Part shown: in pieces, positions 1 through 64,000 of the stretch
Layout of the letters: each line of letters opens with the position of its first letter
Numbering within the stretch: the first letter of the stretch is position 1
NCBI RefSeq assembly: GCF_015240255.1
Contig: NZ_CP061205.1
Location: 2,687,501 to 2,751,500 of the forward strand
Length of the DNA: 64,000 bases
Direction of reading: 5' to 3'
DNA from: Kordiimonas pumila
GTDB taxonomy: Bacteria; Pseudomonadota; Alphaproteobacteria; Sphingomonadales; Kordiimonadaceae
Made by a program: the position numbers and the translations under genes
Notes under the pieces: model-generated
The model's database searches: none
The model's input: the letters and a program-made list of their open reading frames with translations, nothing else
Told to the model about the DNA's origin: nothing

Positions 1-1106
1 CCCACATCAAATGTGCGATCAGGAAAACGTTTTTCAAACTTGTCCAACCCGGTGCCAGACGGCATCGCCGCTGTAATTGCAATGATTTTATCGTTCTTTT
101 CTGCTTCCGCAATCAGGCTCTCAGCAAACACATTGGTATATGTAGGGGCGACAGGCTTCGACTTTTTCTGTTCTTTTGTGATCAGGTCAAACTGCGGGAC
201 AGCATGGTATTTTTCCTGATTTGGTGTATCGAACGGGTGTCCCCGGCCCTTTTCTGTTACTACATGCACCAAAATGGGGCCTTCTTCTGTATCACGCACA
301 TTTTCAAGCACAGGTAACAGGTGGTCCATATTGTGGCCGTCAATAGGGCCAACATAATAAAAACCAAGCTCATCAAACAACGTGCCGCCGCCAATAGCAA
401 GGCCGCGCGCGCTTTCTTCCCACAAACGCGCCCGCTCAGCCAAAGGCCTTGGCAGCAACTCAACAATCTTTTTACCAAACCCGCGCAAGCTCAGGAATGT
501 TTCAGAACTGATAATTTTGGCAAGATATGCGCTTAAACCGCCAACAGCAGGGGCAATAGACATATCATTATCATTCAGGATAACAACCAATCTGTTACCA
601 GCCTGCTTTGCATTATTCATGGCTTCATAGGCCATGCCTGCGCTCATGGCACCGTCACCGATAACAGCAATAGAGCGGCCCTTCTTGCCAGACAGCTTAT
701 TGGCAACGGCCATACCCAGTGCTGCACTTATAGACGTGGAAGAATGCCCCGCGCCAAACGGGTCATATTCGCTTTCGGTACGCTTGGTGAAGGGTGCAAG
801 GCCATCACCTTGGCGAATGGTTCGAATGCCTGCGCGCCTGCCGGTTAAAATTTTATGGGGATAGGCCTGATGGCCCACATCCCAAATAAGCCTGTCGTCT
901 GGCGTATTAAAAACATAATGCAGGGCAACCGTCAGTTCCACCACACCAAGCCCCGCACCAAAATGCCCGCCACTGATAGAGGCAGCACTAATCACTTCAG
1001 AACGCAGTTCATCTGCCACTTGCCGAAGTTTAGACTTTGGCAAAGCTCTCAATTCCTTGGGGGTTGGCACCTTATCAAGGAGGGGTGTTTCAGGACGTAC
1101 GCTCAA
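1..1106 (-). CDS. dxs: 1-deoxy-D-xylulose-5-phosphate synthase (N-terminal part, cut by window edge)
   Basis: Thiamine diphosphate enzyme that condenses pyruvate and glyceraldehyde 3-phosphate, the first step of the non-mevalonate isoprenoid pathway. About 368 codons are present of a usual 620-640; the C-terminus lies beyond position 1. The start is taken as TTG at 1106, with AGGA 6-7 bases upstream, giving [13 protein letters not shown] and then a typical Dxs N-terminus ([19 protein letters not shown]). Near 840-890 the reverse strand encodes [13 protein letters not shown], a Dxs signature around the ThDP-binding core. It is the last gene of an xseB-ispA-dxs operon and follows ispA by 43 bases, an order common in Alphaproteobacteria. 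The TTG start is inferred. Confidence 0.95.
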
Positions 1107-1149
1107 GTTTATTCCTTTATATGCGCTATGCCTAAGCCATTAGTAGCAT

Positions 1150-2040
1150 TCACGCACGCCTATTTATAGCAAACTCTGCTATTTCGCGTAAAAGCGCGGC
1201 CTTTTTATCAAAATCTGCCAAATGGTCAATTGCTTGCTGTGATAGAATGGCCGCTTGTTGTTGCGCCCGCTCAATTCCTAGTATGCCAACGATGGTTGCT
1301 TTGCCCGCGTCAGCATCCTTACCTGTTGCTTTTCCCACAACGTTAGCATCGCCTAAAGCATCGAGAAGGTCATCTGCAATCTGGTACGCAAGCCCTAGAT
1401 CGCGCGCATATCCAGCAAGGGATGCGCGCACCTTTTTACCTGCATGGGCCATAATGGCCCCAGCCTCAACCGCGAATGACAATAAAGCCCCGGTTTTCAT
1501 ATACTGCAGACGAAAAATAGCTCTTTCATCAAGATCATAATCATCGGCCGTCAAGTCTATCATCTGGCCACCTACCATACCGTGGCCACCAGATGCAACA
1601 GCAAGGCTTTTTACCAGCTCAAGTCTTACATAGGGGTCTGGGTGTGTATCTGTACTTGCCAATATTTCAAAAGCAAGGGTAAGCAAGGCATCTCCCGCAA
1701 GGATAGCCGTAGCTTCATCAAATTTTTTATGAACCGTTGGCTGGCCGCGCCGCATGTCATCATCGTCCATAGCGGGCAAATCATCATGAATAAGCGAATA
1801 ACAGTGCACACACTCAAGCGCTGCCCCAACATGCAAGGCGTGCTGACGTTCAACACCAAACAAATCTGCGCTTGCTAGCACAAGAAGGGGGCGAAGGCGC
1901 TTGCCGCCGTTAAAAACAGCATACCGCATTGCTTCCTGAACACGTGCTTCAGGTCCAGCCGGAACCACCAAAAGCTTATCAAGCACCTGCCCAATAGCCA
2001 CAGAGGTTGCAGCCATGGTATCCATTAAATCAGAAGCCAT
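1150..2040 (-). CDS. ispA: Short-chain polyprenyl (farnesyl/geranylgeranyl) diphosphate synthase
   Basis: Trans-isoprenyl diphosphate synthase of 296 residues that extends dimethylallyl diphosphate with isopentenyl diphosphate in the cytosol, using the DXP pathway's products. The first aspartate-rich motif is DDLPAMDDDDMRRG near residues 90-103, and the second is the DDLLDALGD stretch near residue 220. GGKRLRPLL near residue 45 is the substrate-binding start of the family. It sits between xseB (13-base gap) and dxs, which matches the conserved operon. Whether the product is C15 or C20 cannot be read with certainty; ispA is the usual name in this context. Confidence 0.95.
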   Translation of the reverse strand: MASDLMDTMAATSVAIGQVLDKLLVVPAGPEARVQEAMRYAVFNGGKRLRPLLVLASADLFGVERQHALHVGAALECVHCYSLIHDDLPAMDDDDMRRGQPTVHKKFDEATAILAGDALLTLAFEILASTDTHPDPYVRLELVKSLAVASGGHGMVGGQMIDLTADDYDLDERAIFRLQYMKTGALLSFAVEAGAIMAHAGKKVRASLAGYARDLGLAYQIADDLLDALGDANVVGKATGKDADAGKATIVGILGIERAQQQAAILSQQAIDHLADFDKKAALLREIAEFAINRRA

Positions 2041-2053
2041 TAGATTAAATAGC

Positions 2054-2311
2054 CTATTCTACATCAAGGGGTTCAGTGCCCGTAGCATTACCAGCTGCAT
2101 CAAGCGTAATTTTTTCAATTTTCGCCTGTGCATCTTTTAGCTTGGCTTCGCAGTGTGCCTTTAGTTTTGTACCGTAAGTATAAAGGTTTATAGAATCTTC
2201 CAAAGGCGCGTTGCCGGATTCAAGCTTTGCTACAACCTGCTCCAAGGCAGCCATAGCCTCTTCAAAGCTAAGGTTTGCAATATCTTTTGTGTCCAGCCCG
2301 GTATCCGCCAT
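2054..2311 (-). CDS. xseB: Exodeoxyribonuclease VII small subunit
   Basis: Small helical subunit (85 residues) that binds XseA to form exonuclease VII, which degrades single-stranded DNA to oligonucleotides. The family signature FEEAMAALEQVVAKLESGNAPLEDSI is spread over residues 16-41, followed by YTYGTKLKAHCEAKLKDAQAKIEKI. Length is normal (about 80). It is the first gene of the xseB-ispA-dxs operon. xseA is not in the window. Confidence 0.95.
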   Translation of the reverse strand: MADTGLDTKDIANLSFEEAMAALEQVVAKLESGNAPLEDSINLYTYGTKLKAHCEAKLKDAQAKIEKITLDAAGNATGTEPLDVE

Positions 2312-2375
2312 GGTTATCCCCCGTTAATATCTTAATTCCCTGACTATATGGCACCGGCTGACCGCCTCGTAAAGA

Positions 2376-3584
2376 CTATTCCGCGACCAAAGCATCCAAA
2401 ACAGGCAAAGAAATACCCGGCAGCTTTGCTACAGCCGCCGTTATATCAACACTATCAATAGCGCCTTTGGCTTGGAATTTATAGACATCGCCGTCTATGG
2501 TGCGTGTCATTAAATCAAGTGATTCCAGTAAATGAATGTGAGCCAATGCTTCGCCGAGCGCCATAAAAAATTCCATCCCTGAAATTTTGCGCCGATAAAG
2601 CGCCGGGAATGTTTCCACAGCTGTTACAGGGCTATCACAGTAAGCATGCAAGCCGCCAAGCTTACGTATATGGCCACTGATAAGTGTCTCGAGCCGGTTT
2701 TGCAGGCCGGTAAAAACCTTACCGTGTGATGGCAACACCACAGGATCCCCCTTTAGGCCTTTCATCCGATCAAGGCTTGAAATCCAATGTGCAAGCGGGT
2801 TTGCATAGGGTTCGCGGGCATAAACTGATACATTGGATGTAATATCAGGCAGTATCTGGTCGCCAGAAATCATTAAAGGCTCGTCCAGACACACCAAACA
2901 GGCATGTTCTGGCGAATGACCGCGCCCAATAACCACAGACCACTTGCGGCCACCAAAAGTTAATACCATGCCCTCTTCCATGCGCTGAAAAGATTCAGGC
3001 AGTTTGTGCACACCTTTTTTAAACCGCCCAAACCCTGCAGCGCGGATCATTTCTTCATATTTGCGGCTCACGCCAGACCTGAACAGAAAATCCATATCAT
3101 GCTGTGGCATATGGGGTTTTGCCCCCAGCCACAGCGTTTGAGCCATTAGATATTCACCGAGTGTACAATAGAATTTTGCGCCGTGCCGTTTAACCAGCCA
3201 GCCTGCAAGGCCCAAATGATCAGGGTGCATGTGGGTTGCAACCACATTTAGAATGGGTTTAGCACCCATCACTTTTTTCTCAAGCCTTTGCCACATGGCA
3301 CGGCCGCGCTTGCCCTGCGCGCCTGTATCTATAACTGTCCAGCCATCGCCTTCATCAAGCAGGTAAACATTTATATGATCCAGTGTCCACGGCAGGGGTA
3401 TTCTAGCCCATAATATACCACTTGATACTTCAATTATTTCAATATCTTGTGGAACATTATTAAATATATAGCTTAGGTTTTCATCACCCTTGGAGTAACT
3501 TGTCGTATGATCGGAAACTTCAGTATTTTCCGGAACAGGGTTCTCCTGATCCGGTGCTAAGATTTTTTTCATTTTATCCCTCAT
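2376..3584 (-). CDS. Metallo-beta-lactamase-fold hydrolase
   Basis: Predicted cytosolic zinc hydrolase of 402 residues. The HxHxDH metal motif is THMHPDHLG near residue 117, followed by GHSPEHACL near 223 and SGDQILPD near 240, the order expected of MBL-fold enzymes. The first 50 residues are polar and precede the fold; the C-terminal ~100 residues form an extra helical region, as in GloB-like hydrolases of this length. The substrate is unknown. It lies 17 bases downstream of the acyl-CoA dehydrogenase on the same strand, so the two may be co-transcribed, which would fit a role in acyl-thioester or lactone turnover (inference). Confidence 0.85.
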   Translation of the reverse strand: MRDKMKKILAPDQENPVPENTEVSDHTTSYSKGDENLSYIFNNVPQDIEIIEVSSGILWARIPLPWTLDHINVYLLDEGDGWTVIDTGAQGKRGRAMWQRLEKKVMGAKPILNVVATHMHPDHLGLAGWLVKRHGAKFYCTLGEYLMAQTLWLGAKPHMPQHDMDFLFRSGVSRKYEEMIRAAGFGRFKKGVHKLPESFQRMEEGMVLTFGGRKWSVVIGRGHSPEHACLVCLDEPLMISGDQILPDITSNVSVYAREPYANPLAHWISSLDRMKGLKGDPVVLPSHGKVFTGLQNRLETLISGHIRKLGGLHAYCDSPVTAVETFPALYRRKISGMEFFMALGEALAHIHLLESLDLMTRTIDGDVYKFQAKGAIDSVDITAAVAKLPGISLPVLDALVAE

Positions 3585-3601
3585 GGGCTTTCAACAAGCC
3601 C

Positions 3602-5395
3602 TTATGTACGGATAAAGTCATCCGCATCCATTGACATTAATTCAGCCGCACCCGCTTTGATTGGCCCTAGTAATGATGTGGCTTGCGGGAGCAATTGTTC
3701 AATGAAGAATTTTGCAACAGTGACTTTCGATTTTAGAAATGCCGGGTTGCCGTCATCTGCTGCTAACCTTCTCTCTGCTTCTACAGCCTGCCGTGCAAGC
3801 AGATAGCCGCCCAGAACAGTGCCAAACAAACGAAGGTACGGCGTAGCAGCACCTGCAGTATCCACGATACGGTCAAATCCGTTGGCAAACAGAGTTTCTG
3901 CGGCGTCTGAGAGTGCATTAATACCCTCTTCCAGCACGGGCTTTGAGCCTGCCATCGACCGGTCCATACCGGCTGTAAATTCGCGCATTTCTGCAATCAA
4001 AGCCTTCCAGTGCACGCCGCCCTCTGAGTTTAACTTGCGCCCAACAAGGTCAAGGGCCTGAATACCATTTGTACCTTCATAAATGGGGGCAATACGGCTA
4101 TCACGGTAATGTTGGGCTGCACCGGTTTCTTCAATGAACCCCATACCACCGTGAATTTGCACACCAAGTGAAGCTGCTTCTACACCGATGTCTGTAGAGT
4201 AAGCTTTTGAAATAGGCGTTAATAAATCAGCTTCACCGAGGGCAGCTTTCTTTACTTCCATATCGCTTGTTTTATGCGCACGGTCCAACGCCCAAACATT
4301 GCGGTAAATAATTGCGCGGGCAGCTTCACATGTAGCACGCATGCTAAGCAGCATGCGGCGAACATCTGGGTGTTCAATAATGGCAACAGAAGCGCGAGAC
4401 TTTGCCCCAATCGCCGCAGACTGAACCCGGTCTTTTGCATAATATACAGCTTGCTGATATGCCCGTTCTGCAATTGCCACCCCTTCTAGGCCCACACCAA
4501 TACGGGCATGGTTCATCATCGTGAACATATTACGCATGCCTTTATTTTCTTCGCCGACAATATACCCAACACAGTTACCTTCATCACCAAAAGACATCAC
4601 ACATGTTGGGCTGGCATGAATGCCAAGCTTATGCTCAAGGCTAACGCATCTGAGATCGTTGCGGGCACCGAGGCTACCATCTTCATTCACATGGAACTTG
4701 GGCACAACAAACATGGATATGCCCTTAGTGCCTTCCGGGGCATCCGGCAGGCGCGCCAGCACAAGGTGAATGATGTTATCACAAAGATCATGCTCACCCC
4801 ATGTGATAAAAATTTTCTGACCCGTTATTTTATAGCTACCATCAGCCTGTTTTTCAGCTTTTGCCCTGAGCGCACCAACATCGGAGCCTGCGCCCGGTTC
4901 AGTGAGGTTCATTGCACCAGACCAGATACCCGATATCATATTAGGCAAATAGGTACGGCGTTGTTCGTCTGTGCCGTGGGCATTAATTGCTTCAATCGCA
5001 CCGCTGGTTAACAAAGGTTGCAGGCTATAAGCCATGTTGGAGGATGTCACCATTTCAGTAACCGCTGTCGCCAGCACAGAGGGTAAACCCTGACCACCAA
5101 ACTCTGGGTCAGCCGCGAGTGTGGGCCAGCCACCTTCAACAAAGGCAGCATTCATAGGCTTAAAGGCATCAGGTGTTGTAACAACACCGTCTTTTAAAAC
5201 GGGAGGTTCAAGGTCACCAATACGGTTCGTTGGCGCAATAATATCGCGCGCAAGCTTGCCCGCCTCCTCAAGCACTGCGGTAACAAGATCTTCGCCTGCA
5301 TCTTCAAAACCTGGCGTATGATCCCAGTTTTTCATGTCAGCCATTGTTTCAAGGACAAATGTAATTTCTTCAAGTGGCGCTTTATATTCATTCAT
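3602..5395 (-). CDS. Acyl-CoA dehydrogenase, DmdC/long (597-residue) type
   Basis: FAD-dependent alpha,beta-dehydrogenation of an acyl-CoA. Family features in order: an N-terminal segment beginning MNEYKAPLEEITFVLE, a helical N domain, the central beta-domain signature MNLTEPGAGSDVGALRAKA near residue 160, GIHASPTCVM in the middle, the C-terminal helical domain with QIHGGMGFIEETG and YEGTNGIQALDLVGRKL, and the extra C-terminal domain of the DmdC-like subgroup. The start was moved to ATG 5395 because MNEYKAPL is the usual N-terminus of the subgroup; upstream in-frame codons lack homology. The substrate may be 3-methylmercaptopropionyl-CoA or another short or medium acyl-CoA; the sequence does not decide. 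Confidence 0.92.
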   Translation of the reverse strand: MNEYKAPLEEITFVLETMADMKNWDHTPGFEDAGEDLVTAVLEEAGKLARDIIAPTNRIGDLEPPVLKDGVVTTPDAFKPMNAAFVEGGWPTLAADPEFGGQGLPSVLATAVTEMVTSSNMAYSLQPLLTSGAIEAINAHGTDEQRRTYLPNMISGIWSGAMNLTEPGAGSDVGALRAKAEKQADGSYKITGQKIFITWGEHDLCDNIIHLVLARLPDAPEGTKGISMFVVPKFHVNEDGSLGARNDLRCVSLEHKLGIHASPTCVMSFGDEGNCVGYIVGEENKGMRNMFTMMNHARIGVGLEGVAIAERAYQQAVYYAKDRVQSAAIGAKSRASVAIIEHPDVRRMLLSMRATCEAARAIIYRNVWALDRAHKTSDMEVKKAALGEADLLTPISKAYSTDIGVEAASLGVQIHGGMGFIEETGAAQHYRDSRIAPIYEGTNGIQALDLVGRKLNSEGGVHWKALIAEMREFTAGMDRSMAGSKPVLEEGINALSDAAETLFANGFDRIVDTAGAATPYLRLFGTVLGGYLLARQAVEAERRLAADDGNPAFLKSKVTVAKFFIEQLLPQATSLLGPIKAGAAELMSMDADDFIRT

Positions 5396-5522
5396 AAAAA
5401 AATAACTTCCCATTAAAGCATTGCCAGCTAGCAAAAGCTGGCTTATCAGCTACTTAAACACCAAACTGGCCATTCTTTGTGGTACACAGCATGGTCATTA
5501 TCCCTCAAGTGAGACATTGTGT

Positions 5523-6476
5523 ATGGCGACAACACCTCTTATTATTCCGGCAAACAGTGAAAAAGCCATTGCACTTGCCGTTCGCACACTTGAAATAGGG
5601 CAATTAATTGCTGTGCCAACTGAAACTGTATACGGCCTAGCAGCAGATGCCTTAAATAGTAGTGCTGTTGCGGATATTTATACAACAAAAGGTAGGCCGT
5701 CAAATAACCCCCTGATTTGCCATGTGTCAAATATATCAATGGCTAAGGAATATGTTTCTGTCTCGCCGTTTGCCCAAAAACTGATGGAAGTTTTCTGGCC
5801 CGGCCCGTTAACTTTAGTGTTACCAAAAAAAGAAACGGCAGAAATACCACTTTCCGTTACGGCTGGTTTAAAGACACTTGCTGTTCGCTGCCCCTCTAAC
5901 GCCGTAACCCTTTCTATTATCAAGCACTTGGGCAGACCAATTGCAGCACCTAGTGCTAACCCTTCTGGCAAATTATCCCCTACATCTGCGATGGATGTTG
6001 CCCAAACACTCGGCACCCGAATTGCCCTCATTATCGACGGCGGCACCACTGATGTTGGTATCGAATCAACAATTGTATCCGTTCTTGATAACCGCATTAC
6101 CTTGCTGCGCCCCGGCAGTGTAACTGCTGATGATATTACCGCTGCCACAGGGCATGCGGTGTTTGACAGAGAAACCATCCAGATAACCGCTCCCGGCCAG
6201 CTGGCAAGCCACTATGCGCCCACTGCCAATGTCCGGCTGAATGCAACAAACGCATATGATCATGAAATATTCATTGGCTTTGGCGATTATAGTGGCACAT
6301 TGAACCTCAGTGAAAAGGGTAGCCTTGCAGAAGCAGCCCATAATTTATTTTCGTTTCTTCGCAAGGCAGATGAAACAGGCGCCAGAACCATTGCTGTGGC
6401 CCCAATACCGAATGAAGGCATTGGCATTGCCATTAACGACCGTTTAAAACGCGCAGCAGCACCAAGACAAGGCTAA
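5523..6476 (+). CDS. sua5: L-threonylcarbamoyladenylate synthase (Sua5/YrdC/YciO)
   Basis: Makes threonylcarbamoyl-AMP from threonine, bicarbonate and ATP for the t6A modification of tRNA position 37. At 317 residues it is the long Sua5 form: an N-terminal YrdC domain with PTETVYGLAADA near residue 35, KGRPSNNPLICHV near residue 60, APSANPSGKLSPT near residue 150 and DGGTTDVGIESTIV near 180, followed by the smaller Sua5 domain with PGQLASHYAP near residue 225. The start at 5523 (MATTPLIIPAN) matches the family; an upstream in-frame ATG would add 34 residues without homology. It is divergent from the acyl-CoA dehydrogenase and 18 bases before the FAD dehydrogenase. Confidence 0.95.
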   Translation: MATTPLIIPANSEKAIALAVRTLEIGQLIAVPTETVYGLAADALNSSAVADIYTTKGRPSNNPLICHVSNISMAKEYVSVSPFAQKLMEVFWPGPLTLVLPKKETAEIPLSVTAGLKTLAVRCPSNAVTLSIIKHLGRPIAAPSANPSGKLSPTSAMDVAQTLGTRIALIIDGGTTDVGIESTIVSVLDNRITLLRPGSVTADDITAATGHAVFDRETIQITAPGQLASHYAPTANVRLNATNAYDHEIFIGFGDYSGTLNLSEKGSLAEAAHNLFSFLRKADETGARTIAVAPIPNEGIGIAINDRLKRAAAPRQG

Positions 6477-6494
6477 ACAGAGAAATATACGAGT

Positions 6495-7913
6495 ATGCCA
6501 GCACAGCACCACATTGAAGCTCTTATAACCATGCTCGGCCCAAAAGGCGCGACCACGGACCCAACGGACATTGCCCCCCACATAAAAGAGTGGCGCGGCA
6601 AATACTTTGGCCAAACCAGCCTTATGGTTATGCCCGATAGCACGGTAGAGGCTGCACAGGTTGTTCGCTACTGCAACGAGCATAAAATTGCTTTGGTTCC
6701 ACAAGGCGGCAACACCGGGGTTGTGGGGGGTAGCCTGCCCGGCCTTAATGGGCGCGATGAGGTGCTTATCAGCACAAAGCGCATGAACAGTAACATTCGT
6801 GTAGATGCTGCAGACTATTCCGTGACAGTAGATGCGGGCTGTACTGTCGCGGCCATTCAAGATGCAGCAAAGGCCGCCAACAGACTTTTTCCGCTATCGC
6901 TGGCATCAGAGGGGAGCTGCACCGCGGGCGGTGTTGTATCAACCAACGCTGGCGGCGTTCATGTGGTGCGCTACGGCACAACACGGGCCTTAACAATAGG
7001 TATAGAGGCTATCCTGCCTGACGGGGAAATATATGATAGCCTTTCTTCGCTCAGGAAAAACAACACAGGATACGCTTTGGACCAGCTTTTTATTGGCGCG
7101 GAGGGAACCTTAGGCCTCGTAACCAAAGTAGCCTTTCGGCTTTTCCCGCCTGAACTGGAACGGCGTACATACTGGCTGGCCGTTGATAGCCCATCTGATG
7201 CGCTGGAATTGCTCGCCAGTGCCCGTACCGAAACCGCTGACAGAGTTTCAGTTTTTGAGATTTTGCCACATGCAGGGCTTGAGCTAGTGCTTACCCATAT
7301 CCCCGGTACGATAAACCCTTTAAGCAAGCCCTACCCTTGGTACATTCTCATGGAGGTGGCAACCAGCTCGCCTGACAGTGGCCTGCGTACCAAGCTTGAG
7401 GAATGGGTTGCAAGCAATATGGAAAACCACCTGATACAAGACGGCGCTGAAGCCCAGTCTGAAACTCAGGCAAAAGCTTTCTGGAAACTTAGGGAAAGCA
7501 TGTCAGAGGCACAAAAGCACGGCGGCGGCAGTATCAAGCATGATATTGCCGTACCCGTTTCTCATGTGCCTGCCTTTATTACGGAAGCAACTCAAACCCT
7601 TGAAGCTGCCTACCCCGGTTGCCGTGTTACGCCCTTTGGGCATTTGGGTGACGGCAACTTACATTTTAATGTTTTGCAGCCAGAAAATGCCAATAAAGAA
7701 GAGTTTTTAGCACACTGGGATAGTATGAACCGGCTCGTACATGACATAGTCACAAGTCATAAAGGCTCTATTTCTGCAGAGCACGGTATTGGCACCATGA
7801 AAAAAGAGGAACTGGCCCGCCTGAAAAACCCGGCAGCACTTACCACTATGCGGTGCATTAAAAAGGCCTTAGACCCAAACAACATAATGAACCCCGGCGT
7901 TCTGTTTCTTTGA
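6495..7913 (+). CDS. FAD-binding 2-hydroxyacid dehydrogenase, GlcD/D2HGDH-like
   Basis: Flavoprotein of 472 residues that oxidises a D-2-hydroxyacid such as D-lactate or D-2-hydroxyglutarate. The N-terminal PCMH-type FAD domain carries PQGGNTGVVGGSLP near residue 73 and LASEGSCTAGGVVSTNAGG near 135, then GAEGTLGLVTKVAFRLFPPE near 200. The C-terminal domain has the substrate/metal signature GHLGDGNLHFNVL near 380 and SAEHGIGTMKKEEL near 425. It follows sua5 by 18 bases, a pairing seen in other Alphaproteobacteria. The family places it closest to D-2-hydroxyglutarate or D-lactate dehydrogenases; which one cannot be told by eye. Confidence 0.9.
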   Translation: MPAQHHIEALITMLGPKGATTDPTDIAPHIKEWRGKYFGQTSLMVMPDSTVEAAQVVRYCNEHKIALVPQGGNTGVVGGSLPGLNGRDEVLISTKRMNSNIRVDAADYSVTVDAGCTVAAIQDAAKAANRLFPLSLASEGSCTAGGVVSTNAGGVHVVRYGTTRALTIGIEAILPDGEIYDSLSSLRKNNTGYALDQLFIGAEGTLGLVTKVAFRLFPPELERRTYWLAVDSPSDALELLASARTETADRVSVFEILPHAGLELVLTHIPGTINPLSKPYPWYILMEVATSSPDSGLRTKLEEWVASNMENHLIQDGAEAQSETQAKAFWKLRESMSEAQKHGGGSIKHDIAVPVSHVPAFITEATQTLEAAYPGCRVTPFGHLGDGNLHFNVLQPENANKEEFLAHWDSMNRLVHDIVTSHKGSISAEHGIGTMKKEELARLKNPAALTTMRCIKKALDPNNIMNPGVLFL

Positions 7914-7990
7914 GGTTTCTTATAAATTTCAATTGATAACTGCACCACTTCCTTTCTAGTATGCCCCTTAAACACGACAAAGGGGACGTT

Positions 7991-9538
7991 ATGAAACTAT
8001 CTTATGTAATTGCTGGTATTGTTGCTGTAGCTGCTGGTGTACAGGTTGTTGGCGCAAAACTGATCAGCAATCGGGTTGAAGATGGCATCAAGAGAACTGT
8101 TCACGCTTACAGCGAGCAAAGCAGCTTTCCATTTGAAGTGTCTGATTTTGAATCAGGCTGGTTTACATCCCACTTTACAGTACGCACCCCTATCCCCACA
8201 GCTTTTATAAAACCAATGATGGAACTGGGCTTTGCAATTAACACGGATGGTACAAGCGCCTACATCAGCACCGAAACAGACCTCACTCACGGCCCTATCA
8301 TCGTGAAAAATGGTATTCACTTTGCAGCAGCCTACGCAAGCGGCACGCAAACCTTAAAACTGGGTAGTATTCTTGATGCCGCAAAAAAGAATGCCGGCAC
8401 AGAAGAAAAACAGGCGCGCCTAAAGGCAATTGAAGGCCACATTGGCGCTATTGAAAAGCTTTTAACAACACAATATACCATCGGCGTATCATACCGCGGT
8501 GATGTAAGCTTAAAAGCCAAAGTTCAAGGCGGTAAAATTAATATTGTTGATGCTCCACGCTCTGATGCCATCACCCAACTTGATGTATCTGTAGATCCAA
8601 TACAGTACACGTGGAACTTATCAAGTGACGCCAACTCATCGCTGATAAAATTTAAAAGCGGTACAATATCCCTGCATTTAAGTGGCCCTGACCAAAAGCC
8701 TTTGCATCTGGCAATTTCACCTATGGTGGTCACATCCGATATCAGCAGGCTGGCACCCGGGTACTGGGACGGTACCTATACCGCTGAAATGGACGGCGTG
8801 AAACTCACTGTGTCTGATTCACACAAAGGCGATGTAGGTTTTGATACTGGCCCGCTCAGCTCCACCATATCTGTTTCTGTAAACCCTCAGAACCCAGCGC
8901 TAATAAACGGTGAAAGCGCCTTAACACTGAACGGCCTAAACATAACGCGAAATGGTACACCTATAGAGCTTGGTGACCTGAAAGCAGCAACGCGCATTGA
9001 AAACATACTTCTAGCCCTACCCGAAGCACAATCAAAATTATCGATGGAGATGTGGAAAAAAGCGGCAGCGCCAGACCCTACTGATCAATTTGGTAGCTTT
9101 GATTTTGCAGCCTATAAAGAGCTTGTACAGGACCAAGTTGACGCTAAACCCTATATTGATATTAGCAACTATTCCATCAACCTTGATGGCAATGAAATTG
9201 CTACACATGGTAGCTTGATGCTTCAAGATGGTTTAATCGCCAGCAACATAAACAGCTTAGCAGATATAGCCCCCTATATTGAAGGCGACCTCGTTATCGA
9301 TATTGACTCAGACTATATCCATAATATCGCCGTTCAATCCCTTGCTCTTTTGCCTAAACCACCCACAGAAGAGCAGCTATCAGAACGCATCAATACACTG
9401 GCGCTAACCTATCAGTCCCTTGGGTTTATTGTGAAAGAAGGAAATCACTATATAGCGACTTTTAAGGTAAAGGATGATCAGCTTTTCATAAACGGCAAAC
9501 CGTTCATGAAGGTGTCTGATATTTTCACTAAAGGCTAG
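7991..9538 (+). CDS. DUF945/YdgA-like exported or membrane-anchored protein
   Basis: 515-residue protein with an N-terminal hydrophobic segment (KLSYVIAGIVAVAAGVQVVG) that anchors or exports it, followed by SNRVEDGIKRTV, the start of the DUF945 domain seen in E. coli YdgA. The rest is soluble, rich in beta-strand-like and polar repeats, and predicted periplasmic. The start at ATG 7991 is preferred because GGGGACGTT lies just upstream and the signal segment begins at once; the ATG at 7961 would add ten charged residues. Function unknown. The gene ends 8 bases before a convergent acyltransferase gene. Confidence 0.8.
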   Translation: MKLSYVIAGIVAVAAGVQVVGAKLISNRVEDGIKRTVHAYSEQSSFPFEVSDFESGWFTSHFTVRTPIPTAFIKPMMELGFAINTDGTSAYISTETDLTHGPIIVKNGIHFAAAYASGTQTLKLGSILDAAKKNAGTEEKQARLKAIEGHIGAIEKLLTTQYTIGVSYRGDVSLKAKVQGGKINIVDAPRSDAITQLDVSVDPIQYTWNLSSDANSSLIKFKSGTISLHLSGPDQKPLHLAISPMVVTSDISRLAPGYWDGTYTAEMDGVKLTVSDSHKGDVGFDTGPLSSTISVSVNPQNPALINGESALTLNGLNITRNGTPIELGDLKAATRIENILLALPEAQSKLSMEMWKKAAAPDPTDQFGSFDFAAYKELVQDQVDAKPYIDISNYSINLDGNEIATHGSLMLQDGLIASNINSLADIAPYIEGDLVIDIDSDYIHNIAVQSLALLPKPPTEEQLSERINTLALTYQSLGFIVKEGNHYIATFKVKDDQLFINGKPFMKVSDIFTKG

Positions 9539-9546
9539 GTCACCCT

Positions 9547-10125
9547 TTACAAGGCTTTTACACCTGTTTTACCGGTGTAAAATGCCTGTATCGCGGCTAA
9601 ATCAGCCTCTTTATCACCTGTAGGCATAAAAAGAGGACCAAGCCCGATCTGCTTTGTACGCCTGTCCACAAAGGCCAGCAAAATAGGAACCTCCGCCTGC
9701 ACAGCAATGCGGTAAAACCCAGTTTTCCATTTTGAAACAGCCGTACGCGTTCCTTCTGGTGCAATGCCTAAGATCATATGCTCTGACTGGTTGAAAGCCT
9801 CTACAGCCTGACCAACCAGGGCACCCGCTTCATCACTTGTTCTATCAACCGGAATTCCACCCAAGTAACTGAACAGCTTGCCGCTAGCACCTTGAAACAG
9901 CGTATGTTTACCCAAAAACCGAATATGCAGATTAAAGCAACCAACAACAGCCATGAAAAGTGGAAAATCCCAATTGCTAGTATGGGGCGCAGCAATAGCC
10001 ACAAACTTTTTCTGATCAGGAACGGTACCCACGACCTTCCACCCCAGCAATTTTAAGAACAGCTTGCCACTCACCGCCATAAGGCTGCGAAAAAAAGCAT
10101 TATCGTATATAAGCTTTGACGCCAC
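9547..10125 (-). CDS. Lysophospholipid-type acyltransferase (PlsC fold)
   Basis: 192-residue acyltransferase. The catalytic HX4D block is APHTSNWDFPLFM near residue 47 and the acceptor-binding motif GIAPEGTRT is near 123; GGIPVDRTSDEAG lies between them, as in PlsC-fold enzymes. It probably transfers an acyl chain to a lysophospholipid or related acceptor at the inner membrane; the compact length and HTSNWD variant place it in a short subgroup rather than as the main PlsC. Convergent with the DUF945 gene; its last codons contain an inverted repeat (9556-9564 with 9574-9582) that could act as a shared transcription stop. Confidence 0.85.
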   Translation of the reverse strand: MASKLIYDNAFFRSLMAVSGKLFLKLLGWKVVGTVPDQKKFVAIAAPHTSNWDFPLFMAVVGCFNLHIRFLGKHTLFQGASGKLFSYLGGIPVDRTSDEAGALVGQAVEAFNQSEHMILGIAPEGTRTAVSKWKTGFYRIAVQAEVPILLAFVDRRTKQIGLGPLFMPTGDKEADLAAIQAFYTGKTGVKAL

Positions 10126-10180
10126 ACTTTATCCCCTATTTCCCTATTGGCATCATACGCTTTAATCAACAAGCGTATAT

Positions 10181-10215
10181 AAAAAAAGCGGCGAACAGGT
10201 TTCCCCATCCGCCGC
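10181..10215 (-). terminator. Rho-independent terminator downstream of the DUF2336 gene or of a small RNA
   Basis: On the minus strand a GCGGCG/CGCCGC-closed hairpin (10210-10215 with 10188-10193, 16-base interior) is followed directly by seven T (10187-10181). It lies 280 bases past the DUF2336 stop codon, so either that message has a long 3' tail or a separate RNA ends here. Confidence 0.65.
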
Positions 10216-10257
10216 AAATTCTGATGCCAGCCTCTCAGGCAAAAGAGCTGGCTCATT

Positions 10258-10297
10258 ACTCAAAACATATACTCAGAACATCATACTCAAAACAGCA
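10258..10297. repeat. Three imperfect tandem repeats of ACTCARAACA(T/G)
   Basis: Units ACTCAAAACATAT (10258), ACTCAGAACATCAT (10271) and ACTCAAAACAGCA (10285) follow one another with a 13-14-bp period. They lie just beyond the GCCAGC/GCTGGC hairpin. The period is above one helical turn; a protein-binding role is possible but not shown. Confidence 0.5.
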
Positions 10298-10496
10298 CCC
10301 CTGCAGTTTCAGGCAAACCAAATGAGGTACAGCTATGGATTAGCAATCCATGTGCCAATTAATAAATCCATATATTTCAGCCAGTTAAATATCACCGCCT
10401 CATAATGAGACACAGAAAGCCATTATTTATAATCCCAAACTGAAACAGTGCCCCAAAATGGAACACCGTTTAGTCAGCGTGATAAAAAGGAATATT

Positions 10497-11435
10497 TTAG
10501 CGAAGCCGTTCAAAAGCAATCAGCAACACACCAACAACCGACCGTGAAAATCCAGCAAGTTCAAGTTGACGTGCAAGCAAGTTTTTATCGCGCTTATTCA
10601 ATATATCTTCAATAACCCTGTAAGATTTACCTGACAAAATAGAAAGCGCCGTGGTAAAAAGCCGTATATGCCCATTCTGCAGGTAATTTAACAGCATGTC
10701 AGAACCAAGTGATTTAACAGAGTGTAACTGGCGTAAATAATTTTCCATTTCAGCTTGCGGCGCAAGTTCTATGGTGCGGGCAAAAACCTGCCTATTTGCC
10801 AGAGAAACCAGATACGACGCATAATCATTAGAAAGACGATATTTTTTCGCCATATACTCGCCGTACTCGCGGGAAATCTTAAAAATAATTCTTTCAACCA
10901 CGTCAATGGGCAAATCAGCCCGTGCGGCAAGCTTTTCCATCAGGCTGCGCTCATCCGGAAAACGATCTACAACCCTGTCACAACTACGTTTGGATACATC
11001 CGCAGTTTCATTAGACAAAAGTGTATCAACTGCAGGCTTGGTTCCCACATCGCTGATGGCAAAGCTCACTGCTTCTGAGAGGCCTTTTCTGCCCGCAATG
11101 GCTTCTTGTGCCTTTTCATTACCACTCAGGACTATTTCTTCGAGCAACGCATCATCGATAGCTGAAGCAGCCACTAAAAAGGGCATGGAAACCTGCTCAA
11201 TGTCATGTGCAATGGATTGCACAATATCCTTTGGCAAAAAAAGGCATGTTCTGAGTTCTGCAGACAGTGCTTCTCTGACAGAAACAGCCGCATCCTCCAC
11301 CAGTGCTTTTGCAAGTTCAAGGGCAGCCTGTTTCTCAAGACCATTTGCTGTATTGGCAAGAATGCGACCCACTTTGCGCGCAATCTCTTGACGCCCTTCA
11401 AGGGAAATTTCACGAAGTTGGTCAATATCATTCAC
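10497..11435 (-). CDS. DUF2336 domain protein
   Basis: 312-residue, largely helical, soluble protein with no signal or membrane segment. The N-terminal part has the alphaproteobacterial DUF2336 pattern: DQLREISLEGRQEIARKVG, then KQAALELAKALVEDAAVSVREALSAEL and repeated HEAT-like helical pairs (LPKDIVQSIAHDIEQVSMPFL; LSEAVSFAISDV; LPIDVVERIIFKI). Function is not established for the family; it is often near signalling genes. The start at GTG 11435 gives the natural N-terminus, but no clear Shine-Dalgarno site is visible, so the start is uncertain. A terminator lies 280 bases downstream. Confidence 0.8.
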   Translation of the reverse strand: MNDIDQLREISLEGRQEIARKVGRILANTANGLEKQAALELAKALVEDAAVSVREALSAELRTCLFLPKDIVQSIAHDIEQVSMPFLVAASAIDDALLEEIVLSGNEKAQEAIAGRKGLSEAVSFAISDVGTKPAVDTLLSNETADVSKRSCDRVVDRFPDERSLMEKLAARADLPIDVVERIIFKISREYGEYMAKKYRLSNDYASYLVSLANRQVFARTIELAPQAEMENYLRQLHSVKSLGSDMLLNYLQNGHIRLFTTALSILSGKSYRVIEDILNKRDKNLLARQLELAGFSRSVVGVLLIAFERLR

Positions 11436-11515
11436 AAGAAAAAACTCATTGCTATAATAACTTCTTAAGCATTATCGGATTTTCGTTAAAGAATACATAA
11501 TGATAGCAATTATTT

Positions 11516-12037
11516 TCAAACAGACTTTAAGCCAGTTTGAAACCGCTTGGCATTAAGAACATAAATTTCTGCCGACTTTTTCATCATGATCATTTCTTCT
11601 GGTTTTAATTCACGAACAACACGCGCAGGGCTACCAACGATCAACACATTATCTGGAAATTCTTTGCCCTCTGTTACAAGACTGTTTGCGCCCACAATAG
11701 AGTTTGCGCCAATTTTTGCCCTGTTTAAAATGGTGCTCCCCATACCGATAAGGGAATTTTCTCCTATTGTGCATCCATGCAGCATAACCTGATGCCCCAC
11801 AGTAACACCTTGACCAATTACCAGAGGCAATCCAGCGTCAGTATGCAGAACTGAGTTATCTTGAATATTTGTATCTACACCAATAATAATACTGTCGTTA
11901 TCACCTCTGATCGTGACATTGAACCAAACACTGGAGCCAGCAGCCAGTTGTACATCGCCAATCACAGCGGCCGAAGGGGCAACCCAGGCACTTTCATCAA
12001 GTAGAGTTGGTTTTTTACCGTCGAGTTCATAAAGCAT
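11516..12037 (-). CDS. Gamma-class carbonic anhydrase-like left-handed beta-helix protein
   Basis: 173 residues of hexapeptide-repeat fold (SAAVIGDVQLAAGSSVWFNVTIRGD; DNSVLHTDAGLPLVIGQGVTVGHQVMLHGCTIG). The metal-ligand histidines seen in the family (Cam/CaiE/YrdA) are visible in LHTD, VGHQ and LHGC. It may hydrate CO2 or serve as a metal-binding acyltransferase-like protein. The start at ATG 12037 (MLYELDGKKPTL) is preferred: AAGGA lies 8 bases upstream and YELDGxxP is the family start; the longer frame adds 30 unrelated residues that run into the divergent mnmC promoter. 90 bases separate it from mnmC. Confidence 0.9.
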   Translation of the reverse strand: MLYELDGKKPTLLDESAWVAPSAAVIGDVQLAAGSSVWFNVTIRGDNDSIIIGVDTNIQDNSVLHTDAGLPLVIGQGVTVGHQVMLHGCTIGENSLIGMGSTILNRAKIGANSIVGANSLVTEGKEFPDNVLIVGSPARVVRELKPEEMIMMKKSAEIYVLNAKRFQTGLKSV

Positions 12038-12127
12038 ACTATTGATCCTTAACATGCTACCTTGCAGACCAGCTACACTAATAGTAAAGCTTCCTATAAC
12101 AAGCCCAATATCAGGTTCTATTTTCAT

Positions 12128-14074
12128 ATGCCCGCCAAAACAACCATTAGGAAAATAGAAAAAAGCGAACTAACGTGGCGCGATAATGCACCGATAGCAC
12201 CAGTGTACGGCGATGTCTATTATTCCACGGAAAATGGCCTTGAAGAATCTGAGTTTGTTTTCATCAAAGGCACAGGTGCCCCAGAGATATGGCACGGACA
12301 AAATCATTATGTCATTGCCGAAACAGGGTTTGGAACCGGGCTTAATTTCTTATGTACCTATAAAGCATGGCTGGAAACAAACCAGCAAGGCTGCCTGACA
12401 TTCATATCTACTGAAGGTTTCCCGCTTTCAGAAGAAGCGCTGGAGCAGGCCCATGCCACTTTTCCTGAACTTGGCATGTATGCAGAAAAACTAAGGGCGG
12501 CATGGCCTCCGCCTTCCATTGGGTTTCACAGCCGTAGCTTTGAAAATGGCCGCATCAAATTGCTGCTATTATTTGGGCAAGCAGCCGATACGCTCCCGAC
12601 ACTCCATGCCCGCGTTGATGCTTGGTATCTGGATGGTTTTTCCCCGGCAAAAAACCCCGACATGTGGTCAGACTGTATACTGGACCAGATAGCACGGCTA
12701 TCAAAACCCGGTGCCCGGTTTGCAACATTTACCGCGGCAGGCTTTGTAAAACGAGGCCTGCGGGAACGCGGGTTTACCGTACAAAAAGCACCCGGGTACG
12801 GCCGCAAGCGCGAGAGATTGGTTGGCACATTAACAACCCCGCAAAATATCGATAAAGCCGCAAAATCACATGTGCCGATGTGGGCTGCATTTCCAGCGCC
12901 CGCAAAGGGAAACTCCGTTATTATTGTCGGTGCTGGCATTGCTGGCGCCAGCCTTGCCAACCAGTTAAAGCTTGCAGGAAAAAGCGTTACAGTACTTGCT
13001 GGCACCACCCCCGGTGCATCAAGCGTTCCTGTCGCTATTCTAGCCCCCAGTTTAGAGCGCGATAACACACCAGTAACGCTTTTTGCACGCTCAGCCTTTG
13101 CCCATGCTTGCAGCTTTCCGGCTTATGACACCGCATGGTTAGGAACCAAAGGCCTAACACTGCGCGATGAAAATATCCCCGCCACCAATAAAATGGTAAA
13201 AGCGGCCAGTTTTCTTGATTGGCCTGAAAACTGGCTCCACCTTGTAGAACAGCAGGCAGTGTTGCCAAAAGCTGGCAGTATATACCCCGAAAAGGCCATT
13301 AACACCTTGCTCACAGGTATAACAACACTTCCAGAAGCCGTCAGTAGCTTTGAAAAAAGCAGTGACGGATGGCGCATAGAAACCACAAAAAAAACACTAT
13401 ATGCCGATATTCTGGTGGTTGCGGCAGGTCCTGCAACAGAGCAGCTTTTAACCGGTGGCGAAAACCTGCACTTTAATTTACGGGGCGGGCAATGCGAAAT
13501 CTATGATGCAAACACAGCAGGCCTAGCAAAGAAAAATATCGCTTTTGGCGGCTATGTAACGGCCCCCAGCAGATACCAGAACAAAGATGTTCAGACTGTA
13601 GGCTCAACATTTGAAAAAACACCAAACGGTGTGCTTTCTATTCCTCCCACAAAGAAAAGCCGCCGTAAAATAGAGCAAAACACAGCGCTTCATCTTGGCG
13701 TTGAACCTAGCGACGACAGCCATATTGAAAGCTGGACTGGCGTTCGAGTATCATCGCTTGATCACCGCCCTATGGTTGGCGCTGTGCCTGATTGGCTGAG
13801 CACGCAAAAACAGTTTGCCCCCATGATGAAAGATGCCCGTATCAGGGGGCTTGACCCCATTGTGTATCAGGAAGGCCTCTATGTTATGACGGGGTTTGCC
13901 TCGAAGGGCTTTCAACAAGCCCCTCTCGCGGCAGAAATTCTAAGCGCCATAATATGTGGTAGGCCGCTACCGGTAGCCCTTGAAACATACACAGCCTTAC
14001 ATCCGGCGCGCCACTTGATTAAAAAAATTATCCGTAAAAACAGGGTTAGAGAGCCCCATAAAACGACTAACTAA
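12128..14074 (+). CDS. mnmC: Bifunctional tRNA 5-methylaminomethyl-2-thiouridine biosynthesis protein MnmC
   Basis: Two fused enzymes that finish the mnm5(s2)U modification at tRNA wobble position 34. Residues 1-240 form the MnmD-type methyltransferase, with the SAM loop ETGFGTGLNFL near residue 65 and WYLDGFSPAKNPDMW near 170. Residues 260-648 form the FAD oxidoreductase, with the dinucleotide motif VIIVGAGIAGASLANQL near 265 and C-terminal GFASKGFQQAPLAAEIL. The start at ATG 12128 (MPAKTTIRKIEKSELTW) fits the family; an upstream in-frame ATG at 12062 lies inside the divergent gene's leader. Length of about 650 is normal. Confidence 0.95.
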   Translation: MPAKTTIRKIEKSELTWRDNAPIAPVYGDVYYSTENGLEESEFVFIKGTGAPEIWHGQNHYVIAETGFGTGLNFLCTYKAWLETNQQGCLTFISTEGFPLSEEALEQAHATFPELGMYAEKLRAAWPPPSIGFHSRSFENGRIKLLLLFGQAADTLPTLHARVDAWYLDGFSPAKNPDMWSDCILDQIARLSKPGARFATFTAAGFVKRGLRERGFTVQKAPGYGRKRERLVGTLTTPQNIDKAAKSHVPMWAAFPAPAKGNSVIIVGAGIAGASLANQLKLAGKSVTVLAGTTPGASSVPVAILAPSLERDNTPVTLFARSAFAHACSFPAYDTAWLGTKGLTLRDENIPATNKMVKAASFLDWPENWLHLVEQQAVLPKAGSIYPEKAINTLLTGITTLPEAVSSFEKSSDGWRIETTKKTLYADILVVAAGPATEQLLTGGENLHFNLRGGQCEIYDANTAGLAKKNIAFGGYVTAPSRYQNKDVQTVGSTFEKTPNGVLSIPPTKKSRRKIEQNTALHLGVEPSDDSHIESWTGVRVSSLDHRPMVGAVPDWLSTQKQFAPMMKDARIRGLDPIVYQEGLYVMTGFASKGFQQAPLAAEILSAIICGRPLPVALETYTALHPARHLIKKIIRKNRVREPHKTTN

Positions 14075-14083
14075 TCAGCGTGT

Positions 14084-14497
14084 TTATGGCAGTACAATTA
14101 ATACCCACATCACAAGTAATACAATATTGCTTAAGATAAACACCCTAAACCGGTGCAAAACATTATTTCCAATCAGGTGCACCAAAGCATGTACAATACG
14201 CAAGGCTGCGTAACACCATGCCATAATCACCACTATACTATCAGCCTTGCCAAAAACCTGCGCTGCAATACAGGCTGCAATAAACAGCACAGGCATTTCA
14301 AACTGGTTTAGAAAACTACGCTGTGCAACTTGCACATCTTCTGGCTCGCTTCCCACGGCCCCTGAAAACACCTTAAAATATGCGCCGTTTGTTTTACCGG
14401 CGGCGTACGCTGATAACCGCCGATATGCCAGTATAAACAAGATGATAAAGGTCAACAGCACCTGTGTAGCAAGAGGGTATAAAATAGTATCCAACAT
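14084..14497 (-). CDS. MAPEG-family membrane protein
   Basis: 137-residue integral membrane protein with four predicted helices (TQVLLTFIILFILAYRR; MPVLFIAACIAAQVF; IVVIMAWCYAALRIVHALVHL; FILSNIVLLVMWVLIVLP). The QRSFLNQFEMPVLF and CYAALRIVHALVHL segments match MAPEG proteins (membrane-associated eicosanoid/glutathione metabolism). It begins 2 bases after the TPR gene stop, so the two are co-transcribed. The bacterial function is unclear, possibly glutathione-linked detoxification. Convergent with mnmC, 9 bases apart. Confidence 0.85.
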   Translation of the reverse strand: MLDTILYPLATQVLLTFIILFILAYRRLSAYAAGKTNGAYFKVFSGAVGSEPEDVQVAQRSFLNQFEMPVLFIAACIAAQVFGKADSIVVIMAWCYAALRIVHALVHLIGNNVLHRFRVFILSNIVLLVMWVLIVLP

Positions 14498-14499
14498 GA

Positions 14500-14976
14500 T
14501 TAATGTACCTCAGCATAATTTTTCCCAGTTTCCTTTAATAACCCGGCAAGTGCCTCGTTGACCAGAGCTGTCTTTGGATTCAGTTTTTTAGCCTTATTAT
14601 AATCACTTACAGCGCCGTCCATATCGCCCAGCGCGCGCTTTGCATTGCCGCGGTTTAAATAGGCCTGCCAGTACTTACGATCCGTTTTAACCGCTTTTGT
14701 ACATGCCTCAATCGCGGCCTCAAAATTGCCATTGGCATATTCAACAATACAGAGGGTATTTAAAACCGGTAGCAGGCGCTCTTCACCAGAGACACTTCTG
14801 GCTGCCCGGCTATAATATTGGGCAGCTTTTATAAGGTCACCAGCCCGCACAGCAAGCTCCGCTTTGTGAACATTGGGGTCTTCTTCAAAATAGTACACTT
14901 GCGCATGAGAGGCTGCGGTAAGTGACATCAAGCCTAAGCCTGAGGCTATAATTACATTTTTAAAGCTGTGTATCAT
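14500..14976 (-). CDS. Exported tetratricopeptide-repeat protein
   Basis: 158 residues with a Sec signal peptide (IIASGLGLMSLTAASHA, cleavage likely after SHA near residue 25) and about three TPR units, the clearest being KYWQAYLNRGNAKRALGDM and GAVSDYNKAKKLNPKTAL. Predicted periplasmic adaptor with no catalytic motif. First gene of a two-gene operon with the MAPEG gene, divergent from the LysR regulator, which probably controls it. Confidence 0.75.
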   Translation of the reverse strand: MIHSFKNVIIASGLGLMSLTAASHAQVYYFEEDPNVHKAELAVRAGDLIKAAQYYSRAARSVSGEERLLPVLNTLCIVEYANGNFEAAIEACTKAVKTDRKYWQAYLNRGNAKRALGDMDGAVSDYNKAKKLNPKTALVNEALAGLLKETGKNYAEVH

Positions 14977-15034
14977 TTCAATTCTCCATCTGACAAAACT
15001 GTCTGGTTATTTTCCTGTTGCCAGAGATACACCA

Positions 15035-15089
15035 ATTCATATATGAATATAAATAACATTAAATGTATGATAGGTATTCAAATATGAAT
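15035..15089. promoter_or_regulatory. Paired palindromes, probable LysR operator
   Basis: A perfect 14-bp palindrome ATTCATATATGAAT (15035-15048) and a one-mismatch copy ATTCAAATATGAAT (15076-15089) are spaced 41 bp apart, about four helical turns, on one face of the helix. They lie between the divergent TPR-MAPEG operon and the LysR gene; the second copy covers the LysR start codon at 15084. This arrangement suits autoregulation by a LysR protein. The sites are seen; the binding is inferred. Confidence 0.55.
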
Positions 15090-16013
15090 ATTAAATCCAA
15101 ACCAACGATAAAGCCCAACACAATTGACTGGGATGACCTTAAATATTTTTTGGCAATAGCAGAGGAAGGTAGTTTGTCGGCTGCATCACGCAAACTTTCT
15201 GTAAGCCAGCCAACCTTATCAAGGCGCCTGACAACTTTTGAAGAAACTGTTGGTGCTGAGCTATTTTCCCGAACACGCTCAGGGCTTGAGATAACCGTAC
15301 TCGGAGAGCAGATTTTAGCGCGTGCCGCCCATATGCGCGATGATGTGCATACAGTTGAGCGCTTAATAACAGGTCACGACACCAGCCTGCAGGGCAGTGT
15401 TATTATTTCTTGCATTGAAATTATTGGGGCGGAATGGCTGGTTCAAAAAATACGCCCTTTCCACGATATATACCCAGAGATCACTGTAGAAATTAAAATA
15501 GATAATACAGCATCAGACCTGCTAAGGCGCGAAGCAGATATCGCGCTTCGGATGTTCAGGCCTATTCAAAATGATCTGGTCGCAAAACGTACTGTAAGTA
15601 TGAATTATGGATACTATGCCAGTAAAGACTATATCGAAAAACACGGCAAACCTGAAACATTTTCAGAACTACGAGAACACCGGTTCATTATGCCACACGA
15701 TGAAATTTTAGCTCATGTTAACCAACAAAAAGCGCCCAAACGCCCACTTTCAAATGTGGTTTTCCGCTCCAACAATCTGCTAGCACTTGCAACCGCAGTA
15801 CGTGCCGGTTACGGAATTGGCGCCTATAGTTGCCTCATTGCCGAAAAAGACCCCAACCTTGTACGCCTTTTTGGTGATTTTGTGATTTTCAGTTCAGACA
15901 TTTGGCTTGTTAGCCATTCAGAGCTACGCCGTAGTGCCAGAATACGTGCCATGTATGATTATTTAGGTGATATGCTGCATGATCACAGGCATCAATTTTC
16001 TGGAGAAGTTTAA
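15084..16013 (+). CDS. LysR-family transcriptional regulator
   Basis: 309 residues. The winged helix-turn-helix occupies residues 10-70 (DWDDLKYFLAIAEEGSLSAASRKL, VSQPTLSRRLTTFEETVGAELFSRT), followed by the two-lobed effector domain (GSVIISCIEIIGAEWL; ADIALRMFRP; VRAGYGIGAY). It binds DNA as a tetramer and responds to an unknown small molecule. The start at ATG 15084 has AGGT upstream and gives a normal N-terminus; an earlier ATG at 15063 would add seven residues. Its likely target is the divergent TPR-MAPEG operon and itself, through the paired palindromes. Confidence 0.92.
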   Translation: MNIKSKPTIKPNTIDWDDLKYFLAIAEEGSLSAASRKLSVSQPTLSRRLTTFEETVGAELFSRTRSGLEITVLGEQILARAAHMRDDVHTVERLITGHDTSLQGSVIISCIEIIGAEWLVQKIRPFHDIYPEITVEIKIDNTASDLLRREADIALRMFRPIQNDLVAKRTVSMNYGYYASKDYIEKHGKPETFSELREHRFIMPHDEILAHVNQQKAPKRPLSNVVFRSNNLLALATAVRAGYGIGAYSCLIAEKDPNLVRLFGDFVIFSSDIWLVSHSELRRSARIRAMYDYLGDMLHDHRHQFSGEV

Positions 16014-16023
16014 GGTAAAAAAG

Positions 16024-16929
16024 CTAAAGCTCTTTTTGAAAAACATGAACAACAAAAACTTCGTTACCAGAGCCTCTATATTCGAGATAATCAAAGCAGC
16101 CTTTTGCCATAGTTATCCCTCTGCCATGCTTTCGATTATGCCCTTTTGCACTATCTAAATAAGATTTAAAATCAAACCCTTGTCCACTATCTTTAATAAT
16201 AAAGGTTACCTTATCAGGTTTTCGTTCATAGCTAACGACAACAAATTTATCCGCATTTTCTGGCAACTTTCTACGGCGTTCTATTTCTGCATTAAGGGTG
16301 CCAGCTTCAATGAATGTGCCCTTTTCATCGTGGCTTATCCCCAAGCAACCATGCTCCACACCGTTTATAAGTAGCTCCGAAAGCCCAATTGCAACAGGCA
16401 CAGGATCAGGGCATGACATGGACAATATCGTTGAGAGGTGCTGGGCTTCTTTTCTCGTTTTTAATTTAAACTCGCCGCTTGTTACCTGCCCAACAACAGA
16501 CTTGTACTGAGAAATAGCCTTTTTCAAACCCTGAATTCGTTCAAACTCTTCAACCTCGACAGATATTGCAACACGTAATGGCCGTGGGTCATCTTCAAGG
16601 ACAACATACTTTAAGTTCTTTGTGTGGCAAGGCTTTTCCATCTGTAGCCGGGCACTAGTCCCCACCAGAATGACTACACCCCGCTCCTCTATATATGAGG
16701 GGCTAATATGGGCAATAATATCCTTTAAAGGCATATCAAGAGCCATCACATCGATTATATACGCGCTTATGGAATGATATTTTTCAAGTCCAACTGCCCC
16801 CAAATCTTCTACTGCCGCTGTAGTAACGAGTCTATATTCTGAGCTTTCAAGCTCTTTAAGCTGTTGGTAAAGAGTGCTGGTCTTGTCAGGAGCATAAATC
16901 ATGGCATAGGGCTTTTGAGAAGAAGTCAT
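16024..16929 (-). CDS. RsbW-like ATP-binding protein with degenerate receiver-like N-terminus
   Basis: 301 residues. The C-terminal ~150 residues form a GHKL ATPase of the anti-sigma/RsbW type: N box ELLINGVEHGCLG near residue 180, G1 box IKDSGQGFDF near 245, G2 box HGRGITMAKG near 268. The N-terminal ~120 residues have alternating hydrophobic strands like a receiver but no clear phospho-acceptor motif set. Expected role: kinase of the STAS protein encoded upstream, or binding partner in a partner switch. The start overlaps the upstream phosphatase stop by 4 bases (ATGA), so they are translationally coupled. Last gene of the chemosensory operon; convergent with the LysR gene. Confidence 0.8.
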   Translation of the reverse strand: MTSSQKPYAMIYAPDKTSTLYQQLKELESSEYRLVTTAAVEDLGAVGLEKYHSISAYIIDVMALDMPLKDIIAHISPSYIEERGVVILVGTSARLQMEKPCHTKNLKYVVLEDDPRPLRVAISVEVEEFERIQGLKKAISQYKSVVGQVTSGEFKLKTRKEAQHLSTILSMSCPDPVPVAIGLSELLINGVEHGCLGISHDEKGTFIEAGTLNAEIERRRKLPENADKFVVVSYERKPDKVTFIIKDSGQGFDFKSYLDSAKGHNRKHGRGITMAKGCFDYLEYRGSGNEVFVVHVFQKEL

Positions 16930-18158
16930 GCGTTCCCCTCCTCTATGCCACTTCTACGGTGTATAGCTACAGCTGTTAAATCATCAGGCAAAGCTTCTGG
17001 CTGCGTATCAAAAAAGCGCGCAAGCAAGTTTGCCGTTAATTGGGTTCGACCCTTGGATTTCACGAGTTCCTTTACCCAGTCGATCAACCCGTCCTCGCCC
17101 AAAATAGCACCACCAGCCATCGGTGCTTCAATTAAAACATCAGAATAACAAAATATACTTTCGCCAACCTCAAGCCTGTCATTGTGATTTTCGTATTTTG
17201 GTTCCTTCAAAACGCCAACAGGTATGCCCGAACTATCAAGTAAGCGTACATTTGTGCCACTAATAATCATAGGGCGCGGTGCACCAGCCCCTGCATATGT
17301 TAATGTACCTGTTTCATAGTTTAAAACGGCATAAAACATAGTGCCAAACTGACCTAACTGAAAGCTTGCCTTCATGGCTTTGTTTAGTTCTGTCAGAAAT
17401 AACGCCGGGTCTGTCATTGTGTCTTTAAACCGAGCCATTGAGGCGTGCACACGGAATGTGTTCAATGCTGCAGCAACACCGTGACCGCTAATATCAAGCA
17501 CATAAAAACCCAGTTGATTATTAGGCAGAAGCCACCCGCCCCACAGATCACCCCCCAGTTCAAAGGAGGCCTTGTAATAGCTTTCAACAATTGTACGGGT
17601 TTCTTTTTCAATTTCAATCAAGCTTGCTTTCTCAGGCAACAGTGATCGTTGCATTTCCCGAGCCAACACCAATTCATTCTCAATACGTGCCCGAAAATCA
17701 CTAAGGCTATGTATTAAAAATTTATTTTCCAGATGCATCCGAACACGAGCCAGCAACTCAGGCTGGTTAATAGGCTTGGAAACAAAGTCTGTTGCGCCTG
17801 AATTAAACACCTCAACACGCTCTTCTGGCGCTTCGGAGGCCGATTGCACAAGAATTGGCAGGCTATTATATTTAGGGTCAGCACGCAGAGTACGGCAAAC
17901 TTCATAACCAGAAACTGTCGGCATATTCAGATCAAGCACTACTAGATCAGGCATAAACTCCTCGATCATCTTCAGTGCCTGATCTCCATCAGATGCATAA
18001 AGCAGATTCTCAAAGCCGCCGCGATTAAGACACAGCCCAATCATACGCTGCATAAGCACCATATCATCCACAATCAGGATTTTAGCGGCATGAACGCTGC
18101 TCGTTATTTCCTTGTCGCGCCCAGCGGCCTTATGCGGCGTCCCTGTTGTGTCTGCCAT
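16926..18158 (-). CDS. Receiver-SpoIIE phosphatase response regulator (RsbU-like)
   Basis: 410 residues. The N-terminal receiver (residues 25-145) has LVVLDLNMPTVSGYEV with the phospho-accepting Asp and FVSKPINQPELL with the conserved Lys. A linker helix (ELVLAREMQRSLLPE) leads to a PP2C/SpoIIE phosphatase: ELGGDLWGGW near residue 205, LDISGHGVAAAL near 222 and LPDDLTAVAI near the end, which hold the metal-binding Asp residues. The second Asp of the usual GGDxxD is replaced by Gly here (GGDLWG). Expected to dephosphorylate a STAS protein when the receiver is phosphorylated, perhaps by CheA of this operon (inference). Confidence 0.88.
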   Translation of the reverse strand: MADTTGTPHKAAGRDKEITSSVHAAKILIVDDMVLMQRMIGLCLNRGGFENLLYASDGDQALKMIEEFMPDLVVLDLNMPTVSGYEVCRTLRADPKYNSLPILVQSASEAPEERVEVFNSGATDFVSKPINQPELLARVRMHLENKFLIHSLSDFRARIENELVLAREMQRSLLPEKASLIEIEKETRTIVESYYKASFELGGDLWGGWLLPNNQLGFYVLDISGHGVAAALNTFRVHASMARFKDTMTDPALFLTELNKAMKASFQLGQFGTMFYAVLNYETGTLTYAGAGAPRPMIISGTNVRLLDSSGIPVGVLKEPKYENHNDRLEVGESIFCYSDVLIEAPMAGGAILGEDGLIDWVKELVKSKGRTQLTANLLARFFDTQPEALPDDLTAVAIHRRSGIEEGNA

Positions 18159-18192
18159 GAATACCCTTCCCTAAAACACACTAAGCCTGGCT

Positions 18193-18492
18193 TTAGCCTT
18201 CAAGAAGGTCTGAAAGTTTTGTCAATTTAAGCATACTGGCAACGTGGCCATGTGCACCTGTCACACCCAGTTTCCAACCATTTGTTTCAGCCTGTTCGCG
18301 TGCAATAAGGAACATACCAAGGCCTGCTGAATCAACCATTTCAACCTTCGACAAATCAAAGATACATTTTGTTAGATTTTGTTCATCAAGGTCTTTCAAT
18401 AGCTGACGAAATGTAACATTTTCAGAAAAAGTTATGTCACCCGTAAACCTGACAACAGCATTACCACCAGTATTTTCAATACGATATTCCAT
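18193..18492 (-). CDS. STAS-domain anti-sigma-antagonist-like protein (RsbV-like)
   Basis: 99-residue single STAS domain. KCIFDLSKVEMVDSAGLGMFLIAREQA carries the canonical DSAGLG loop whose Ser is phosphorylated by RsbW-type kinases. The start at ATG 18492 has AGGAG 6 bases upstream; the adjacent GTG would put it too close. It lies between the receptor-like gene and the RsbU-like gene, so the three proteins form a plausible phosphatase/STAS/kinase switch. Confidence 0.9.
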   Translation of the reverse strand: MEYRIENTGGNAVVRFTGDITFSENVTFRQLLKDLDEQNLTKCIFDLSKVEMVDSAGLGMFLIAREQAETNGWKLGVTGAHGHVASMLKLTKLSDLLEG

Positions 18493-18509
18493 CACAGACT
18501 CCTGTATAA

Positions 18510-19715
18510 TTAAAATAATTCAATATCATCATCGTCATCAAACGATGTATTCCCCCCACTTACAATAGCTTCAGTAGCCCCATCCTTTGGCACCGAAAAC
18601 ATCTCAATAGAATCATCAAAACTGGCGTCATCTTTGTTCGTTGTGTCACCTATATTTTTTAACACCATACTATTTGTAAAACGTTGACGCATTTCACCAA
18701 GAGAACAACTGGTAACAATACTATCAACCCAAATTTCCATACGCTCGCTATCTTCAGTCAGCTTGGAAACCCCTTCAATATTGAGGCTTTCCGATTCTAA
18801 TTTCCCTGTAAGGCCATGCAAAACGCTCATGGTTTTTTTCACACCATCAAGCTGTTGCTGCGTTTTATCCTGAAACTGAAACCGCTGGATCACACCAGAC
18901 ATATCGGCTTGTAGCTTCTGTGACATCTCAGAAGATTGAACCACTTTATCCTTGAAGCGGTCATTCTGTGCTACAAGACCGTGCATCATCTTTTCAATTC
19001 GGTCCTTGGCCTTTAAGTTACCGCTCATATCCAAACTAGCAATAGACTGAAGCTTCTCATGGCCTCGCTCTATGCCACCATGCACAGAATCAACTCTGGA
19101 CCGCAGAACACTTGCTAAATCATTGATATCTTTTGATAACTGCCGCACTTCATCTGCTACAACACCAAAACCTTTACCTGCCTCACCTGCGCGAGTTGCT
19201 TCAATCTTGGCGTTAAGAGCCAAAAGGTTCGTTTGTTTATTAATTTGCTCGATTTGCCCAATGTGTTTCACCACTTCATTCACATCAATAACAACATCAT
19301 CAAGTGCATAAACAAGGGTCATTGCCGTTTGTGATAAATGCAAAACATTGGTAATGCCTTCTGTGAACACCTCTTCCAGAAAGCCAATGATTTCGGGGAT
19401 GGTAAGCTGCTCGTTACCCAGATCAACAAGGGATGCAGCCTGCACAATCTCAGACATATTTTGCGACTGCAACTGCGCATTTTCGACCATTTTATGGAAC
19501 AAAGTGCTTAGATCAGATGTCGAATCCTCAACTAGTTTTGCAACCAGATCAACTTCCGTATCCAGCGTCACAAAACCACGGCCAACAACTTGGCTTAGTT
19601 CCACCCAGCTTTGCAAAGCATCTTTCAGCGCCGCCAGAGACGGCTGCATGACTGTTACTTCAGATGTCGTATCGCCATCCATAAATGGTGTTCCCTGTTC
19701 ACAAGTTATATCCAT
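18510..19715 (-). CDS. Soluble methyl-accepting-chemotaxis-type signalling protein
   Basis: 401 residues without membrane segments, HAMP or sensor domain. The centre carries an MCP hairpin tip, [24 protein letters not shown] near residues 165-188, followed by [16 protein letters not shown], so it could dock to CheA/CheW arrays. Flanking regions are long coiled-coil helices. The C-terminus ends in a run of acidic residues and IELF (DDDDDIELF), similar to the CheD C-terminus in the same operon. A start at ATG 19715 has GAGG 7 bases upstream. It may be a cytosolic receptor or an adaptor linking the array to the partner switch; its input is unknown. Confidence 0.85.
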
Positions 19716-19801
19716 ATAAAGGCCTCGTGACTATCTCATGTCGCTATGTTGCGACATTGTTCTTATCAGACCGTTAACTATGGGTGTTTTTTTTGATAAA
19801 A

Positions 19802-20839
19802 TCAGATAGGCCAGCATTGTTTCTCTATCGCGGCGGCAATTCTGGAAAGAGGCATCTCAACAACAACACCACCAACCTCCTTTGCGACACGTGGCATACC
19901 ATAAACCACGCACGAATCCTGAGACTGCCCAATTGTAAAAGCACCACTGCGCCTAAGATCAAGCATACCGCGTGCCCCATCACGCCCCATACCTGTTAAT
20001 ATAACAGCAATTACAGCACCCGTTACATTTGCCGCGATCGATTCAAACGCGGCATCAACACTGGGCTTGTGGCCAGAAACTTCCGCATCATTACCATGTT
20101 GAATAATATAATCATGGCCTTGCTTTACTATCCGCAGATGTGTGCCACCACGCGCTAAGTAGGCCGTGCCCTTTACCAGTTTCATACCATCTTCAGATTC
20201 AACCACAGTCATTCGCGAGGCGGTATCAAGCCTTGCGGCAAACCCCGCCGTATACGCCTCGGGCATGTGCTGCACAATAATGACCGGCGGGCTTTGTTTT
20301 GGTAACAGCGGCAAAATTTCTTTTATAGCAACAACACCTCCTGTTGAGGCGCCGATTGCAATCAGGTCAACCGCTGGTTCTGCCTCTATTTTTCGTGCTT
20401 GAATTCGTTTTAAGTTCACAGGAACTTGAATACGCGCAGTTGCAGCACCCTTAACCTTTGTAATAATATCATCCCTGATATCTTTAAAATTCGTTTGTAA
20501 ATTAGTTGTAGGCTTACCAATCACATCGTAAACACCAAGCTCAAGCGCCTTCAAGGATTGTGCTGTGCCTTCCTGCGTTAAAGAAGATATCATCACAACA
20601 GGCATTGGCCTTAATGTCATGATCTTTTCCAGAAAACTAAGCCCATCCATCTGGGGCATTTCAATATCAAGCGTTAAAACGTCCGGATTAAGTTCTTTTA
20701 TCATCGTGCGCGCAACAAGTGGGTTTTGCGCAACGCCAACCACTTCAATTTGTGGGTCAGAGGCCAAAATACTTGAAAGAATTTGCCGTACCAACGCAGA
20801 ATCGTCACAGATCAATACCCTTATTTTACCCAACCCCAT
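19802..20839 (-). CDS. cheB: Chemotaxis protein-glutamate methylesterase/glutamine deamidase CheB
   Basis: 345 residues. The receiver (residues 1-125) has VLICDDSALVRQIL, the phospho-accepting Asp in LTLDIEMPQMDGLSF and the Lys in VIGKPTTN. The C-terminal methylesterase has the catalytic triad region: Ser in IGASTGGVVAIKEIL near residue 163, His in VQHMPEAYTAGFAARL near 190 and Asp in LTGMGRDGARGM near 285. It removes methyl groups from receptor glutamates in adaptation. It follows cheD by 8 bases, with an AGAGG site before the ATG. Confidence 0.96.
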   Translation of the reverse strand: MGLGKIRVLICDDSALVRQILSSILASDPQIEVVGVAQNPLVARTMIKELNPDVLTLDIEMPQMDGLSFLEKIMTLRPMPVVMISSLTQEGTAQSLKALELGVYDVIGKPTTNLQTNFKDIRDDIITKVKGAATARIQVPVNLKRIQARKIEAEPAVDLIAIGASTGGVVAIKEILPLLPKQSPPVIIVQHMPEAYTAGFAARLDTASRMTVVESEDGMKLVKGTAYLARGGTHLRIVKQGHDYIIQHGNDAEVSGHKPSVDAAFESIAANVTGAVIAVILTGMGRDGARGMLDLRRSGAFTIGQSQDSCVVYGMPRVAKEVGGVVVEMPLSRIAAAIEKQCWPI

Positions 20840-20847
20840 ACGTGCCT

Positions 20848-21483
20848 CTAATCAAATAATTCAATATCACCGCCACTATCACGTTCTTTAGGCTGCATTT
20901 TTTTCTGATACGATGTTTCTTGATTAAACACCTGCCTGTCAGATGCCCTGCGCATAAGAAGTCGCTGAACTTTTCCCGTTTCAGGAAAATAATGAATGCG
21001 TCGCGCCATATCACCACGAAGGTCAACAGCAACAGGCCTGAAACCTTCGTTCTTCAAGTATTCTTCAACAAAGCTGGCATTTCTGTGCCCCACATCGCCG
21101 CCGCCGCCAATAACATTGGCACCGCCAAATACCTTTATTTCCATCCGTTCCCTAGGGCATCCTAGTTTCATAATATCATTGATCAGGACTTCCATCGCAT
21201 GGTTACCGTACCGCATAACAGCATTGGTAGCCCGCCAATCAGAAGCGTTCCCCTCAGGCAGCATGAAATGGTTCATTCCGCCTATCCCTGTTTCGGGGTC
21301 GCGGATGCAGGCCGCGACACAGCTACCAAGAACAGTCACCAGCATTTCGCTTGGCTCACCGGTTACATAGTGATCCCCCGGCAAAAGCTTAACAACCATA
21401 TGCTTGTATTTTGTATCAAAATACCGTCTTACCGTGGTGTCATTGCGGGGAGTGTTCCGCCTCTCATCTGTTTTTATAGCCAT
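20848..21483 (-). CDS. cheD: Chemoreceptor glutamine deamidase CheD
   Basis: 211 residues. Catalytic Cys in VLGSCVAACIRDPETG near residue 52, His in GGMNHFMLPEG near 71, and KVFGGANVIGGG near 120 complete the CheD active-site regions. It deamidates specific receptor glutamines. The C-terminal extension ends in GGDIELFD, sharing DIELF with the soluble receptor-like protein and resembling a CheR/CheB tether. The gene starts 5 bases after the cheR stop and ends 8 bases before cheB. Confidence 0.95.
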   Translation of the reverse strand: MAIKTDERRNTPRNDTTVRRYFDTKYKHMVVKLLPGDHYVTGEPSEMLVTVLGSCVAACIRDPETGIGGMNHFMLPEGNASDWRATNAVMRYGNHAMEVLINDIMKLGCPRERMEIKVFGGANVIGGGGDVGHRNASFVEEYLKNEGFRPVAVDLRGDMARRIHYFPETGKVQRLLMRRASDRQVFNQETSYQKKMQPKERDSGGDIELFD

Positions 21484-21488
21484 AGCGA

Positions 21489-22340
21489 TTATACACTCAC
21501 TTTCATTTGGTCCTTCATAATGAAAGATGACTTACCAACAGACACAAGGCGTGGATGACTTGCAACCAAAGCCTCGGCATGGCCAACATATAAAGTGCCG
21601 TTAGGCGTTAATAGATTAACAAACTTATCAATCAGTTTTTTCTGCGTTGGTGTATCAAAATAGATCATCACATTACGGCAAAAAATAACGTCAAAAGGCT
21701 TTTTAATCGGCCACTCTTCCATAAGATTTAGCTTTTTAAAGCTAATCATCTCTTTAAGTTCATCTGCCATGATTGCCTGATCATCGCTATATCGAACATA
21801 TTTTTTAGCAAGCCCTTCGGGAATGGATTCCGCTTCTTTTTTCCGGTAACGACCTGCCATGCCTGTGCTTAACATGTTTGTGTCAATATCAGTTGCCAGT
21901 ATCTGTGTTTTCCAGTTCTCTTTGGATGGCAACGATGCCTTTACCGTCATAGCAATGGAATAAGGCTCCATGCCAGAGGAACAGCCCGCCGACCAGACCC
22001 TGAAGGTGCGATCAAAAAGGTTGCGCCGGGCACCTTCCACCTTGGCAAGCAACACTTCCTGGCGCATGTGCTGAAAATGGTGACCTTCTCTGAAAAACCG
22101 GGTCAAATTTGTTGTCATGGCATTCACAAAGTCTGCCATTTCAACACTGCCTTCAGCGCTTTTCAAATAAGCCAAATAATCGCCAAAACTATCAAGCTCC
22201 AATGATCTAATACGCCGAGCAAGCCGGCTATATACCATTTCATACTTGCTTTCTTTTAGCGTGATCCCCGTTCTGTCGTAAACAATCTGGCGAAGGGCAT
22301 CAAACTCAGATTTTTTCAGCTTGAACTCACGTTCCTTCAT
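21489..22340 (-). CDS. cheR: Chemotaxis protein methyltransferase CheR
   Basis: 283 residues. An N-terminal helical domain (FKLKKSEFDALRQIVYDRTGITL) precedes the SAM methyltransferase domain: FRVWSAGCSSGMEPYSIAM near residue 112 (Met where Glu is more usual), ATDIDTNMLSTG near 150 and VIFCRNVMIYFD near 215. It adds methyl groups from SAM to receptor glutamates. The start at ATG 22340 (MKEREFKLKK) gives the usual N-terminus; the longer frame would add nine residues. Confidence 0.95.
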   Translation of the reverse strand: MKEREFKLKKSEFDALRQIVYDRTGITLKESKYEMVYSRLARRIRSLELDSFGDYLAYLKSAEGSVEMADFVNAMTTNLTRFFREGHHFQHMRQEVLLAKVEGARRNLFDRTFRVWSAGCSSGMEPYSIAMTVKASLPSKENWKTQILATDIDTNMLSTGMAGRYRKKEAESIPEGLAKKYVRYSDDQAIMADELKEMISFKKLNLMEEWPIKKPFDVIFCRNVMIYFDTPTQKKLIDKFVNLLTPNGTLYVGHAEALVASHPRLVSVGKSSFIMKDQMKVSV

Positions 22341-22405
22341 AGCCACTCTCTGGTAAAAGTTGCACAAGGTTAGCCTGAGGGGACATGCCCCTCATTCATT
22401 AGTTC

Positions 22406-24949
22406 TTAAAACTCAGCCCAGTCATCATCTTCATCAAATGAAGCGGCGGCTGGTGCCTTCGCCGCAGGCTTTGTTTTAGCGGGAGCCTTTATAGGGGCGC
22501 TAACCGGTGCTTTTGCTTTAGGGGCTGGGCTAAAACTGCCGCCTTCATCAATTTTAAAGAAGCCAATCCTTTCCATCATGATTTCGGCTTGCTCTTCAAG
22601 AGACCGTGCAGATGCAGCAGTTTCTTCAACAAGGGCAGAGTTTTGCTGGGTCATTTCATCCATTTCAGCAACAGCCCGGTTAATTTCACCAACACCGGTA
22701 GCCTGTTCCTGATTTGCAGAGGAAATGTCCGACATAAGGATCGTTACAGCCTTGATAGACTCAACAATTTGCTTAAGCTGTTCGCCAGCTTCATTCACAA
22801 GACCCACACCGTCTTTCACCTGAGAATTGGAATCAGCGATCAAGGCTTTAATATCTTTAGCGGCCTCTGACGACCGCTGAGCCAGCGCCCGCACCTCAGA
22901 AGCAACAACAGCAAAGCCTTTGCCTGCATCCCCTGCCCGTGCAGCCTCAACCGCAGCATTAAGAGCAAGAAGGTTGGTTTGGAATGCAATTTCATCAATT
23001 ACCACAATAATATCAGAAATTTTCTGTGAGGATGTTTCAATTTTTGACATGGCCGTTACAGCACGGTCAACAACCTCACCGCCCTTTTCTGCAACAGCAC
23101 GGGCACTTGTGCCTTTTTCATTGGCCTGTTTCGCATTATCAGCGTTTGCCTTAACCGCACTTTCCATTTCTTCCATAGAGGCGGCGGTTTCTTCTAGTGA
23201 CGAAGCTTGTTCCTCAGTTCTCTGCGACAAATCTGCACTGCCTGAAGCAATTTCAGTTGCTGCATTGCTCACTTCACCAGCCCCCATAATGATAGAGGTC
23301 ATCACTTCAGAAAGCTTTTCAGCTGTAAGGTTTGAGTTTTGCTTCAACTCATCAAATGTGCCGCGATAATCGTTTGTTATACGCTTGGTAAGGTCCCCTG
23401 CCGCAAGTGCACTCAACATGTTAGCTACATCCAACAGGCCTTCCTCACATGTTTCGGCAAACTGGTTAATACCTTCCGATACATTAAACATGAAACCGGT
23501 TTTGCCCGCCAGATTAACACGGGCACTTAAATTACCGGCGACCGCTGCATCAACCACTGCTTTAATTTCATCCTCAATTGAACGCTCTGCCGTGATATCT
23601 GCCCATTCCACAGATGTCCCGAAACGTTCGCCTTTGGAATCCACAACAGGGTTCGCTATTAAGCTAAACACACGTTTGCCAACCTTAATTTCTGTTTTAA
23701 AGGTGTCCGTAAGTGTGCCAAGCACGCGCCTTTGATGCGAAGGATCCTTATGGAACACATCAATATTGGAGCCCATGAGTTTATCCACACGAAAGTCTGG
23801 CAATGCCATCCGAATATCATCTTCGGCAACCTGCATCATATTCACCATACTGTCGTTCATATAGAAAATATTATAGTCAGTATCGGCAAGCATCATATTG
23901 GTGGTTGCACTATCAAGCGAAACCTTGATCTTGGCATTTTTAGCATTTTCCACGGCTTCAAGCTTAGCTGCCGTAATATCCGTTGCAAATTTCACCACCT
24001 TGAAAGGCTTACCATTCATATCTTTAATCGGGTTATAAGATGCCTGAATCCACACCTCTCTACCGCCTTTGCCCAGACGCTTATATTCTTTGGACTCAAA
24101 TTCGCCGCGATTAAGTTTATCCCAAAAAGCATGATATTCAGGGCTGGCGGCAAACTCTGGTTCAGCAAAAATGCGGTGGTGCTTGCCCACAACTTCCTCC
24201 AAACTATACCCCATAGTTTTAAGAAAATTCTCGTTAGCGTGCAAAATCGTACCGTCCATTTTGAACTCAATAACCGCTTGCGCTGCATTAATGGCCTCAA
24301 TCTGCCCAGCATAGTCAGCATTCAGCATTTTCTGCTCTGTAACATCAACCGCATATTTCACTACTTTAAAGGGCTTACCTTCAGCGTCAAAAATCGGGTT
24401 ATAGGATGCCTGAATCCATACTTCACGCCCTCCTTTGCCAAGGCGCTTATATTCTTGCGCTTCAAACTCACCACGATTAAGTTTATCCCATAAAGCTCGG
24501 TATTCAGCGCTTGCCGCGAACTCTGGTTCAGCAAAAATTCTGTGGTGTTTGCCTTGAATTTCAGACAGGGTATAGCCCAGCGTGTTTAAAAAGTTATCAT
24601 TGGCCGTTAGAATTGTCCCATCCATGCTAAACTCAATTACAGCCTGAGATCGTTTAATAGCCGCAACCTGCCCTTCAACATCTATGGCATGCAGTGTTTC
24701 TTCTGGTGTGGCCTCTGCCTGCTGGTTTTGCTGTGCTACAAAGTATGCAGCACCCACAAAAAGCAGCGCCGTTACAGCCCATTGTATTTGCGGTGACAAG
24801 CCATCAGCAAAGACATGCACCGACACCATGACAATAAAGGTAACCGCAAAAGTAATCCATATTTTGCTAGACAAAGAACTCAGCACGGCACCAACACCAT
24901 GCCCTGGCCCGTTACCACCAGTTACATTTGAAACACTAATATCCGCCAT
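22406..24949 (-). CDS. PAS-rich methyl-accepting chemotaxis protein
   Basis: 847 residues. Order: short polar N-terminus; two membrane helices ([33 protein letters not shown]) with almost no periplasmic loop; PAS1 and PAS2, which are close copies sharing [15 protein letters not shown] and [14 protein letters not shown]; a third PAS-like domain; HAMP-like helices; the MCP signalling hairpin with [21 protein letters not shown]; a Pro/Ala/Lys linker; and the C-terminal DDDWAEF, resembling a CheR-binding pentapeptide. The sensor faces the cytosol, so it probably senses redox, oxygen or energy state (inference). The ATG at 24949 has a GGAGG site 6 bases upstream. Confidence 0.94.
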
Positions 24950-24992
24950 TTTTCGCCTCCTAAGGGCTATAGATTCATTATATTTCTGTCTA

Positions 24993-25550
24993 TTAGCTCG
25001 CTGCTTTACCAGCATTCGCCACTATTTTTTCAATATCAAAGAGGCGCTCAATTTTAAGTAAAGCGACCATCCGTTCATGTACCGTAATGAGCCCATCAAG
25101 GAAGCGTTGTTCGCTACGCGCCTCTACCTCAGGTACCGGAAGAATTTCTTCTGTATTGATGGTTAAGATATCTGAAACCGCATCAACCAGCAGCCCCATG
25201 ATACGCTCGCCAACAGCCACAATAATAACAACGTGCAAAGGGCTGGCCGTGGTCAAACCGTGACCAAACCGGCAGCGCAGGTCAAATATGGGCACAATAA
25301 TACCGCGTAGATTGAGAACACCACGTACATATTCAGGCGTATTGGGAAGGGTGGTTACTTTAACCCAGCCCTGAATTTCCCGAACAGCCATAATATCTAT
25401 ACCGTATTCACTTTCATCAACTCGAAAAGATACAAACTGAACCAATTTTCCAGTTTCCACTTCCTGCCCAGAGTTAGCCGTTTCCAATCCAAGCAATCTG
25501 GGGTCGAACCCCTTTGGGACGGCGCTTTCAATGTTCTTTTGTTCAGTCAT
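24993..25550 (-). CDS. cheW: Chemotaxis coupling protein CheW
   Basis: 185 residues that link receptors to CheA. After a 35-residue N-terminal extension the CheW domain runs [49 protein letters not shown] near residue 75 and [11 protein letters not shown] near 135. AGAGG precedes the ATG by 6 bases. Located between cheA (18-base gap) and the receptor gene. Confidence 0.95.
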
Positions 25551-25568
25551 TGCAAGCCTCTCTCTTTC

Positions 25569-27827
25569 CTAAACTATTGCTCTTTGTTTATTGTCTGCTG
25601 TGCCCATATAACCGACATCACGGCTAAGGCCTCTCACACTTACAGGCACATCCATGGTGGCCATGCGATCAACATCTAAAATCAAGCACACACTGCCATC
25701 TCCAAGAATGGTGGCCGACGCGATACCATCAACAGCTCGAAAGTTTGTTTCCAGTGATTTGATAACCACTTGCTGCTGCCCCAGCAGATAATCAACAAGC
25801 AAGCCAACAACGGAGCCCCCATCGGCTTCAACCAGCACAACTAGCCCTTTGCTAGGGTCTGGCTCGCTATCTTCAATTTGGAAAATTTTAGCGACAGGTA
25901 CGATACGCAGATATTTACCACGTACGCGCATAACCATATTGCCATCAACCAAGTGATCTACATCAGCTTTTATGGGACGTACTGTTTCTACAATGCTATT
26001 GATAGGAACCACATATTTATGATCGCCAACTCCCACAATCATACCATCCAGCACGGCGAGTGTCAGGGGCAAGGTTAATTGAAAGCGGGTACCATGTCCG
26101 GGATGTGATTGAACTGATACCCGCCCCCCAAGGGATTGTATATTGCGGCGCACAACATCCATGCCTACGCCGCGCCCGGAAAGGTCTGTCACTTCCTCAG
26201 CAGTTGAAAAACCCGGGGCAAAAATAAGATTGTCAATTTCATCGTCAGTCAGTTGGGCATCCGCGGGCACAACACCCTTTTGCTTTGCTAATTCCAGCAC
26301 TTTTTTGCGGTTAATGCCTCTACCATCATCAACAACTTCAATTAGAATACGCCCACCCCGGTGCTCAGCAGACAGGCGAATAGTACCCTCTTCCGACTTA
26401 CCTGCAGCCAATCGCTCTGCCGGTGTTTCAAGACCGTGATCCATAGAGTTTCGGATCATGTGAATAAGGGGATCAGCCAATTCTTCAATGACTGTTTTAT
26501 CAACCTCGGTTGCCTCGCCGATAGTAACAAGCCTGATTTTCTTATCGAGTTTTTTAGAAACATCCCGCACGATACGCGGCATACGAGAGAAAACAGATTT
26601 CACAGGCTGCATGCGAATAGCCATCACATTTTCCTGTAACTCTCGAATATGCATCGAAAGCTCTTCCATGCCTGTTTCAACACGAGAATTCTGATTGTGT
26701 GAGGTGCTATTCACTTCCTGTGCAAGCATTGACTGCGTAATTACCAGTTCGCCCACCATGTTTACAAGCCTGTCAACACGGTCAATATCAACTCTTATAG
26801 AGCCTACACGAGGCTGATTAGCGCCATTTTGCTGCGCCACAGGATCACTCGGCACTTCCGTGTCTTTTGGTATGGCTATACCTTGAGGTGCTTTTGCTGG
26901 AGCCGCCACTACTGTCACTTCAGGAACAACAGGAGCCTCAGGCGCAGCTACATTGGCTTCACCCGCTGACATTTGACCTGCTTCAAGCGCCGCATCATCC
27001 ACAAAAAAGCCAAAGTCATCACCGTCATCATCAACCCGAGTATGGCTAACATCAACACTAACAACACTGCCACCAGCGCCGAGTGTTACGATTGTCAGGT
27101 CACAGTCATCTATAACAAATTCAAATACTTCATCAATTTCATCTCGGCCTTTATCAGTAACAAGGTCCATAACCCAGCTAAAATAGGCATCTTCTGGTTC
27201 AAGTGCCTCAAAAGGTGGCAAGCGTGAGGTATCAATCGTTAGGCTTAGTTCGCCAAGGTCGCGCAGCTCTCTAATAATCAGGAGTGGCTCATTTGCATGA
27301 CGATACATTGCTTCCTTGGGGGTGAATTCAATTCTGAAATGTTGCCGCGTATCCCCCTTATCACCTGGTGTTGCCAACGGCTTTTCAGTGTTAGCACCAT
27401 CAACGATGGGGGCTGGTGCAGAAGCTGGGTCACCTAAAAAGGCCTCAATGGCATCAAGAGCTTCCTGCCCGTAAAGCGGGTCCGGTATTTCATCTTTTTG
27501 AGCAAACTCAACCAAGTCTGAAAGCACATCAAAACCGCGAAACAATGTTTCAACAACACTGTCTCCCACCTCAAGGCGAGACGTTCTCAGCTCATCAAGA
27601 AATGTTTCGAACTTATGGGTGAAATTCACCATCCGTTCAAAAGAAAAAGCGCCAGCCCCTGCCTTTATCGAATGCACAGCCCTGAAAATTGCATGCAGCG
27701 TTTCATTGCTGAAATCACCCGTTTCAAGGTCAGCCAGATATTGCTCTACGTCAGATAAAAGCTCATTACATTCTTCAAAGAATGTAAGCTTAAACTGAAG
27801 GAATGGATCGTCGCTCGAACCGGACAA
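25569..27827 (-). CDS. cheA: Chemotaxis sensor kinase CheA
   Basis: 752 residues. P1 Hpt domain with the phospho-accepting His in IFRAVHSIKAGAGAF near residue 51; a P2-like region (RIEFTPKEAMYRHANEPL) at about 165-260; a Pro/Ala linker; P3 dimerisation helices (IRVDIDRVDRLVNMVGELVI) near 347; P4 ATPase with DPLIHMIRNSMDHGLE near 450, VVDDGRGINRKKV near 495 and SGRGVGMDVVRRNI near 545; and the P5 CheW-like domain to the end. It autophosphorylates and passes phosphate to CheY, CheB and possibly the receiver-phosphatase. A TTG start at 27827 with GGGGA upstream gives the normal N-terminus. Confidence 0.96.
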   Translation of the reverse strand: MSGSSDDPFLQFKLTFFEECNELLSDVEQYLADLETGDFSNETLHAIFRAVHSIKAGAGAFSFERMVNFTHKFETFLDELRTSRLEVGDSVVETLFRGFDVLSDLVEFAQKDEIPDPLYGQEALDAIEAFLGDPASAPAPIVDGANTEKPLATPGDKGDTRQHFRIEFTPKEAMYRHANEPLLIIRELRDLGELSLTIDTSRLPPFEALEPEDAYFSWVMDLVTDKGRDEIDEVFEFVIDDCDLTIVTLGAGGSVVSVDVSHTRVDDDGDDFGFFVDDAALEAGQMSAGEANVAAPEAPVVPEVTVVAAPAKAPQGIAIPKDTEVPSDPVAQQNGANQPRVGSIRVDIDRVDRLVNMVGELVITQSMLAQEVNSTSHNQNSRVETGMEELSMHIRELQENVMAIRMQPVKSVFSRMPRIVRDVSKKLDKKIRLVTIGEATEVDKTVIEELADPLIHMIRNSMDHGLETPAERLAAGKSEEGTIRLSAEHRGGRILIEVVDDGRGINRKKVLELAKQKGVVPADAQLTDDEIDNLIFAPGFSTAEEVTDLSGRGVGMDVVRRNIQSLGGRVSVQSHPGHGTRFQLTLPLTLAVLDGMIVGVGDHKYVVPINSIVETVRPIKADVDHLVDGNMVMRVRGKYLRIVPVAKIFQIEDSEPDPSKGLVVLVEADGGSVVGLLVDYLLGQQQVVIKSLETNFRAVDGIASATILGDGSVCLILDVDRMATMDVPVSVRGLSRDVGYMGTADNKQRAIV

Positions 27828-27879
27828 ATAGTATCCCCTATTGTCATATTCTTTGCATCACTCAATGACACAAAGCGTT

Positions 27880-28245
27880 TTAAGCACATACTTTACCCAC
27901 AACTTGTAATAATTTTTCTGGAACAAAAGGCTTTACAATCCAGCCTGTTGCACCAGCTGCACGGCCTCTTTGCTTGAGGCTATCGTCAGATTCTGTTGTT
28001 AAAATTAATATTGGCGTTGCCCGAAAACGCGGGTCTTGCCGCAGCTTTTCAACAAGCTCAATCCCGTTCATATTCGGCATATTCACATCAGTGATAACCA
28101 AATCGACCATTTGACCGGTGAGTGCCGTCAGGGCGTTCACCCCATCATCAGCAAGCAGAACCTCATAGCCTGCACCTTTCAGTGTAAATGACACCATGTC
28201 TCGCATTGTCTTAGAATCATCCACTGCAAGGATTCTTTTGCTCAT
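27880..28245 (-). CDS. cheY: Single-domain response regulator CheY
   Basis: 121-residue receiver. RILAVDDSKTMRDMV holds the acidic pocket, VDLVITDVNMPNMNGIELVE the phospho-accepting Asp near residue 52, ILILTTESDD the Thr, and WIVKPFVPEKL the Lys. The start at ATG 28245 shares one base with the stop of the upstream STAS gene (TAATG), which implies translational coupling. It follows the STAS gene and precedes cheA by 52 bases. Its output, flagellar or not, is not shown in the window. Confidence 0.94.
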   Translation of the reverse strand: MSKRILAVDDSKTMRDMVSFTLKGAGYEVLLADDGVNALTALTGQMVDLVITDVNMPNMNGIELVEKLRQDPRFRATPILILTTESDDSLKQRGRAAGATGWIVKPFVPEKLLQVVGKVCA

Positions 28246-28562
28246 TATGAAATTCTCCACTGATCCAAATCTGTTCCCAGTCCAAGTGTTTCAAAGGCTT
28301 CACTTAAATATTCACTGGGGTTTTTTATTTGAAATGCACGTTCTGCATTTTTAAAAGCTTTTTGGGCTGCAACCAAAACTTCAATACACGGCGTTGAGAT
28401 GCGTTCAACATCGCTGCCTTCAATCAAAAGATCACCTTCAAGATCAAAAAACTCAAGAAGCTTATCTTTCAGGCCTTGTGCTGCCAACAAGTCCAAAACC
28501 TGAGGTAAGCTAAAGCTTAGGTTTTTATCTGATCGTGCATCAGCTTTGTTTTTTCGTACCAT
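28245..28562 (-). CDS. STAS-domain protein at the head of the chemotaxis operon
   Basis: 105 residues with the STAS-type pattern LPQVLDLLAAQGLKDKLLEFF, LEGDLLIEGSDVERISTPCIEVLVAAQKAF, FQIKNPSEYLSEAFETLGL. Unlike the second STAS protein of the operon, the DSxGLG loop is replaced by STPCIEV, as in STAS proteins of other che operons, so phosphorylation in the RsbV way is doubtful. The start at ATG 28562 has AAAGG 7 bases upstream; an earlier in-frame start at 28595 would add eleven residues. Its first-gene position suggests an array or CheY partner; role unknown. Confidence 0.8.
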   Translation of the reverse strand: MVRKNKADARSDKNLSFSLPQVLDLLAAQGLKDKLLEFFDLEGDLLIEGSDVERISTPCIEVLVAAQKAFKNAERAFQIKNPSEYLSEAFETLGLGTDLDQWRIS

Positions 28563-28739
28563 CTTAAAACCTTTGGAAGGTTCGATTCGCCCCAATAGCG
28601 TTGATAGTACGGTGAAATGATTAATTGATATTTAACGCCAATTTTATTAAATCAGGCACTTGTTATTTGTAGTGAGATAATAACTACAGAAAAGTATAAT
28701 ATAGTTTTCTGTGCCAGGCGTTTATTCACTTGTTATAGA

Positions 28740-29933
28740 TTAGCGCTGTATTAGCTCTTTTCTAACAAACCCAAAAAGCAATACTGATAACGCACCAACA
28801 AATACCATAAGACCTACCCCGGCTAGCATTGGTATATGCTGCGCATGCACATAAAGTGCCCCAGCGATCAGGGGCCCTGTTGATCGCCCTAAAGCCTGCA
28901 TGGATTGTATAGCCCCCAGTATTAACCCTCGTTCATTTGGTGTTGCCACCTTTGAACCCGTAGTAAGTATGGAGGTATTAAACAGTGCGCTCCCTGTTCC
29001 TGTCATGGTTACTGCAAGAAAAACCCAAACTGGAGAAGGACTATAAACCATCACAATTAAACCTACCGCCATCGATAGCGCACCGTATCTGGTAAGGTTT
29101 AATTCCCCGTATTTTTTTGCGAGGCGCCCAACAAGCCCCCCTTGCACAATAATGACAACAAGGCCTGCATACGCAAAGAGATAGCCTAAATCTTTCGGCC
29201 CCCATGAAAACCTGTCATGCGTAAAGTACGGCATAACGGGCTCCATTAAAGCAAGCGCCAGCGTGAAGAAAAACATCATCAGGCATATAACCATAAGGAT
29301 AGGCTTTGACTTTATATAGCGCAGTACTGCCAACTGTGCGATTGAACTATGACCTGCTGTATGTTCTTTGGTCTGCGCCAAATTGGCATCAGTTTTTGTG
29401 CGCCAAAAACAGGCTGCACCAAACCCCACCAAGACCATCAAGCATGAAAAGCTTGCAGGCAACGTAATAGAAGCCTGCCCCGCTTCAGAGTTGCCAAGAA
29501 ATGCCCCAAACGCAGGCCCTAAAGTGAAGGCCGTACCAATGCCCGCGCCCAAAGCCCCTAAACTGGCTGATCGCTTTTCTACAGTTGTTATATCTGTGGC
29601 GGCGGCAAATATAACAGGCACAACACCGGCACAAAAGCCCGCGCATGCAATTGTGACAGCCACCCCCACAAGGCCATTGCTGTAATTGGCCAAACAATAA
29701 TAACTCAGGCAGGATGTTATAAGCGCTACCATCATGACCGGTTTTCGACCAAGCCGGTCAGATAGCCGCCCAAGGAAAGGCCCCGCCATAAACTGTGCCA
29801 AGCTATAACACGCTAAAATCTGGGTTGCCTGTGCAGTGCTTGCGCCCAAGTTTTGCAGAAAAAACATAATAGTAGGCAATAAAAGTGCAAACGCTGCCAT
29901 TACCGAAAATACAATCAACACCAGTATTGGCAT
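28740..29933 (-). CDS. Major facilitator superfamily transporter
   Basis: 397 residues with about twelve membrane helices and the MFS motif GPFLGRLSDRLGRKPVMMV between helices 2 and 3 (near residue 55). Motif C-like GAGIGTAFTLGPAFGAFLG is near residue 150, typical of drug/H+ antiporters of the TCR/DHA1 type. Likely exports a drug-like or metabolite substrate across the inner membrane. Single gene on the minus strand, 144 bases from the start of the chemotaxis operon's 5' end. Confidence 0.88.
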   Translation of the reverse strand: MPILVLIVFSVMAAFALLLPTIMFFLQNLGASTAQATQILACYSLAQFMAGPFLGRLSDRLGRKPVMMVALITSCLSYYCLANYSNGLVGVAVTIACAGFCAGVVPVIFAAATDITTVEKRSASLGALGAGIGTAFTLGPAFGAFLGNSEAGQASITLPASFSCLMVLVGFGAACFWRTKTDANLAQTKEHTAGHSSIAQLAVLRYIKSKPILMVICLMMFFFTLALALMEPVMPYFTHDRFSWGPKDLGYLFAYAGLVVIIVQGGLVGRLAKKYGELNLTRYGALSMAVGLIVMVYSPSPVWVFLAVTMTGTGSALFNTSILTTGSKVATPNERGLILGAIQSMQALGRSTGPLIAGALYVHAQHIPMLAGVGLMVFVGALSVLLFGFVRKELIQR

Positions 29934-30037
29934 ACATAAACCCTAGCCGTTTTAGTTTACTGAAAACATCACACGGTATGACAGAGCCATCATAAGATGA
30001 CTAGCATCATTTATTTTTTACTGAGTGCGGCTCTTTC

Positions 30038-32149
30038 TCACGGGGTATTGTCCGCCTCATCATCACTGCCTTCTGCTTCAGGCTCACCCTCCTCTGTTGC
30101 ACCGTTTTCTTTCTCAACGTCCTCCAGCGCTTTTGCTTCTTCCGCTTTCAAGCGCTCTGCTTCAAGCTTTGCTTTTTCTTCCATTTTTATGGTCACGGCG
30201 CGTTCTATATCTGCCCTGCGCTGCACTTTTTCCGCTGTTTTACCTGATTCAAGTTCCAGCCATTCTGCTATTTTACCATCCAGATATTCAATAAGACCGG
30301 CATTTCCGGCTGCTAGTTTCTTCGCTTTATTGGCCTTAGTAATGGCAGATGAAGTATAGTCAATACTGGCCAAAGCCTCGGCATGATCGGCAAGAATAAT
30401 AGCTGAGTTTGGATAAGCATGCTCTGCCTTTTCCAAAAGCCTTATCGCATCGCGCCCTTCGCCCAGTTCCAGATAGGTGCGCCCCAACATGCCTTCCACA
30501 TGGTGATCATCAGGGAAACGCTTAAGCACAGCTTCAAGGTCAGGCTTAGCTCTGGCATAATTGTTTATGCTAACATAGGCTACACCCCGGTTTTTAAGGG
30601 CTGACATATAATCAGGCGTAATACTTAACGCTTTTGAATAATGTACAATAGCCTCTTCAAAGCGGCGCTGTTTATAGCGTACAGCCCCCATCAGGTTGTA
30701 AGATAATGCCGCATCTGGGTGTTGTTCCACCATTTTAGTAACAACTTCCTCCGCTTCAGCAAGCTTGTTACTATCAAGCAACATATTTACCAGCAACGTT
30801 GTACTGGTCATATCAGTGTAAGAAGCACCAGAGAGTTCAGCAAGTTCCGCTATAGCCTGCTCTTTATCGCCTCTAGAGTAATCTGTCAGTGCCAGCCTGC
30901 GGGTCAATGAATCTATCAGTGCCTGATCTACAGGGTCTTTGCTTTCTGCCAGTTTTTTTGCTTTTTTAAGCCACCCCCGCATGGCAGGTACATCATCATT
31001 CATGCCTGTCACTGCAGATGCCAGCAAATGCGCATCAAGGTCTGTGCTATCTGCTTTCAATAAGGGCTCCAAAGTCTGCAAAGACTTTTTGGCATACCCG
31101 CGCCTACCATAACTTTCAGCTAGAATAAGCCGGGTTACACGATCACTTGGAACAAGCTTAAGAAAGTCTTCAAGGTACGGTATTGCGGTCACATATTTAC
31201 CAAGCCTGAAAGTCACATGCCCGTATGTTCGAATCGCAGGAGGATAGCGCCGGGTTATTTCCTGTGCTCTTAACAAAAGCTCCTCTGCCGTTTGCAAGTC
31301 ACCCTCAGTCGCCAACATTAAGGCAGAATAAAACCTCGCCATAGGGTGTTCTGGTGTATTTTCATACACTTTTTGAAGCGCCTCACGGGCCAAGGGATAA
31401 TTTTCTTCATCCACATAAATACCGGCTAGTTCCAGATACGCCAGGTCATTCGGGGATTGCAGGCTAATAGACTTCTGTAAATGATTTTTGGCAGTTTCAA
31501 AATCAAGTTTGTATTTTGCTGTTGCCCCCAAAAGATATTCTATAAGAGGGTCGTCATCCGTTAGCCCCGCCGCTTTTTGTGCCAGCGTGTGTGCACTTTC
31601 AAAGCGGCCCATCATCAAATCAAGCTGGGCAAGGCCCGCGTATGCTCTAAATTTTTCAGGATCTAGCTTGACAGCCTCATTATAAAACTCTGCGGCTTTT
31701 TCAAATTCATTATCTTCAAGGCTGATATCGCCTTTCATCAATAGTGCTTCGTAATGCTCGTCACCTGTATAGTCATATTTATCAAGCTCTTCCTCAGCCT
31801 CCTCTAGTTTACGCTGCATCATAAGGGCTTTGGCCATGGAAATGGATGTGCCAGCTTCTTCAGCACCGCCTTTACGCGCTTTTTCAAGCGCCACTTCGGC
31901 AGCAACACCGTCAAGCCGTTTCATAAGGATATCAGCCTCCTGAAGGTGGTCTTCCTTATTGGCAACCTCCAGCACATCCTGCTCGCGAATAATTTTTAAG
32001 GCCTGATCATACTCACCTCTATCAATGAGTGCCTGAACATCTGCCGTATCAAAAGCAGTATAGTCCACTTTATCTTCCTCGTCGTCACTGCTGCTACAAG
32101 CATGCAAAGCGACCGCTATTGATATAAGTGCTACTTTACTGCGTATCAT
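30038..32149 (-). CDS. TPR-repeat lipoprotein-like protein, PrsT-like (copy 1)
   Basis: 703 residues. N-terminal signal with a lipobox-like LHAC (VALISIAVALHACSSS), then many tandem TPR units through residue ~600 (e.g. ALLMKGDISLEDNEFEKAAEFYNEAV; SYNLMGAVRYKQRRFEEAIVHYSKAL), and a highly charged C-terminal tail rich in Glu/Lys/Ala that ends in an acidic run. It resembles the TPR lipoproteins found with PEP-CTERM/exosortase systems (PrsT), though shorter. It is divergent from a PEP-CTERM protein gene and collinear with the second copy at 33178-35268, including SSAITKANKAKKLAAGNAGL near the end. Probably acts in the periplasm or at the membrane in sorting or polymer export (inference). Confidence 0.78.
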   Translation of the reverse strand: MIRSKVALISIAVALHACSSSDDEEDKVDYTAFDTADVQALIDRGEYDQALKIIREQDVLEVANKEDHLQEADILMKRLDGVAAEVALEKARKGGAEEAGTSISMAKALMMQRKLEEAEEELDKYDYTGDEHYEALLMKGDISLEDNEFEKAAEFYNEAVKLDPEKFRAYAGLAQLDLMMGRFESAHTLAQKAAGLTDDDPLIEYLLGATAKYKLDFETAKNHLQKSISLQSPNDLAYLELAGIYVDEENYPLAREALQKVYENTPEHPMARFYSALMLATEGDLQTAEELLLRAQEITRRYPPAIRTYGHVTFRLGKYVTAIPYLEDFLKLVPSDRVTRLILAESYGRRGYAKKSLQTLEPLLKADSTDLDAHLLASAVTGMNDDVPAMRGWLKKAKKLAESKDPVDQALIDSLTRRLALTDYSRGDKEQAIAELAELSGASYTDMTSTTLLVNMLLDSNKLAEAEEVVTKMVEQHPDAALSYNLMGAVRYKQRRFEEAIVHYSKALSITPDYMSALKNRGVAYVSINNYARAKPDLEAVLKRFPDDHHVEGMLGRTYLELGEGRDAIRLLEKAEHAYPNSAIILADHAEALASIDYTSSAITKANKAKKLAAGNAGLIEYLDGKIAEWLELESGKTAEKVQRRADIERAVTIKMEEKAKLEAERLKAEEAKALEDVEKENGATEEGEPEAEGSDDEADNTP

Positions 32150-32406
32150 TTGTCCCCGCTCCCTAAATGCGCTGTTTGGAATACCATCTTTTAAGAACTA
32201 TAAGGCCCTTTTGCCACTGATAAACGTCATCTACAACCCAACAAAACAAGCTTTGATATTTCATTAAAAAAAGCTGATCTAGTAAAATTCTTTTCCCATA
32301 AACCCATTTTTATGCTACTCCGCACAGCAGAATGAATATTTAGGGTAATATTCAGCTTTAACCATCTGTTAGTGTTCATCTTATAACATACTGCTGTTAA
32401 CACAGA

Positions 32407-33069
32407 ATGGGTAAAAAAATGAAAAACTTTGGATTTTTAATCAAGTCTACCTGTTGTGCTGCACTGGTAGCATTTGCCAGTATCGGCGCTAAAGCCACAT
32501 ATCATTATTATGATATTTCTGCTGATGCCGGTTCCTATAGCCCAATTGTACTTGGTGAAGACCTTCAACTAGATGCTTGTGGCTCCGATGTACATCAGGC
32601 TGTCGCTGTTGGTTACACATCCAATGAAGTTTATAACATCTGCTCTGAAATTCCGAGTTATTCGATTTTTGGCCTGCGCTGGGAAATTACATTTAATAAT
32701 GTGACACAGGTGATTGGCGAATATCTCTCCCACAACATGGCAAATGGCCTTTCGATTTCAGTCGCAACCGGGGCTGGAACCTTAATATCTCAGGCAGGTA
32801 GCTATTCCATCGGCCTGTGGGTTGGCTTTGCAGACAATTCCAGTTTCTCCCTACCTTGCTATGCGCCTTACAGCGTTGGCTATACAGGGGACGATTCAGG
32901 GTATATTCAATCGCAAAGTGGATACCGGAACCTAGATTACGATACAGCGTCCCTATCAGTTACAGCACCCGCTGCTGTACCAGAGCCTGCCGCAGCGTTT
33001 CTCTTGCTGCCAGCCCTCATTATACTATCGCGCAGACAGCGCAAGTTACAGAAAGCAGGCCGCGCATAA
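32407..33069 (+). CDS. Secreted PEP-CTERM sorting-domain protein (copy 1)
   Basis: 220 residues. Signal peptide (STCCAALVAFASIGAKA, cleavage after AKA near residue 29) gives a mature start TYHYYDI. The middle has four or more Cys and YSPIVLGEDLQLDACGS, shared with copy 2. The C-terminus is a classic sorting tail: VPEP, a hydrophobic stretch (AAAFLLLPALIIL) and a basic end (SRRQRK). Exosortase would cleave at PEP. No clear Shine-Dalgarno site is seen; ATG 32407 or 32419 may be used. Divergent from the TPR gene, with a terminator after it. Confidence 0.85.
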   Translation: MGKKMKNFGFLIKSTCCAALVAFASIGAKATYHYYDISADAGSYSPIVLGEDLQLDACGSDVHQAVAVGYTSNEVYNICSEIPSYSIFGLRWEITFNNVTQVIGEYLSHNMANGLSISVATGAGTLISQAGSYSIGLWVGFADNSSFSLPCYAPYSVGYTGDDSGYIQSQSGYRNLDYDTASLSVTAPAAVPEPAAAFLLLPALIILSRRQRKLQKAGRA

Positions 33070-33093
33070 TATCCTCCTATAGTTTACGGCATT

Positions 33094-33132
33094 AAAAAAC
33101 ACCCGGCCAATAAATTGACCGGGTGTTTTTTG
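33094..33132. terminator. Bidirectional rho-independent terminator
   Basis: A GC-rich inverted repeat, ACACCCGG with CCGGGTGT, is flanked by an A run on the left (33094-33099) and a T run on the right (33125-33131). It lies between the convergent PEP-CTERM copy 1 gene and TPR copy 2 gene, so it can end transcripts from both sides. Confidence 0.85.
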
Positions 33133-33177
33133 TTTAGTGTTCAGATTTGCTATTCTTAATTTATGTGGCTTCAGGTT

Positions 33178-35268
33178 TTATGGAGCTTCAGAAGCAGATT
33201 GTTCTGATTTTTCCGCTTCCAGCTTTGCCGCAGCTTCTGCTTCTGCGCGCTCCTGCTGCTCTTTTTCAAGCTTTATTTTTTCGGAGACAGCCTCTTTCAT
33301 CTCCGCTTCTTTTTTAGCTCTTTCCGCTTTTTTATCAGCCTCAACCTTTGCCCACTCTTTCATTTTTTCGTCAAGATAAATGGAAAGGCCGGCGTTTGCA
33401 CTTGCAAGGGCTCTCGCTTTTTTCGCCTTTGTAATAGCTGACGCAGTATAACCATCACCAGCCAGGGCTTCCGCATAATCTGTTAATATTAAGGGCGCAT
33501 CGGGTAAAACCAGCTCAGCTTTTTCAAGAAACACTGCAGCTTTTCTATAATCCCCTTTTTCTAGATACGTACGCCCCATGGAGCTAAATACCTGTGCGTC
33601 CGAGGGCAGTAAGATAAGGGCTGCCTCAAAATCTTTAAGTGCATTATCAAACTGCTTACTTGCCAAATATGCCAACCCTCTATTTTTAAGAGCAGAGGCA
33701 TATTCCGAATTATTTTCAAGTGCAGCATTATACGATTCTATAGCGGAGTCTAAATTACCCTGCAGATAATAAACAACCCCTATCAGGTTTGATGCAATGT
33801 TGTTTTCCGGCTCTATTTTTCTAATTTTAGAAACTGTTTCTTTCACCCCATCAAGATCATTCATGCTGAGTTGAACATTCGCAAGGAACATCAAGTTATC
33901 AATATTCTGAGGCTCTTTCTTGTAAAGGTCTTCTAAAAGCGCAACAGACTGTTTGATATCGCCAGACAAAAACCGTGAAAGTGCAATCTTTGTTTCAATA
34001 AGCCGAGCCCTTTGACCTGCCAGCTCTTCCGGCACATTAGCGCTTATTTCTTGGGCTTTCTCAAAATACTCAATGGCTTTACGAAGTTCCCCTTTTGCAG
34101 CCATTGCTGACGCCTGCAACAAATAAGCATCCTGATCAGGTTCTTCCACATCTAAAAGCGGTTTGAGTTTCAACATAGCTTGGTCTGCCATGCCGCGCTT
34201 TGTCAGACATTCAACCAGTTCAAGCCGTACCGTTCTATCACCCGGTATAGCTTCTAAAAACCGCTCAAGCGGCTTTATCGCGGTGCTACACTTATCCAAT
34301 TCGTAGGAAACCATGCCGTAAACTCTGGCGGCAGGCAGATAGTTCTGAGTTAGTTCCCCCGTTAAAACAAGCAGCCTGTTTGCTTCGATGAAATCACCTT
34401 TTCTGGCCGCAATAAGTGCGGAATAATAGCGTGCCATACTATTGGTTTCATCTTCAGCATATACAATATCAAGCTGTTTTTCAGCCGCTTCAACGTTGTT
34501 TTCATCTATATGGATACTAGCAAGCGCAAGCCGGGCAGCAATATTGCTTTCGCGCACTTCCGCAGATTTCAGCAAATACTTTTTAGCCGTTTCCAAATCA
34601 CCCTGATATCGTGCAACCATGCCTGCTGTATATAAAACGATCGGGTCTTCCGGCTGCAGGTCCATAGCCTTATCAGACATGTCTTTCGCATTATCCAAAT
34701 TGCCCTGTTCAAATTCAAATAAGGCCATCCCGGCATAGCCGCGAAAATCGTCAGGGCTTTCGTCAATCGCAAGCTGAAAATACAGTACAGCCTTTTCATT
34801 ATCTTTTTGAATTTTAGCAATATCACCTTGCAGAATATAGGCGTCGGTATAATCTTCCTTCCGCATATCCTTTGCGGAGAGAATTTTTTTAGCGGCTCCG
34901 ATATCCCCTTGAAGGAAAAGCGCTTTTGCCTTTGGGATAAGCAGTTCAAGCGGATCAACACCAGCATCAATCAATTTTTCTATAGCAGCCTCAGCGCCAA
35001 TACCGTCCAGGTTTTCCATACGGATACGAAGTAAAAGCTGATAATCCTCAACAGTGGAAACCTCAAGTTTCTGGCGTTCCAGCAATATAAATAGCGCATC
35101 ATCATGCTTTCCTTCATCCACAAGGTCCGCAAGTTTTTCCACTTTATAGTTTTCATAATATTCAGGTTTTTTTGTTTCCACGTCGCTGTCTGAACAGCCT
35201 GCAAGAAACAGAGAAAGGCCAATAGCAGTATACTGTAATAATTTAACTTTGTGACGCGCGCGGTACAT
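33178..35268 (-). CDS. TPR-repeat lipoprotein, PrsT-like (copy 2)
   Basis: 696 residues. A clear lipoprotein signal with LFLAGC (lipid-modified Cys near residue 24), then tandem TPR units to residue ~600 (e.g. AYILQGDIAKIQKDNEKAVLYFQLAI; ASNLIGVVYYLQGNLDSAIESYNAAL) and a long charged coiled-coil tail rich in Lys, Glu and Ala. It is collinear with copy 1 over the whole length, with conserved YTASAITKAKKARALASANAGL near the end. The ATG at 35268 with GGGGA upstream is preferred. Divergent from PEP-CTERM copy 2 by 183 bases. Probably anchored to the inner or outer membrane facing the periplasm. Confidence 0.82.
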   Translation of the reverse strand: MYRARHKVKLLQYTAIGLSLFLAGCSDSDVETKKPEYYENYKVEKLADLVDEGKHDDALFILLERQKLEVSTVEDYQLLLRIRMENLDGIGAEAAIEKLIDAGVDPLELLIPKAKALFLQGDIGAAKKILSAKDMRKEDYTDAYILQGDIAKIQKDNEKAVLYFQLAIDESPDDFRGYAGMALFEFEQGNLDNAKDMSDKAMDLQPEDPIVLYTAGMVARYQGDLETAKKYLLKSAEVRESNIAARLALASIHIDENNVEAAEKQLDIVYAEDETNSMARYYSALIAARKGDFIEANRLLVLTGELTQNYLPAARVYGMVSYELDKCSTAIKPLERFLEAIPGDRTVRLELVECLTKRGMADQAMLKLKPLLDVEEPDQDAYLLQASAMAAKGELRKAIEYFEKAQEISANVPEELAGQRARLIETKIALSRFLSGDIKQSVALLEDLYKKEPQNIDNLMFLANVQLSMNDLDGVKETVSKIRKIEPENNIASNLIGVVYYLQGNLDSAIESYNAALENNSEYASALKNRGLAYLASKQFDNALKDFEAALILLPSDAQVFSSMGRTYLEKGDYRKAAVFLEKAELVLPDAPLILTDYAEALAGDGYTASAITKAKKARALASANAGLSIYLDEKMKEWAKVEADKKAERAKKEAEMKEAVSEKIKLEKEQQERAEAEAAAKLEAEKSEQSASEAP

Positions 35269-35451
35269 GAAAGCCATCCCCAAAAACTATAATAATTAGT
35301 TAACCTTACAATTCCAGCATTGCATGAAAAATCGAAATTGCAAGTGCTTGTTGATATGTGCTATTATATATTCAATTGTATTTAGAGCACATTATAAACG
35401 GACAGATATATGTTGTCGAATTTAGTGTGTTAGTATCGCCTGGAGTTGGCA

Positions 35452-36189
35452 ATGACGAAAAAAATTATTAGCTCATTCTTTAACAAAAGCGCCATCAAAC
35501 TTGTTGGCGTAGCCGTTATAAGCTTATTTGCGGCACACAGTGCTAGCGCAACCTACAATTATTATTATTGGCAAACACAGCAAGCGGCAGCAAACGACCC
35601 AGACACGGTCAATGGTAATTTGCAGCTTAGCCCAGGTGTTTATGACCCCTTTGTTATCGGCGAGAACATAGAATTCAATGCCTGCAGCACCACATTTGCT
35701 GGCTATTCTCTTTGTGATCTGCCGGATACATCAAAGTTTGTAATTCAGTGGCAAGCCAAAACGCTGGATGGTTCAGGCAATATTGTTCTCTATGATTCTG
35801 GTGTTTGTAACCCTTGGGGCGGCAGCAGCCAAACCGGTGCTTCTAGCGACAGCTGCCTTAACATAACAGTTCCCGGCAACACATCATCCAGCATCTTTAC
35901 ATCAAGTTCGTTTTACATCGGTATTCATATTGCCACACACGCAAATTATTATATTCCCCTGCCTAACGGCGAATGGGGTTATACTGGTAGTGGCGGCGGC
36001 CAATATGGCTGGATGTGGACAGGCATGTCTCTTGTTGAAAGCGCACCCGAATCAGGTGGCGGTGGCGGCGGTGAACCTTCACCTGTTTCCGAACCGCTTG
36101 CACTGCTTCTTATGGGCCCTGCCCTTGGCGCACTTGCCTTTAGAGAGCGTCGCCGCAAGCGTAAAACGTTGGCTCTCGCCTCAGCTTAA
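35452..36189 (+). CDS. Secreted PEP-CTERM-like protein with VSEP tail (copy 2)
   Basis: 245 residues. Signal peptide (LVGVAVISLFAAHSASA) gives a mature start TYNYYYW, matching copy 1's TYHYYDI. The shared block YDPFVIGENIEFNACST parallels YSPIVLGEDLQLDACGS. A Gly-rich linker (ESGGGGGGEPSP) leads to VSEP, a hydrophobic stretch (LALLLMGPALGALAF) and RERRRKRK, a PEP-CTERM-type tail with Ser replacing the first Pro. GGAG lies 6 bases before ATG 35452. Divergent from TPR copy 2; a terminator follows. Confidence 0.82.
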   Translation: MTKKIISSFFNKSAIKLVGVAVISLFAAHSASATYNYYYWQTQQAAANDPDTVNGNLQLSPGVYDPFVIGENIEFNACSTTFAGYSLCDLPDTSKFVIQWQAKTLDGSGNIVLYDSGVCNPWGGSSQTGASSDSCLNITVPGNTSSSIFTSSSFYIGIHIATHANYYIPLPNGEWGYTGSGGGQYGWMWTGMSLVESAPESGGGGGGEPSPVSEPLALLLMGPALGALAFRERRRKRKTLALASA

Positions 36190-36213
36190 CGGGCTCGCCT
36201 AAAACTAGACTAC

Positions 36214-36246
36214 AAAAAAACGGGGCTAAATCAGCCCCGTTTTTTA
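36214..36246. terminator. Bidirectional rho-independent terminator
   Basis: ACGGGGCT and AGCCCCGT pair around a TAAATC-like loop (36220-36240), with A residues on the left (36214-36219) and six T on the right. It separates PEP-CTERM copy 2 from the convergent DUF1476 gene. Confidence 0.88.
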
Positions 36247-36271
36247 TTATGCTATCTTTATCAAGTTTAGC

Positions 36272-36589
36272 TTAGGCAAGCTGCGATTTAGCGATTGCCA
36301 GAAACTCATCAAGGCGTTTCTCTAGACGGTGATCAGAAACATCGATGCCTTTGGCTTCCATGTCGGCATGCACTTTACGCAGCACATCATCATCGCCTTC
36401 TTCTTCAAGGTCAGCTTTCACAACATCTTTTCCGTATGCGGCAACCGCATCACCCGAAAGGCCCAGCACTTCGGCCGCAAGCCACTCACCGAATAAACGG
36501 TTTCTGCGGGCACGCGCCTTAAACATCATTTCAGCATCATGTGCATATTTGTCTTCAAACGCTTTTTCACGGTCATTAAAAGTTGTCAT
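36272..36589 (-). CDS. DUF1476 protein, zeta-type F1-ATPase inhibitor
   Basis: 105-residue helical protein. MTTFNDREKAFEDKYAHD at the N-terminus and KARARRNRLFGEWLAAEVLGLSGD are hallmarks of the alphaproteobacterial DUF1476 family, characterised in Paracoccus as the zeta inhibitor of F1Fo-ATP synthase; the N-terminal segment inserts into F1. AAGGAT lies before the ATG. Single gene, divergent from purC by about 220 bases. Confidence 0.88.
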   Translation of the reverse strand: MTTFNDREKAFEDKYAHDAEMMFKARARRNRLFGEWLAAEVLGLSGDAVAAYGKDVVKADLEEEGDDDVLRKVHADMEAKGIDVSDHRLEKRLDEFLAIAKSQLA

Positions 36590-36810
36590 CTTACTTATCC
36601 TTATAGCCCGGCTTGTTGCCTGATTCTTTTACAGAAATGGTGAAATACCATCTAAGTTTCAAGCGCGCCATCCAAATTCCTTGTTTTTTTACCCTGCTTT
36701 ACGAAAAGATACAGCATTTTGTTACAGAAAGATTGTTCCTGCGCTATAGATCAGTTATGTATGCGCCGCATATCATAAATGTTCATTCCAGCGCCGAGGA
36801 AAAGACACCC

Positions 36811-37578
36811 ATGTCCCGCCGCAATAAAATATACGAAGGCAAAGCCAAAGTTCTTTTTGAAGGACCAGAGCCAGGCACCATAATTCAATACTTTAAAGAC
36901 GATGCAACCGCCTTTAATAACCAGAAAAAAGGCACGCTTTCTGGAAAGGGTGTTATTAATAACATCATTTCCGAGCATATTTTCAAAGCGCTTGGCGATA
37001 TTGGGATACCAACCCACTTTATCGAGCGCCTGTCTATGCGCGAACAGCTTATAAAGGCTGTTGAAATTATTCCAGTTGAGGTCATTATCCGCAATATAGC
37101 TGCTGGTGGCATATGTGCACGCCTTGGACTAGAGGAAGGCACACCTTTGCCACGCCCGCTTGTGGAATTCTGCTATAAATCAGATGAACTCAATGATCCG
37201 CTGATCGCAGAAGAACATATCCTGACATTCGGCTGGGCTGACGAGTTGGAAATTGAAGAAATCACGCATTATGCTTTGCGGGTTAACGATTTTCTCTCCG
37301 GCCTGTTTTCAGGTATTGGCATCAAGCTTGTTGATTTTAAGCTTGAGTTTGGCCGCCTATATGAGGGTGATGATTACGCAACGGTTCTTGCCGATGAAAT
37401 CAGCCCTGATGGTTGCCGCCTGTGGGATAGTAAAACGGGTGAAAAGCTTGATAAAGACCGCTTCCGCCGCGATCTTGGCGGCGAAATGGAAGCCTACCAA
37501 GAAGTTGCGCGTCGCCTTGGCATTCTCCCCAGTGCCGATGTAACCGAAATTGCAGACCATATTAAAAAGGATAGCTAA
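36811..37578 (+). CDS. purC: Phosphoribosylaminoimidazole-succinocarboxamide synthase
   Basis: 255 residues. ATP-dependent addition of aspartate to CAIR in purine synthesis. [23 protein letters not shown] at the start, [11 protein letters not shown] near residue 30, [11 protein letters not shown] near 97 and DFKLEFGR near 173 are family signatures. The start at ATG 36811 (GAGGA upstream) is preferred to an in-frame ATG 198 bases earlier, because the protein then has normal length. First gene of the purCSQL operon. Confidence 0.96.
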
Positions 37579-37582
37579 GCCG

Positions 37583-37822
37583 ATGAAAGCCCGTATTCAT
37601 GTGACTCTCAAGAACGGTGTTCTAGACCCACAAGGTAAAGCCATTGAACACGCGCTTTCAAATATGGGTTTTGGCGGCGTCGACGGCGCCCGCCAAGGCA
37701 AATATATTGAGCTTGACCTAAACGAAACAGATAAAACCAAAGCTGAAGCTGCGGTTGATGAAATGTGCCGCAAGCTGATCGCAAATACTGTGATTGAAAA
37801 CTACAGCATCGAGCTGGAGTAA
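37583..37822 (+). CDS. purS: Phosphoribosylformylglycinamidine synthase subunit PurS
   Basis: 79 residues; small subunit of the three-part FGAM synthase that couples PurQ and Pur[25 protein letters not shown] and [12 protein letters not shown] are characteristic. It starts 4 bases after purC and ends 4 bases before purQ, so translation of the three is coupled. Confidence 0.95.
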
Positions 37823-37826
37823 AGCC

Positions 37827-38489
37827 ATGAAATCAGCTGTTATTGTCTTCCCCGGTTCCAACTGTGACCGGGACATGGCCGTTGCCATCGAAAAGGTGAC
37901 CGGCGCAAAGCCCCTTATGGTATGGCATCAGGAAACTGATTTTGACAAAGTAGACTTTATTGCCCTGCCCGGCGGTTTTTCATACGGCGACTATCTCAGG
38001 TGCGGCGCTATGTCGGCGCGCTCTACCATTATGAAAGAAGTGGTAAAACGTGCAGAAGCTGGCACTCCGACCCTCGGTGTATGTAACGGTTTTCAGGTTC
38101 TGACAGAAGCTGGGGTTTTACCCGGCGCTCTGATGCGTAATGCCAACCTACATTTTGTTTGCCGCGATGTTGAACTGAGCGTCGAGACAACAGACAGCAT
38201 TTTCACCAAAAGCTACACAGTAGGCAGCCCGATTACCGTGCCTGTCGCGCACCACGACGGCAATTATTTTGCCGACAGCGACACCCTAGACCGGCTTGAG
38301 GGTGAAGGTCAGGTTGCTTTCAAGTATGCAGCAGACGTAAACGGTGCCCAGCGCCGTATTGCAGGCGTGCTGAATAAAAAGAAAAACATTCTGGGCATGA
38401 TGCCACACCCTGAGCGCATGATAGAACCAGCGCTTGGCGGGTCTGATGGCCGCTTATTATTCCAGTCTGTTTTAGAAAGTATCGGGTAA
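37827..38489 (+). CDS. purQ: Phosphoribosylformylglycinamidine synthase glutaminase subunit PurQ
   Basis: 220-residue class I glutamine amidotransferase that supplies ammonia to PurL. Catalytic Cys in [18 protein letters not shown] near residue 85, and His/Glu in [11 protein letters not shown] near 195. N-terminal [13 protein letters not shown] is typical. It lies between purS and purL; the gap to purL is 12 bases. Confidence 0.96.
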
Positions 38490-38501
38490 GGGGTATAGAT
38501 A

Positions 38502-40706
38502 ATGACCAACGTGAATGATGTGAAAATTACCCCTGAGCTTGTAAAAGAACACGGCCTGACGGTTGAGGAATATGAGCGCATCAAGGGCGCGCTTGGCCGC
38601 GAACCCAATATTACCGAACTTGGTATATATAGTGTGATGTGGTCTGAACATTGCTCTTATAAATCATCGCGGGTGCATCTTAAAAAGCTGCCAACCAAAG
38701 CCCCTTGGGTTATTTGTGGTCCGGGCGAAAATGCCGGTGTTATTGATATCGGCGACGGACAGGCTGCCATTTTTAAAATGGAAAGCCACAACCACCCTTC
38801 TTACATTGAACCATACCAAGGTGCTGCAACCGGTGTTGGCGGCATTCTGCGTGATGTGTTCACCATGGGTGCACGCCCTGTTGCCAACATGAACGCCCTT
38901 CGATTTGGTGAGCCATCTCACCCAAAAACGCGCCATTTAGTGTCTGGTGTTGTGGCGGGTATTGGCGGCTACGGTAACTGCGTGGGTGTACCAACAGTGG
39001 GCGGCGAAACCAACTTTGACCCGTCCTACAACGGCAATATTCTGGTCAATGCCATGACCGTTGGCATCGCTGACCAAGACAAAATTTTTTACTCAGCTGC
39101 GGCTGGCGTTGGTAACCCTGTTGTTTATGTCGGCTCTAAAACGGGCCGTGACGGTATTCACGGTGCGACAATGGCCTCTGCTGAATTCACCGAAGACAGT
39201 GAAGAAAAACGCCCTACTGTTCAAGTTGGGGACCCCTTCACCGAAAAGCTGCTGATCGAAGCCTGCCTTGAATTAATGGCAACAGATGCGATTATTGCCA
39301 TTCAGGATATGGGGGCCGCTGGTCTCACGTCCTCAAGCGTTGAAATGGCATCAAAAGGCGGCGTTGGTTTTGAGCTGAATCTAGATAACGTGCCGCAGCG
39401 CGAAGAAAACATGACACCCTACGAAATGTGCCTGTCTGAAAGTCAGGAACGCATGCTAATGGTTTTAAAGCCGGGCCGCGAAGCCATGGCCAAAGCCATT
39501 TTCGAGAAATGGGAACTTGATTTTGCTGTGATCGGCGAAATTACCGACACTGGCAAACTAACCCTCACCTTCAAGGGTGAAACAGTGGGCGACATGCCAA
39601 TTGACAGCCTTGTTGAAGATGCACCCCAGTATGAGCGCCCCTATAACATACCCCCTAAGCGCGAAACTGCCACAGTACCAGCCCCAACAGACCTTAATAA
39701 AGCTGTGCTGGACCTTATAGGCGGGCCAAACCTTTCATCCCGCCGCTGGATATGGGAACAGTATGACCATATGGTTATGGGCGATACAATCGCCCGCCCC
39801 GGCGGCGATGCGGCTGTTGTGCGGGTACACGGCACACCAAAAGCGCTGGCAATCAGCACCGATGTTACCCCACGTTACTGCTATGCAGACCCCCACGAAG
39901 GTGGCAAGCAAGCGGTAGCAGAGACATGGCGCAACATCACGGCAACCGGCGGCCTGCCGCTTGCCATCACCAACTGCCTGAACTTTGGCAACCCCGAGCG
40001 GCCTGATATTATGGGCCAGTTTGTTGGCTGCCTCGAGGGCATGGGTGAAGCCTGTATCGCGCTCGATTACCCGATCATATCTGGTAACGTATCACTCTAT
40101 AACGAAACCAATGGCTCGGGCATTCTGCCCACCCCTGCCATTGGCGGCGTTGGTGTGATGAAAGACAGCAGTAAAATCGCAACCGTGTCTTTTAAGGAAG
40201 CGGGCGATACCATCTTGCTGATCGGCGAAACCAAAGATGAGCTTGGCGCAAGCTTGTACCAGAAAGAAATTCTGGGTAAAGACGAAGGCCTGCCACCTAT
40301 TGTAGACCTGAAAGCAGAGCGCCGTAACGGCGACTTTATCCGCGCCCTTATTGAAAACGGCCAAATAACCACCTGTCACGATATTGCAGACGGCGGCCTG
40401 ATTGCGGCTTTAAGTGATATGGCTATCGCAGGCGGTATCGGCGCCACCATCACTGTGGATGCAGCCTTGCCGCTTCATGTGCACCTGTTTAGTGAAACAC
40501 AGGCCCGTTACCTTGTGGCCGCAGATGTGCAAACAGCAGAGGCTATTATCGAGGAAGCAAATGACGCTGGTATTCCTGTAAGTGTGCTTGGTACAACCGG
40601 CGGTACAAGGCTTACTGTTAATGCAAGTACGGTTGATATTGCGCTTACCGACCTTACAGACGCACACGAAGGCTGGTTCCCCCGCTTTATGGCGGCGGCT
40701 GAGTAA
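38502..40706 (+). CDS. purL: Phosphoribosylformylglycinamidine synthase subunit PurL
   Basis: 734 residues, the short PurL of the PurSQL type. It makes FGAM from FGAR, ATP and ammonia. Signatures: [15 protein letters not shown] near residue 47, [25 protein letters not shown] near 90, and [14 protein letters not shown] near 275. AAGGGG stands before ATG 38502. A terminator lies 23 bases after the stop, closing the operon. Confidence 0.96.
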
Positions 40707-40728
40707 GCACCCATAAACACAGTAATAC

Positions 40729-40759
40729 GAAAAAGGCGTCCTACCTGGCGCCTTTTTTT
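40729..40759 (+). terminator. Terminator after purL
   Basis: AGGCG and CGCCT pair across a 10-base loop and are followed by seven T (40753-40759); an A run precedes the stem. Placed 23 bases after the purL stop codon. Confidence 0.8.
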
Positions 40760-40870
40760 CTATGATTCTTGATAGGAAAAGAACTACCCTAACTATAATT
40801 CAAATAAACCAACCTACATGGAAAACGGACAGGCAGAGTCTACCGATTATCGTTTTTTCATGAGCTTTAA

Positions 40871-41284
40871 TCAGCCAAATTTGGTGGCCCCCTCAAGATC
40901 AGCGCATCGTATTAGCCTGCTAGTTTCCACAGCCGCTTGGCGGTGTTTTACGGCTTTACGGTATTCAGCGTCTGTTACCATTTCCATAAAGGCGGCGGCA
41001 TTTGGGTACCGTGCAATAAAGGCGATATCCCATGTTTCGTCTAGGGGGCCAATAAGTACACCCTCTGGCCTGCCACGCCAGATAATTGTACCGCCTACAC
41101 GGGTAAAAACGGGACCACTTGCCTTGCCGTACGCCTTATAGGCGTCCGCCCCGCTCACTGAAGTGCCATCTTCATAAACCGCTGTTTCTTTTAGTTTAAC
41201 AAGGTTGATCATATTAATAGGCGTATCCCGTGGCAGGGCCTTAAATGCCTCAAACTGTTCGCGCTCTGGGTCAATATAGCTCAT
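40871..41284 (-). CDS. DUF1330 family protein
   Basis: 137 residues. A dimeric alpha/beta-barrel protein of unknown function. The DUF1330 core is present: PINMINLVKLKETA near residue 21, GADAYKAYGKASGPVFTRVGG near 45, and DIAFIARYPNAAAFMEMVTDAEYRKAVKHR. The start at ATG 41284 has AAGGA 7 bases upstream. It lies 4 bases downstream of the alpha/beta hydrolase gene and is probably co-transcribed with it. Confidence 0.85.
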   Translation of the reverse strand: MSYIDPEREQFEAFKALPRDTPINMINLVKLKETAVYEDGTSVSGADAYKAYGKASGPVFTRVGGTIIWRGRPEGVLIGPLDETWDIAFIARYPNAAAFMEMVTDAEYRKAVKHRQAAVETSRLIRCADLEGATKFG

Positions 41285-41288
41285 TGCA

Positions 41289-42134
41289 TTATCCTTTATT
41301 GTGTAGCCAGCGCAACACTGCCTGCACGGCACCGTCCGGCTTTTTTGCCCACATAAAATGGCCGGTAAACTCGCCCTGCTCGACTGATGTCAGTTGCACT
41401 GCCGTAAGAGTTGTTCCCGCCATAACGCTGCGCACTTTATGGAAGGCCGCAGTGCTCGCGAATGTGTCACCCGCCACCTCAATAGAAAGGAACCTGCCCT
41501 TATAAGCCGCCATTTTTGCCTCCAGCCCCGGGTACGGGCCAAAGTTATAGTCACCACCAACCGCCCAGTGCCGCCAATCCAGCATAAGTTGGCGAAATTC
41601 GCGTGCACCAAAACCAATTTTTTCACCCGGATAATAGCCTAAAAGCCATGTTACAGGCCTAATAACCGCACATAAATACCGGATAAGAAAACCTGATTTA
41701 CCCTCATAGTATCGGTACGCCGGGAAAACACAGGCTATATGAAAAATACCCTCTATTCCCGCTGGTTGCAGGCCTGCGGCCATGCTCGCCATATGACCGC
41801 CAAGGCTGTGGCCCCCCATATAAAACGGAGTACCAATAAAACGCTCGTGTACCCATGCCCGAATGGTGGGTATATCTTCCTCCAGGTAATGCTGATAGCC
41901 AAAATCACAAGTGCGCGATGCCCTGTAGGGGCTATCACCGTGGCCGCGCTGCTCCATAAGCACAACCGCCACACCAGCTTCTGCAAGGCCCATTGCCGTA
42001 CGGTCATAAAAACGAGCTTTTACGCCGAGCGCGGGAATAAACAGCACCACAGCAGTAGGTGCGTTTTGTGGCATATAAAGCGTGACCGGAATTTCCGCCC
42101 CGTTCTGCGCCTGTAAAATGTGCTTGTCCCTCAC
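41289..42134 (-). CDS. Alpha/beta hydrolase (COG4757-like)
   Basis: 281 residues of serine hydrolase fold. The nucleophile elbow is MGGHSLGGHMASMAAG near residue 105; an oxyanion region is LFIPALGVKARFYDRTA near 33; EQRGHGDSP is near 60; the C-terminal GHFMWAKKP supplies the likely His. Substrate unknown, probably an ester or amide. Start is GTG 42134 with AAGGGG 6 bases upstream. First gene of a two-gene operon with the DUF1330 gene. Confidence 0.85.
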   Translation of the reverse strand: MRDKHILQAQNGAEIPVTLYMPQNAPTAVVLFIPALGVKARFYDRTAMGLAEAGVAVVLMEQRGHGDSPYRASRTCDFGYQHYLEEDIPTIRAWVHERFIGTPFYMGGHSLGGHMASMAAGLQPAGIEGIFHIACVFPAYRYYEGKSGFLIRYLCAVIRPVTWLLGYYPGEKIGFGAREFRQLMLDWRHWAVGGDYNFGPYPGLEAKMAAYKGRFLSIEVAGDTFASTAAFHKVRSVMAGTTLTAVQLTSVEQGEFTGHFMWAKKPDGAVQAVLRWLHNKG

Positions 42135-42202
42135 ACACTACCCCTTTTTATTAAGTAGATTGCTCACCTGAAACTAGGCTGATGCTGGCGCAGGTCAACT
42201 CG

Positions 42203-43699
42203 CTAACTGCGAGCCAGCTTTTGTGCGGCAAGTGTTACCATACGGCGTTCAATACCGTCCCCTGAGCCTGTGAGCCACCAAACAGTATACAAAGCTGTCC
42301 CGTATATAGCTGCACCCTCTATCGCTACACAGACAAGCTGCACCCACGAAATAGGGCTAATCGCCTGTAGTAAAGGCAATGTTTCGTGCCAGAATAGCAG
42401 CATAACAGCGCAGGCAAACACAGATCGCAGCATTTGCCATGCTTCCTGCCCCCACCGAACACGCCCACCACGTACAAGCGCAAAATAACATGGTAAAACC
42501 ATAATAACCGCGATAACAGACTTGGCAAAAACCGCGCCTTCAAGCCCGTCCCATACAAACCCTGCATACATGGCTGGCAGATAAATAAGTGTACGCGCCC
42601 AGCGCAGCACAGTGATGATACGAAGCTTACCGTCTGCAATCAGTACCTGATTAAAACTCGCCATGACGCTTTCTGCAATCATAAAGGGGGCTAGGTATTG
42701 CAGCAGAATGATAGCCTCTTCCCATTTGTCGCCCAAAAGTGTGCGAATAAGCGGGTCAGCCGCCATCACAAGGCCAGCCCCCACGGGCAAGCTAATTGCG
42801 ATCATACTGCTGACGGCAGCCCCGTATGCCGCTGCAATCTTGTCTGGCGACTGTGACCTTAGCTTATGCAAGCCCGGCAGTACTGCCCGCCCAAGCGGTA
42901 ATATCAGGTTACCGATGGGCAGCATAACAAGGTCTATCACCATTGAAAACACGCCAAGCTGCGCTGTTGTACCCACCTTGCCCAAAATAAGCCGGTCCGT
43001 GCGTTCTTCAACAAATGCGGCGATAGCCTCAATCGATAACCACTTGCACGCCAGCCATATATCACGCATCGCCTGCATGTCAGTTTTCAGACTTTGGCCA
43101 TAACACATGATATGGCTAATAATAACCCGCAAACACGCGGCAACAGCCATACCGGCAATAAGCGCCCAGAAATCACGAAACCAGAATGCAAAAGCAATGC
43201 AGGCTATCGCACGCGCGACACCGACACTCACCTCAAAAGCAAAGTCTTTCGAAAACTCTAGATTGCGCTGGAACGCAACCACCCACGAGCTTGTAAGACC
43301 CTCAACAAAGGTAATGGCCGCAAAAACATAAAGCGCGCCCTCCAGTCTTGGTTCACCGAAATACGCGGCTAAATAGCGGGCTGATATAACCAAAACAAGC
43401 CCGGCAATAGCCCCTGCCAGCAACCGCATAATAAATGCCGCGCCGTAGTGTTTTGGCTGAATAGCCGGGAGCCGCACCAGCGCAACCCGTACAATAATTT
43501 CAAGGAGCAGTAACAAAACCGCCGAAGTTGACATCAAAAGAGCAACAAGGCCAAAATCTTCTTTTGTAATCAACCGCGCCAGAATGGCGATATTCACAAG
43601 GCCAAACAAGCGCACGATAAGGCGCATCGACAAGGTCCACAGCGCACCGTGGGCAACCTGGCGGCCAATATCTTCCTGTTCTGCTTGCACATCAGTCAT
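42203..43699 (-). CDS. Polysaccharide flippase (Wzx/RfbX-like, MOP superfamily)
   Basis: 498 residues with about twelve to fourteen membrane helices. The N-terminal block GRQVAHGALWTLSMRLIVRLFGLVNIAILARLITKEDFGLVALL is spread across the family's first helices, with typical ARLITKEDFG. It probably flips lipid-linked oligosaccharide across the inner membrane. Last gene of a four-gene operon (glycosyltransferase, SGNH hydrolase, acyltransferase, flippase), beginning 2 bases after the acyltransferase. Confidence 0.88.
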   Translation of the reverse strand: MTDVQAEQEDIGRQVAHGALWTLSMRLIVRLFGLVNIAILARLITKEDFGLVALLMSTSAVLLLLLEIIVRVALVRLPAIQPKHYGAAFIMRLLAGAIAGLVLVISARYLAAYFGEPRLEGALYVFAAITFVEGLTSSWVVAFQRNLEFSKDFAFEVSVGVARAIACIAFAFWFRDFWALIAGMAVAACLRVIISHIMCYGQSLKTDMQAMRDIWLACKWLSIEAIAAFVEERTDRLILGKVGTTAQLGVFSMVIDLVMLPIGNLILPLGRAVLPGLHKLRSQSPDKIAAAYGAAVSSMIAISLPVGAGLVMAADPLIRTLLGDKWEEAIILLQYLAPFMIAESVMASFNQVLIADGKLRIITVLRWARTLIYLPAMYAGFVWDGLEGAVFAKSVIAVIMVLPCYFALVRGGRVRWGQEAWQMLRSVFACAVMLLFWHETLPLLQAISPISWVQLVCVAIEGAAIYGTALYTVWWLTGSGDGIERRMVTLAAQKLARS

Positions 43700-43701
43700 C
43701 G

Positions 43702-44805
43702 CTATACCCTGCGCCCATTAAACAGCAGCCGCAATACTGGAATCCTGAGTATAAGATATTCATGAAGGGCGAGCGGCACCAAAAAGCCGGTCACACACAC
43801 AATGAGAAACTTTATAAGCACCGGCAGTGATGTGCCCATCAACCCAATGGCCGCAAGAATGACAATCCCGTGGTGCAACAGGTAAACCGAATAAGAGGCA
43901 TCTGATAAATACAGCCAAAGCTTTGATGGCCGGTCAAAAAACCGCGAAAATATAAAAAGTGTCAGATGCACAGACGCCAAGGCAAGTGCACCACCGTAAA
44001 CATTAGTAACAGCCCGGCCCATAAAAGAATGAGGGTTGATTTCGGACAGGGTGAGTATCGCCGCAAACACCAGCAGCCATAACAGCCACCCATAGGTTAG
44101 AAAAGCAGCCCGCACCCTGACACTTTCTTTCAAGAGCATCCCTGCCAGAAAGAACAGGAAGTAATATAATACATGGTATAGAGAGCCAAAAAACCGCAGG
44201 CCTTCATACAGGTATGGCTTGAGATAAGCCGCCATAACCAAGGCTAAAAAGCCACCTAGAAAAAGCCCGCTAAAGCCCATAAATAAACAAAATTTTATCA
44301 GCCCATTACTGCTGTGCAGTTTTCTGTCGATAGAATGCACAAGCCGTATTACAGGCGCAAGAAAGGGCGCTACTAAAAAATAAAGCAGGATGTAAAACAG
44401 AAACCACAGGTGATAGATGTTTTCCCATAAGGAATTCCAGTCTATTGGCCATAATGTTACGTCCGTATAGCCCAGTGAATTTGTCATATAAACCCGGGGC
44501 ACAATAATGAAGCCCCAAACCGCTAGTATGGGAAGTGCAATACGCGGCAAACGCTTTTGCAAGAATACAGCTACCCCGTACCGGTCTAGCGTTAGGCTAC
44601 AGAAAAAACCAGAAATGAGGAAAAAAGTAGGCATTCTAAATTCATGAATAACAGCTGTTATCCAGTCAAAGGCCTGATGATTATCTGGGTCGTTTACCAC
44701 CCAGCTTGTGGAAACCGCATATACATTTGCTGCATGCAAAACAACGCCCAACAGCATTAAAATACTGCGCGCAGGGTCCATATACAAAATGCGATTATTT
44801 TCCAT
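43702..44805 (-). CDS. Acyltransferase 3 (OafA/YrhL-like) membrane protein
   Basis: 367 residues with about ten membrane helices. ARSILMLLGVVLHAANVYA near residue 12 has the conserved His; PTFFLISGFFCSL near 55 is another family signature. It probably O-acetylates or acylates a glycan at the inner membrane. One base separates it from the upstream SGNH gene and two from the downstream flippase. Confidence 0.9.
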   Translation of the reverse strand: MENNRILYMDPARSILMLLGVVLHAANVYAVSTSWVVNDPDNHQAFDWITAVIHEFRMPTFFLISGFFCSLTLDRYGVAVFLQKRLPRIALPILAVWGFIIVPRVYMTNSLGYTDVTLWPIDWNSLWENIYHLWFLFYILLYFLVAPFLAPVIRLVHSIDRKLHSSNGLIKFCLFMGFSGLFLGGFLALVMAAYLKPYLYEGLRFFGSLYHVLYYFLFFLAGMLLKESVRVRAAFLTYGWLLWLLVFAAILTLSEINPHSFMGRAVTNVYGGALALASVHLTLFIFSRFFDRPSKLWLYLSDASYSVYLLHHGIVILAAIGLMGTSLPVLIKFLIVCVTGFLVPLALHEYLILRIPVLRLLFNGRRV

Positions 44806-44806
44806 A

Positions 44807-45499
44807 TTACTTTAAATTTAACTCATAAAATATTGTTTTTAATATGTTTTTAAAACAATTATACCCTGCAAAATTCAAATGTATTCCATCATTTTCCCGC
44901 AAGTCTTTTGCCACGACACCTTCTACACAGCCAAGGCGGTTAATATCAACAAAGGTGCATAAACCGCGTTTCTCGCACATAGCAGCAAGGGTACTGTTAA
45001 GCGCCCTGACCTTATGATTAAAAGCCTCTGGTTCTGGCAGGCCAGCAGACTTTTGCAAAAGCACCTGCACAGAAGATAAGACAAGGGGTATGCCCTCTGG
45101 AATAAGCTCGAGTATTTGGTGAATGGTCGCGGCGACGGCACCTGCATCCCTGCCTGCCTTCAAGTCATTAAAACCAATTGCCAAAAAAACAGCCGCTGCC
45201 TGATCAACAGACTGATAGGCCTGCATCCGCGCAAGCGTTTGATCACTTTTTTCACCGCCAATACCCAGGTTTACGGCCCGGTTCGTAATATCGGATACAT
45301 TCATGCCCGCAACAGAACTAGAGCCGATAAACAAAATCGCCCCCGGCTCAATATTGCCATCCAGCCGGTTATAGTGCGCTGTTGTGGTTTTATGATAACC
45401 CGCGCCGTCCCTTTCCACCTCTTTTGAAGCCGACACAAAAAGGCGCGCCAAAGCAAGCAGAATAAAAAGTGCGATACCAACTTTATAAAGTTTTTTCAT
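44807..45499 (-). CDS. SGNH/GDSL-type hydrolase
   Basis: 230 residues. N-terminal membrane anchor or signal (VGIALFILLALARLFVSA), then Ser in ILFIGSSSVAGMNVS near residue 58, FLAIGFNDLKAG near 110 and the Asp/His pair NDGIHLNFAGYNCF near 205, a complete SGNH set. It may remove or move acyl groups on the same glycan as the neighbouring acyltransferase. Its first 17 bases overlap the upstream glycosyltransferase gene, so translation is coupled. Confidence 0.88.
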   Translation of the reverse strand: MKKLYKVGIALFILLALARLFVSASKEVERDGAGYHKTTTAHYNRLDGNIEPGAILFIGSSSVAGMNVSDITNRAVNLGIGGEKSDQTLARMQAYQSVDQAAAVFLAIGFNDLKAGRDAGAVAATIHQILELIPEGIPLVLSSVQVLLQKSAGLPEPEAFNHKVRALNSTLAAMCEKRGLCTFVDINRLGCVEGVVAKDLRENDGIHLNFAGYNCFKNILKTIFYELNLK

Positions 45500-46784
45500 T
45501 TTGGCTTTTCACCCCGAGGTCAGGCCTATCACCCTGAACCAGTGTATCGCTTTTCAGACCTGTTAAGGCCTGCGCATCTGCTGTAAATGCTAAAAATGCC
45601 TGCACTTTTTCATGCCAGCCATTTTGCTCAGCATGCAGCCGCGCCGCTTGCCCCATCTGTGACCGCAAGCCGTCATCTTGTAGTAAACGGCATATAGCTT
45701 CTGCAATTTCCTTTGGTGATGTGGGGGTAACAAGAAAGCCGGTTTCACCGTTTACTATAGCTTCTACTGCACCGCCTGCCCGTCCCCCAACAGACGGTGT
45801 TGCCATTGCCGCAGCCTCCAGAAAAACAAGGCCAAAACCCTCTGTTTCACCGTCTGGCATGGTTCTGTTAGGCAGGGCAAAAACATCTGCCGCACCATAA
45901 TAACGGGCTAAACATTCCTCTGATACAGCACCTAAAAAGGTTATATTCCGCTGAAGATTTAAAGCTTGCACCTGCCCCTTCAATGCCTGCTCTTCCATAC
46001 CAATACCACCGATAATAAGCGACGCATTTGGGATTTTTTCCAGCACAAAAGGCCACGCCTCAATAAGCGTATCAAAACCTTTACGCGCAACGAGCCTACC
46101 AAGCGAAAAAACAAGAGGCCCAAGGGGTAAATCAAGATCGGAGCGCGCGTTCGGCGGCAACACCCCGGTAAAACGATTTAGGTCAACACCGTTGTGGCTC
46201 ACCAGTATTTTATCTGGCGCAACACCTTTTTCGATCAAAATATCGGCTGTGAACCTGCTCACGGTTATAATGCCGTCAACTTTATCCAGAATAGCACGAC
46301 GGGCTTTCTCTGCACGGGCTGAATGCGCCTGCTGTGAAACTTCTTCACCGTGAACATATTGAACGATGCGAATCCCACCCAATATTTTTTTATGGTTAGC
46401 AATCCAGCCCAAAAAGCCCATATCACCAATGCACAAGCAACTATAGCCACCATCGCTTAAAAGCGTTCTGACCGCCCGTAACACCCGTTTCCGAACCAGA
46501 CGGCTGGTAAGCGAAAGCTTGAGCCATTGAAGAGGGTTTGAGCGCGGAGAAATACCTTTCCCAACGCGCAAGGCAGAAAGCCTGTGGATAATGTAACCAG
46601 CATGAGCATCAAATTCGCGCCAACCAGCAACTTCTTCGCCGCTATGATAATCATGGCTTGCCGTTAATATTTCAATACGACCAACGCCATACCGCGCCAA
46701 AGCGTCATAAACAGTAAGTGCACCCCCAACGAGGGGCAAATGATGCGTTGAAATCAGCAAGCATTTTCCGCCGCTTTGAACCAT
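45483..46784 (-). CDS. Family 4 glycosyltransferase
   Basis: 433 residues with a GT-B fold. The N domain has LLISTHHLPLVGGALTVYDAL, and the C domain FSLGRLVARKGFDTLIEAW near residue 225, DVFALPNRT near 305 and EGFGLVFLEAAAMATPSVGGRAGGAVEAI with the EX7E motif near 320. It adds a sugar to a surface glycan from a nucleotide sugar. First gene of the surface polysaccharide operon. Start ATG 46784. Confidence 0.92.
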   Translation of the reverse strand: MVQSGGKCLLISTHHLPLVGGALTVYDALARYGVGRIEILTASHDYHSGEEVAGWREFDAHAGYIIHRLSALRVGKGISPRSNPLQWLKLSLTSRLVRKRVLRAVRTLLSDGGYSCLCIGDMGFLGWIANHKKILGGIRIVQYVHGEEVSQQAHSARAEKARRAILDKVDGIITVSRFTADILIEKGVAPDKILVSHNGVDLNRFTGVLPPNARSDLDLPLGPLVFSLGRLVARKGFDTLIEAWPFVLEKIPNASLIIGGIGMEEQALKGQVQALNLQRNITFLGAVSEECLARYYGAADVFALPNRTMPDGETEGFGLVFLEAAAMATPSVGGRAGGAVEAIVNGETGFLVTPTSPKEIAEAICRLLQDDGLRSQMGQAARLHAEQNGWHEKVQAFLAFTADAQALTGLKSDTLVQGDRPDLGVKSQNEKTL

Positions 46785-46934
46785 AAATCTCAGCCTGAAC
46801 TATTTTTTCTTTTGTGACATACCATTGAAGCCTCTACCACAAAAGAAAATCTTACAACCAAAAGGGTGACGAATGCTATTTACCCCTGCTATAAAGAAGT
46901 TCAGACTAACAATTATATTTAGGGATTATATGTT

Positions 46935-47168
46935 ATGGCGATGTCGCAAGACGATATTGTAAAGCTGATCAAGGAAGGCCTTCCGGGCGCAATCGTAAAA
47001 ATAGAAGACCTGCGCGGTGATGGTGATCATTATGCCGCTCATGTTGTTTATGAGGGCTTTCGCGGCAAATCACGTGTTCAGCAACACCAAATGGTTTACA
47101 GCAGCCTAAAAGGCCGTATGGGCGGCGAACTACACGCTCTTGCCCTTCAAACCAGCGCACCAGAATAG
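46935..47168 (+). CDS. BolA-family protein
   Basis: 77 residues with BolA-like KH fold (DIVKLIKEGLPGAIVKIEDL, HYAAHVVYEGFRGKSRVQQHQMVYSSL). It carries the conserved His and works with monothiol glutaredoxins in iron-sulfur cluster handling. AGGGAT precedes the start by about 9 bases. It lies 135 bases upstream of grxD, its typical partner. Confidence 0.92.
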   Translation: MAMSQDDIVKLIKEGLPGAIVKIEDLRGDGDHYAAHVVYEGFRGKSRVQQHQMVYSSLKGRMGGELHALALQTSAPE

Positions 47169-47303
47169 ACCAATAGGCCTGATTCATAGAAATTTGGCCT
47201 GTTTTCTGACCATTTTGGTCTTAATTTTATAGTCCCCCCTTGTCGCAGAGCGGAATTGCGCCTATCTCTAGCGGCAAGGACATACCAAATCAGGAATTAT
47301 ATC

Positions 47304-47627
47304 ATGAGTATTTCAGAGCGTATCCAAGGCTATGTAAACAGTGACGATGTTGTTCTGTTTATGAAAGGCACACCGGTTTTCCCGCAGTGTGGTTTTTCCT
47401 CTGTTGTGAGCCAAGTTATCCAGCATCTGGGCGTAGAGTATAAAACCTATAATGTACTGGAAGATGCTGAACTGCGTGAAGGTATCAAAACCTTTTCAGA
47501 TTGGCCAACAATCCCACAGCTTTATATTAAAGGCGAGTTTGTTGGCGGCTGTGACATCGTACGCGAAATGTTTGAAACTGGCGAATTACAGCAGCTTCTG
47601 ACCGAAAAAGGTGTGCAGGCAAACTAA
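47304..47627 (+). CDS. grxD: Monothiol glutaredoxin, Grx4 family
   Basis: 107 residues. The CGFS active site ([14 protein letters not shown] near residue 30) binds a glutathione-ligated [2Fe-2S] cluster; [24 protein letters not shown] near 70 is the glutathione-binding region. The start at ATG 47304 ([11 protein letters not shown]) matches the family; earlier in-frame codons are ignored. Partner of the BolA protein encoded upstream. Confidence 0.95.
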
Positions 47628-47672
47628 AGCCTGCACCAGCATACAGCACACCAGCAAATAATGAGGGCTATC

Positions 47673-48749
47673 ATGGAAAAGCGTGAGCTTGGCCGTACCG
47701 GTATTTTTGTTAGTAAAATCTGCCTTGGCAGCATGACATGGGGCAAACAAAACACCGAGGAAGAAGGCCACGCGCAAATTGATCTCGCCCTCGATGCTGG
47801 TGTAAACTTTATCGATACAGCCGAAATGTATGCTGTGCCGCCAACACAGGAAACGTACGGCAAAACCGAAGAAATAATTGGTAGCTGGCTTGCTAAAAGC
47901 GGTAAGCGCAGTGACGTGATTATTGCCTCAAAAATTGCCGGGCCGCGTACGGATATTGACTATATCCGGCCACACCTTCAAAACGATGGTAAAAGTGATC
48001 TTGACTACCAATCCGTTATTGAAGCATGTGATGCCAGCCTGAAGCGCCTGAAAACAGATTACATTGACCTATACCAGCTTCATTGGCCCAGCAGGCCGGT
48101 TAATATGTTTGGTGTACTGCGGTACCCTGCTGAACGCGGTATAAAAGCCAAAGAAAACAAGTCAGACATACCCCTTAGCGAAACACTTGGCGCGATGGCT
48201 GATCTTGTAAAGGCTGGTAAAATTCGCGCTGTCGGCGTCTCAAACGAAACACCTTGGGGTGTTATGCATGCCCTATCCTTAGCCGAAAAAGAAGGCTTGC
48301 CAAGGGTTGCCAGCATTCAAAACCCGTACAACTTTCTTAATCGTTCCTTTGAGATTGGCCTTGCCGAAATTGCGGTGCATGAGCAGGTTGGCCTTCTTGC
48401 TTACTCGCCCATTGCAGGCGGTATCTTAAGCGGCAAATACGCGGGTGGTGCCCAGCCAGAGGGCGCCCGCTTCACACTATACGGCAAAACCTTTAATCGC
48501 TTTCTCAAGCCACTAGGCCTTGCCGCAATGGAAAAATACGTAGCCCTCGCCCGTAAACATGGGCTTGACCCAGCACAAATGGCAAATGCTTTTGTCAACC
48601 AGCAAGCGTTCCTCACCAGTAATATTATTGGCGCAACATCACTGGAACAGTTAAAAAGCAATCTTGATAGCCACCATATCACCCTCTCTCAAGAGATCCT
48701 CGCGGAAATAGATGCAATAGAGACAGAGTTCCCTGTCCCTTGCCCTTAA
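47673..48749 (+). CDS. Aldo/keto reductase (Tas-like)
   Basis: 358 residues of NADPH-dependent TIM-barrel reductase. The N-terminus KRELGRTGIFVSKICLGSMTWG, catalytic Asp-Tyr in FIDTAEMYAVPP near residue 50, Lys in IIASKIAGPR near 85 and His in LYQLHWPSR near 130 form the catalytic tetrad regions. It is close to E. coli Tas. Substrate unknown. ATG 47673 has GAGG 6 bases upstream. It lies 45 bases past grxD. Confidence 0.92.
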   Translation: MEKRELGRTGIFVSKICLGSMTWGKQNTEEEGHAQIDLALDAGVNFIDTAEMYAVPPTQETYGKTEEIIGSWLAKSGKRSDVIIASKIAGPRTDIDYIRPHLQNDGKSDLDYQSVIEACDASLKRLKTDYIDLYQLHWPSRPVNMFGVLRYPAERGIKAKENKSDIPLSETLGAMADLVKAGKIRAVGVSNETPWGVMHALSLAEKEGLPRVASIQNPYNFLNRSFEIGLAEIAVHEQVGLLAYSPIAGGILSGKYAGGAQPEGARFTLYGKTFNRFLKPLGLAAMEKYVALARKHGLDPAQMANAFVNQQAFLTSNIIGATSLEQLKSNLDSHHITLSQEILAEIDAIETEFPVPCP

Positions 48750-49088
48750 TATCTAGGGCACAATAGCTCTCTAAAGCCTTGATCGCTCGGTATCTGCCCA
48801 AGGGTTTCACAAAAACGTGACCATCCTTACCGCCATTTCCGAACATGTGATCGATATTTTACTTGTATAATTTCGATATTTTATATTTAATAGTCCACAC
48901 ATTCTGCATTAAACAGCGTTTAGATGGGGAAACATTCTTCATCCTCATTTAAAATATCGAAATTAATAGTTTCATAAATGCAGGAGCAACAACTACTCAT
49001 TGTCATTGGCAGGGCACAATTAGCTATGACATAGGGTTAAATCTGTATGGGAGCACAAGATGCACATTATGTGTATGGAGAATATCAA
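48750..49088. other. 339-bp intergenic region upstream of the tannase-family gene
   Basis: No gene is seen. The middle part is AT-rich and contains three related operator-like elements (see 48851-48964). The region is long for a promoter, so more than one binding site is plausible. Confidence 0.5.
48851..48964. promoter_or_regulatory. Operator-like repeats TCGATATTTTA upstream of the tannase-family gene
   Basis: The 11-mer TCGATATTTTA occurs at 48851-48861, and again inside AATTTCGATATTTTA at 48869-48883; a perfect inverted copy TAAAATATCGAAATT lies at 48950-48964. So there are two direct copies 22 bp apart (two helical turns) and one inverted copy. These probably form binding sites for a regulator of the gene at 49089. 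The regulator is not evident in the window. Confidence 0.5.
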
Positions 49089-50780
49089 ATGAAAAAATTA
49101 AACTGGAAACGCGTTACCAGCACGGTGCTGGCCGGGGCTATCATGATTGCAAGTGGGGCAACAGGGTTTATTCCTGCGCTTGCAGGTACAGCCTATGCAG
49201 CACCAAACCAAAAAGCACACATCAAGGATTTCGACACATTCGCAGCACAGTGTGAAGCCATGAACCAAATCGACCTTGAAGACGTGGGTGATATGCCGGG
49301 CCGCGTGGTTCGCACCGAAGTGGTCATCGACAAAAAAGCGGATAGCAAGTATCAGAGTGTATACTTCAAAAAACGCGGCCATAGTCAGGGCATACCAACA
49401 CCAGAGCTTGAATATTTTCCAGCACACTGCCTTGTAGAAGGCTATGTAACACCGCATGTCCAATTTTCCATGATGCTGCCCCCTGTTGATAACTGGAACG
49501 AGCGCTTCATGCTGGCAGCATGCGATGCATGGTGTGGTCGTGTTGGCCCAGAAATGCCAGTACCGGGCCTGAACAGCGGCTTTGCCACCCTCACTAACAA
49601 CGGTGGCCATTATAGCCGGGCGCCCTTTGATGGTATTTGGGCACATCAAGACATGCGTGCACGTGAATATTTTGCTCATAAGGCAAACCACGTTACAGCA
49701 CAGGTTGGGAAAGCCATTGCCGAAGCTTTTTACGGTGAAAAGCCAAAATACAGCTACCTAGCAGGTTTTTCAAAAGGCGGGAACGCAGGGCTATTTGCAG
49801 CACAGCGTTACCCCACCGACTTTGACGGCATTATTTCAAAAGCACCTGTTGTGCATTATAATGCCAAAAACGCAGCAGGCTTTACATGGACAGCCCTTGC
49901 CGTGCATCCAGACGGGAAAAACCCTGTCATATACAGCGACAAGCTGCCGATCATTAACAAAGCTGTGCTTGATGCCTGTGATGCATATGACGGCCTCGTA
50001 AACGGCGTGATCGATAACCCCAACATTTGCGACTTTGATCCTGCTGTATTGCTCTGCAAACCCGGCCAGTCAGAAGCAGATAATGAATGCCTGAATGAAG
50101 CTCAGGTTGAAGCCGTTGCCAAACAGTATCAAAACCCAACAACGGCAGACGGTACAGTGTATTTTGAATACCCGATGGATCGTGGTTCAGAATTTGACTG
50201 GGCACGGGCAAACCTGCCTGTACGAGGTAGTGATGAAAAAACATTCTCTCTAACAGGCGCAGCAACCGGCCTTCGCTATATGGTAACACCAGACAACCCC
50301 GGCCCCGGCTATGATTGGCGCACGTTTGACTATCTGGAAAACCTACCCGCGATGAATGAAATGGCAAAAATTCTTGACCCAGATGCCACAGACATGACGC
50401 CTTTCAAAGAGGCTGGCGGCAAGATGATTATTGTGCACGGCTGGGCTGATGCCATGATCACCGCCAACATGACAAAAGACTGGTTCAAAGAAGTGCGCGA
50501 TGAAATGGGTGCAGAAGTTGTAGACGACTTTGCCCAGCTTTATCTGGTGCCAGGCATGGTACACGGTAGCGGTGGCACAGGCCCCTATGTGTTCGATGCA
50601 ATTCACCCGCTTATGAACTGGGTTGAAAAGGGTATTGCCCCAACACAGTTGATGATGGAAGATGAACCGGGCAGCACACCCCTGCGCCGCAGGCCAGAGT
50701 TTCCCTTCCCTGCCTATTCAAAATATAGCGGCAAGGGCGACCCAAACAAAGCTGAAAGCTTCATAAAGGTAACTGACTAA
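49089..50780 (+). CDS. Exported tannase/feruloyl-esterase-family hydrolase lacking the CS-D-HC cysteines
   Basis: 563 residues with a Sec signal (VLAGAIMIASGATGFIPALAGTAYA, cleavage near residue 37). The family catalytic Ser is Ser228 in AGFSKGGNAGLFAAQRYP, the Asp is Asp454 in HGWADAMITA and the His is His492 in PGMVHGSGGTGP. The usual Cys just before Ser and just after His (CS-D-HC disulfide) are replaced by Phe227 and Gly493, a paired loss. It may hydrolyse an aromatic or other ester in the periplasm or outside. ATG 49089 has GGAG 8 bases upstream. A terminator follows. Confidence 0.88.
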   Translation: MKKLNWKRVTSTVLAGAIMIASGATGFIPALAGTAYAAPNQKAHIKDFDTFAAQCEAMNQIDLEDVGDMPGRVVRTEVVIDKKADSKYQSVYFKKRGHSQGIPTPELEYFPAHCLVEGYVTPHVQFSMMLPPVDNWNERFMLAACDAWCGRVGPEMPVPGLNSGFATLTNNGGHYSRAPFDGIWAHQDMRAREYFAHKANHVTAQVGKAIAEAFYGEKPKYSYLAGFSKGGNAGLFAAQRYPTDFDGIISKAPVVHYNAKNAAGFTWTALAVHPDGKNPVIYSDKLPIINKAVLDACDAYDGLVNGVIDNPNICDFDPAVLLCKPGQSEADNECLNEAQVEAVAKQYQNPTTADGTVYFEYPMDRGSEFDWARANLPVRGSDEKTFSLTGAATGLRYMVTPDNPGPGYDWRTFDYLENLPAMNEMAKILDPDATDMTPFKEAGGKMIIVHGWADAMITANMTKDWFKEVRDEMGAEVVDDFAQLYLVPGMVHGSGGTGPYVFDAIHPLMNWVEKGIAPTQLMMEDEPGSTPLRRRPEFPFPAYSKYSGKGDPNKAESFIKVTD

Positions 50781-50806
50781 GCCTTTACAGGTACACACAC
50801 ATGCAA

Positions 50807-50835
50807 ACAGCGGGGCAAGCCCCGCTGTTTTTTTT
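50807..50835 (+). terminator. Terminator after the tannase-family gene
   Basis: CAGCGGGGC and GCCCCGCTG pair around AA and are followed by eight T (50828-50835). It lies 27 bases after the stop and may also stop the convergent methyltransferase message. Confidence 0.88.
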
Positions 50836-50856
50836 ATCGCTATAGCTTTCATAACA

Positions 50857-51672
50857 CTATTTCACAAATTTAAAGATAAACCTGTCAGTTTTACCCCTGA
50901 TGCTTGGGTCAAATGGGCTTTTTATATGATCATCATCCGGGTTTGCCAGCGCATCGCTTTCGCCCGCGAAAGCAAAGCCTGCGGCCAGCACCTGTTCTTT
51001 TACAATAGCCGGGTCAATCCTGTGATATTTATCGCCTGCCTCGGTGCCGCTGCCTGCTGGTGCCACATGGTCCACCACCACAAACGCACCGCCGGGCTTT
51101 AGCGCCTTATGGATGCTCGCAAGAATAGCGGGGATATCTTCCGGTGCCATACGGGCTTCGTTATTGTACCAGTAATCGTGGTAGGCAAGCACTGTCATTA
51201 CCACATCAACACTTGCTTCCGGCACGCCTATCAGCTCCTCTGTGCCTTCATGCAGCAAGGTAACATTTGGCAACCGTCCGCCGCCGTAGCGTTTTGCGGT
51301 ATTATCTTTCACAAAGTTCCAGTAAACCGGGCCATTATGGGCATATACCTTGCCGCTTTCGCCCACAGCGCGTGACAGAATTTCGGTATACCAGCCGCCG
51401 CCAGAGTTTAGGTCAACCACGGTCATACCCGGCTGAATACCCACAAAGCGTAACACCTTCAAGGGTTTGCGCGCCAGATCACGGCCCCTGTCCTCTAAAC
51501 TGCGGCGTGGGTCTTTTGTCGCTTCAAGTAAATGCTGAATACCCAGATGATCAGTTGTAGCATGTGGCTTGTTAGCGGCTTGCTGTGCCTGCGCCCCTGT
51601 AGTTCCCATACTGGCAGAAGCCACAACGAGCGCTGCCGCACACACGGCTGTCTTTAATACTGTTTTGATCAT
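50857..51672 (-). CDS. Exported SAM-dependent methyltransferase-like protein (COG4798-like)
   Basis: 271 residues. A clear Sec signal (VCAAALVVASASMGTTGAQA, cleavage near residue 29) precedes a class I methyltransferase fold: GMTVVDLNSGGGWYTEILSRAVGE near residue 84 (SAM-binding loop), VDVVMTVLAYHDYW near 155 and LKPGGAFVVVDH near 195. A methyltransferase outside the cytosol is unusual because SAM is not known there; the family may use another role. The start at ATG 51672 has GGGGGAT upstream and begins the signal. Confidence 0.85.
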   Translation of the reverse strand: MIKTVLKTAVCAAALVVASASMGTTGAQAQQAANKPHATTDHLGIQHLLEATKDPRRSLEDRGRDLARKPLKVLRFVGIQPGMTVVDLNSGGGWYTEILSRAVGESGKVYAHNGPVYWNFVKDNTAKRYGGGRLPNVTLLHEGTEELIGVPEASVDVVMTVLAYHDYWYNNEARMAPEDIPAILASIHKALKPGGAFVVVDHVAPAGSGTEAGDKYHRIDPAIVKEQVLAAGFAFAGESDALANPDDDHIKSPFDPSIRGKTDRFIFKFVK

Positions 51673-51893
51673 AACCCTATCCCCCATTGAATATGGCAAC
51701 ACTGGTACAATACCAGTGTTTAGTGCTATTTTACACCCCATCATGCTTGCGCTAGCGGCTAGCATATCACACTTCTGAAAAATTAGTAATCAATGCACAA
51801 AACCCAGCACAAAATGGCACTTCCTGCTTCCTTCTTGGCTAAAATACTGTAGAGAGGTGAAAAGGTGTATATTTCTTTTAAAAGGATGCCTGA

Positions 51894-52169
51894 ATGGCGC
51901 TGCATATTGACACCCTTGGCTACGGGGCCGCGTTTCTCACCACAATTTCCTTTATACCACAGGCCTTAAAGGTATGGCGCGAAGATAACACAAGTGCCAT
52001 TTCGCTGGGTATGTACAGCCTGTTTGTAATGGGTATTTTGCTGTGGCTTGTATACGGGGCCTATATCGCGAATTACCCCATAACGGTCGCAAACGGCATT
52101 ACCCTGTGCCTTGCTGTCAGCATTTTATATAAAAAGCTGCAACATGTGCGCGCAGGCAGAAAGCTTTAG
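51894..52169 (+). CDS. SemiSWEET-type sugar transporter subunit
   Basis: 91 residues with three membrane helices and the PQ-loop FIPQALKVWREDNTSAIS near residues 21-38. SemiSWEETs dimerise to form sugar uniporters. AGGA lies 7 bases before the ATG. Single gene on the plus strand between two minus-strand genes. Confidence 0.9.
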   Translation: MALHIDTLGYGAAFLTTISFIPQALKVWREDNTSAISLGMYSLFVMGILLWLVYGAYIANYPITVANGITLCLAVSILYKKLQHVRAGRKL

Positions 52170-52201
52170 CGCCTTATTAGCGCGCCAATAGCACTTACTA
52201 T

Positions 52202-52396
52202 CTAAACAGCGACAGAACGCTCTACGGTGCCTGATTTGCACCTGAAAGCGCCTGAAGGCCAAGCTGTTGCTGAATAGCAAGCCTGTTGGAGCTTGCCCTG
52301 AATAAAGGTTTTAAACGAAAAGCTAGTGATATTGGCCGAAGTCTGCGTAAAGGTGTAGCCGCCGCCGCTTGGGCTGATTGAGGTGTCGCTACTCAT
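52202..52396 (-). CDS. Possible small protein overlapping the DUF3574 gene end
   Basis: A 64-residue frame beginning ATG 52396, whose first 8 bases overlap the DUF3574 stop (ATGAGTAG), as in coupled genes. It begins MSSDTSISPSGGGYTFTQTS and ends in GTVERSVAV, with two Cys and no recognised domain. The overlap geometry is the only support; there is no independent ribosome site. It may be a chance frame. Confidence 0.3.
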   Translation of the reverse strand: MSSDTSISPSGGGYTFTQTSANITSFSFKTFIQGKLQQACYSATAWPSGAFRCKSGTVERSVAV

Positions 52397-52820
52397 CCGC
52401 GCTGTAAAACTGCGTGCACACGCTGCTATCTGAGCGCATAACCGCCTGCTGGTGGAAACGCCCGGCATAAGTGGTCGCAATAGCTTTCAGCTTTGTGTCT
52501 GCGTCTGCCATCTCTGCCGGATATTGCACCAGCAGCAGCTTGCTACGTTCACACACACCAGATGGCAGGCTGGGGCAGCCGCGCCAAAACCCGGCGGCAT
52601 CAACAACCGTAAAACCATCTGGGAACCGGGGGGTAATTTCATCGCGCACAAAAACGCCCCACTCGCTATCGCTTACTTCACCGCCGCCTTTCAGGCCGCG
52701 ACCAAAAAACATCTGGGTTTCCTGCCATGCTGCCGTACCAACGGGGCAACTGGCTACCGCACTGCCCGCAGGCACGACCAGAACAGCCAGCATACCAATG
52801 GCACAGAAAAGCTTTTGCAT
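52389..52820 (-). CDS. Exported DUF3574 protein
   Basis: 143 residues with a Sec signal (LFCAIGMLAVLVVPAGSAVA) and a DUF3574 core: ETQMFFGRGLKGGGEVSDSEWGVFVRDEITPRFPDGFTVVDA, then RSKLLLVQYP. Function unknown; exported to the periplasm. AGGG lies 5 bases before ATG 52820. It follows the small membrane protein gene by 7 bases. Confidence 0.85.
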   Translation of the reverse strand: MQKLFCAIGMLAVLVVPAGSAVASCPVGTAAWQETQMFFGRGLKGGGEVSDSEWGVFVRDEITPRFPDGFTVVDAAGFWRGCPSLPSGVCERSKLLLVQYPAEMADADTKLKAIATTYAGRFHQQAVMRSDSSVCTQFYSADE

Positions 52821-52827
52821 AACAGCC

Positions 52828-53019
52828 CTACCCCTTTTTTGCGTAAGCTACAGCTATACCAACAAGCAAGCCAACAACAATGCCCATACTAATATGGCCC
52901 AGCACCACACCAAACGGAGCGCCTGCTATAATACCAAAGGCAATATATTTGCCGTTCAACCGCTTGGTTACGAGGCTGTTTTCTGGTGGTTTTTGCTCGG
53001 GTTTTATGTCGCCTGTCAC
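52828..53019 (-). CDS. Small membrane protein
   Basis: 63 residues with a GTG start (53019). A polar, Pro-rich N-terminus (TGDIKPEQKPPENSLV) leads to one or two membrane helices (YIAFGIIAGAPFGVVLGHISMGIVVGLLVGIAVAY), with a Lys-rich C-terminus. No family recognised. It sits between the NTF2-like gene (15-base gap) and DUF3574, so it is probably a member of the same operon. Confidence 0.6.
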   Translation of the reverse strand: MTGDIKPEQKPPENSLVTKRLNGKYIAFGIIAGAPFGVVLGHISMGIVVGLLVGIAVAYAKKG

Positions 53020-53034
53020 TGGTTTCTCTCTGTC

Positions 53035-53385
53035 TTAGCTTTTTGCTGCATAACAACCGGCTGAAAGGCTGACAAGGCCGTCCGGCCCAAACATAATGCT
53101 TTCAACCACAGCGACACCCTTTTCGTTTGTATAGTGAATGGCAACACAGTCATACCCGCTGTAAACACCAGAAAGCGTGAAATGCAGGTTCGGCACCAGC
53201 GCCAGCGCCTTGCCCCAATAAGCCCGAAGTGCTGGTTTGCCTACCACTTCGCCCACCCCCACAATCTGCTGTGCGCGGGGCGAGCGAAACCGCACGTCAT
53301 CAGCATAATGCGCCATTATACGGTCTAGATCGTGGCTGTTCCACGCGGCTATCCATTCCTCAGCAAATGCTTGATAATCCATCAC
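53035..53385 (-). CDS. NTF2/SnoaL-fold protein A
   Basis: 116 residues with an NTF2-like fold: FAEEWIAAWNSHDLDRIMAHYADDVRFRSPRAQ near the start is the SnoaL-like signature, then GKPALRAYWGKALALVPNL. No catalytic assignment. First of three NTF2-fold genes in this 1.5-kb stretch (53035, 53435, 54025). Confidence 0.85.
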   Translation of the reverse strand: MMDYQAFAEEWIAAWNSHDLDRIMAHYADDVRFRSPRAQQIVGVGEVVGKPALRAYWGKALALVPNLHFTLSGVYSGYDCVAIHYTNEKGVAVVESIMFGPDGLVSLSAGCYAAKS

Positions 53386-53434
53386 TTATTCGCCTTTTAT
53401 AATAATATAGCAGGTGCACGCCAGCCACCTCTGG

Positions 53435-53827
53435 TTAGCTGTGCACAGCATCTACATGAAAGGTTTTGCTAACAATAAGCCAGCGGCCTTCCACACAGGC
53501 AAGATGGAAATAATTGGTAAAATCCATCCCCATAAAGCCCTTTTCCTTCATCACCACGCTGGCCACATCTACCGCGCAGTCAAGATAAGGTATTTCATAT
53601 GTATAAGGCGTGCCTGCCTTGGCGGGCGGTGTGCCATTTTCCAGATAGGCAAGGAACGGCGCGGTACTGCCACACAGATACTGCGACCCCAAATAGCCAG
53701 ACATCAGCGCATTTTCAGCGAATATCACCTTTAGCCGCGCTGTGCTGCCCGCACGGCAGGCGGCGGCATATTCATCAATCACAGCGCGCACGGCGCTTTC
53801 TGTCTGTTGATCTGCCATTCCTGCCAT
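53435..53827 (-). CDS. NTF2-like protein B
   Basis: 130 residues. ESAVRAVIDEYAAACRAGSTARLKVIFAENALMSGYLG and NYFHLACVEGRWLIVSKTF match lumazine-binding/NTF2-like proteins. The start is uncertain: ATG 53827 or 53818 (MADQQTES) is favoured over GTG 53863, since the N-terminus of the domain begins there. Function unknown. Confidence 0.75.
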   Translation of the reverse strand: MAGMADQQTESAVRAVIDEYAAACRAGSTARLKVIFAENALMSGYLGSQYLCGSTAPFLAYLENGTPPAKAGTPYTYEIPYLDCAVDVASVVMKEKGFMGMDFTNYFHLACVEGRWLIVSKTFHVDAVHS

Positions 53828-54024
53828 CCAATTCGCCAAAAGCCATAAACCAAACCGGGCCACTGCCCCACATATATTAAGGCAAGTTTTTAAGGCTTAT
53901 GCAAGTGATGGCTGTCATACCGAGGGAAATCTCTGGCATCCACGCAAACCGTGATTGCCGTACGCCCCCCCTAATAGGCAGGTGTTTTTGCAAGGAAACG
54001 AATGACACGCTTTATATCTGGTGC

Positions 54025-54531
54025 TTATTTCTTAGGCCCCGCGCGCCACATGCTATACTGCATCCGCCATACACCCCCTGCTTTGCGCCAAACAGTAACA
54101 TAAGCCCCGCCAAAGCTGCCCTTTTTACCGTTTTGCAGCTTGGTTTCGCCGTTATAATAGCCCACATCTGTGGCCCAATCACCCATAATATCCAGCGTTT
54201 CGGGCACCATTTCAAACGATGTAACCACCACCGGGCTTTGCATGGCGGCCTGCCAAAAGCCCCGTATTGGCCCCTGCCCTGAAAGGATATTACCGTTCAC
54301 GGGCACAATATAGGCCCCGTCTGTAAACAGCGCCATAATGCCGGAAACATCGCCGTTAATATAAGCCGCGCTAAACTTTTCCGTTTGCGTTGTTATTGCT
54401 GCTTTTTCTTGGTCCACCACCGTAGGTACTGGGGCCACGGCCGGTTGCGCGGGGGCCGTATCCTGCCCAAAAGCCGGGAAGCTTATGAAAAGCAGCACTG
54501 CTGCTAGAAATTGGGGTACTTTTATCGCCAT
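54025..54531 (-). CDS. Exported NTF2-like (SgcJ/DUF4440-type) protein C
   Basis: 168 residues with a Sec signal (PQFLAAVLLFISFPAFG) and an Ala/Pro-rich linker, then TEKFSAAYINGDVSGIMALFTDGAYIVPVNGNIL and FWQAAMQSPVVVTSFEM, an NTF2-like fold. The GGVWRMQYSMWRAG end is typical of the SgcJ/DUF4440 group. Predicted periplasmic; function unknown. Confidence 0.82.
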   Translation of the reverse strand: MAIKVPQFLAAVLLFISFPAFGQDTAPAQPAVAPVPTVVDQEKAAITTQTEKFSAAYINGDVSGIMALFTDGAYIVPVNGNILSGQGPIRGFWQAAMQSPVVVTSFEMVPETLDIMGDWATDVGYYNGETKLQNGKKGSFGGAYVTVWRKAGGVWRMQYSMWRAGPKK

Positions 54532-54835
54532 AGTTATATCTCGGTACTTTCTAATGCCATCTTAACAAGAGCGCCCTGCCCCCAGCGCACGGCGTGCGCC
54601 ACACCTGAAAGGCCAGCGGTTATAGGGGGAGTTTCGCCCCAGTTCATTGCCCGCAGTATAGCGCCGCAGAGTTAACAATCTGTTGCAGCACAACAAAATA
54701 TAATATTTTGTACGGCAGCGATCAGAGTAAAGAGCCTACAAAGGCATGGAACGCACCTTTGCATTTTTAGCAGAAAACCGAAAGGCCGCCCGCGAAGACT
54801 AGGATACCACGCCTGTTTAGGAAATTAAGTATTAT
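54532..54835. other. 304-bp stretch without a recognised gene
   Basis: No supported gene. A short frame at 54744-54801 (MERTFAFLAENRKAARED) has a faint resemblance to a toxin fragment but too little to call. The area leads into the ParD remnant and is likely part of the decayed island edge. Confidence 0.35.
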
Positions 54836-54854
54836 ATCCCCGGAATTCGGGGAT
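54836..54854. repeat. Perfect inverted repeat ATCCCCG/CGGGGAT
   Basis: Seven-base arms around GAATT, placed just left of the ParD remnant. Followed by no T run, so it is not a simple terminator. It may mark an insertion or deletion boundary. Confidence 0.4.
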
Positions 54855-54869
54855 GGTGCGCCCCGTAAA

Positions 54870-55046
54870 GGCAGCAACAGCAGTGATTATGTCCATGACC
54901 TTATCCGCCGGGATAAAACACGCCAGCAAAAAATCAACCAGATGCAGGCACATGTCACTGAAGCACTTGAAAGCGGCGAAAGCACAAAATCCATGCGGGA
55001 TATTCTCTCTGAAGCCATTTCACGAGAAGAATACAGCCCCGATTAA
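54870..55046 (+). pseudogene. ParD-type antitoxin remnant, 5' end lost
   Basis: The frame from 54870 reads GSNSSDYVHDLIRRDKTR, then QINQMQAHVTEALESGES-like and SMRDILSEAISREEYSPD, stop TAA at 55044. SSDYVRDLIRRDxxR followed by a helical tail is typical of type II ParD antitoxins. The first ~25 residues of the DNA-binding domain and a start codon are missing; the frame further upstream reads unrelated residues. No toxin gene is beside it. Confidence 0.65.
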
Positions 55047-55052
55047 GGTACA

Positions 55053-55082
55053 ATTAAATATTATACTATTAAATATTATACT
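55053..55082. repeat. 15-bp perfect tandem repeat (two copies)
   Basis: ATTAAATATTATACT occurs twice in exact tandem (55053-55067 and 55068-55082), followed by a partial ATCA. It lies between the ParD remnant and the 3' end of the ImmA gene. Confidence 0.7.
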
Positions 55083-55100
55083 ATCAGAGTTCAATTTCAC

Positions 55101-55886
55101 TCAATAAAAGCGTAAAAACGTATATGTGAATTCTTCAAAAGAAGTTTGATACACATCTTCATAACCACCTAACTCAGGATGCCACAATCCAGGGTCAAAA
55201 CCTGAGGCAATATGATTTGATGCATCTTGGCATTTTTGGGTAGATGAACCTTGTGGAATCTCTTTTTCCTCTTTAAAATAAATGCCACGCTTGTATGCAG
55301 ATTCGCTAGCATAGCCTTGTGAGACAAACCCATTACGAGACTGGAAAAAGGCAACAGGCCTTGCAGTTAACGACAACCACTTATAGGCAACCGCAGAAAC
55401 TGAGGCACCAAGGTCATCTGCCACAGCTTTAACGGCATCATATGTAAACTCTCCATTAACGTAAGGCCGTATCTTATCCGGAGGCAATAATAAATGAGAT
55501 GCAAATTCATTTGCTTCAATTTCCAGCTTGTTAAGTCGGTAATCGGATAACTCAAGATCTCCGCAACGGAATTCTTTGACAGTTTGTCGGTGTGCTAAAA
55601 AATGAAAAATTTCATGAGCAGCAGTAAAATTTTTACGCCCTTTATAAGGGATTTTCTCGTTAACAAAAGCGCCCCATTTTTTTCCATCTCTTGTATTTAG
55701 CATTCCATCATAAGTATCAAAATCGCTATAAACAAGATGGAGTCTTTCGCCATCTAAAGTCGGATTAATTATGTGTTCAACGACCAATGACAGATCGATA
55801 GGGTAGGTGTTTGGTCCATGCTCCCTCCACAAGCGAGTAATTCTATTCGCCTCTTTAATTGGTGGAACACTGGCATATTCAGTCAT
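55101..55886 (-). CDS. ImmA/IrrE-family metallopeptidase
   Basis: 261 residues. The zinc motif HExxH is HEIFHFLAH near residue 90 (AAHEIFHFL). The N-terminal YPIDLSLVVEHII is family-typical; LPPDKIRPYVNGEFTYDAVKAVADDLGASVSAVAYKWLSL is a helical segment after the active site. ImmA-type enzymes cleave repressors, often the XRE protein encoded beside them. The start at ATG 55886 overlaps the XRE stop by 8 bases (ATGACTGA). Confidence 0.9.
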   Translation of the reverse strand: MTEYASVPPIKEANRITRLWREHGPNTYPIDLSLVVEHIINPTLDGERLHLVYSDFDTYDGMLNTRDGKKWGAFVNEKIPYKGRKNFTAAHEIFHFLAHRQTVKEFRCGDLELSDYRLNKLEIEANEFASHLLLPPDKIRPYVNGEFTYDAVKAVADDLGASVSAVAYKWLSLTARPVAFFQSRNGFVSQGYASESAYKRGIYFKEEKEIPQGSSTQKCQDASNHIASGFDPGLWHPELGGYEDVYQTSFEEFTYTFLRFY

Positions 55887-56202
55887 CAAGCATATCCAAA
55901 ATCTTTAAGGCTTTTTCTATGTCTTCATTAGATAGGTTTTTGTTCTTAATTCTTCGGAACAGAGCCTCATGCCGCTGATTTATACTCTCTTCCTTGATGG
56001 AATCGTCAATGAGAAAGTCTGGTGAAACCTCAAAAATATCAGCGATCTTAAGAAGTAACTGACCTGAGGGTCTTGCTGGTGATTTATTCTCCAACTGCCA
56101 TACGTAATTTTTTGTCGTCTCTAACTTTTCAGCTAAATCTTCTAGCGTGAGGCTTTGATCTTGCCTCAATTTTCGAACTTTTTTTCCAAAAGAATCAGAC
56201 AC
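55879..56202 (-). CDS. XRE-family transcriptional regulator
   Basis: 107 residues. HTH in VRKLRQDQSLTLEDLAEKLETTKNYVWQLENKS (residues 9-41). A linker and helical C-terminus follow. GTG start 56202 has GGGAG 9 bases upstream. It probably binds the inverted repeat at 56233-56252 and represses its own and the divergent small-protein genes; the ImmA protein may release it. Confidence 0.9.
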   Translation of the reverse strand: MSDSFGKKVRKLRQDQSLTLEDLAEKLETTKNYVWQLENKSPARPSGQLLLKIADIFEVSPDFLIDDSIKEESINQRHEALFRRIKNKNLSNEDIEKALKILDMLDD

Positions 56203-56336
56203 TTACACATTCTCCCGCAAAAAACATCTGGATAGGGTATTGAAATACCCTACTTACTATACTAAATTCAGTATTGCAATAAGGGTACTTTTTTATTGCG
56301 GATAAAACATTAACCCAATTTTGAAAGTAAAACAAC
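56203..56336. promoter_or_regulatory. Divergent promoter region with a perfect XRE-type operator
   Basis: A 20-bp perfect inverted repeat, TAGGGTATT-GA-AATACCCTA (56233-56252), lies between the XRE gene and the small-protein operon; a half-site-like AAGGGTAC lies at about 56281-56288. AT-rich -10-like TATACT elements surround it. This fits regulation of both sides by the XRE protein. Confidence 0.65.
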
Positions 56337-56483
56337 ATGCCTAGGAACCAAAACAACGAAGTAACTAGCAAAAAAGCAGCTTCTGCTGCAGGCAAAGTTC
56401 TTCAAGACCCAAAATCAAGCAAGGCTGCAAAATCTGCAGCCGCATCAGCTTTAACTCAACGCCCAAACAAAAAGAAAAGGTAA
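56337..56483 (+). CDS. Small Lys/Ala-rich protein (48 residues)
   Basis: 48 residues: MPRNQNNEVTSKKAASAAGK at the start, a DPKSSKAAKSAAASAL middle and a basic end KKKR. Similar short proteins with the KAASAAGKxLxDPxSSxxxKSxAASAL pattern occur near HTH genes in other bacteria (from memory, not checked). It precedes the next small gene by 4 bases, forming an operon divergent from the XRE-ImmA pair. Confidence 0.75.
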   Translation: MPRNQNNEVTSKKAASAAGKVLQDPKSSKAAKSAAASALTQRPNKKKR

Positions 56484-56487
56484 TGAA

Positions 56488-56694
56488 ATGTCAAAGTATT
56501 ACGTAAACAAAAACGCACAGTCAAATGGTGACCACGAAGTGCATACATTGGGGTGCTCTTTTTTGCCTAACCCAGAAAACCGGATTTATCTTGGTGATTT
56601 TTCATCCTGTAGACCCGCAGTAACGGAGGCAAGGAAGCATTTTAAACAATCAAATGGCTGTTATTATTGTTCAAATGAATGCCATACATCGTAA
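56488..56694 (+). CDS. Small conserved cysteine-rich protein (68 residues)
   Basis: 68 residues beginning KYYVNKNAQSNGDHEVHTLGC and ending SNGCYYCSNECHTS. Five or more Cys near the ends suggest a small metal- or disulfide-bound fold. I recall closely similar short proteins in many bacteria, without known function. AAAGG before the ATG overlaps the preceding gene's end, so the two are co-transcribed. Confidence 0.82.
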   Translation: MSKYYVNKNAQSNGDHEVHTLGCSFLPNPENRIYLGDFSSCRPAVTEARKHFKQSNGCYYCSNECHTS

Positions 56695-56736
56695 CAACAC
56701 TTGATCCCGGTATCCATTGTACCACGTGGGAGATGG

Positions 56737-56871
56737 ACCCCGTGGTCAAGCCACGGGGTGACAAAACGCAATCGTCATTACCCGCTCGCGAAGCAGGCGG
56801 AACGCCACCTGACCGGGTAATCCATACATCATTGCAGCTTGGCTGTGGACTCGCCGGCTAAACCGGCGAGT
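56737..56871. repeat. Composite of palindromic intergenic repeats
   Basis: Three palindromes in 135 bp: CCCCGTGG/CCACGGGG (56738-56745 with 56751-56758), ATTACCCG/CGGGTAAT (56778-56785 with 56814-56821) and ACTCGCCGG/CCGGCGAGT (56849-56857 with 56863-56871). Flanked by GTGACA-like bases. Such mosaics recur as dispersed elements in bacterial genomes; here it may also end transcripts of the small operon and thiC. Confidence 0.55.
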
Positions 56872-56885
56872 GACGAAAGAGTGGG

Positions 56886-58843
<1,958 letters not shown>

Positions 58844-59071
58844 GTTTATGTAAGGGCCGCAGCATAGCGCCGCAGGGGGGTGTGTTTCAAGGGCTGAATT
58901 ACGGATAAAGTGATAATTGCGCGGGCTGCACCTTTAGGCCGCAAGGAAATAGCCAAAACGCCCTGCCCCCGTGCTCTCTGTCACAGCTTTTACATGTAAA
59001 ATGGCTATATGAATTTACTTATATTCTGTGGTTTACTGCAACAATCGTCTAGCTTCTGAAAGGATACTTTC

Positions 59072-60004
59072 ATGTTTGGACCTTTTAAAAACCGGTTTCC
59101 CCTTCTTACTGCGGCATATGCCACACTGCTTTTCGGGCTTATCGCCCCTGCAGGCGCGGCAGCAGTGCAAGAAATAACCATGGGTTACCCGTTGCCCCAG
59201 TGCCAAGCCGGGGCAGAGATGGAAACAGCCAGCATTGTTATTGGCAAGAACCAGCGCTACACCGTGTGCCCTGATGTGCGCACGCTCGCGATTTCAAGCC
59301 TTGTGATGGAGCAAGGCGCGATTTTAGAACTGCCTTCCTCTGCTGAACGTTTTGATCTGGTTATCAACACGGGCCGTTTTGAACGCCGCACCCAGATTAT
59401 GGCACGGCGGCTATCCCCCCTAGGGGCAAACGGCGCGAATGTGAAGGTCACCATCAATAATGCCACTTTTGATTTTTCGCAGGAAATAGATACCGGCTAC
59501 CCTGAGGCTACAACCGACGAACAGGCAGCAATTACCGCCGCAATAATAGAGCGCGCCGTTGCAGGCGGCCAGATTGTGGCTGAAAATGTGAAATTTCAGA
59601 TTCTGTCCGCAGGCCTGATGGGCGCAGGTGGTGCAACTGGCTCAACCGGTTATGCCGCACAAAGAAAGCAGTGCATGGGCACTGACGGGCACGCAGCAGG
59701 CCCCGGCGGCCAAGGCGGCGCTGGCGGCAAAGGCGGTAACGGCGGCTATATTCATGCTATTATCCGCCTAGCACCAGACCACACGCCTGTATCAAACAAC
59801 GATATTATGCTGACCTCAAAACCCGGCATGGGCGGCCCCGGCGGGCTGGGCGGCGCTGGCGGCGCGGGTGCTCCCGGCAGTGACTGCTGGCCGTCAGGGC
59901 ACAGAAGCCCGTGGCCTCAAGGCCCCCAAGGGCCACGCGGCCCCAAAGGTCCGGACGGCCAAGCCATTCCGCCTTTACTTGATTTGCAGTTTTACAGTAA
60001 TTAA
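59072..60004 (+). CDS. Secreted glycine-rich, collagen-like protein
   Basis: 310 residues with a signal peptide (TLLFGLIAPAGAAA, cleavage near residue 30). The middle has short beta-like repeats; residues ~205-310 are rich in Gly: GPGGQGGAGGKGGNGGY, GMGGPGGLGGAGGAGAPGSD and GPQGPRGPKGPDGQ, Gly-X-Y collagen-like triplets. It probably forms a surface or extracellular fibre-like protein (inference). Confidence 0.8.
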   Translation: MFGPFKNRFPLLTAAYATLLFGLIAPAGAAAVQEITMGYPLPQCQAGAEMETASIVIGKNQRYTVCPDVRTLAISSLVMEQGAILELPSSAERFDLVINTGRFERRTQIMARRLSPLGANGANVKVTINNATFDFSQEIDTGYPEATTDEQAAITAAIIERAVAGGQIVAENVKFQILSAGLMGAGGATGSTGYAAQRKQCMGTDGHAAGPGGQGGAGGKGGNGGYIHAIIRLAPDHTPVSNNDIMLTSKPGMGGPGGLGGAGGAGAPGSDCWPSGHRSPWPQGPQGPRGPKGPDGQAIPPLLDLQFYSN

Positions 60005-60030
60005 TATGCGTTAAAAATGCGGGAGGCACC

Positions 60031-60510
60031 ATGACAGACACCACCATACAGGAAGGCGGCTGTAGCTGCGGCGATGTGCGCTACCAAATGCTGGCAGAGC
60101 CAATGTTTGTACATTGCTGTCACTGTACGTGTTGTCAGCAGCAAACAGGCGCGGCCTTTGCGGTGAACGCCATTATTGAAAGCGACCATGTAAAGCTCAT
60201 CAAAGGCACTGTTGCCTATACCGTAGTACCAAGCCCCAGTGGCAGAGGGCAGGAAATTGCCCGCTGCCCCACCTGCCATGTTGCACTGTGGAGCCACTAC
60301 GGCGGCCTCGGTAAAAAAGCAAGTTTTGTCCGTGTTGGTACACTCGGTACAGGCCACACCATCAGCCCTGATGCTTTTATCTATACCAGCACCAAACAGC
60401 CTTGGGTGCAAATTCCGGATGGTATGTTAGCTGTGCCCGAATACTATAATATGAAAGAAACTTGGCCCGCAGAAAGCCAGCGGCGCCTGAGTGCTTTATT
60501 AAAAAGCTAA
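60031..60510 (+). CDS. GFA/CENP-V-family zinc protein
   Basis: 159 residues. Zn-binding Cys sets: GGCSCGDVRYQ near residue 11, CCHCTCCQQQTGAAF near 35 and ARCPTCHVALWSHY near 80. The family includes glutathione-dependent formaldehyde-activating enzyme, although that activity is doubtful for many members. Starts 26 bases after the collagen-like gene. Confidence 0.9.
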   Translation: MTDTTIQEGGCSCGDVRYQMLAEPMFVHCCHCTCCQQQTGAAFAVNAIIESDHVKLIKGTVAYTVVPSPSGRGQEIARCPTCHVALWSHYGGLGKKASFVRVGTLGTGHTISPDAFIYTSTKQPWVQIPDGMLAVPEYYNMKETWPAESQRRLSALLKS

Positions 60511-60567
60511 AGCGTACAAAAACCGTTTTTGGGGTACACAAAAGCACTTTGGCACACGGCACAGAAA

Positions 60568-60594
60568 TGGCACACTGCGCCGGCGCATGTGCCA
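60568..60594. other. Strong hairpin between convergent genes
   Basis: TGGCACA (60568-60574) and TGTGCCA (60588-60594) pair around the palindrome TGCGCCGGCGCA. There is no clean T run, so it may be an atypical terminator for the GFA and GNAT genes. Confidence 0.4.
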
Positions 60595-60618
60595 GTGCCT
60601 TTTGGGGCGAAATCAGTC

Positions 60619-61113
60619 TTAAAGCGGCTTGATAAACAGGTATTCCGTCGTGTTTGAACTGTCGTGCAGATCGCGGGTTTCTGCCTGTTTGACATAGCCT
60701 TCACGGGCATAAAAACTGTGGGCGCGGGTGAAGCGTGTGTCTGACCATAGTTCCATGGTTTTGGCGCCGTGTGCCAGTGCGCGTGCCTCAGCATAGTGCA
60801 AGAGTGTTAAACCAATACCAGTACCGCGCAGGCTAGCCGCAAGGTAAATCCGCTTCAACTGGTAGCGTGTGCCCTCAATCGGCGCAACAGAAACCACAGC
60901 AACAATGCCAGTTTCATCTTCAATAACAAGGGCTTCACCGTTCAGCCCAGCAATGCTGGTTGCGTATGCTTGCAGGTCATCATCAATGCCATCAGGCTCC
61001 AGAAAAACGCCTTCATATTCGCTAAAGCAGCTATCAATGAGCCTGATCAGGCCTGTCGCATCGCTATCATTCACAGCACGGGCGCTGTAGCCCGCTGGCA
61101 ATTCCAAGTCCAT
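60619..61113 (-). CDS. GNAT-family acetyltransferase
   Basis: 164 residues. Acetyl-CoA-binding motif in LKRIYLAASLRGTGIGLTLLHYAEARALAHG near residue 85 (RGTGIG), then ELWSDTRFTRAHSFYAREGYV. N-acetyltransferase of unknown substrate. The start at ATG 61113 has GGGAG 6 bases upstream; the ATG at 61116 would leave 3 bases. Confidence 0.88.
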   Translation of the reverse strand: MDLELPAGYSARAVNDSDATGLIRLIDSCFSEYEGVFLEPDGIDDDLQAYATSIAGLNGEALVIEDETGIVAVVSVAPIEGTRYQLKRIYLAASLRGTGIGLTLLHYAEARALAHGAKTMELWSDTRFTRAHSFYAREGYVKQAETRDLHDSSNTTEYLFIKPL

Positions 61114-61194
61114 CATGCACTCCCCCTATCATAATAATAAAGGGCGCCAACATACGCCAGCACCCTTTAAGAAAACTAAATAAGATATTGAAAC

Positions 61195-61806
61195 TTAACG
61201 AGAATAGAACTCGACAACCAAGTTAGGTTCCATAATCACAGGGTATGGTACTTCATCAAGCGCTGGAATGCGAACATACTCAACCTTGAAACCATCCACT
61301 GCAAGATACTCAGGGAAATCACGTTCTGGCGACTGCTGAGCCTCAAGAACCATAGGGATACCGCGAGATTTTTCACGAACCTCAACAACATCACCCGGCT
61401 TAACCATACGAGATGGAATGTTACAACGAACACCGTTCACCAATACGTGACCGTGGCTTACAAACTGACGAGCAGAGAAAACCGTTGGCACGAACTTCGA
61501 ACGGTAAACCACTGCATCCAAACGACATTCCAGAATACCAATAAGGTTCTCGCCTGTATCACCCTTGCGGCGATCAGCCTCAGCATAATAGCGACGGAAC
61601 TGTTTTTCAGTGATGTTGCCGTAGTAGCCTTTCAGCTTCTGCTTAGCACGCAGCTGAATACCATAATCAGACAGCTTACCTTTACGGCGCTGACCGTGTT
61701 GGCCTGGTCCATACTCTCTTGAATTTACTGGGGATTTTGCGCGGCCCCAAATATTTTCGCCCATACGGCGATCAATTTTATACTTCGCCTGAATACGCTT
61801 GGACAT
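61195..61806 (-). CDS. rpsD: 30S ribosomal protein S4
   Basis: 203 residues. Assembly-initiating protein of the small subunit. [21 protein letters not shown] at the start, [19 protein letters not shown] near 35, and the S4 RNA-binding domain near 95-155 ([29 protein letters not shown]). AAGGAG precedes the ATG by 8 bases. Single gene with its own promoter 117 bases upstream. Confidence 0.97.
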
Positions 61807-61922
61807 GCGAATCGCTCCTTCTTTCTAGCGCCGTGGGCGGTGTGCGTCCATATAGTCAGTGCACTTTGGTACCCACGCGGACAAGAACACAATTGTCTTG
61901 CCCATTCATTAATAATGCGCGG

Positions 61923-61951
61923 TGGATATAACCTTATGCCCACCCTGTCAA
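61923..61951 (-). promoter_or_regulatory. Sigma-70-type promoter of rpsD
   Basis: On the minus strand TTGACA (61951-61946) and TATCCA (61928-61923) are 17 bases apart. The leader is about 115 nt, long enough for S4 autoregulation as in other bacteria (inference). Confidence 0.6.
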
Positions 61952-61991
61952 ACAAAAACAGCAGAAACGCGCTATTTTTGCAGCACTTCCC

Positions 61992-62693
61992 TTATTTCAC
62001 CTGTCCGCACGCCAGATTTGCTGGCACTGCTACATCCATAAACTTTGGATTTAGTAGCTTCAGGCTATCCATCAAAGCTACATATTCAGCCATATTTTTG
62101 ACCTGAAGACGCGGGTTATGAGCCTTTTCCTCAGCTATTGTGCTGCGTGTCCAGCCCTTATAGTCATGCGCGGGATATACCCATGTATCCGGTGGCAGAG
62201 TGAGTAATTTCTTTGTTAAACTGCTATACTGCATCCGGGCATCACCATTTTGAAAATCAGTTCGACCTGTCCCCCGAATAAGGAGGGTATCTCCGGTAAA
62301 AACCATTTTCTCGCCGCTTACATCCAGAAAAAAGCTATAGCTATCATCCGTGTGCCCTGGTGTTGCTATGGCAACTAGACTATATGCACCAAAAGAAAGG
62401 CTTTCACCGTCTTTTATTTTATAATCAACACAGTCTGCTTTAGTTGCCGCACCGATCACTGAAGTGCAGTGAAGCCGTTCGCGCAAATCACCTAGGGCTG
62501 TAACATGATCTGCATGAACATGCGTATCAACGGCATATTTTAGCGTTAAAGATAAGTCTGCAAGAATTTGTATATATTGCTCTATTTTGCTTTTTACCGG
62601 ATCAATGAAAATAGCTTCGCCCACTCTGCTGTCTGCCAACAAATAGGTATAGGTGTAACTTTCTTCATCAAACAACTGCCTAAAAATCAACAC
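61992..62693 (-). CDS. ETHE1-like persulfide dioxygenase (MBL fold)
   Basis: 233 residues. The metal motif is VDTHVHADHVTALGDL near residue 56, then ATPGHTDDSYSFFL near 112 and FTGDTLLIRGTGRTDFQNGD near 135, which marks the ETHE1/Blh group that oxidises glutathione persulfide. Third gene of the sulfide operon with the rhodanese and CsoR-family regulator genes. Confidence 0.92.
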   Translation of the reverse strand: MLIFRQLFDEESYTYTYLLADSRVGEAIFIDPVKSKIEQYIQILADLSLTLKYAVDTHVHADHVTALGDLRERLHCTSVIGAATKADCVDYKIKDGESLSFGAYSLVAIATPGHTDDSYSFFLDVSGEKMVFTGDTLLIRGTGRTDFQNGDARMQYSSLTKKLLTLPPDTWVYPAHDYKGWTRSTIAEEKAHNPRLQVKNMAEYVALMDSLKLLNPKFMDVAVPANLACGQVK

Positions 62694-62705
62694 CTGAACA
62701 CCCTA

Positions 62706-63248
62706 TTACACTTTGTTCCACGGCATGCGCGCTATCAACATGCCCATCGCACATGTATCTGTAAGGCCAGCAAAAACCAGCCCAGCACCTACGAAAGCTG
62801 AGAACCAGACAAAAGCCGGATTAACAAGAATACTGAGTAAAATACCCAAGACAACAAAGCTGCCCGCCGCGATCCGCACCTGCCGCTCTAGCGACATATG
62901 ATTGCTTGCCCCCCGGTTTACCGGTACCCCTGCAATGGTTGAGCAAGCATCTGTCCCACCTTCCACAACATAAATATCAGATGATACTTTTGCGGCTAAC
63001 TGTTCTGCCGCCTGCTTTGCACGACCACCGCCCTTACAGAGAACATAAACCGGCTTGTTAGGTGCTCTAGCCTTTAGAGAAGAGGCAACACTCTCTGCAT
63101 CAAAATTTTGTAACGGTAAAAGCTCAACACCCGCAACATGGCATGCTGCGTGCTCTGCAGCAGTCCGAACATCTATCATACAGCAGTTTGGATCATTTTT
63201 TAAAATAGCAGCAAACGCATCCGCAGAAATAAATTTTACATCAGACAT
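62706..63248 (-). CDS. Rhodanese with C-terminal membrane domain (YgaP-like)
   Basis: 180 residues. Rhodanese domain with MIDVRTAAEHAACHVAGVE near residue 24 and catalytic Cys in YVLCKGGGRAKQAAEQL near 70. Two membrane helices follow (IAAGSFVVLGILLSILV; VWFSAFVGAGLVFAGL), like the DUF2892 end of YgaP. It moves sulfane sulfur at the inner membrane. 12 bases before the persulfide dioxygenase gene. Confidence 0.92.
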   Translation of the reverse strand: MSDVKFISADAFAAILKNDPNCCMIDVRTAAEHAACHVAGVELLPLQNFDAESVASSLKARAPNKPVYVLCKGGGRAKQAAEQLAAKVSSDIYVVEGGTDACSTIAGVPVNRGASNHMSLERQVRIAAGSFVVLGILLSILVNPAFVWFSAFVGAGLVFAGLTDTCAMGMLIARMPWNKV

Positions 63249-63257
63249 AATGTTACC

Positions 63258-63512
63258 TCATGCATACTTTCCAATGAGCAGGCCAAGCTCTGACAAATTA
63301 TCTGTTTTTCCCACCCTAATCTGCTCCTCAATCATGCACGCCAACATGGTGTGACCTGCTTTATCAAGCGCCTTACGGGCTGCCGACATTTGCTGCGCAA
63401 CCTTTTCGCAGTCTTCTTCACCTGCAAGGATTAACTTTTGAATGCCCCTTAACTGGCCTTCCACTCTCGCGAGCCTGTTCAACATCGCCGTTTTATCTTT
63501 TTCAGCAATCAT
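63258..63512 (-). CDS. CsoR/FrmR-family repressor
   Basis: 84 residues of all-helical CsoR type: LNRLARVEGQLRGIQKLI near residue 11. Aligned to FrmR, Cys35 is present, the His at the usual metal position is Met60, and a Cys sits at 59. Two Cys and no His points to a thiol or persulfide sensor rather than a metal sensor (inference). The start at ATG 63512 has AGGA 7 bases upstream; the longer frame includes the promoter. First gene of the operon. Confidence 0.88.
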   Translation of the reverse strand: MIAEKDKTAMLNRLARVEGQLRGIQKLILAGEEDCEKVAQQMSAARKALDKAGHTMLACMIEEQIRVGKTDNLSELGLLIGKYA

Positions 63513-63533
63513 AATGCTTTCCTTATAAATACC

Positions 63534-63549
63534 ATACCCCCTATAGTAT
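63534..63549. promoter_or_regulatory. CsoR-family operator in the sulfide operon promoter
   Basis: ATACCCCCTATAGTAT has a C-tract flanked by AT bases, the type of site used by CsoR/RcnR/FrmR proteins. It lies 22 bases before the repressor start, overlapping TATA-rich promoter bases, so the operon is probably self-repressed until sulfide stress. Confidence 0.65.
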
Positions 63550-63632
63550 ATAATATAACAAAAAAACACAATGGGCTGCGGCATAATAGCCGCAGGCATT
63601 GATAATAGTATTTATATTTAGAAGGTTACAGA

Positions 63633-64000
63633 CTAACTACGAAACCGACGTATCAGGCTAGATGTATCGTTCCTGTTGCCGCCCATTTTTTGGACATCAC
63701 TGTAGAACTGGTCAACAAGAGCGGTAACAGGCAGTGACACGCCTTTTTCACGGGCTTCGTTCAAAACAATCGACAGGTCTTTCCGCATCCAGTCTACTGC
63801 AAAGCCAAAATCAAACTCACCGTCGATCATGGTTCCTGCCCGGTTGTCCATCTGCCAGCTCTGCGCAGCACCTTTGCTGATAACGTCAACAACTGCTTTG
63901 GCATCAAGGCCTGCCTCCATTGAAAAATGGAGAGCTTCAGCAAGCCCTTGCACCGTACCGGCAATACAAATCTGGTTAGCCATTTTGGTAAGCTGCCCAG
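63633..64000 (-). CDS. 3-Hydroxyisobutyrate dehydrogenase-family oxidoreductase (C-terminal part, cut by window edge)
   Basis: About 122 residues of the C-terminal helical domain. The frame stays open to 64000. Reverse-strand reading from the edge gives GQLTKMANQICIAGTVQGLAEAL, with the catalytic Lys, then KGAAQSWQMDN, and FAVDWMRKDLSIVLNEAREKGVSLPVTALVDQFY. The N-terminal NAD(P)-binding half is outside. The substrate may be 3-hydroxyisobutyrate or tartronate semialdehyde-like. Confidence 0.9.
   Translation of the reverse strand, partial: GQLTKMANQICIAGTVQGLAEALHFSMEAGLDAKAVVDVISKGAAQSWQMDNRAGTMIDGEFDFGFAVDWMRKDLSIVLNEAREKGVSLPVTALVDQFYSDVQKMGGNRNDTSSLIRRFRS

Follow-up and report, generated by a model that had tools for sequence, protein, structure and literature searches.

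Paired genes for PrsT-like TPR lipoproteins and small secreted proteins in Kordiimonas pumila and its relatives

Two divergent gene pairs of Kordiimonas pumila (Kordiimonadaceae), each made up of a gene for a TPR lipoprotein related to PrsT (T) and one for a small secreted protein with a PEP-CTERM-type tail (S), belong to a family in which T and S are neighbours and are inherited together. We lean towards the view that each T-S pair is a cognate surface module, in which T would be the private partner of its own S and would act after an exosortase step common to all S. The pairs lie in a window of 64,000 nucleotides (contig NZ_CP061205.1, positions 2,687,501 to 2,751,500), which is the whole stretch of DNA analysed; positions below are those of the window.

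Two divergent pairs in the window

As stated in the preliminary description, the window contains two divergent pairs of a TPR lipoprotein of about 700 residues and a small secreted protein (Table 1). The listed starts of T2 and S2 are TTG codons, with an ATG two codons further in for T2 and at 35452 for S2. T1 and T2 both possess a signal peptide, a lipobox-like Cys (in LHAC for T1, recognized by eye, and in LAGC for T2) and a charged tail. In S1 and S2, a signal peptide ending in A-x-A is followed by a TY(H/N)YY start, and the C-terminus is composed of a motif, a hydrophobic stretch and an Arg/Lys tail. A PEP-CTERM-type tail had been attributed to both proteins; the VPEP motif is indeed found in S1, whereas S2 has VSEP.

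Table 1. Features of the two T-S pairs
Feature	Position	Strand	Basis
T1: TPR lipoprotein, 703 aa, PrsT paralogue	30038..32149	-	ORF, TIGR02917 below cut-off, TPR models, short-T clade
T1/S1 divergent intergenic region, 257 bp	32150..32406		no motif claimable
S1: secreted two-Cys domain protein, VPEP sorting tail, 220 aa	32407..33069	+	ORF, alignment, TIGR02595
Terminator-like hairpin and T run between convergent S1/T2 ends	33100..33131		by eye
T2: TPR lipoprotein, 701 aa from TTG, PrsT paralogue	33178..35283	-	ORF, TIGR02917, tree
T2/S2 divergent intergenic region, 162 bp	35284..35445		sequence
S2: secreted two-Cys domain protein, VSEP tail, 247 aa from TTG	35446..36189	+	ORF, alignment, tail

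T1 and T2 are 37% identical across 671 aligned columns (E 5e-131), and S1 and S2 are 25% identical (E 9e-9). Since both comparisons yield an alignment and the genome encodes an exosortase (see below), neither of the results that the preliminary description had named as speaking against it was observed. Its term 'tandem duplicated' applies to the layout and not to a recent local duplication, which is ruled out in the window: in the T tree, T1 and T2 do not pair as closest relatives, and T2 groups with a unit of genome G001. A site arranged as MFS-[T-S]n-DUF1476-purC (gene names by eye) is common, in whole or in part, to G001, G010, G005 and G008; it contains a tandem in G001 and one T each in the other three, the G005 and G008 copies stopping at contig edges.

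An exosortase had been expected elsewhere in the genome, and a single match over the cut-off was found, of type A according to TIGR03109 (243.4 bits, cut-off 208). PrsK and PrsR, also sought, gave no match over the cut-off in this genome. XrtA-type EPS genes are present together with a true PrsT (G000:C1:2280702), and T1, T2 and a third T (T3) are located outside the EPS locus. Four strong T matches (372.9, 189.5, 172.3 and 158.8 bits, the next one being at 60.5) and four S matches at E ≤ 10 were obtained; outside the window, the genome carries a third T-S pair, as well as a long S protein near PrsT.

T proteins and PrsT

PrsT was named in 2006, in a paper that describes it as a TPR protein with a lipoprotein signal and reports that PrsT and the PEP-CTERM regulatory site had matching profiles across genomes (Haft 2006, PMC1569441). 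T1 and T2 combine the same two traits. The likeness extends to the presence of T in an exosortase A genome, to about 500 of the 899 profile positions of TIGR02917, and to linkage with a gene encoding a PEP-CTERM-type tail. An identity of T with PrsT itself is not supported: T1, T2 and T3 score 212.3, 186.7 and 192.1 bits against TIGR02917, for a cut-off of 312.2. Moreover, in the tree, 31 short T separate from 13 PrsT as a sister clade (SH-aLRT 98). Given this position and the scores of T1 and T2 below the PrsT cut-off, the short T are, as judged from their sequences, paralogues of PrsT rather than PrsT.

Complete short T are 646 to 833 aa long, for 933 aa in the PrsT of the same genome. A lipobox-like Cys is found in 29 of the 31 (26 by pattern, which in some proteins picked a Cys ahead of the likely one; three by eye, w1, L110 and L112) and is absent from the T of L106 and L108; a simple pattern found none in the 13 PrsT examined. 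Lipobox residues indicate whether a lipoprotein is placed in the outer or the inner membrane. TPR proteins with envelope roles, among them PilW and LapB, are also matched by T, under the cut-off. No plasmid-borne relative of T1 was matched at E ≤ 1e-30.

S proteins

The tail of S resembles that of PEP-CTERM substrates (TIGR02595/PF07589) in that a motif is followed by a hydrophobic stretch and then by basic residues. For a TIGR02595 cut-off of 16 bits, S1 obtained 11.9 with hmmscan and 16 in a genome scan, S3 obtained 17 in the genome scan, and S2 was listed in neither, its best tail model being IPTL-CTERM (14.8 bits, cut-off 20.5). Among 31 paired S, the motif is VPEP in 28, VSEP in two and VAEP in one. 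At E ≤ 0.1, PF07589 matches 21 and TIGR02595 23 of 39 S.

The difference from known substrates lies in the mature part. No other Pfam family matched more than two of the 39 members, and the NCBIfam models matching many of them represent families of PEP-CTERM proteins (NF038129 matches 32 of the 39) and on S1 cover residues 143-213 at most, far under the cut-off. The two-Cys domain of mature S is thus, on this profile evidence, an unnamed one. Aligned with a PKD profile of only five rows, mature S gave a probability of 4.4% and a score of 21.2 (hhalign; maximum 16.7 in 60 column shuffles), and among solved structures the best match was no better than E 0.11. In the rest of the class, none of 288 other genomes drawn, some from the same order, had an S at E ≤ 1e-10 (up to 10 scored candidates in each genome).

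Pairing across genomes

The T search in 59 genomes (E ≤ 1e-40, up to 19 candidates scored per genome) listed 69 matches. By length or clade, 36 belong with PrsT; another 31 are short T, including one cut by a contig end (G008:C213), and two are contig-edge pieces left unclassified (G008:C169 and G024:C12). At E ≤ 1e-60, with up to 40 candidates scored per genome, no extra T appeared in the 29 family genomes. An S gene adjoins every testable short T (31/31), at a distance of 47 to 380 bp, and the two genes are divergent in all pairs except that of L110, which is co-directional. The pair is therefore kept as a unit in relatives, as comparison of gene neighbourhoods had been proposed to establish.

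Four pairs are found at separate places in single genomes, G013 and G018. Conversely, nine clear S genes have no adjoining T (two each in L114 and L115, one each in L116, L117, L118, L119 and L122); they occupy seven loci, or five places if copies shared by G012 and G016 count once. PrsT also has an S-like neighbour at some distance: of 19 family genomes in which the two share a contig, 18 encode a long S-domain protein divergently from PrsT, 4.3 to 4.9 kb away (12.5 kb in the remaining one), and the long open frames near PrsT span 696 to 868 aa. In six of 25 family genomes, one of them represented by the unclassified G024 piece, no long S is present on the PrsT contig.

In the 31 intergenic regions, the pattern GG-N10-GC was seen 27 times, for a mean of 17 in shuffled sequences (3/200 shuffles as high), and a stricter sigma-54 pattern three times, versus one (14/200 as high). 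As the shuffles were single-base only and the set contains near copies, this signal is too weak for a sigma-54 motif to be claimed.

Co-inheritance and block replacement

Distances in the T and S trees are correlated over 29 pairs (r 0.815). When partners were swapped within genomes 20,000 times, the mean r was 0.216, and the only swap as high was the unswapped order; single partner swaps lowered r in 22 of 22 cases, and none of 5,000 free permutations of partners reached the observed value. Co-inheritance of this kind suggests a separate helper for each surface protein. However, neighbours are inherited together, so that mirrored trees follow from linkage without any binding.

The sister species G012 and G016 are 88 to 99% identical per 300 bp over some 18.6 kb, except for one block of about 2.7 kb (9001-11700 of L142) where identity drops to 62-70%, between flanks at about 95%. 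The block takes in one T gene and its S gene as far as the VPEP tail. Its edges lie about 60 bp beyond the stop codon of T and near the VPEP codons of S, and the tail is identical at 27 of 27 residues. Fourfold sites are identical at 55 of 180 positions in the block T, versus 240 of 306 in another T of both genomes. That other pair is nearly unchanged (T 98.6%, mature S 100% identical). In the solo S of L116 and L117, the mature part has likewise been replaced and the tail kept. A joint block of T and S appeared a single time, in the only pair of closely related species in which short T were noticed. Five more distant comparisons give 54-74% conservation for T, 45-76% for the tail and 75-88% for mature S; T and tail being both less conserved than mature S in all five, a fixed tail with a variable module is not the general rule.

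A model and its alternatives

In the model that we favour, the signal peptide would direct the export of S, and exosortase A would handle S at the inner membrane, via the VPEP or VSEP motif followed by the hydrophobic and basic tail. T, mostly with a lipobox, would sit in the outer membrane facing the periplasm and bind its own S at the mature domain. Acting as a chaperone, receptor or docking platform, it would deliver S to the cell surface or the polysaccharide matrix, or keep it there. The modules would be paralogues of the pair formed by PrsT and the long PEP-CTERM protein at the XrtA/EPS locus; they would have multiplied and diverged, with whole-module replacement possible and the sorting tail left behind. 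All S having a similar tail, and the genome one exosortase, sorting is expected to be common, and the action of T is more likely to concern a different step and the mature part of S. The 'dedicated sorting or export unit' of the preliminary description thus survives as a conserved unit, co-inherited pair by pair and once swapped as a block, while 'sorting' was too strong a word. More tentatively, PrsT-type proteins may be substrate-specific partners rather than general factors. In such a modular XrtA system, the tail would be read by one shared exosortase, each mature surface domain would have a TPR lipoprotein of its own in the outer membrane, and lineages could exchange T and mature S as a cassette cut at the tail.

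The main alternative, though a rather unlikely one, is that T and S are linked and co-regulated via their shared divergent region, without interacting, and that T has a general role, whatever the substrate, in assembly of the envelope or of EPS. Linkage by itself yields concordant trees, one recombination tract can span both genes, solo S genes exist, the envelope proteins PilW and LapB are among the sub-threshold matches, and T and mature S differ in their pace of change. On the other hand, all testable short T are next to an S, the four separate pairs of G013 and G018 seem redundant for a general T, and the edge of the replaced block coincides with the S tail and not with a gene boundary.

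We find it improbable that the units are polymorphic self/non-self or phage-exposed determinants, with alleles exchanged under diversifying pressure. The block exchange between G012 and G016, the swapped mature part of the L116/L117 solo S and the many copies per genome would fit, but the near identity of the other G012/G016 pair does not, and the conservation of mature S in distant species is unlike that of a strongly diversifying receptor. Least credible of all is a T acting on the sorting step as a substrate-specific adaptor for exosortase A: its kinship with PrsT, whose genome profile follows the PEP-CTERM regulatory site, would suit such a role, but the replaced block stops at the tail, the very part that an adaptor should read, and the lipobox residues of T point to the outer rather than the inner membrane.

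Relation to known systems

Genomes where each of several PrsT paralogues is linked to one substrate gene lend themselves to a natural test of the target of such proteins, be it substrate, polysaccharide or exosortase. They also suggest a way for a Gram-negative cell to send a number of surface proteins through a single sorting enzyme and still have private delivery partners. A 2023 paper still asks for study of PrsT function (PMC9850573). A literature search, with most subscription journals outside its scope, found PrsT, PEP-CTERM and exosortase together in two papers, and Kordiimonas together with PEP-CTERM or with exosortase in none. The closest parallel is prsT-pepA of Aquincola tertiaricarbonis, where, according to the same 2023 paper, a TPR lipoprotein gene also adjoins a PEP-CTERM gene, pepA lies upstream of prsT and is RpoN1-dependent, and both genes are involved in floc formation (PMC9850573). 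In contrast to this system, the T-S pairs carry no claimable sigma-54 signal, are paralogous, often number several per genome and are mostly divergent.

Paired genes and their distribution

The two divergent pairs, each a TPR lipoprotein (T) facing a small secreted protein (S), lie where the preliminary description had placed them, and the relatedness that it had proposed between them is borne out: T1 and T2 are homologous (37% identity over 671 aligned columns, E 5e-131), and S1 and S2 share a weak yet significant likeness (25%, E 9e-9). Many TPR models match T1 and T2; on the PrsT model TIGR02917 they score 212.3 and 186.7 bits, under the cut-off of 312.2. S1 and S2 consist of a signal peptide, a mature part without a name in any library and a tail which is, as claimed, of the sorting type, the motif itself being VPEP in S1 and VSEP in S2.

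Features of the T-S pairs and related loci
Feature	Location	Strand	Remark
T1	window, 30038-32149	-	
S1	window, 32407-33069	+	
T2	window, 33178-35283	-	
S2	window, 35446-36189	+	
158-residue ORF	window, 14500-14976	-	weak T-profile match, E 3e-9
Third T-S pair	own genome, ~938-941 kb		
Exosortase	own genome, 2295172		type A (TIGR03109)
Solo S	L116:3883-4614; L117:3396-4130		
Solo S genes (two)	L114:4175-5720; L115:7027-8572		
Asp/Gly/His-rich and HprK-like proteins	L015:15475-17589		
Second exosortase-like protein	G012:C1:1685495; G016:C11:32568		below cut-off

At E<=1e-40, with up to 19 candidates scored per genome, 69 T matches were listed in 59 genomes: 36 of PrsT length or in the PrsT clade, 31 short T and 2 contig-edge pieces of undecidable class. 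An S gene adjoins every one of the 31 short T (one truncated by a contig end), which come from 16 of 29 family genomes; the orientation is divergent in 30, L110 being the sole co-directional pair. By a rough estimate, chance adjacency is expected on the order of once in a thousand per T. The converse fails: seven of the retrieved loci, or five places once the copies of the sister species G012 and G016 are merged, carry between them nine clear S genes without an adjoining T match. PrsT and a long S, where present on one contig, are divergent and 4.3-4.9 kb apart in 18 of 19 genomes and 12.5 kb apart in the nineteenth; in 6 of 25 genomes no long S lies on the PrsT contig.

All 39 aligned S share two cysteines and the E-P in the tail, and G42, G50, S60, G122, G131 and Y133 (S1 numbering) are nearly invariant. 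The consensus LGxDIxLDACGS...C...W...GTYxIxL bears a tentative likeness to PKD domains: against a PKD profile of 5 rows, hhalign gave a probability of 4.4% and a score of 21.2, the highest score in 60 column shuffles being 16.7. Pfam finds the PEP-CTERM motif in 21 of the 39 and stray families in at most 2 each; NCBIfam matches are chiefly to PEP-CTERM families, those of S1 being confined to residues 143-213. At E<=0.01, 40 of 59 genomes (58 relatives and K. pumila itself) have an S match, many of the weak ones covering the tail part alone; in a further sample of 288 genomes from the class there was none at 1e-10 (up to 10 candidates scored per genome).

Co-inheritance of T and S

Short T are divided from PrsT by a branch with an SH-aLRT of 98. 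T1 clusters with units of G008, G002, G012 and G016 (support 95), T2 with G001 (99) and T3, from the third pair of K. pumila, with G010 (87). The window tandem is therefore not a fresh copy, T1 and T2 falling in different groups of the T tree. Its chromosomal site is common to G001 (also with a tandem), G010, G005 and G008.

The S tree recovers largely the same groups as the T tree at lower support, 9 of its 28 inner branches being starred. Distances in the two trees correlate with r 0.815 (29 pairs, 15 genomes); when partners are swapped within genomes the mean is 0.216, and the one arrangement in 20,000 that reaches the observed value is the unswapped order itself. Single swaps lower r in 22 of 22 cases, that of T1 and T2 merely to 0.795, and nearest rows in other genomes are concordant between T and S for 17 of 29. 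This shows that the pairs duplicated and travelled as units, although tree concordance alone does not establish binding.

Block replacement between sister species

At one locus (L142/L143) the close sisters G012 and G016 are 88-99% identical per 300 bp over ~18.6 kb, outside a ~2.7 kb block at 62-70%. The replaced block runs from ~60 bp past the T stop codon through T and the intergenic region into S, and identity is restored at about the VPEP codons: T is 64.1% identical and mature S 63.2%, while the tail matches at 27/27 residues. Could selection on amino acids have produced such a block locally? Matching fourfold sites are few in this T (55/180), as against 240/306 in a different T that both genomes carry, which fits replacement by a distant allele rather than local selection. 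In the comparison pair L087/L089, T is 98.6% and mature S 100% identical. Between the sister species, the PrsT/long-S part of the XrtA/EPS locus (L144/L145) is at 69-98% per 300 bp and so varies more than the sequence flanking the T-S locus.

A solo S in L116/L117 has a mature part at ~51-57% DNA identity, a nearly identical tail and neighbouring windows mostly 86-100% identical; it looks as if the mature domain had been replaced ahead of a retained tail. Such cases suggest a fixed tail behind a variable module, but all five more distant comparisons oppose this reading: in each, mature S is better conserved than either T or the tail.

Two solo S genes in L114/L115 are 92-93% identical as proteins and 58-60% at third codon positions, where other genes compared between these genomes reach a far higher 81-92%.

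Sorting machinery and a possible mechanism

The exosortase that the preliminary description had proposed looking for elsewhere in the genome (one contig, 4.04 Mb) is there as a single match above cut-off. With it, above their cut-offs, are XrtA-type export, kinase, deacetylase, glycosyltransferase and amidotransferase genes; the XrtA-associated ATPase falls slightly short (310.2 vs 324.5). A true PrsT (372.9 bits) lies in the same region, as does a 795-residue Pro-rich protein with an S domain as its C-terminal part and a VPEP tail. PrsK and PrsR models give zero matches above cut-off in this genome. With the four S sequences of this genome as queries (E<=10), S occurs at their own four places and no others; strong T likewise number four.

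Lipobox residues are, by rule, a pointer to outer-membrane anchoring. A lipobox-like Cys is found in 29 of 31 T, and the sequences would fit anchoring there. S may be handled at the inner membrane by the single exosortase A, via the common tail type; T would then receive or chaperone its own S, and carry it to, or retain it at, the outer surface. That T acts on its own S is the simplest mechanism, because the tail type is common and one exosortase A was found, while the mature domain and T are pair-specific and co-inherited. The data establish the pairing of T with S, their descent and co-inheritance, and a single block replacement; binding, processing and location of the proteins are inferred.

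We lean slightly towards T-S pairs being cognate cell-surface modules, with T the private partner of its S. That PrsT-type proteins are substrate-specific, T and mature S being exchanged as a cassette cut at the sorting tail, is a more doubtful proposal. The five distant comparisons, which tell rather plainly against a fixed tail, slightly lower the confidence in both and raise that in rival explanations a little.

In Aquincola, flocs need prsT, and pepA lies upstream of it (PMC9850573). PrsT was reported to agree in its distribution among genomes with the PEP-CTERM regulatory site, its role being left open (PMC1569441). The general type is already known; new here are PrsT paralogues as paired, substrate-linked lipoproteins, which make the open PrsT question directly testable.

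The second exosortase-like protein, absent among the exosortase matches listed for K. pumila, has open frames of 445-521 aa in G012, G016 and nine further relatives. Close to the XrtA locus, L015 encodes an Asp/Gly/His-rich protein followed by what appears by eye to be a P-loop HprK-like protein.
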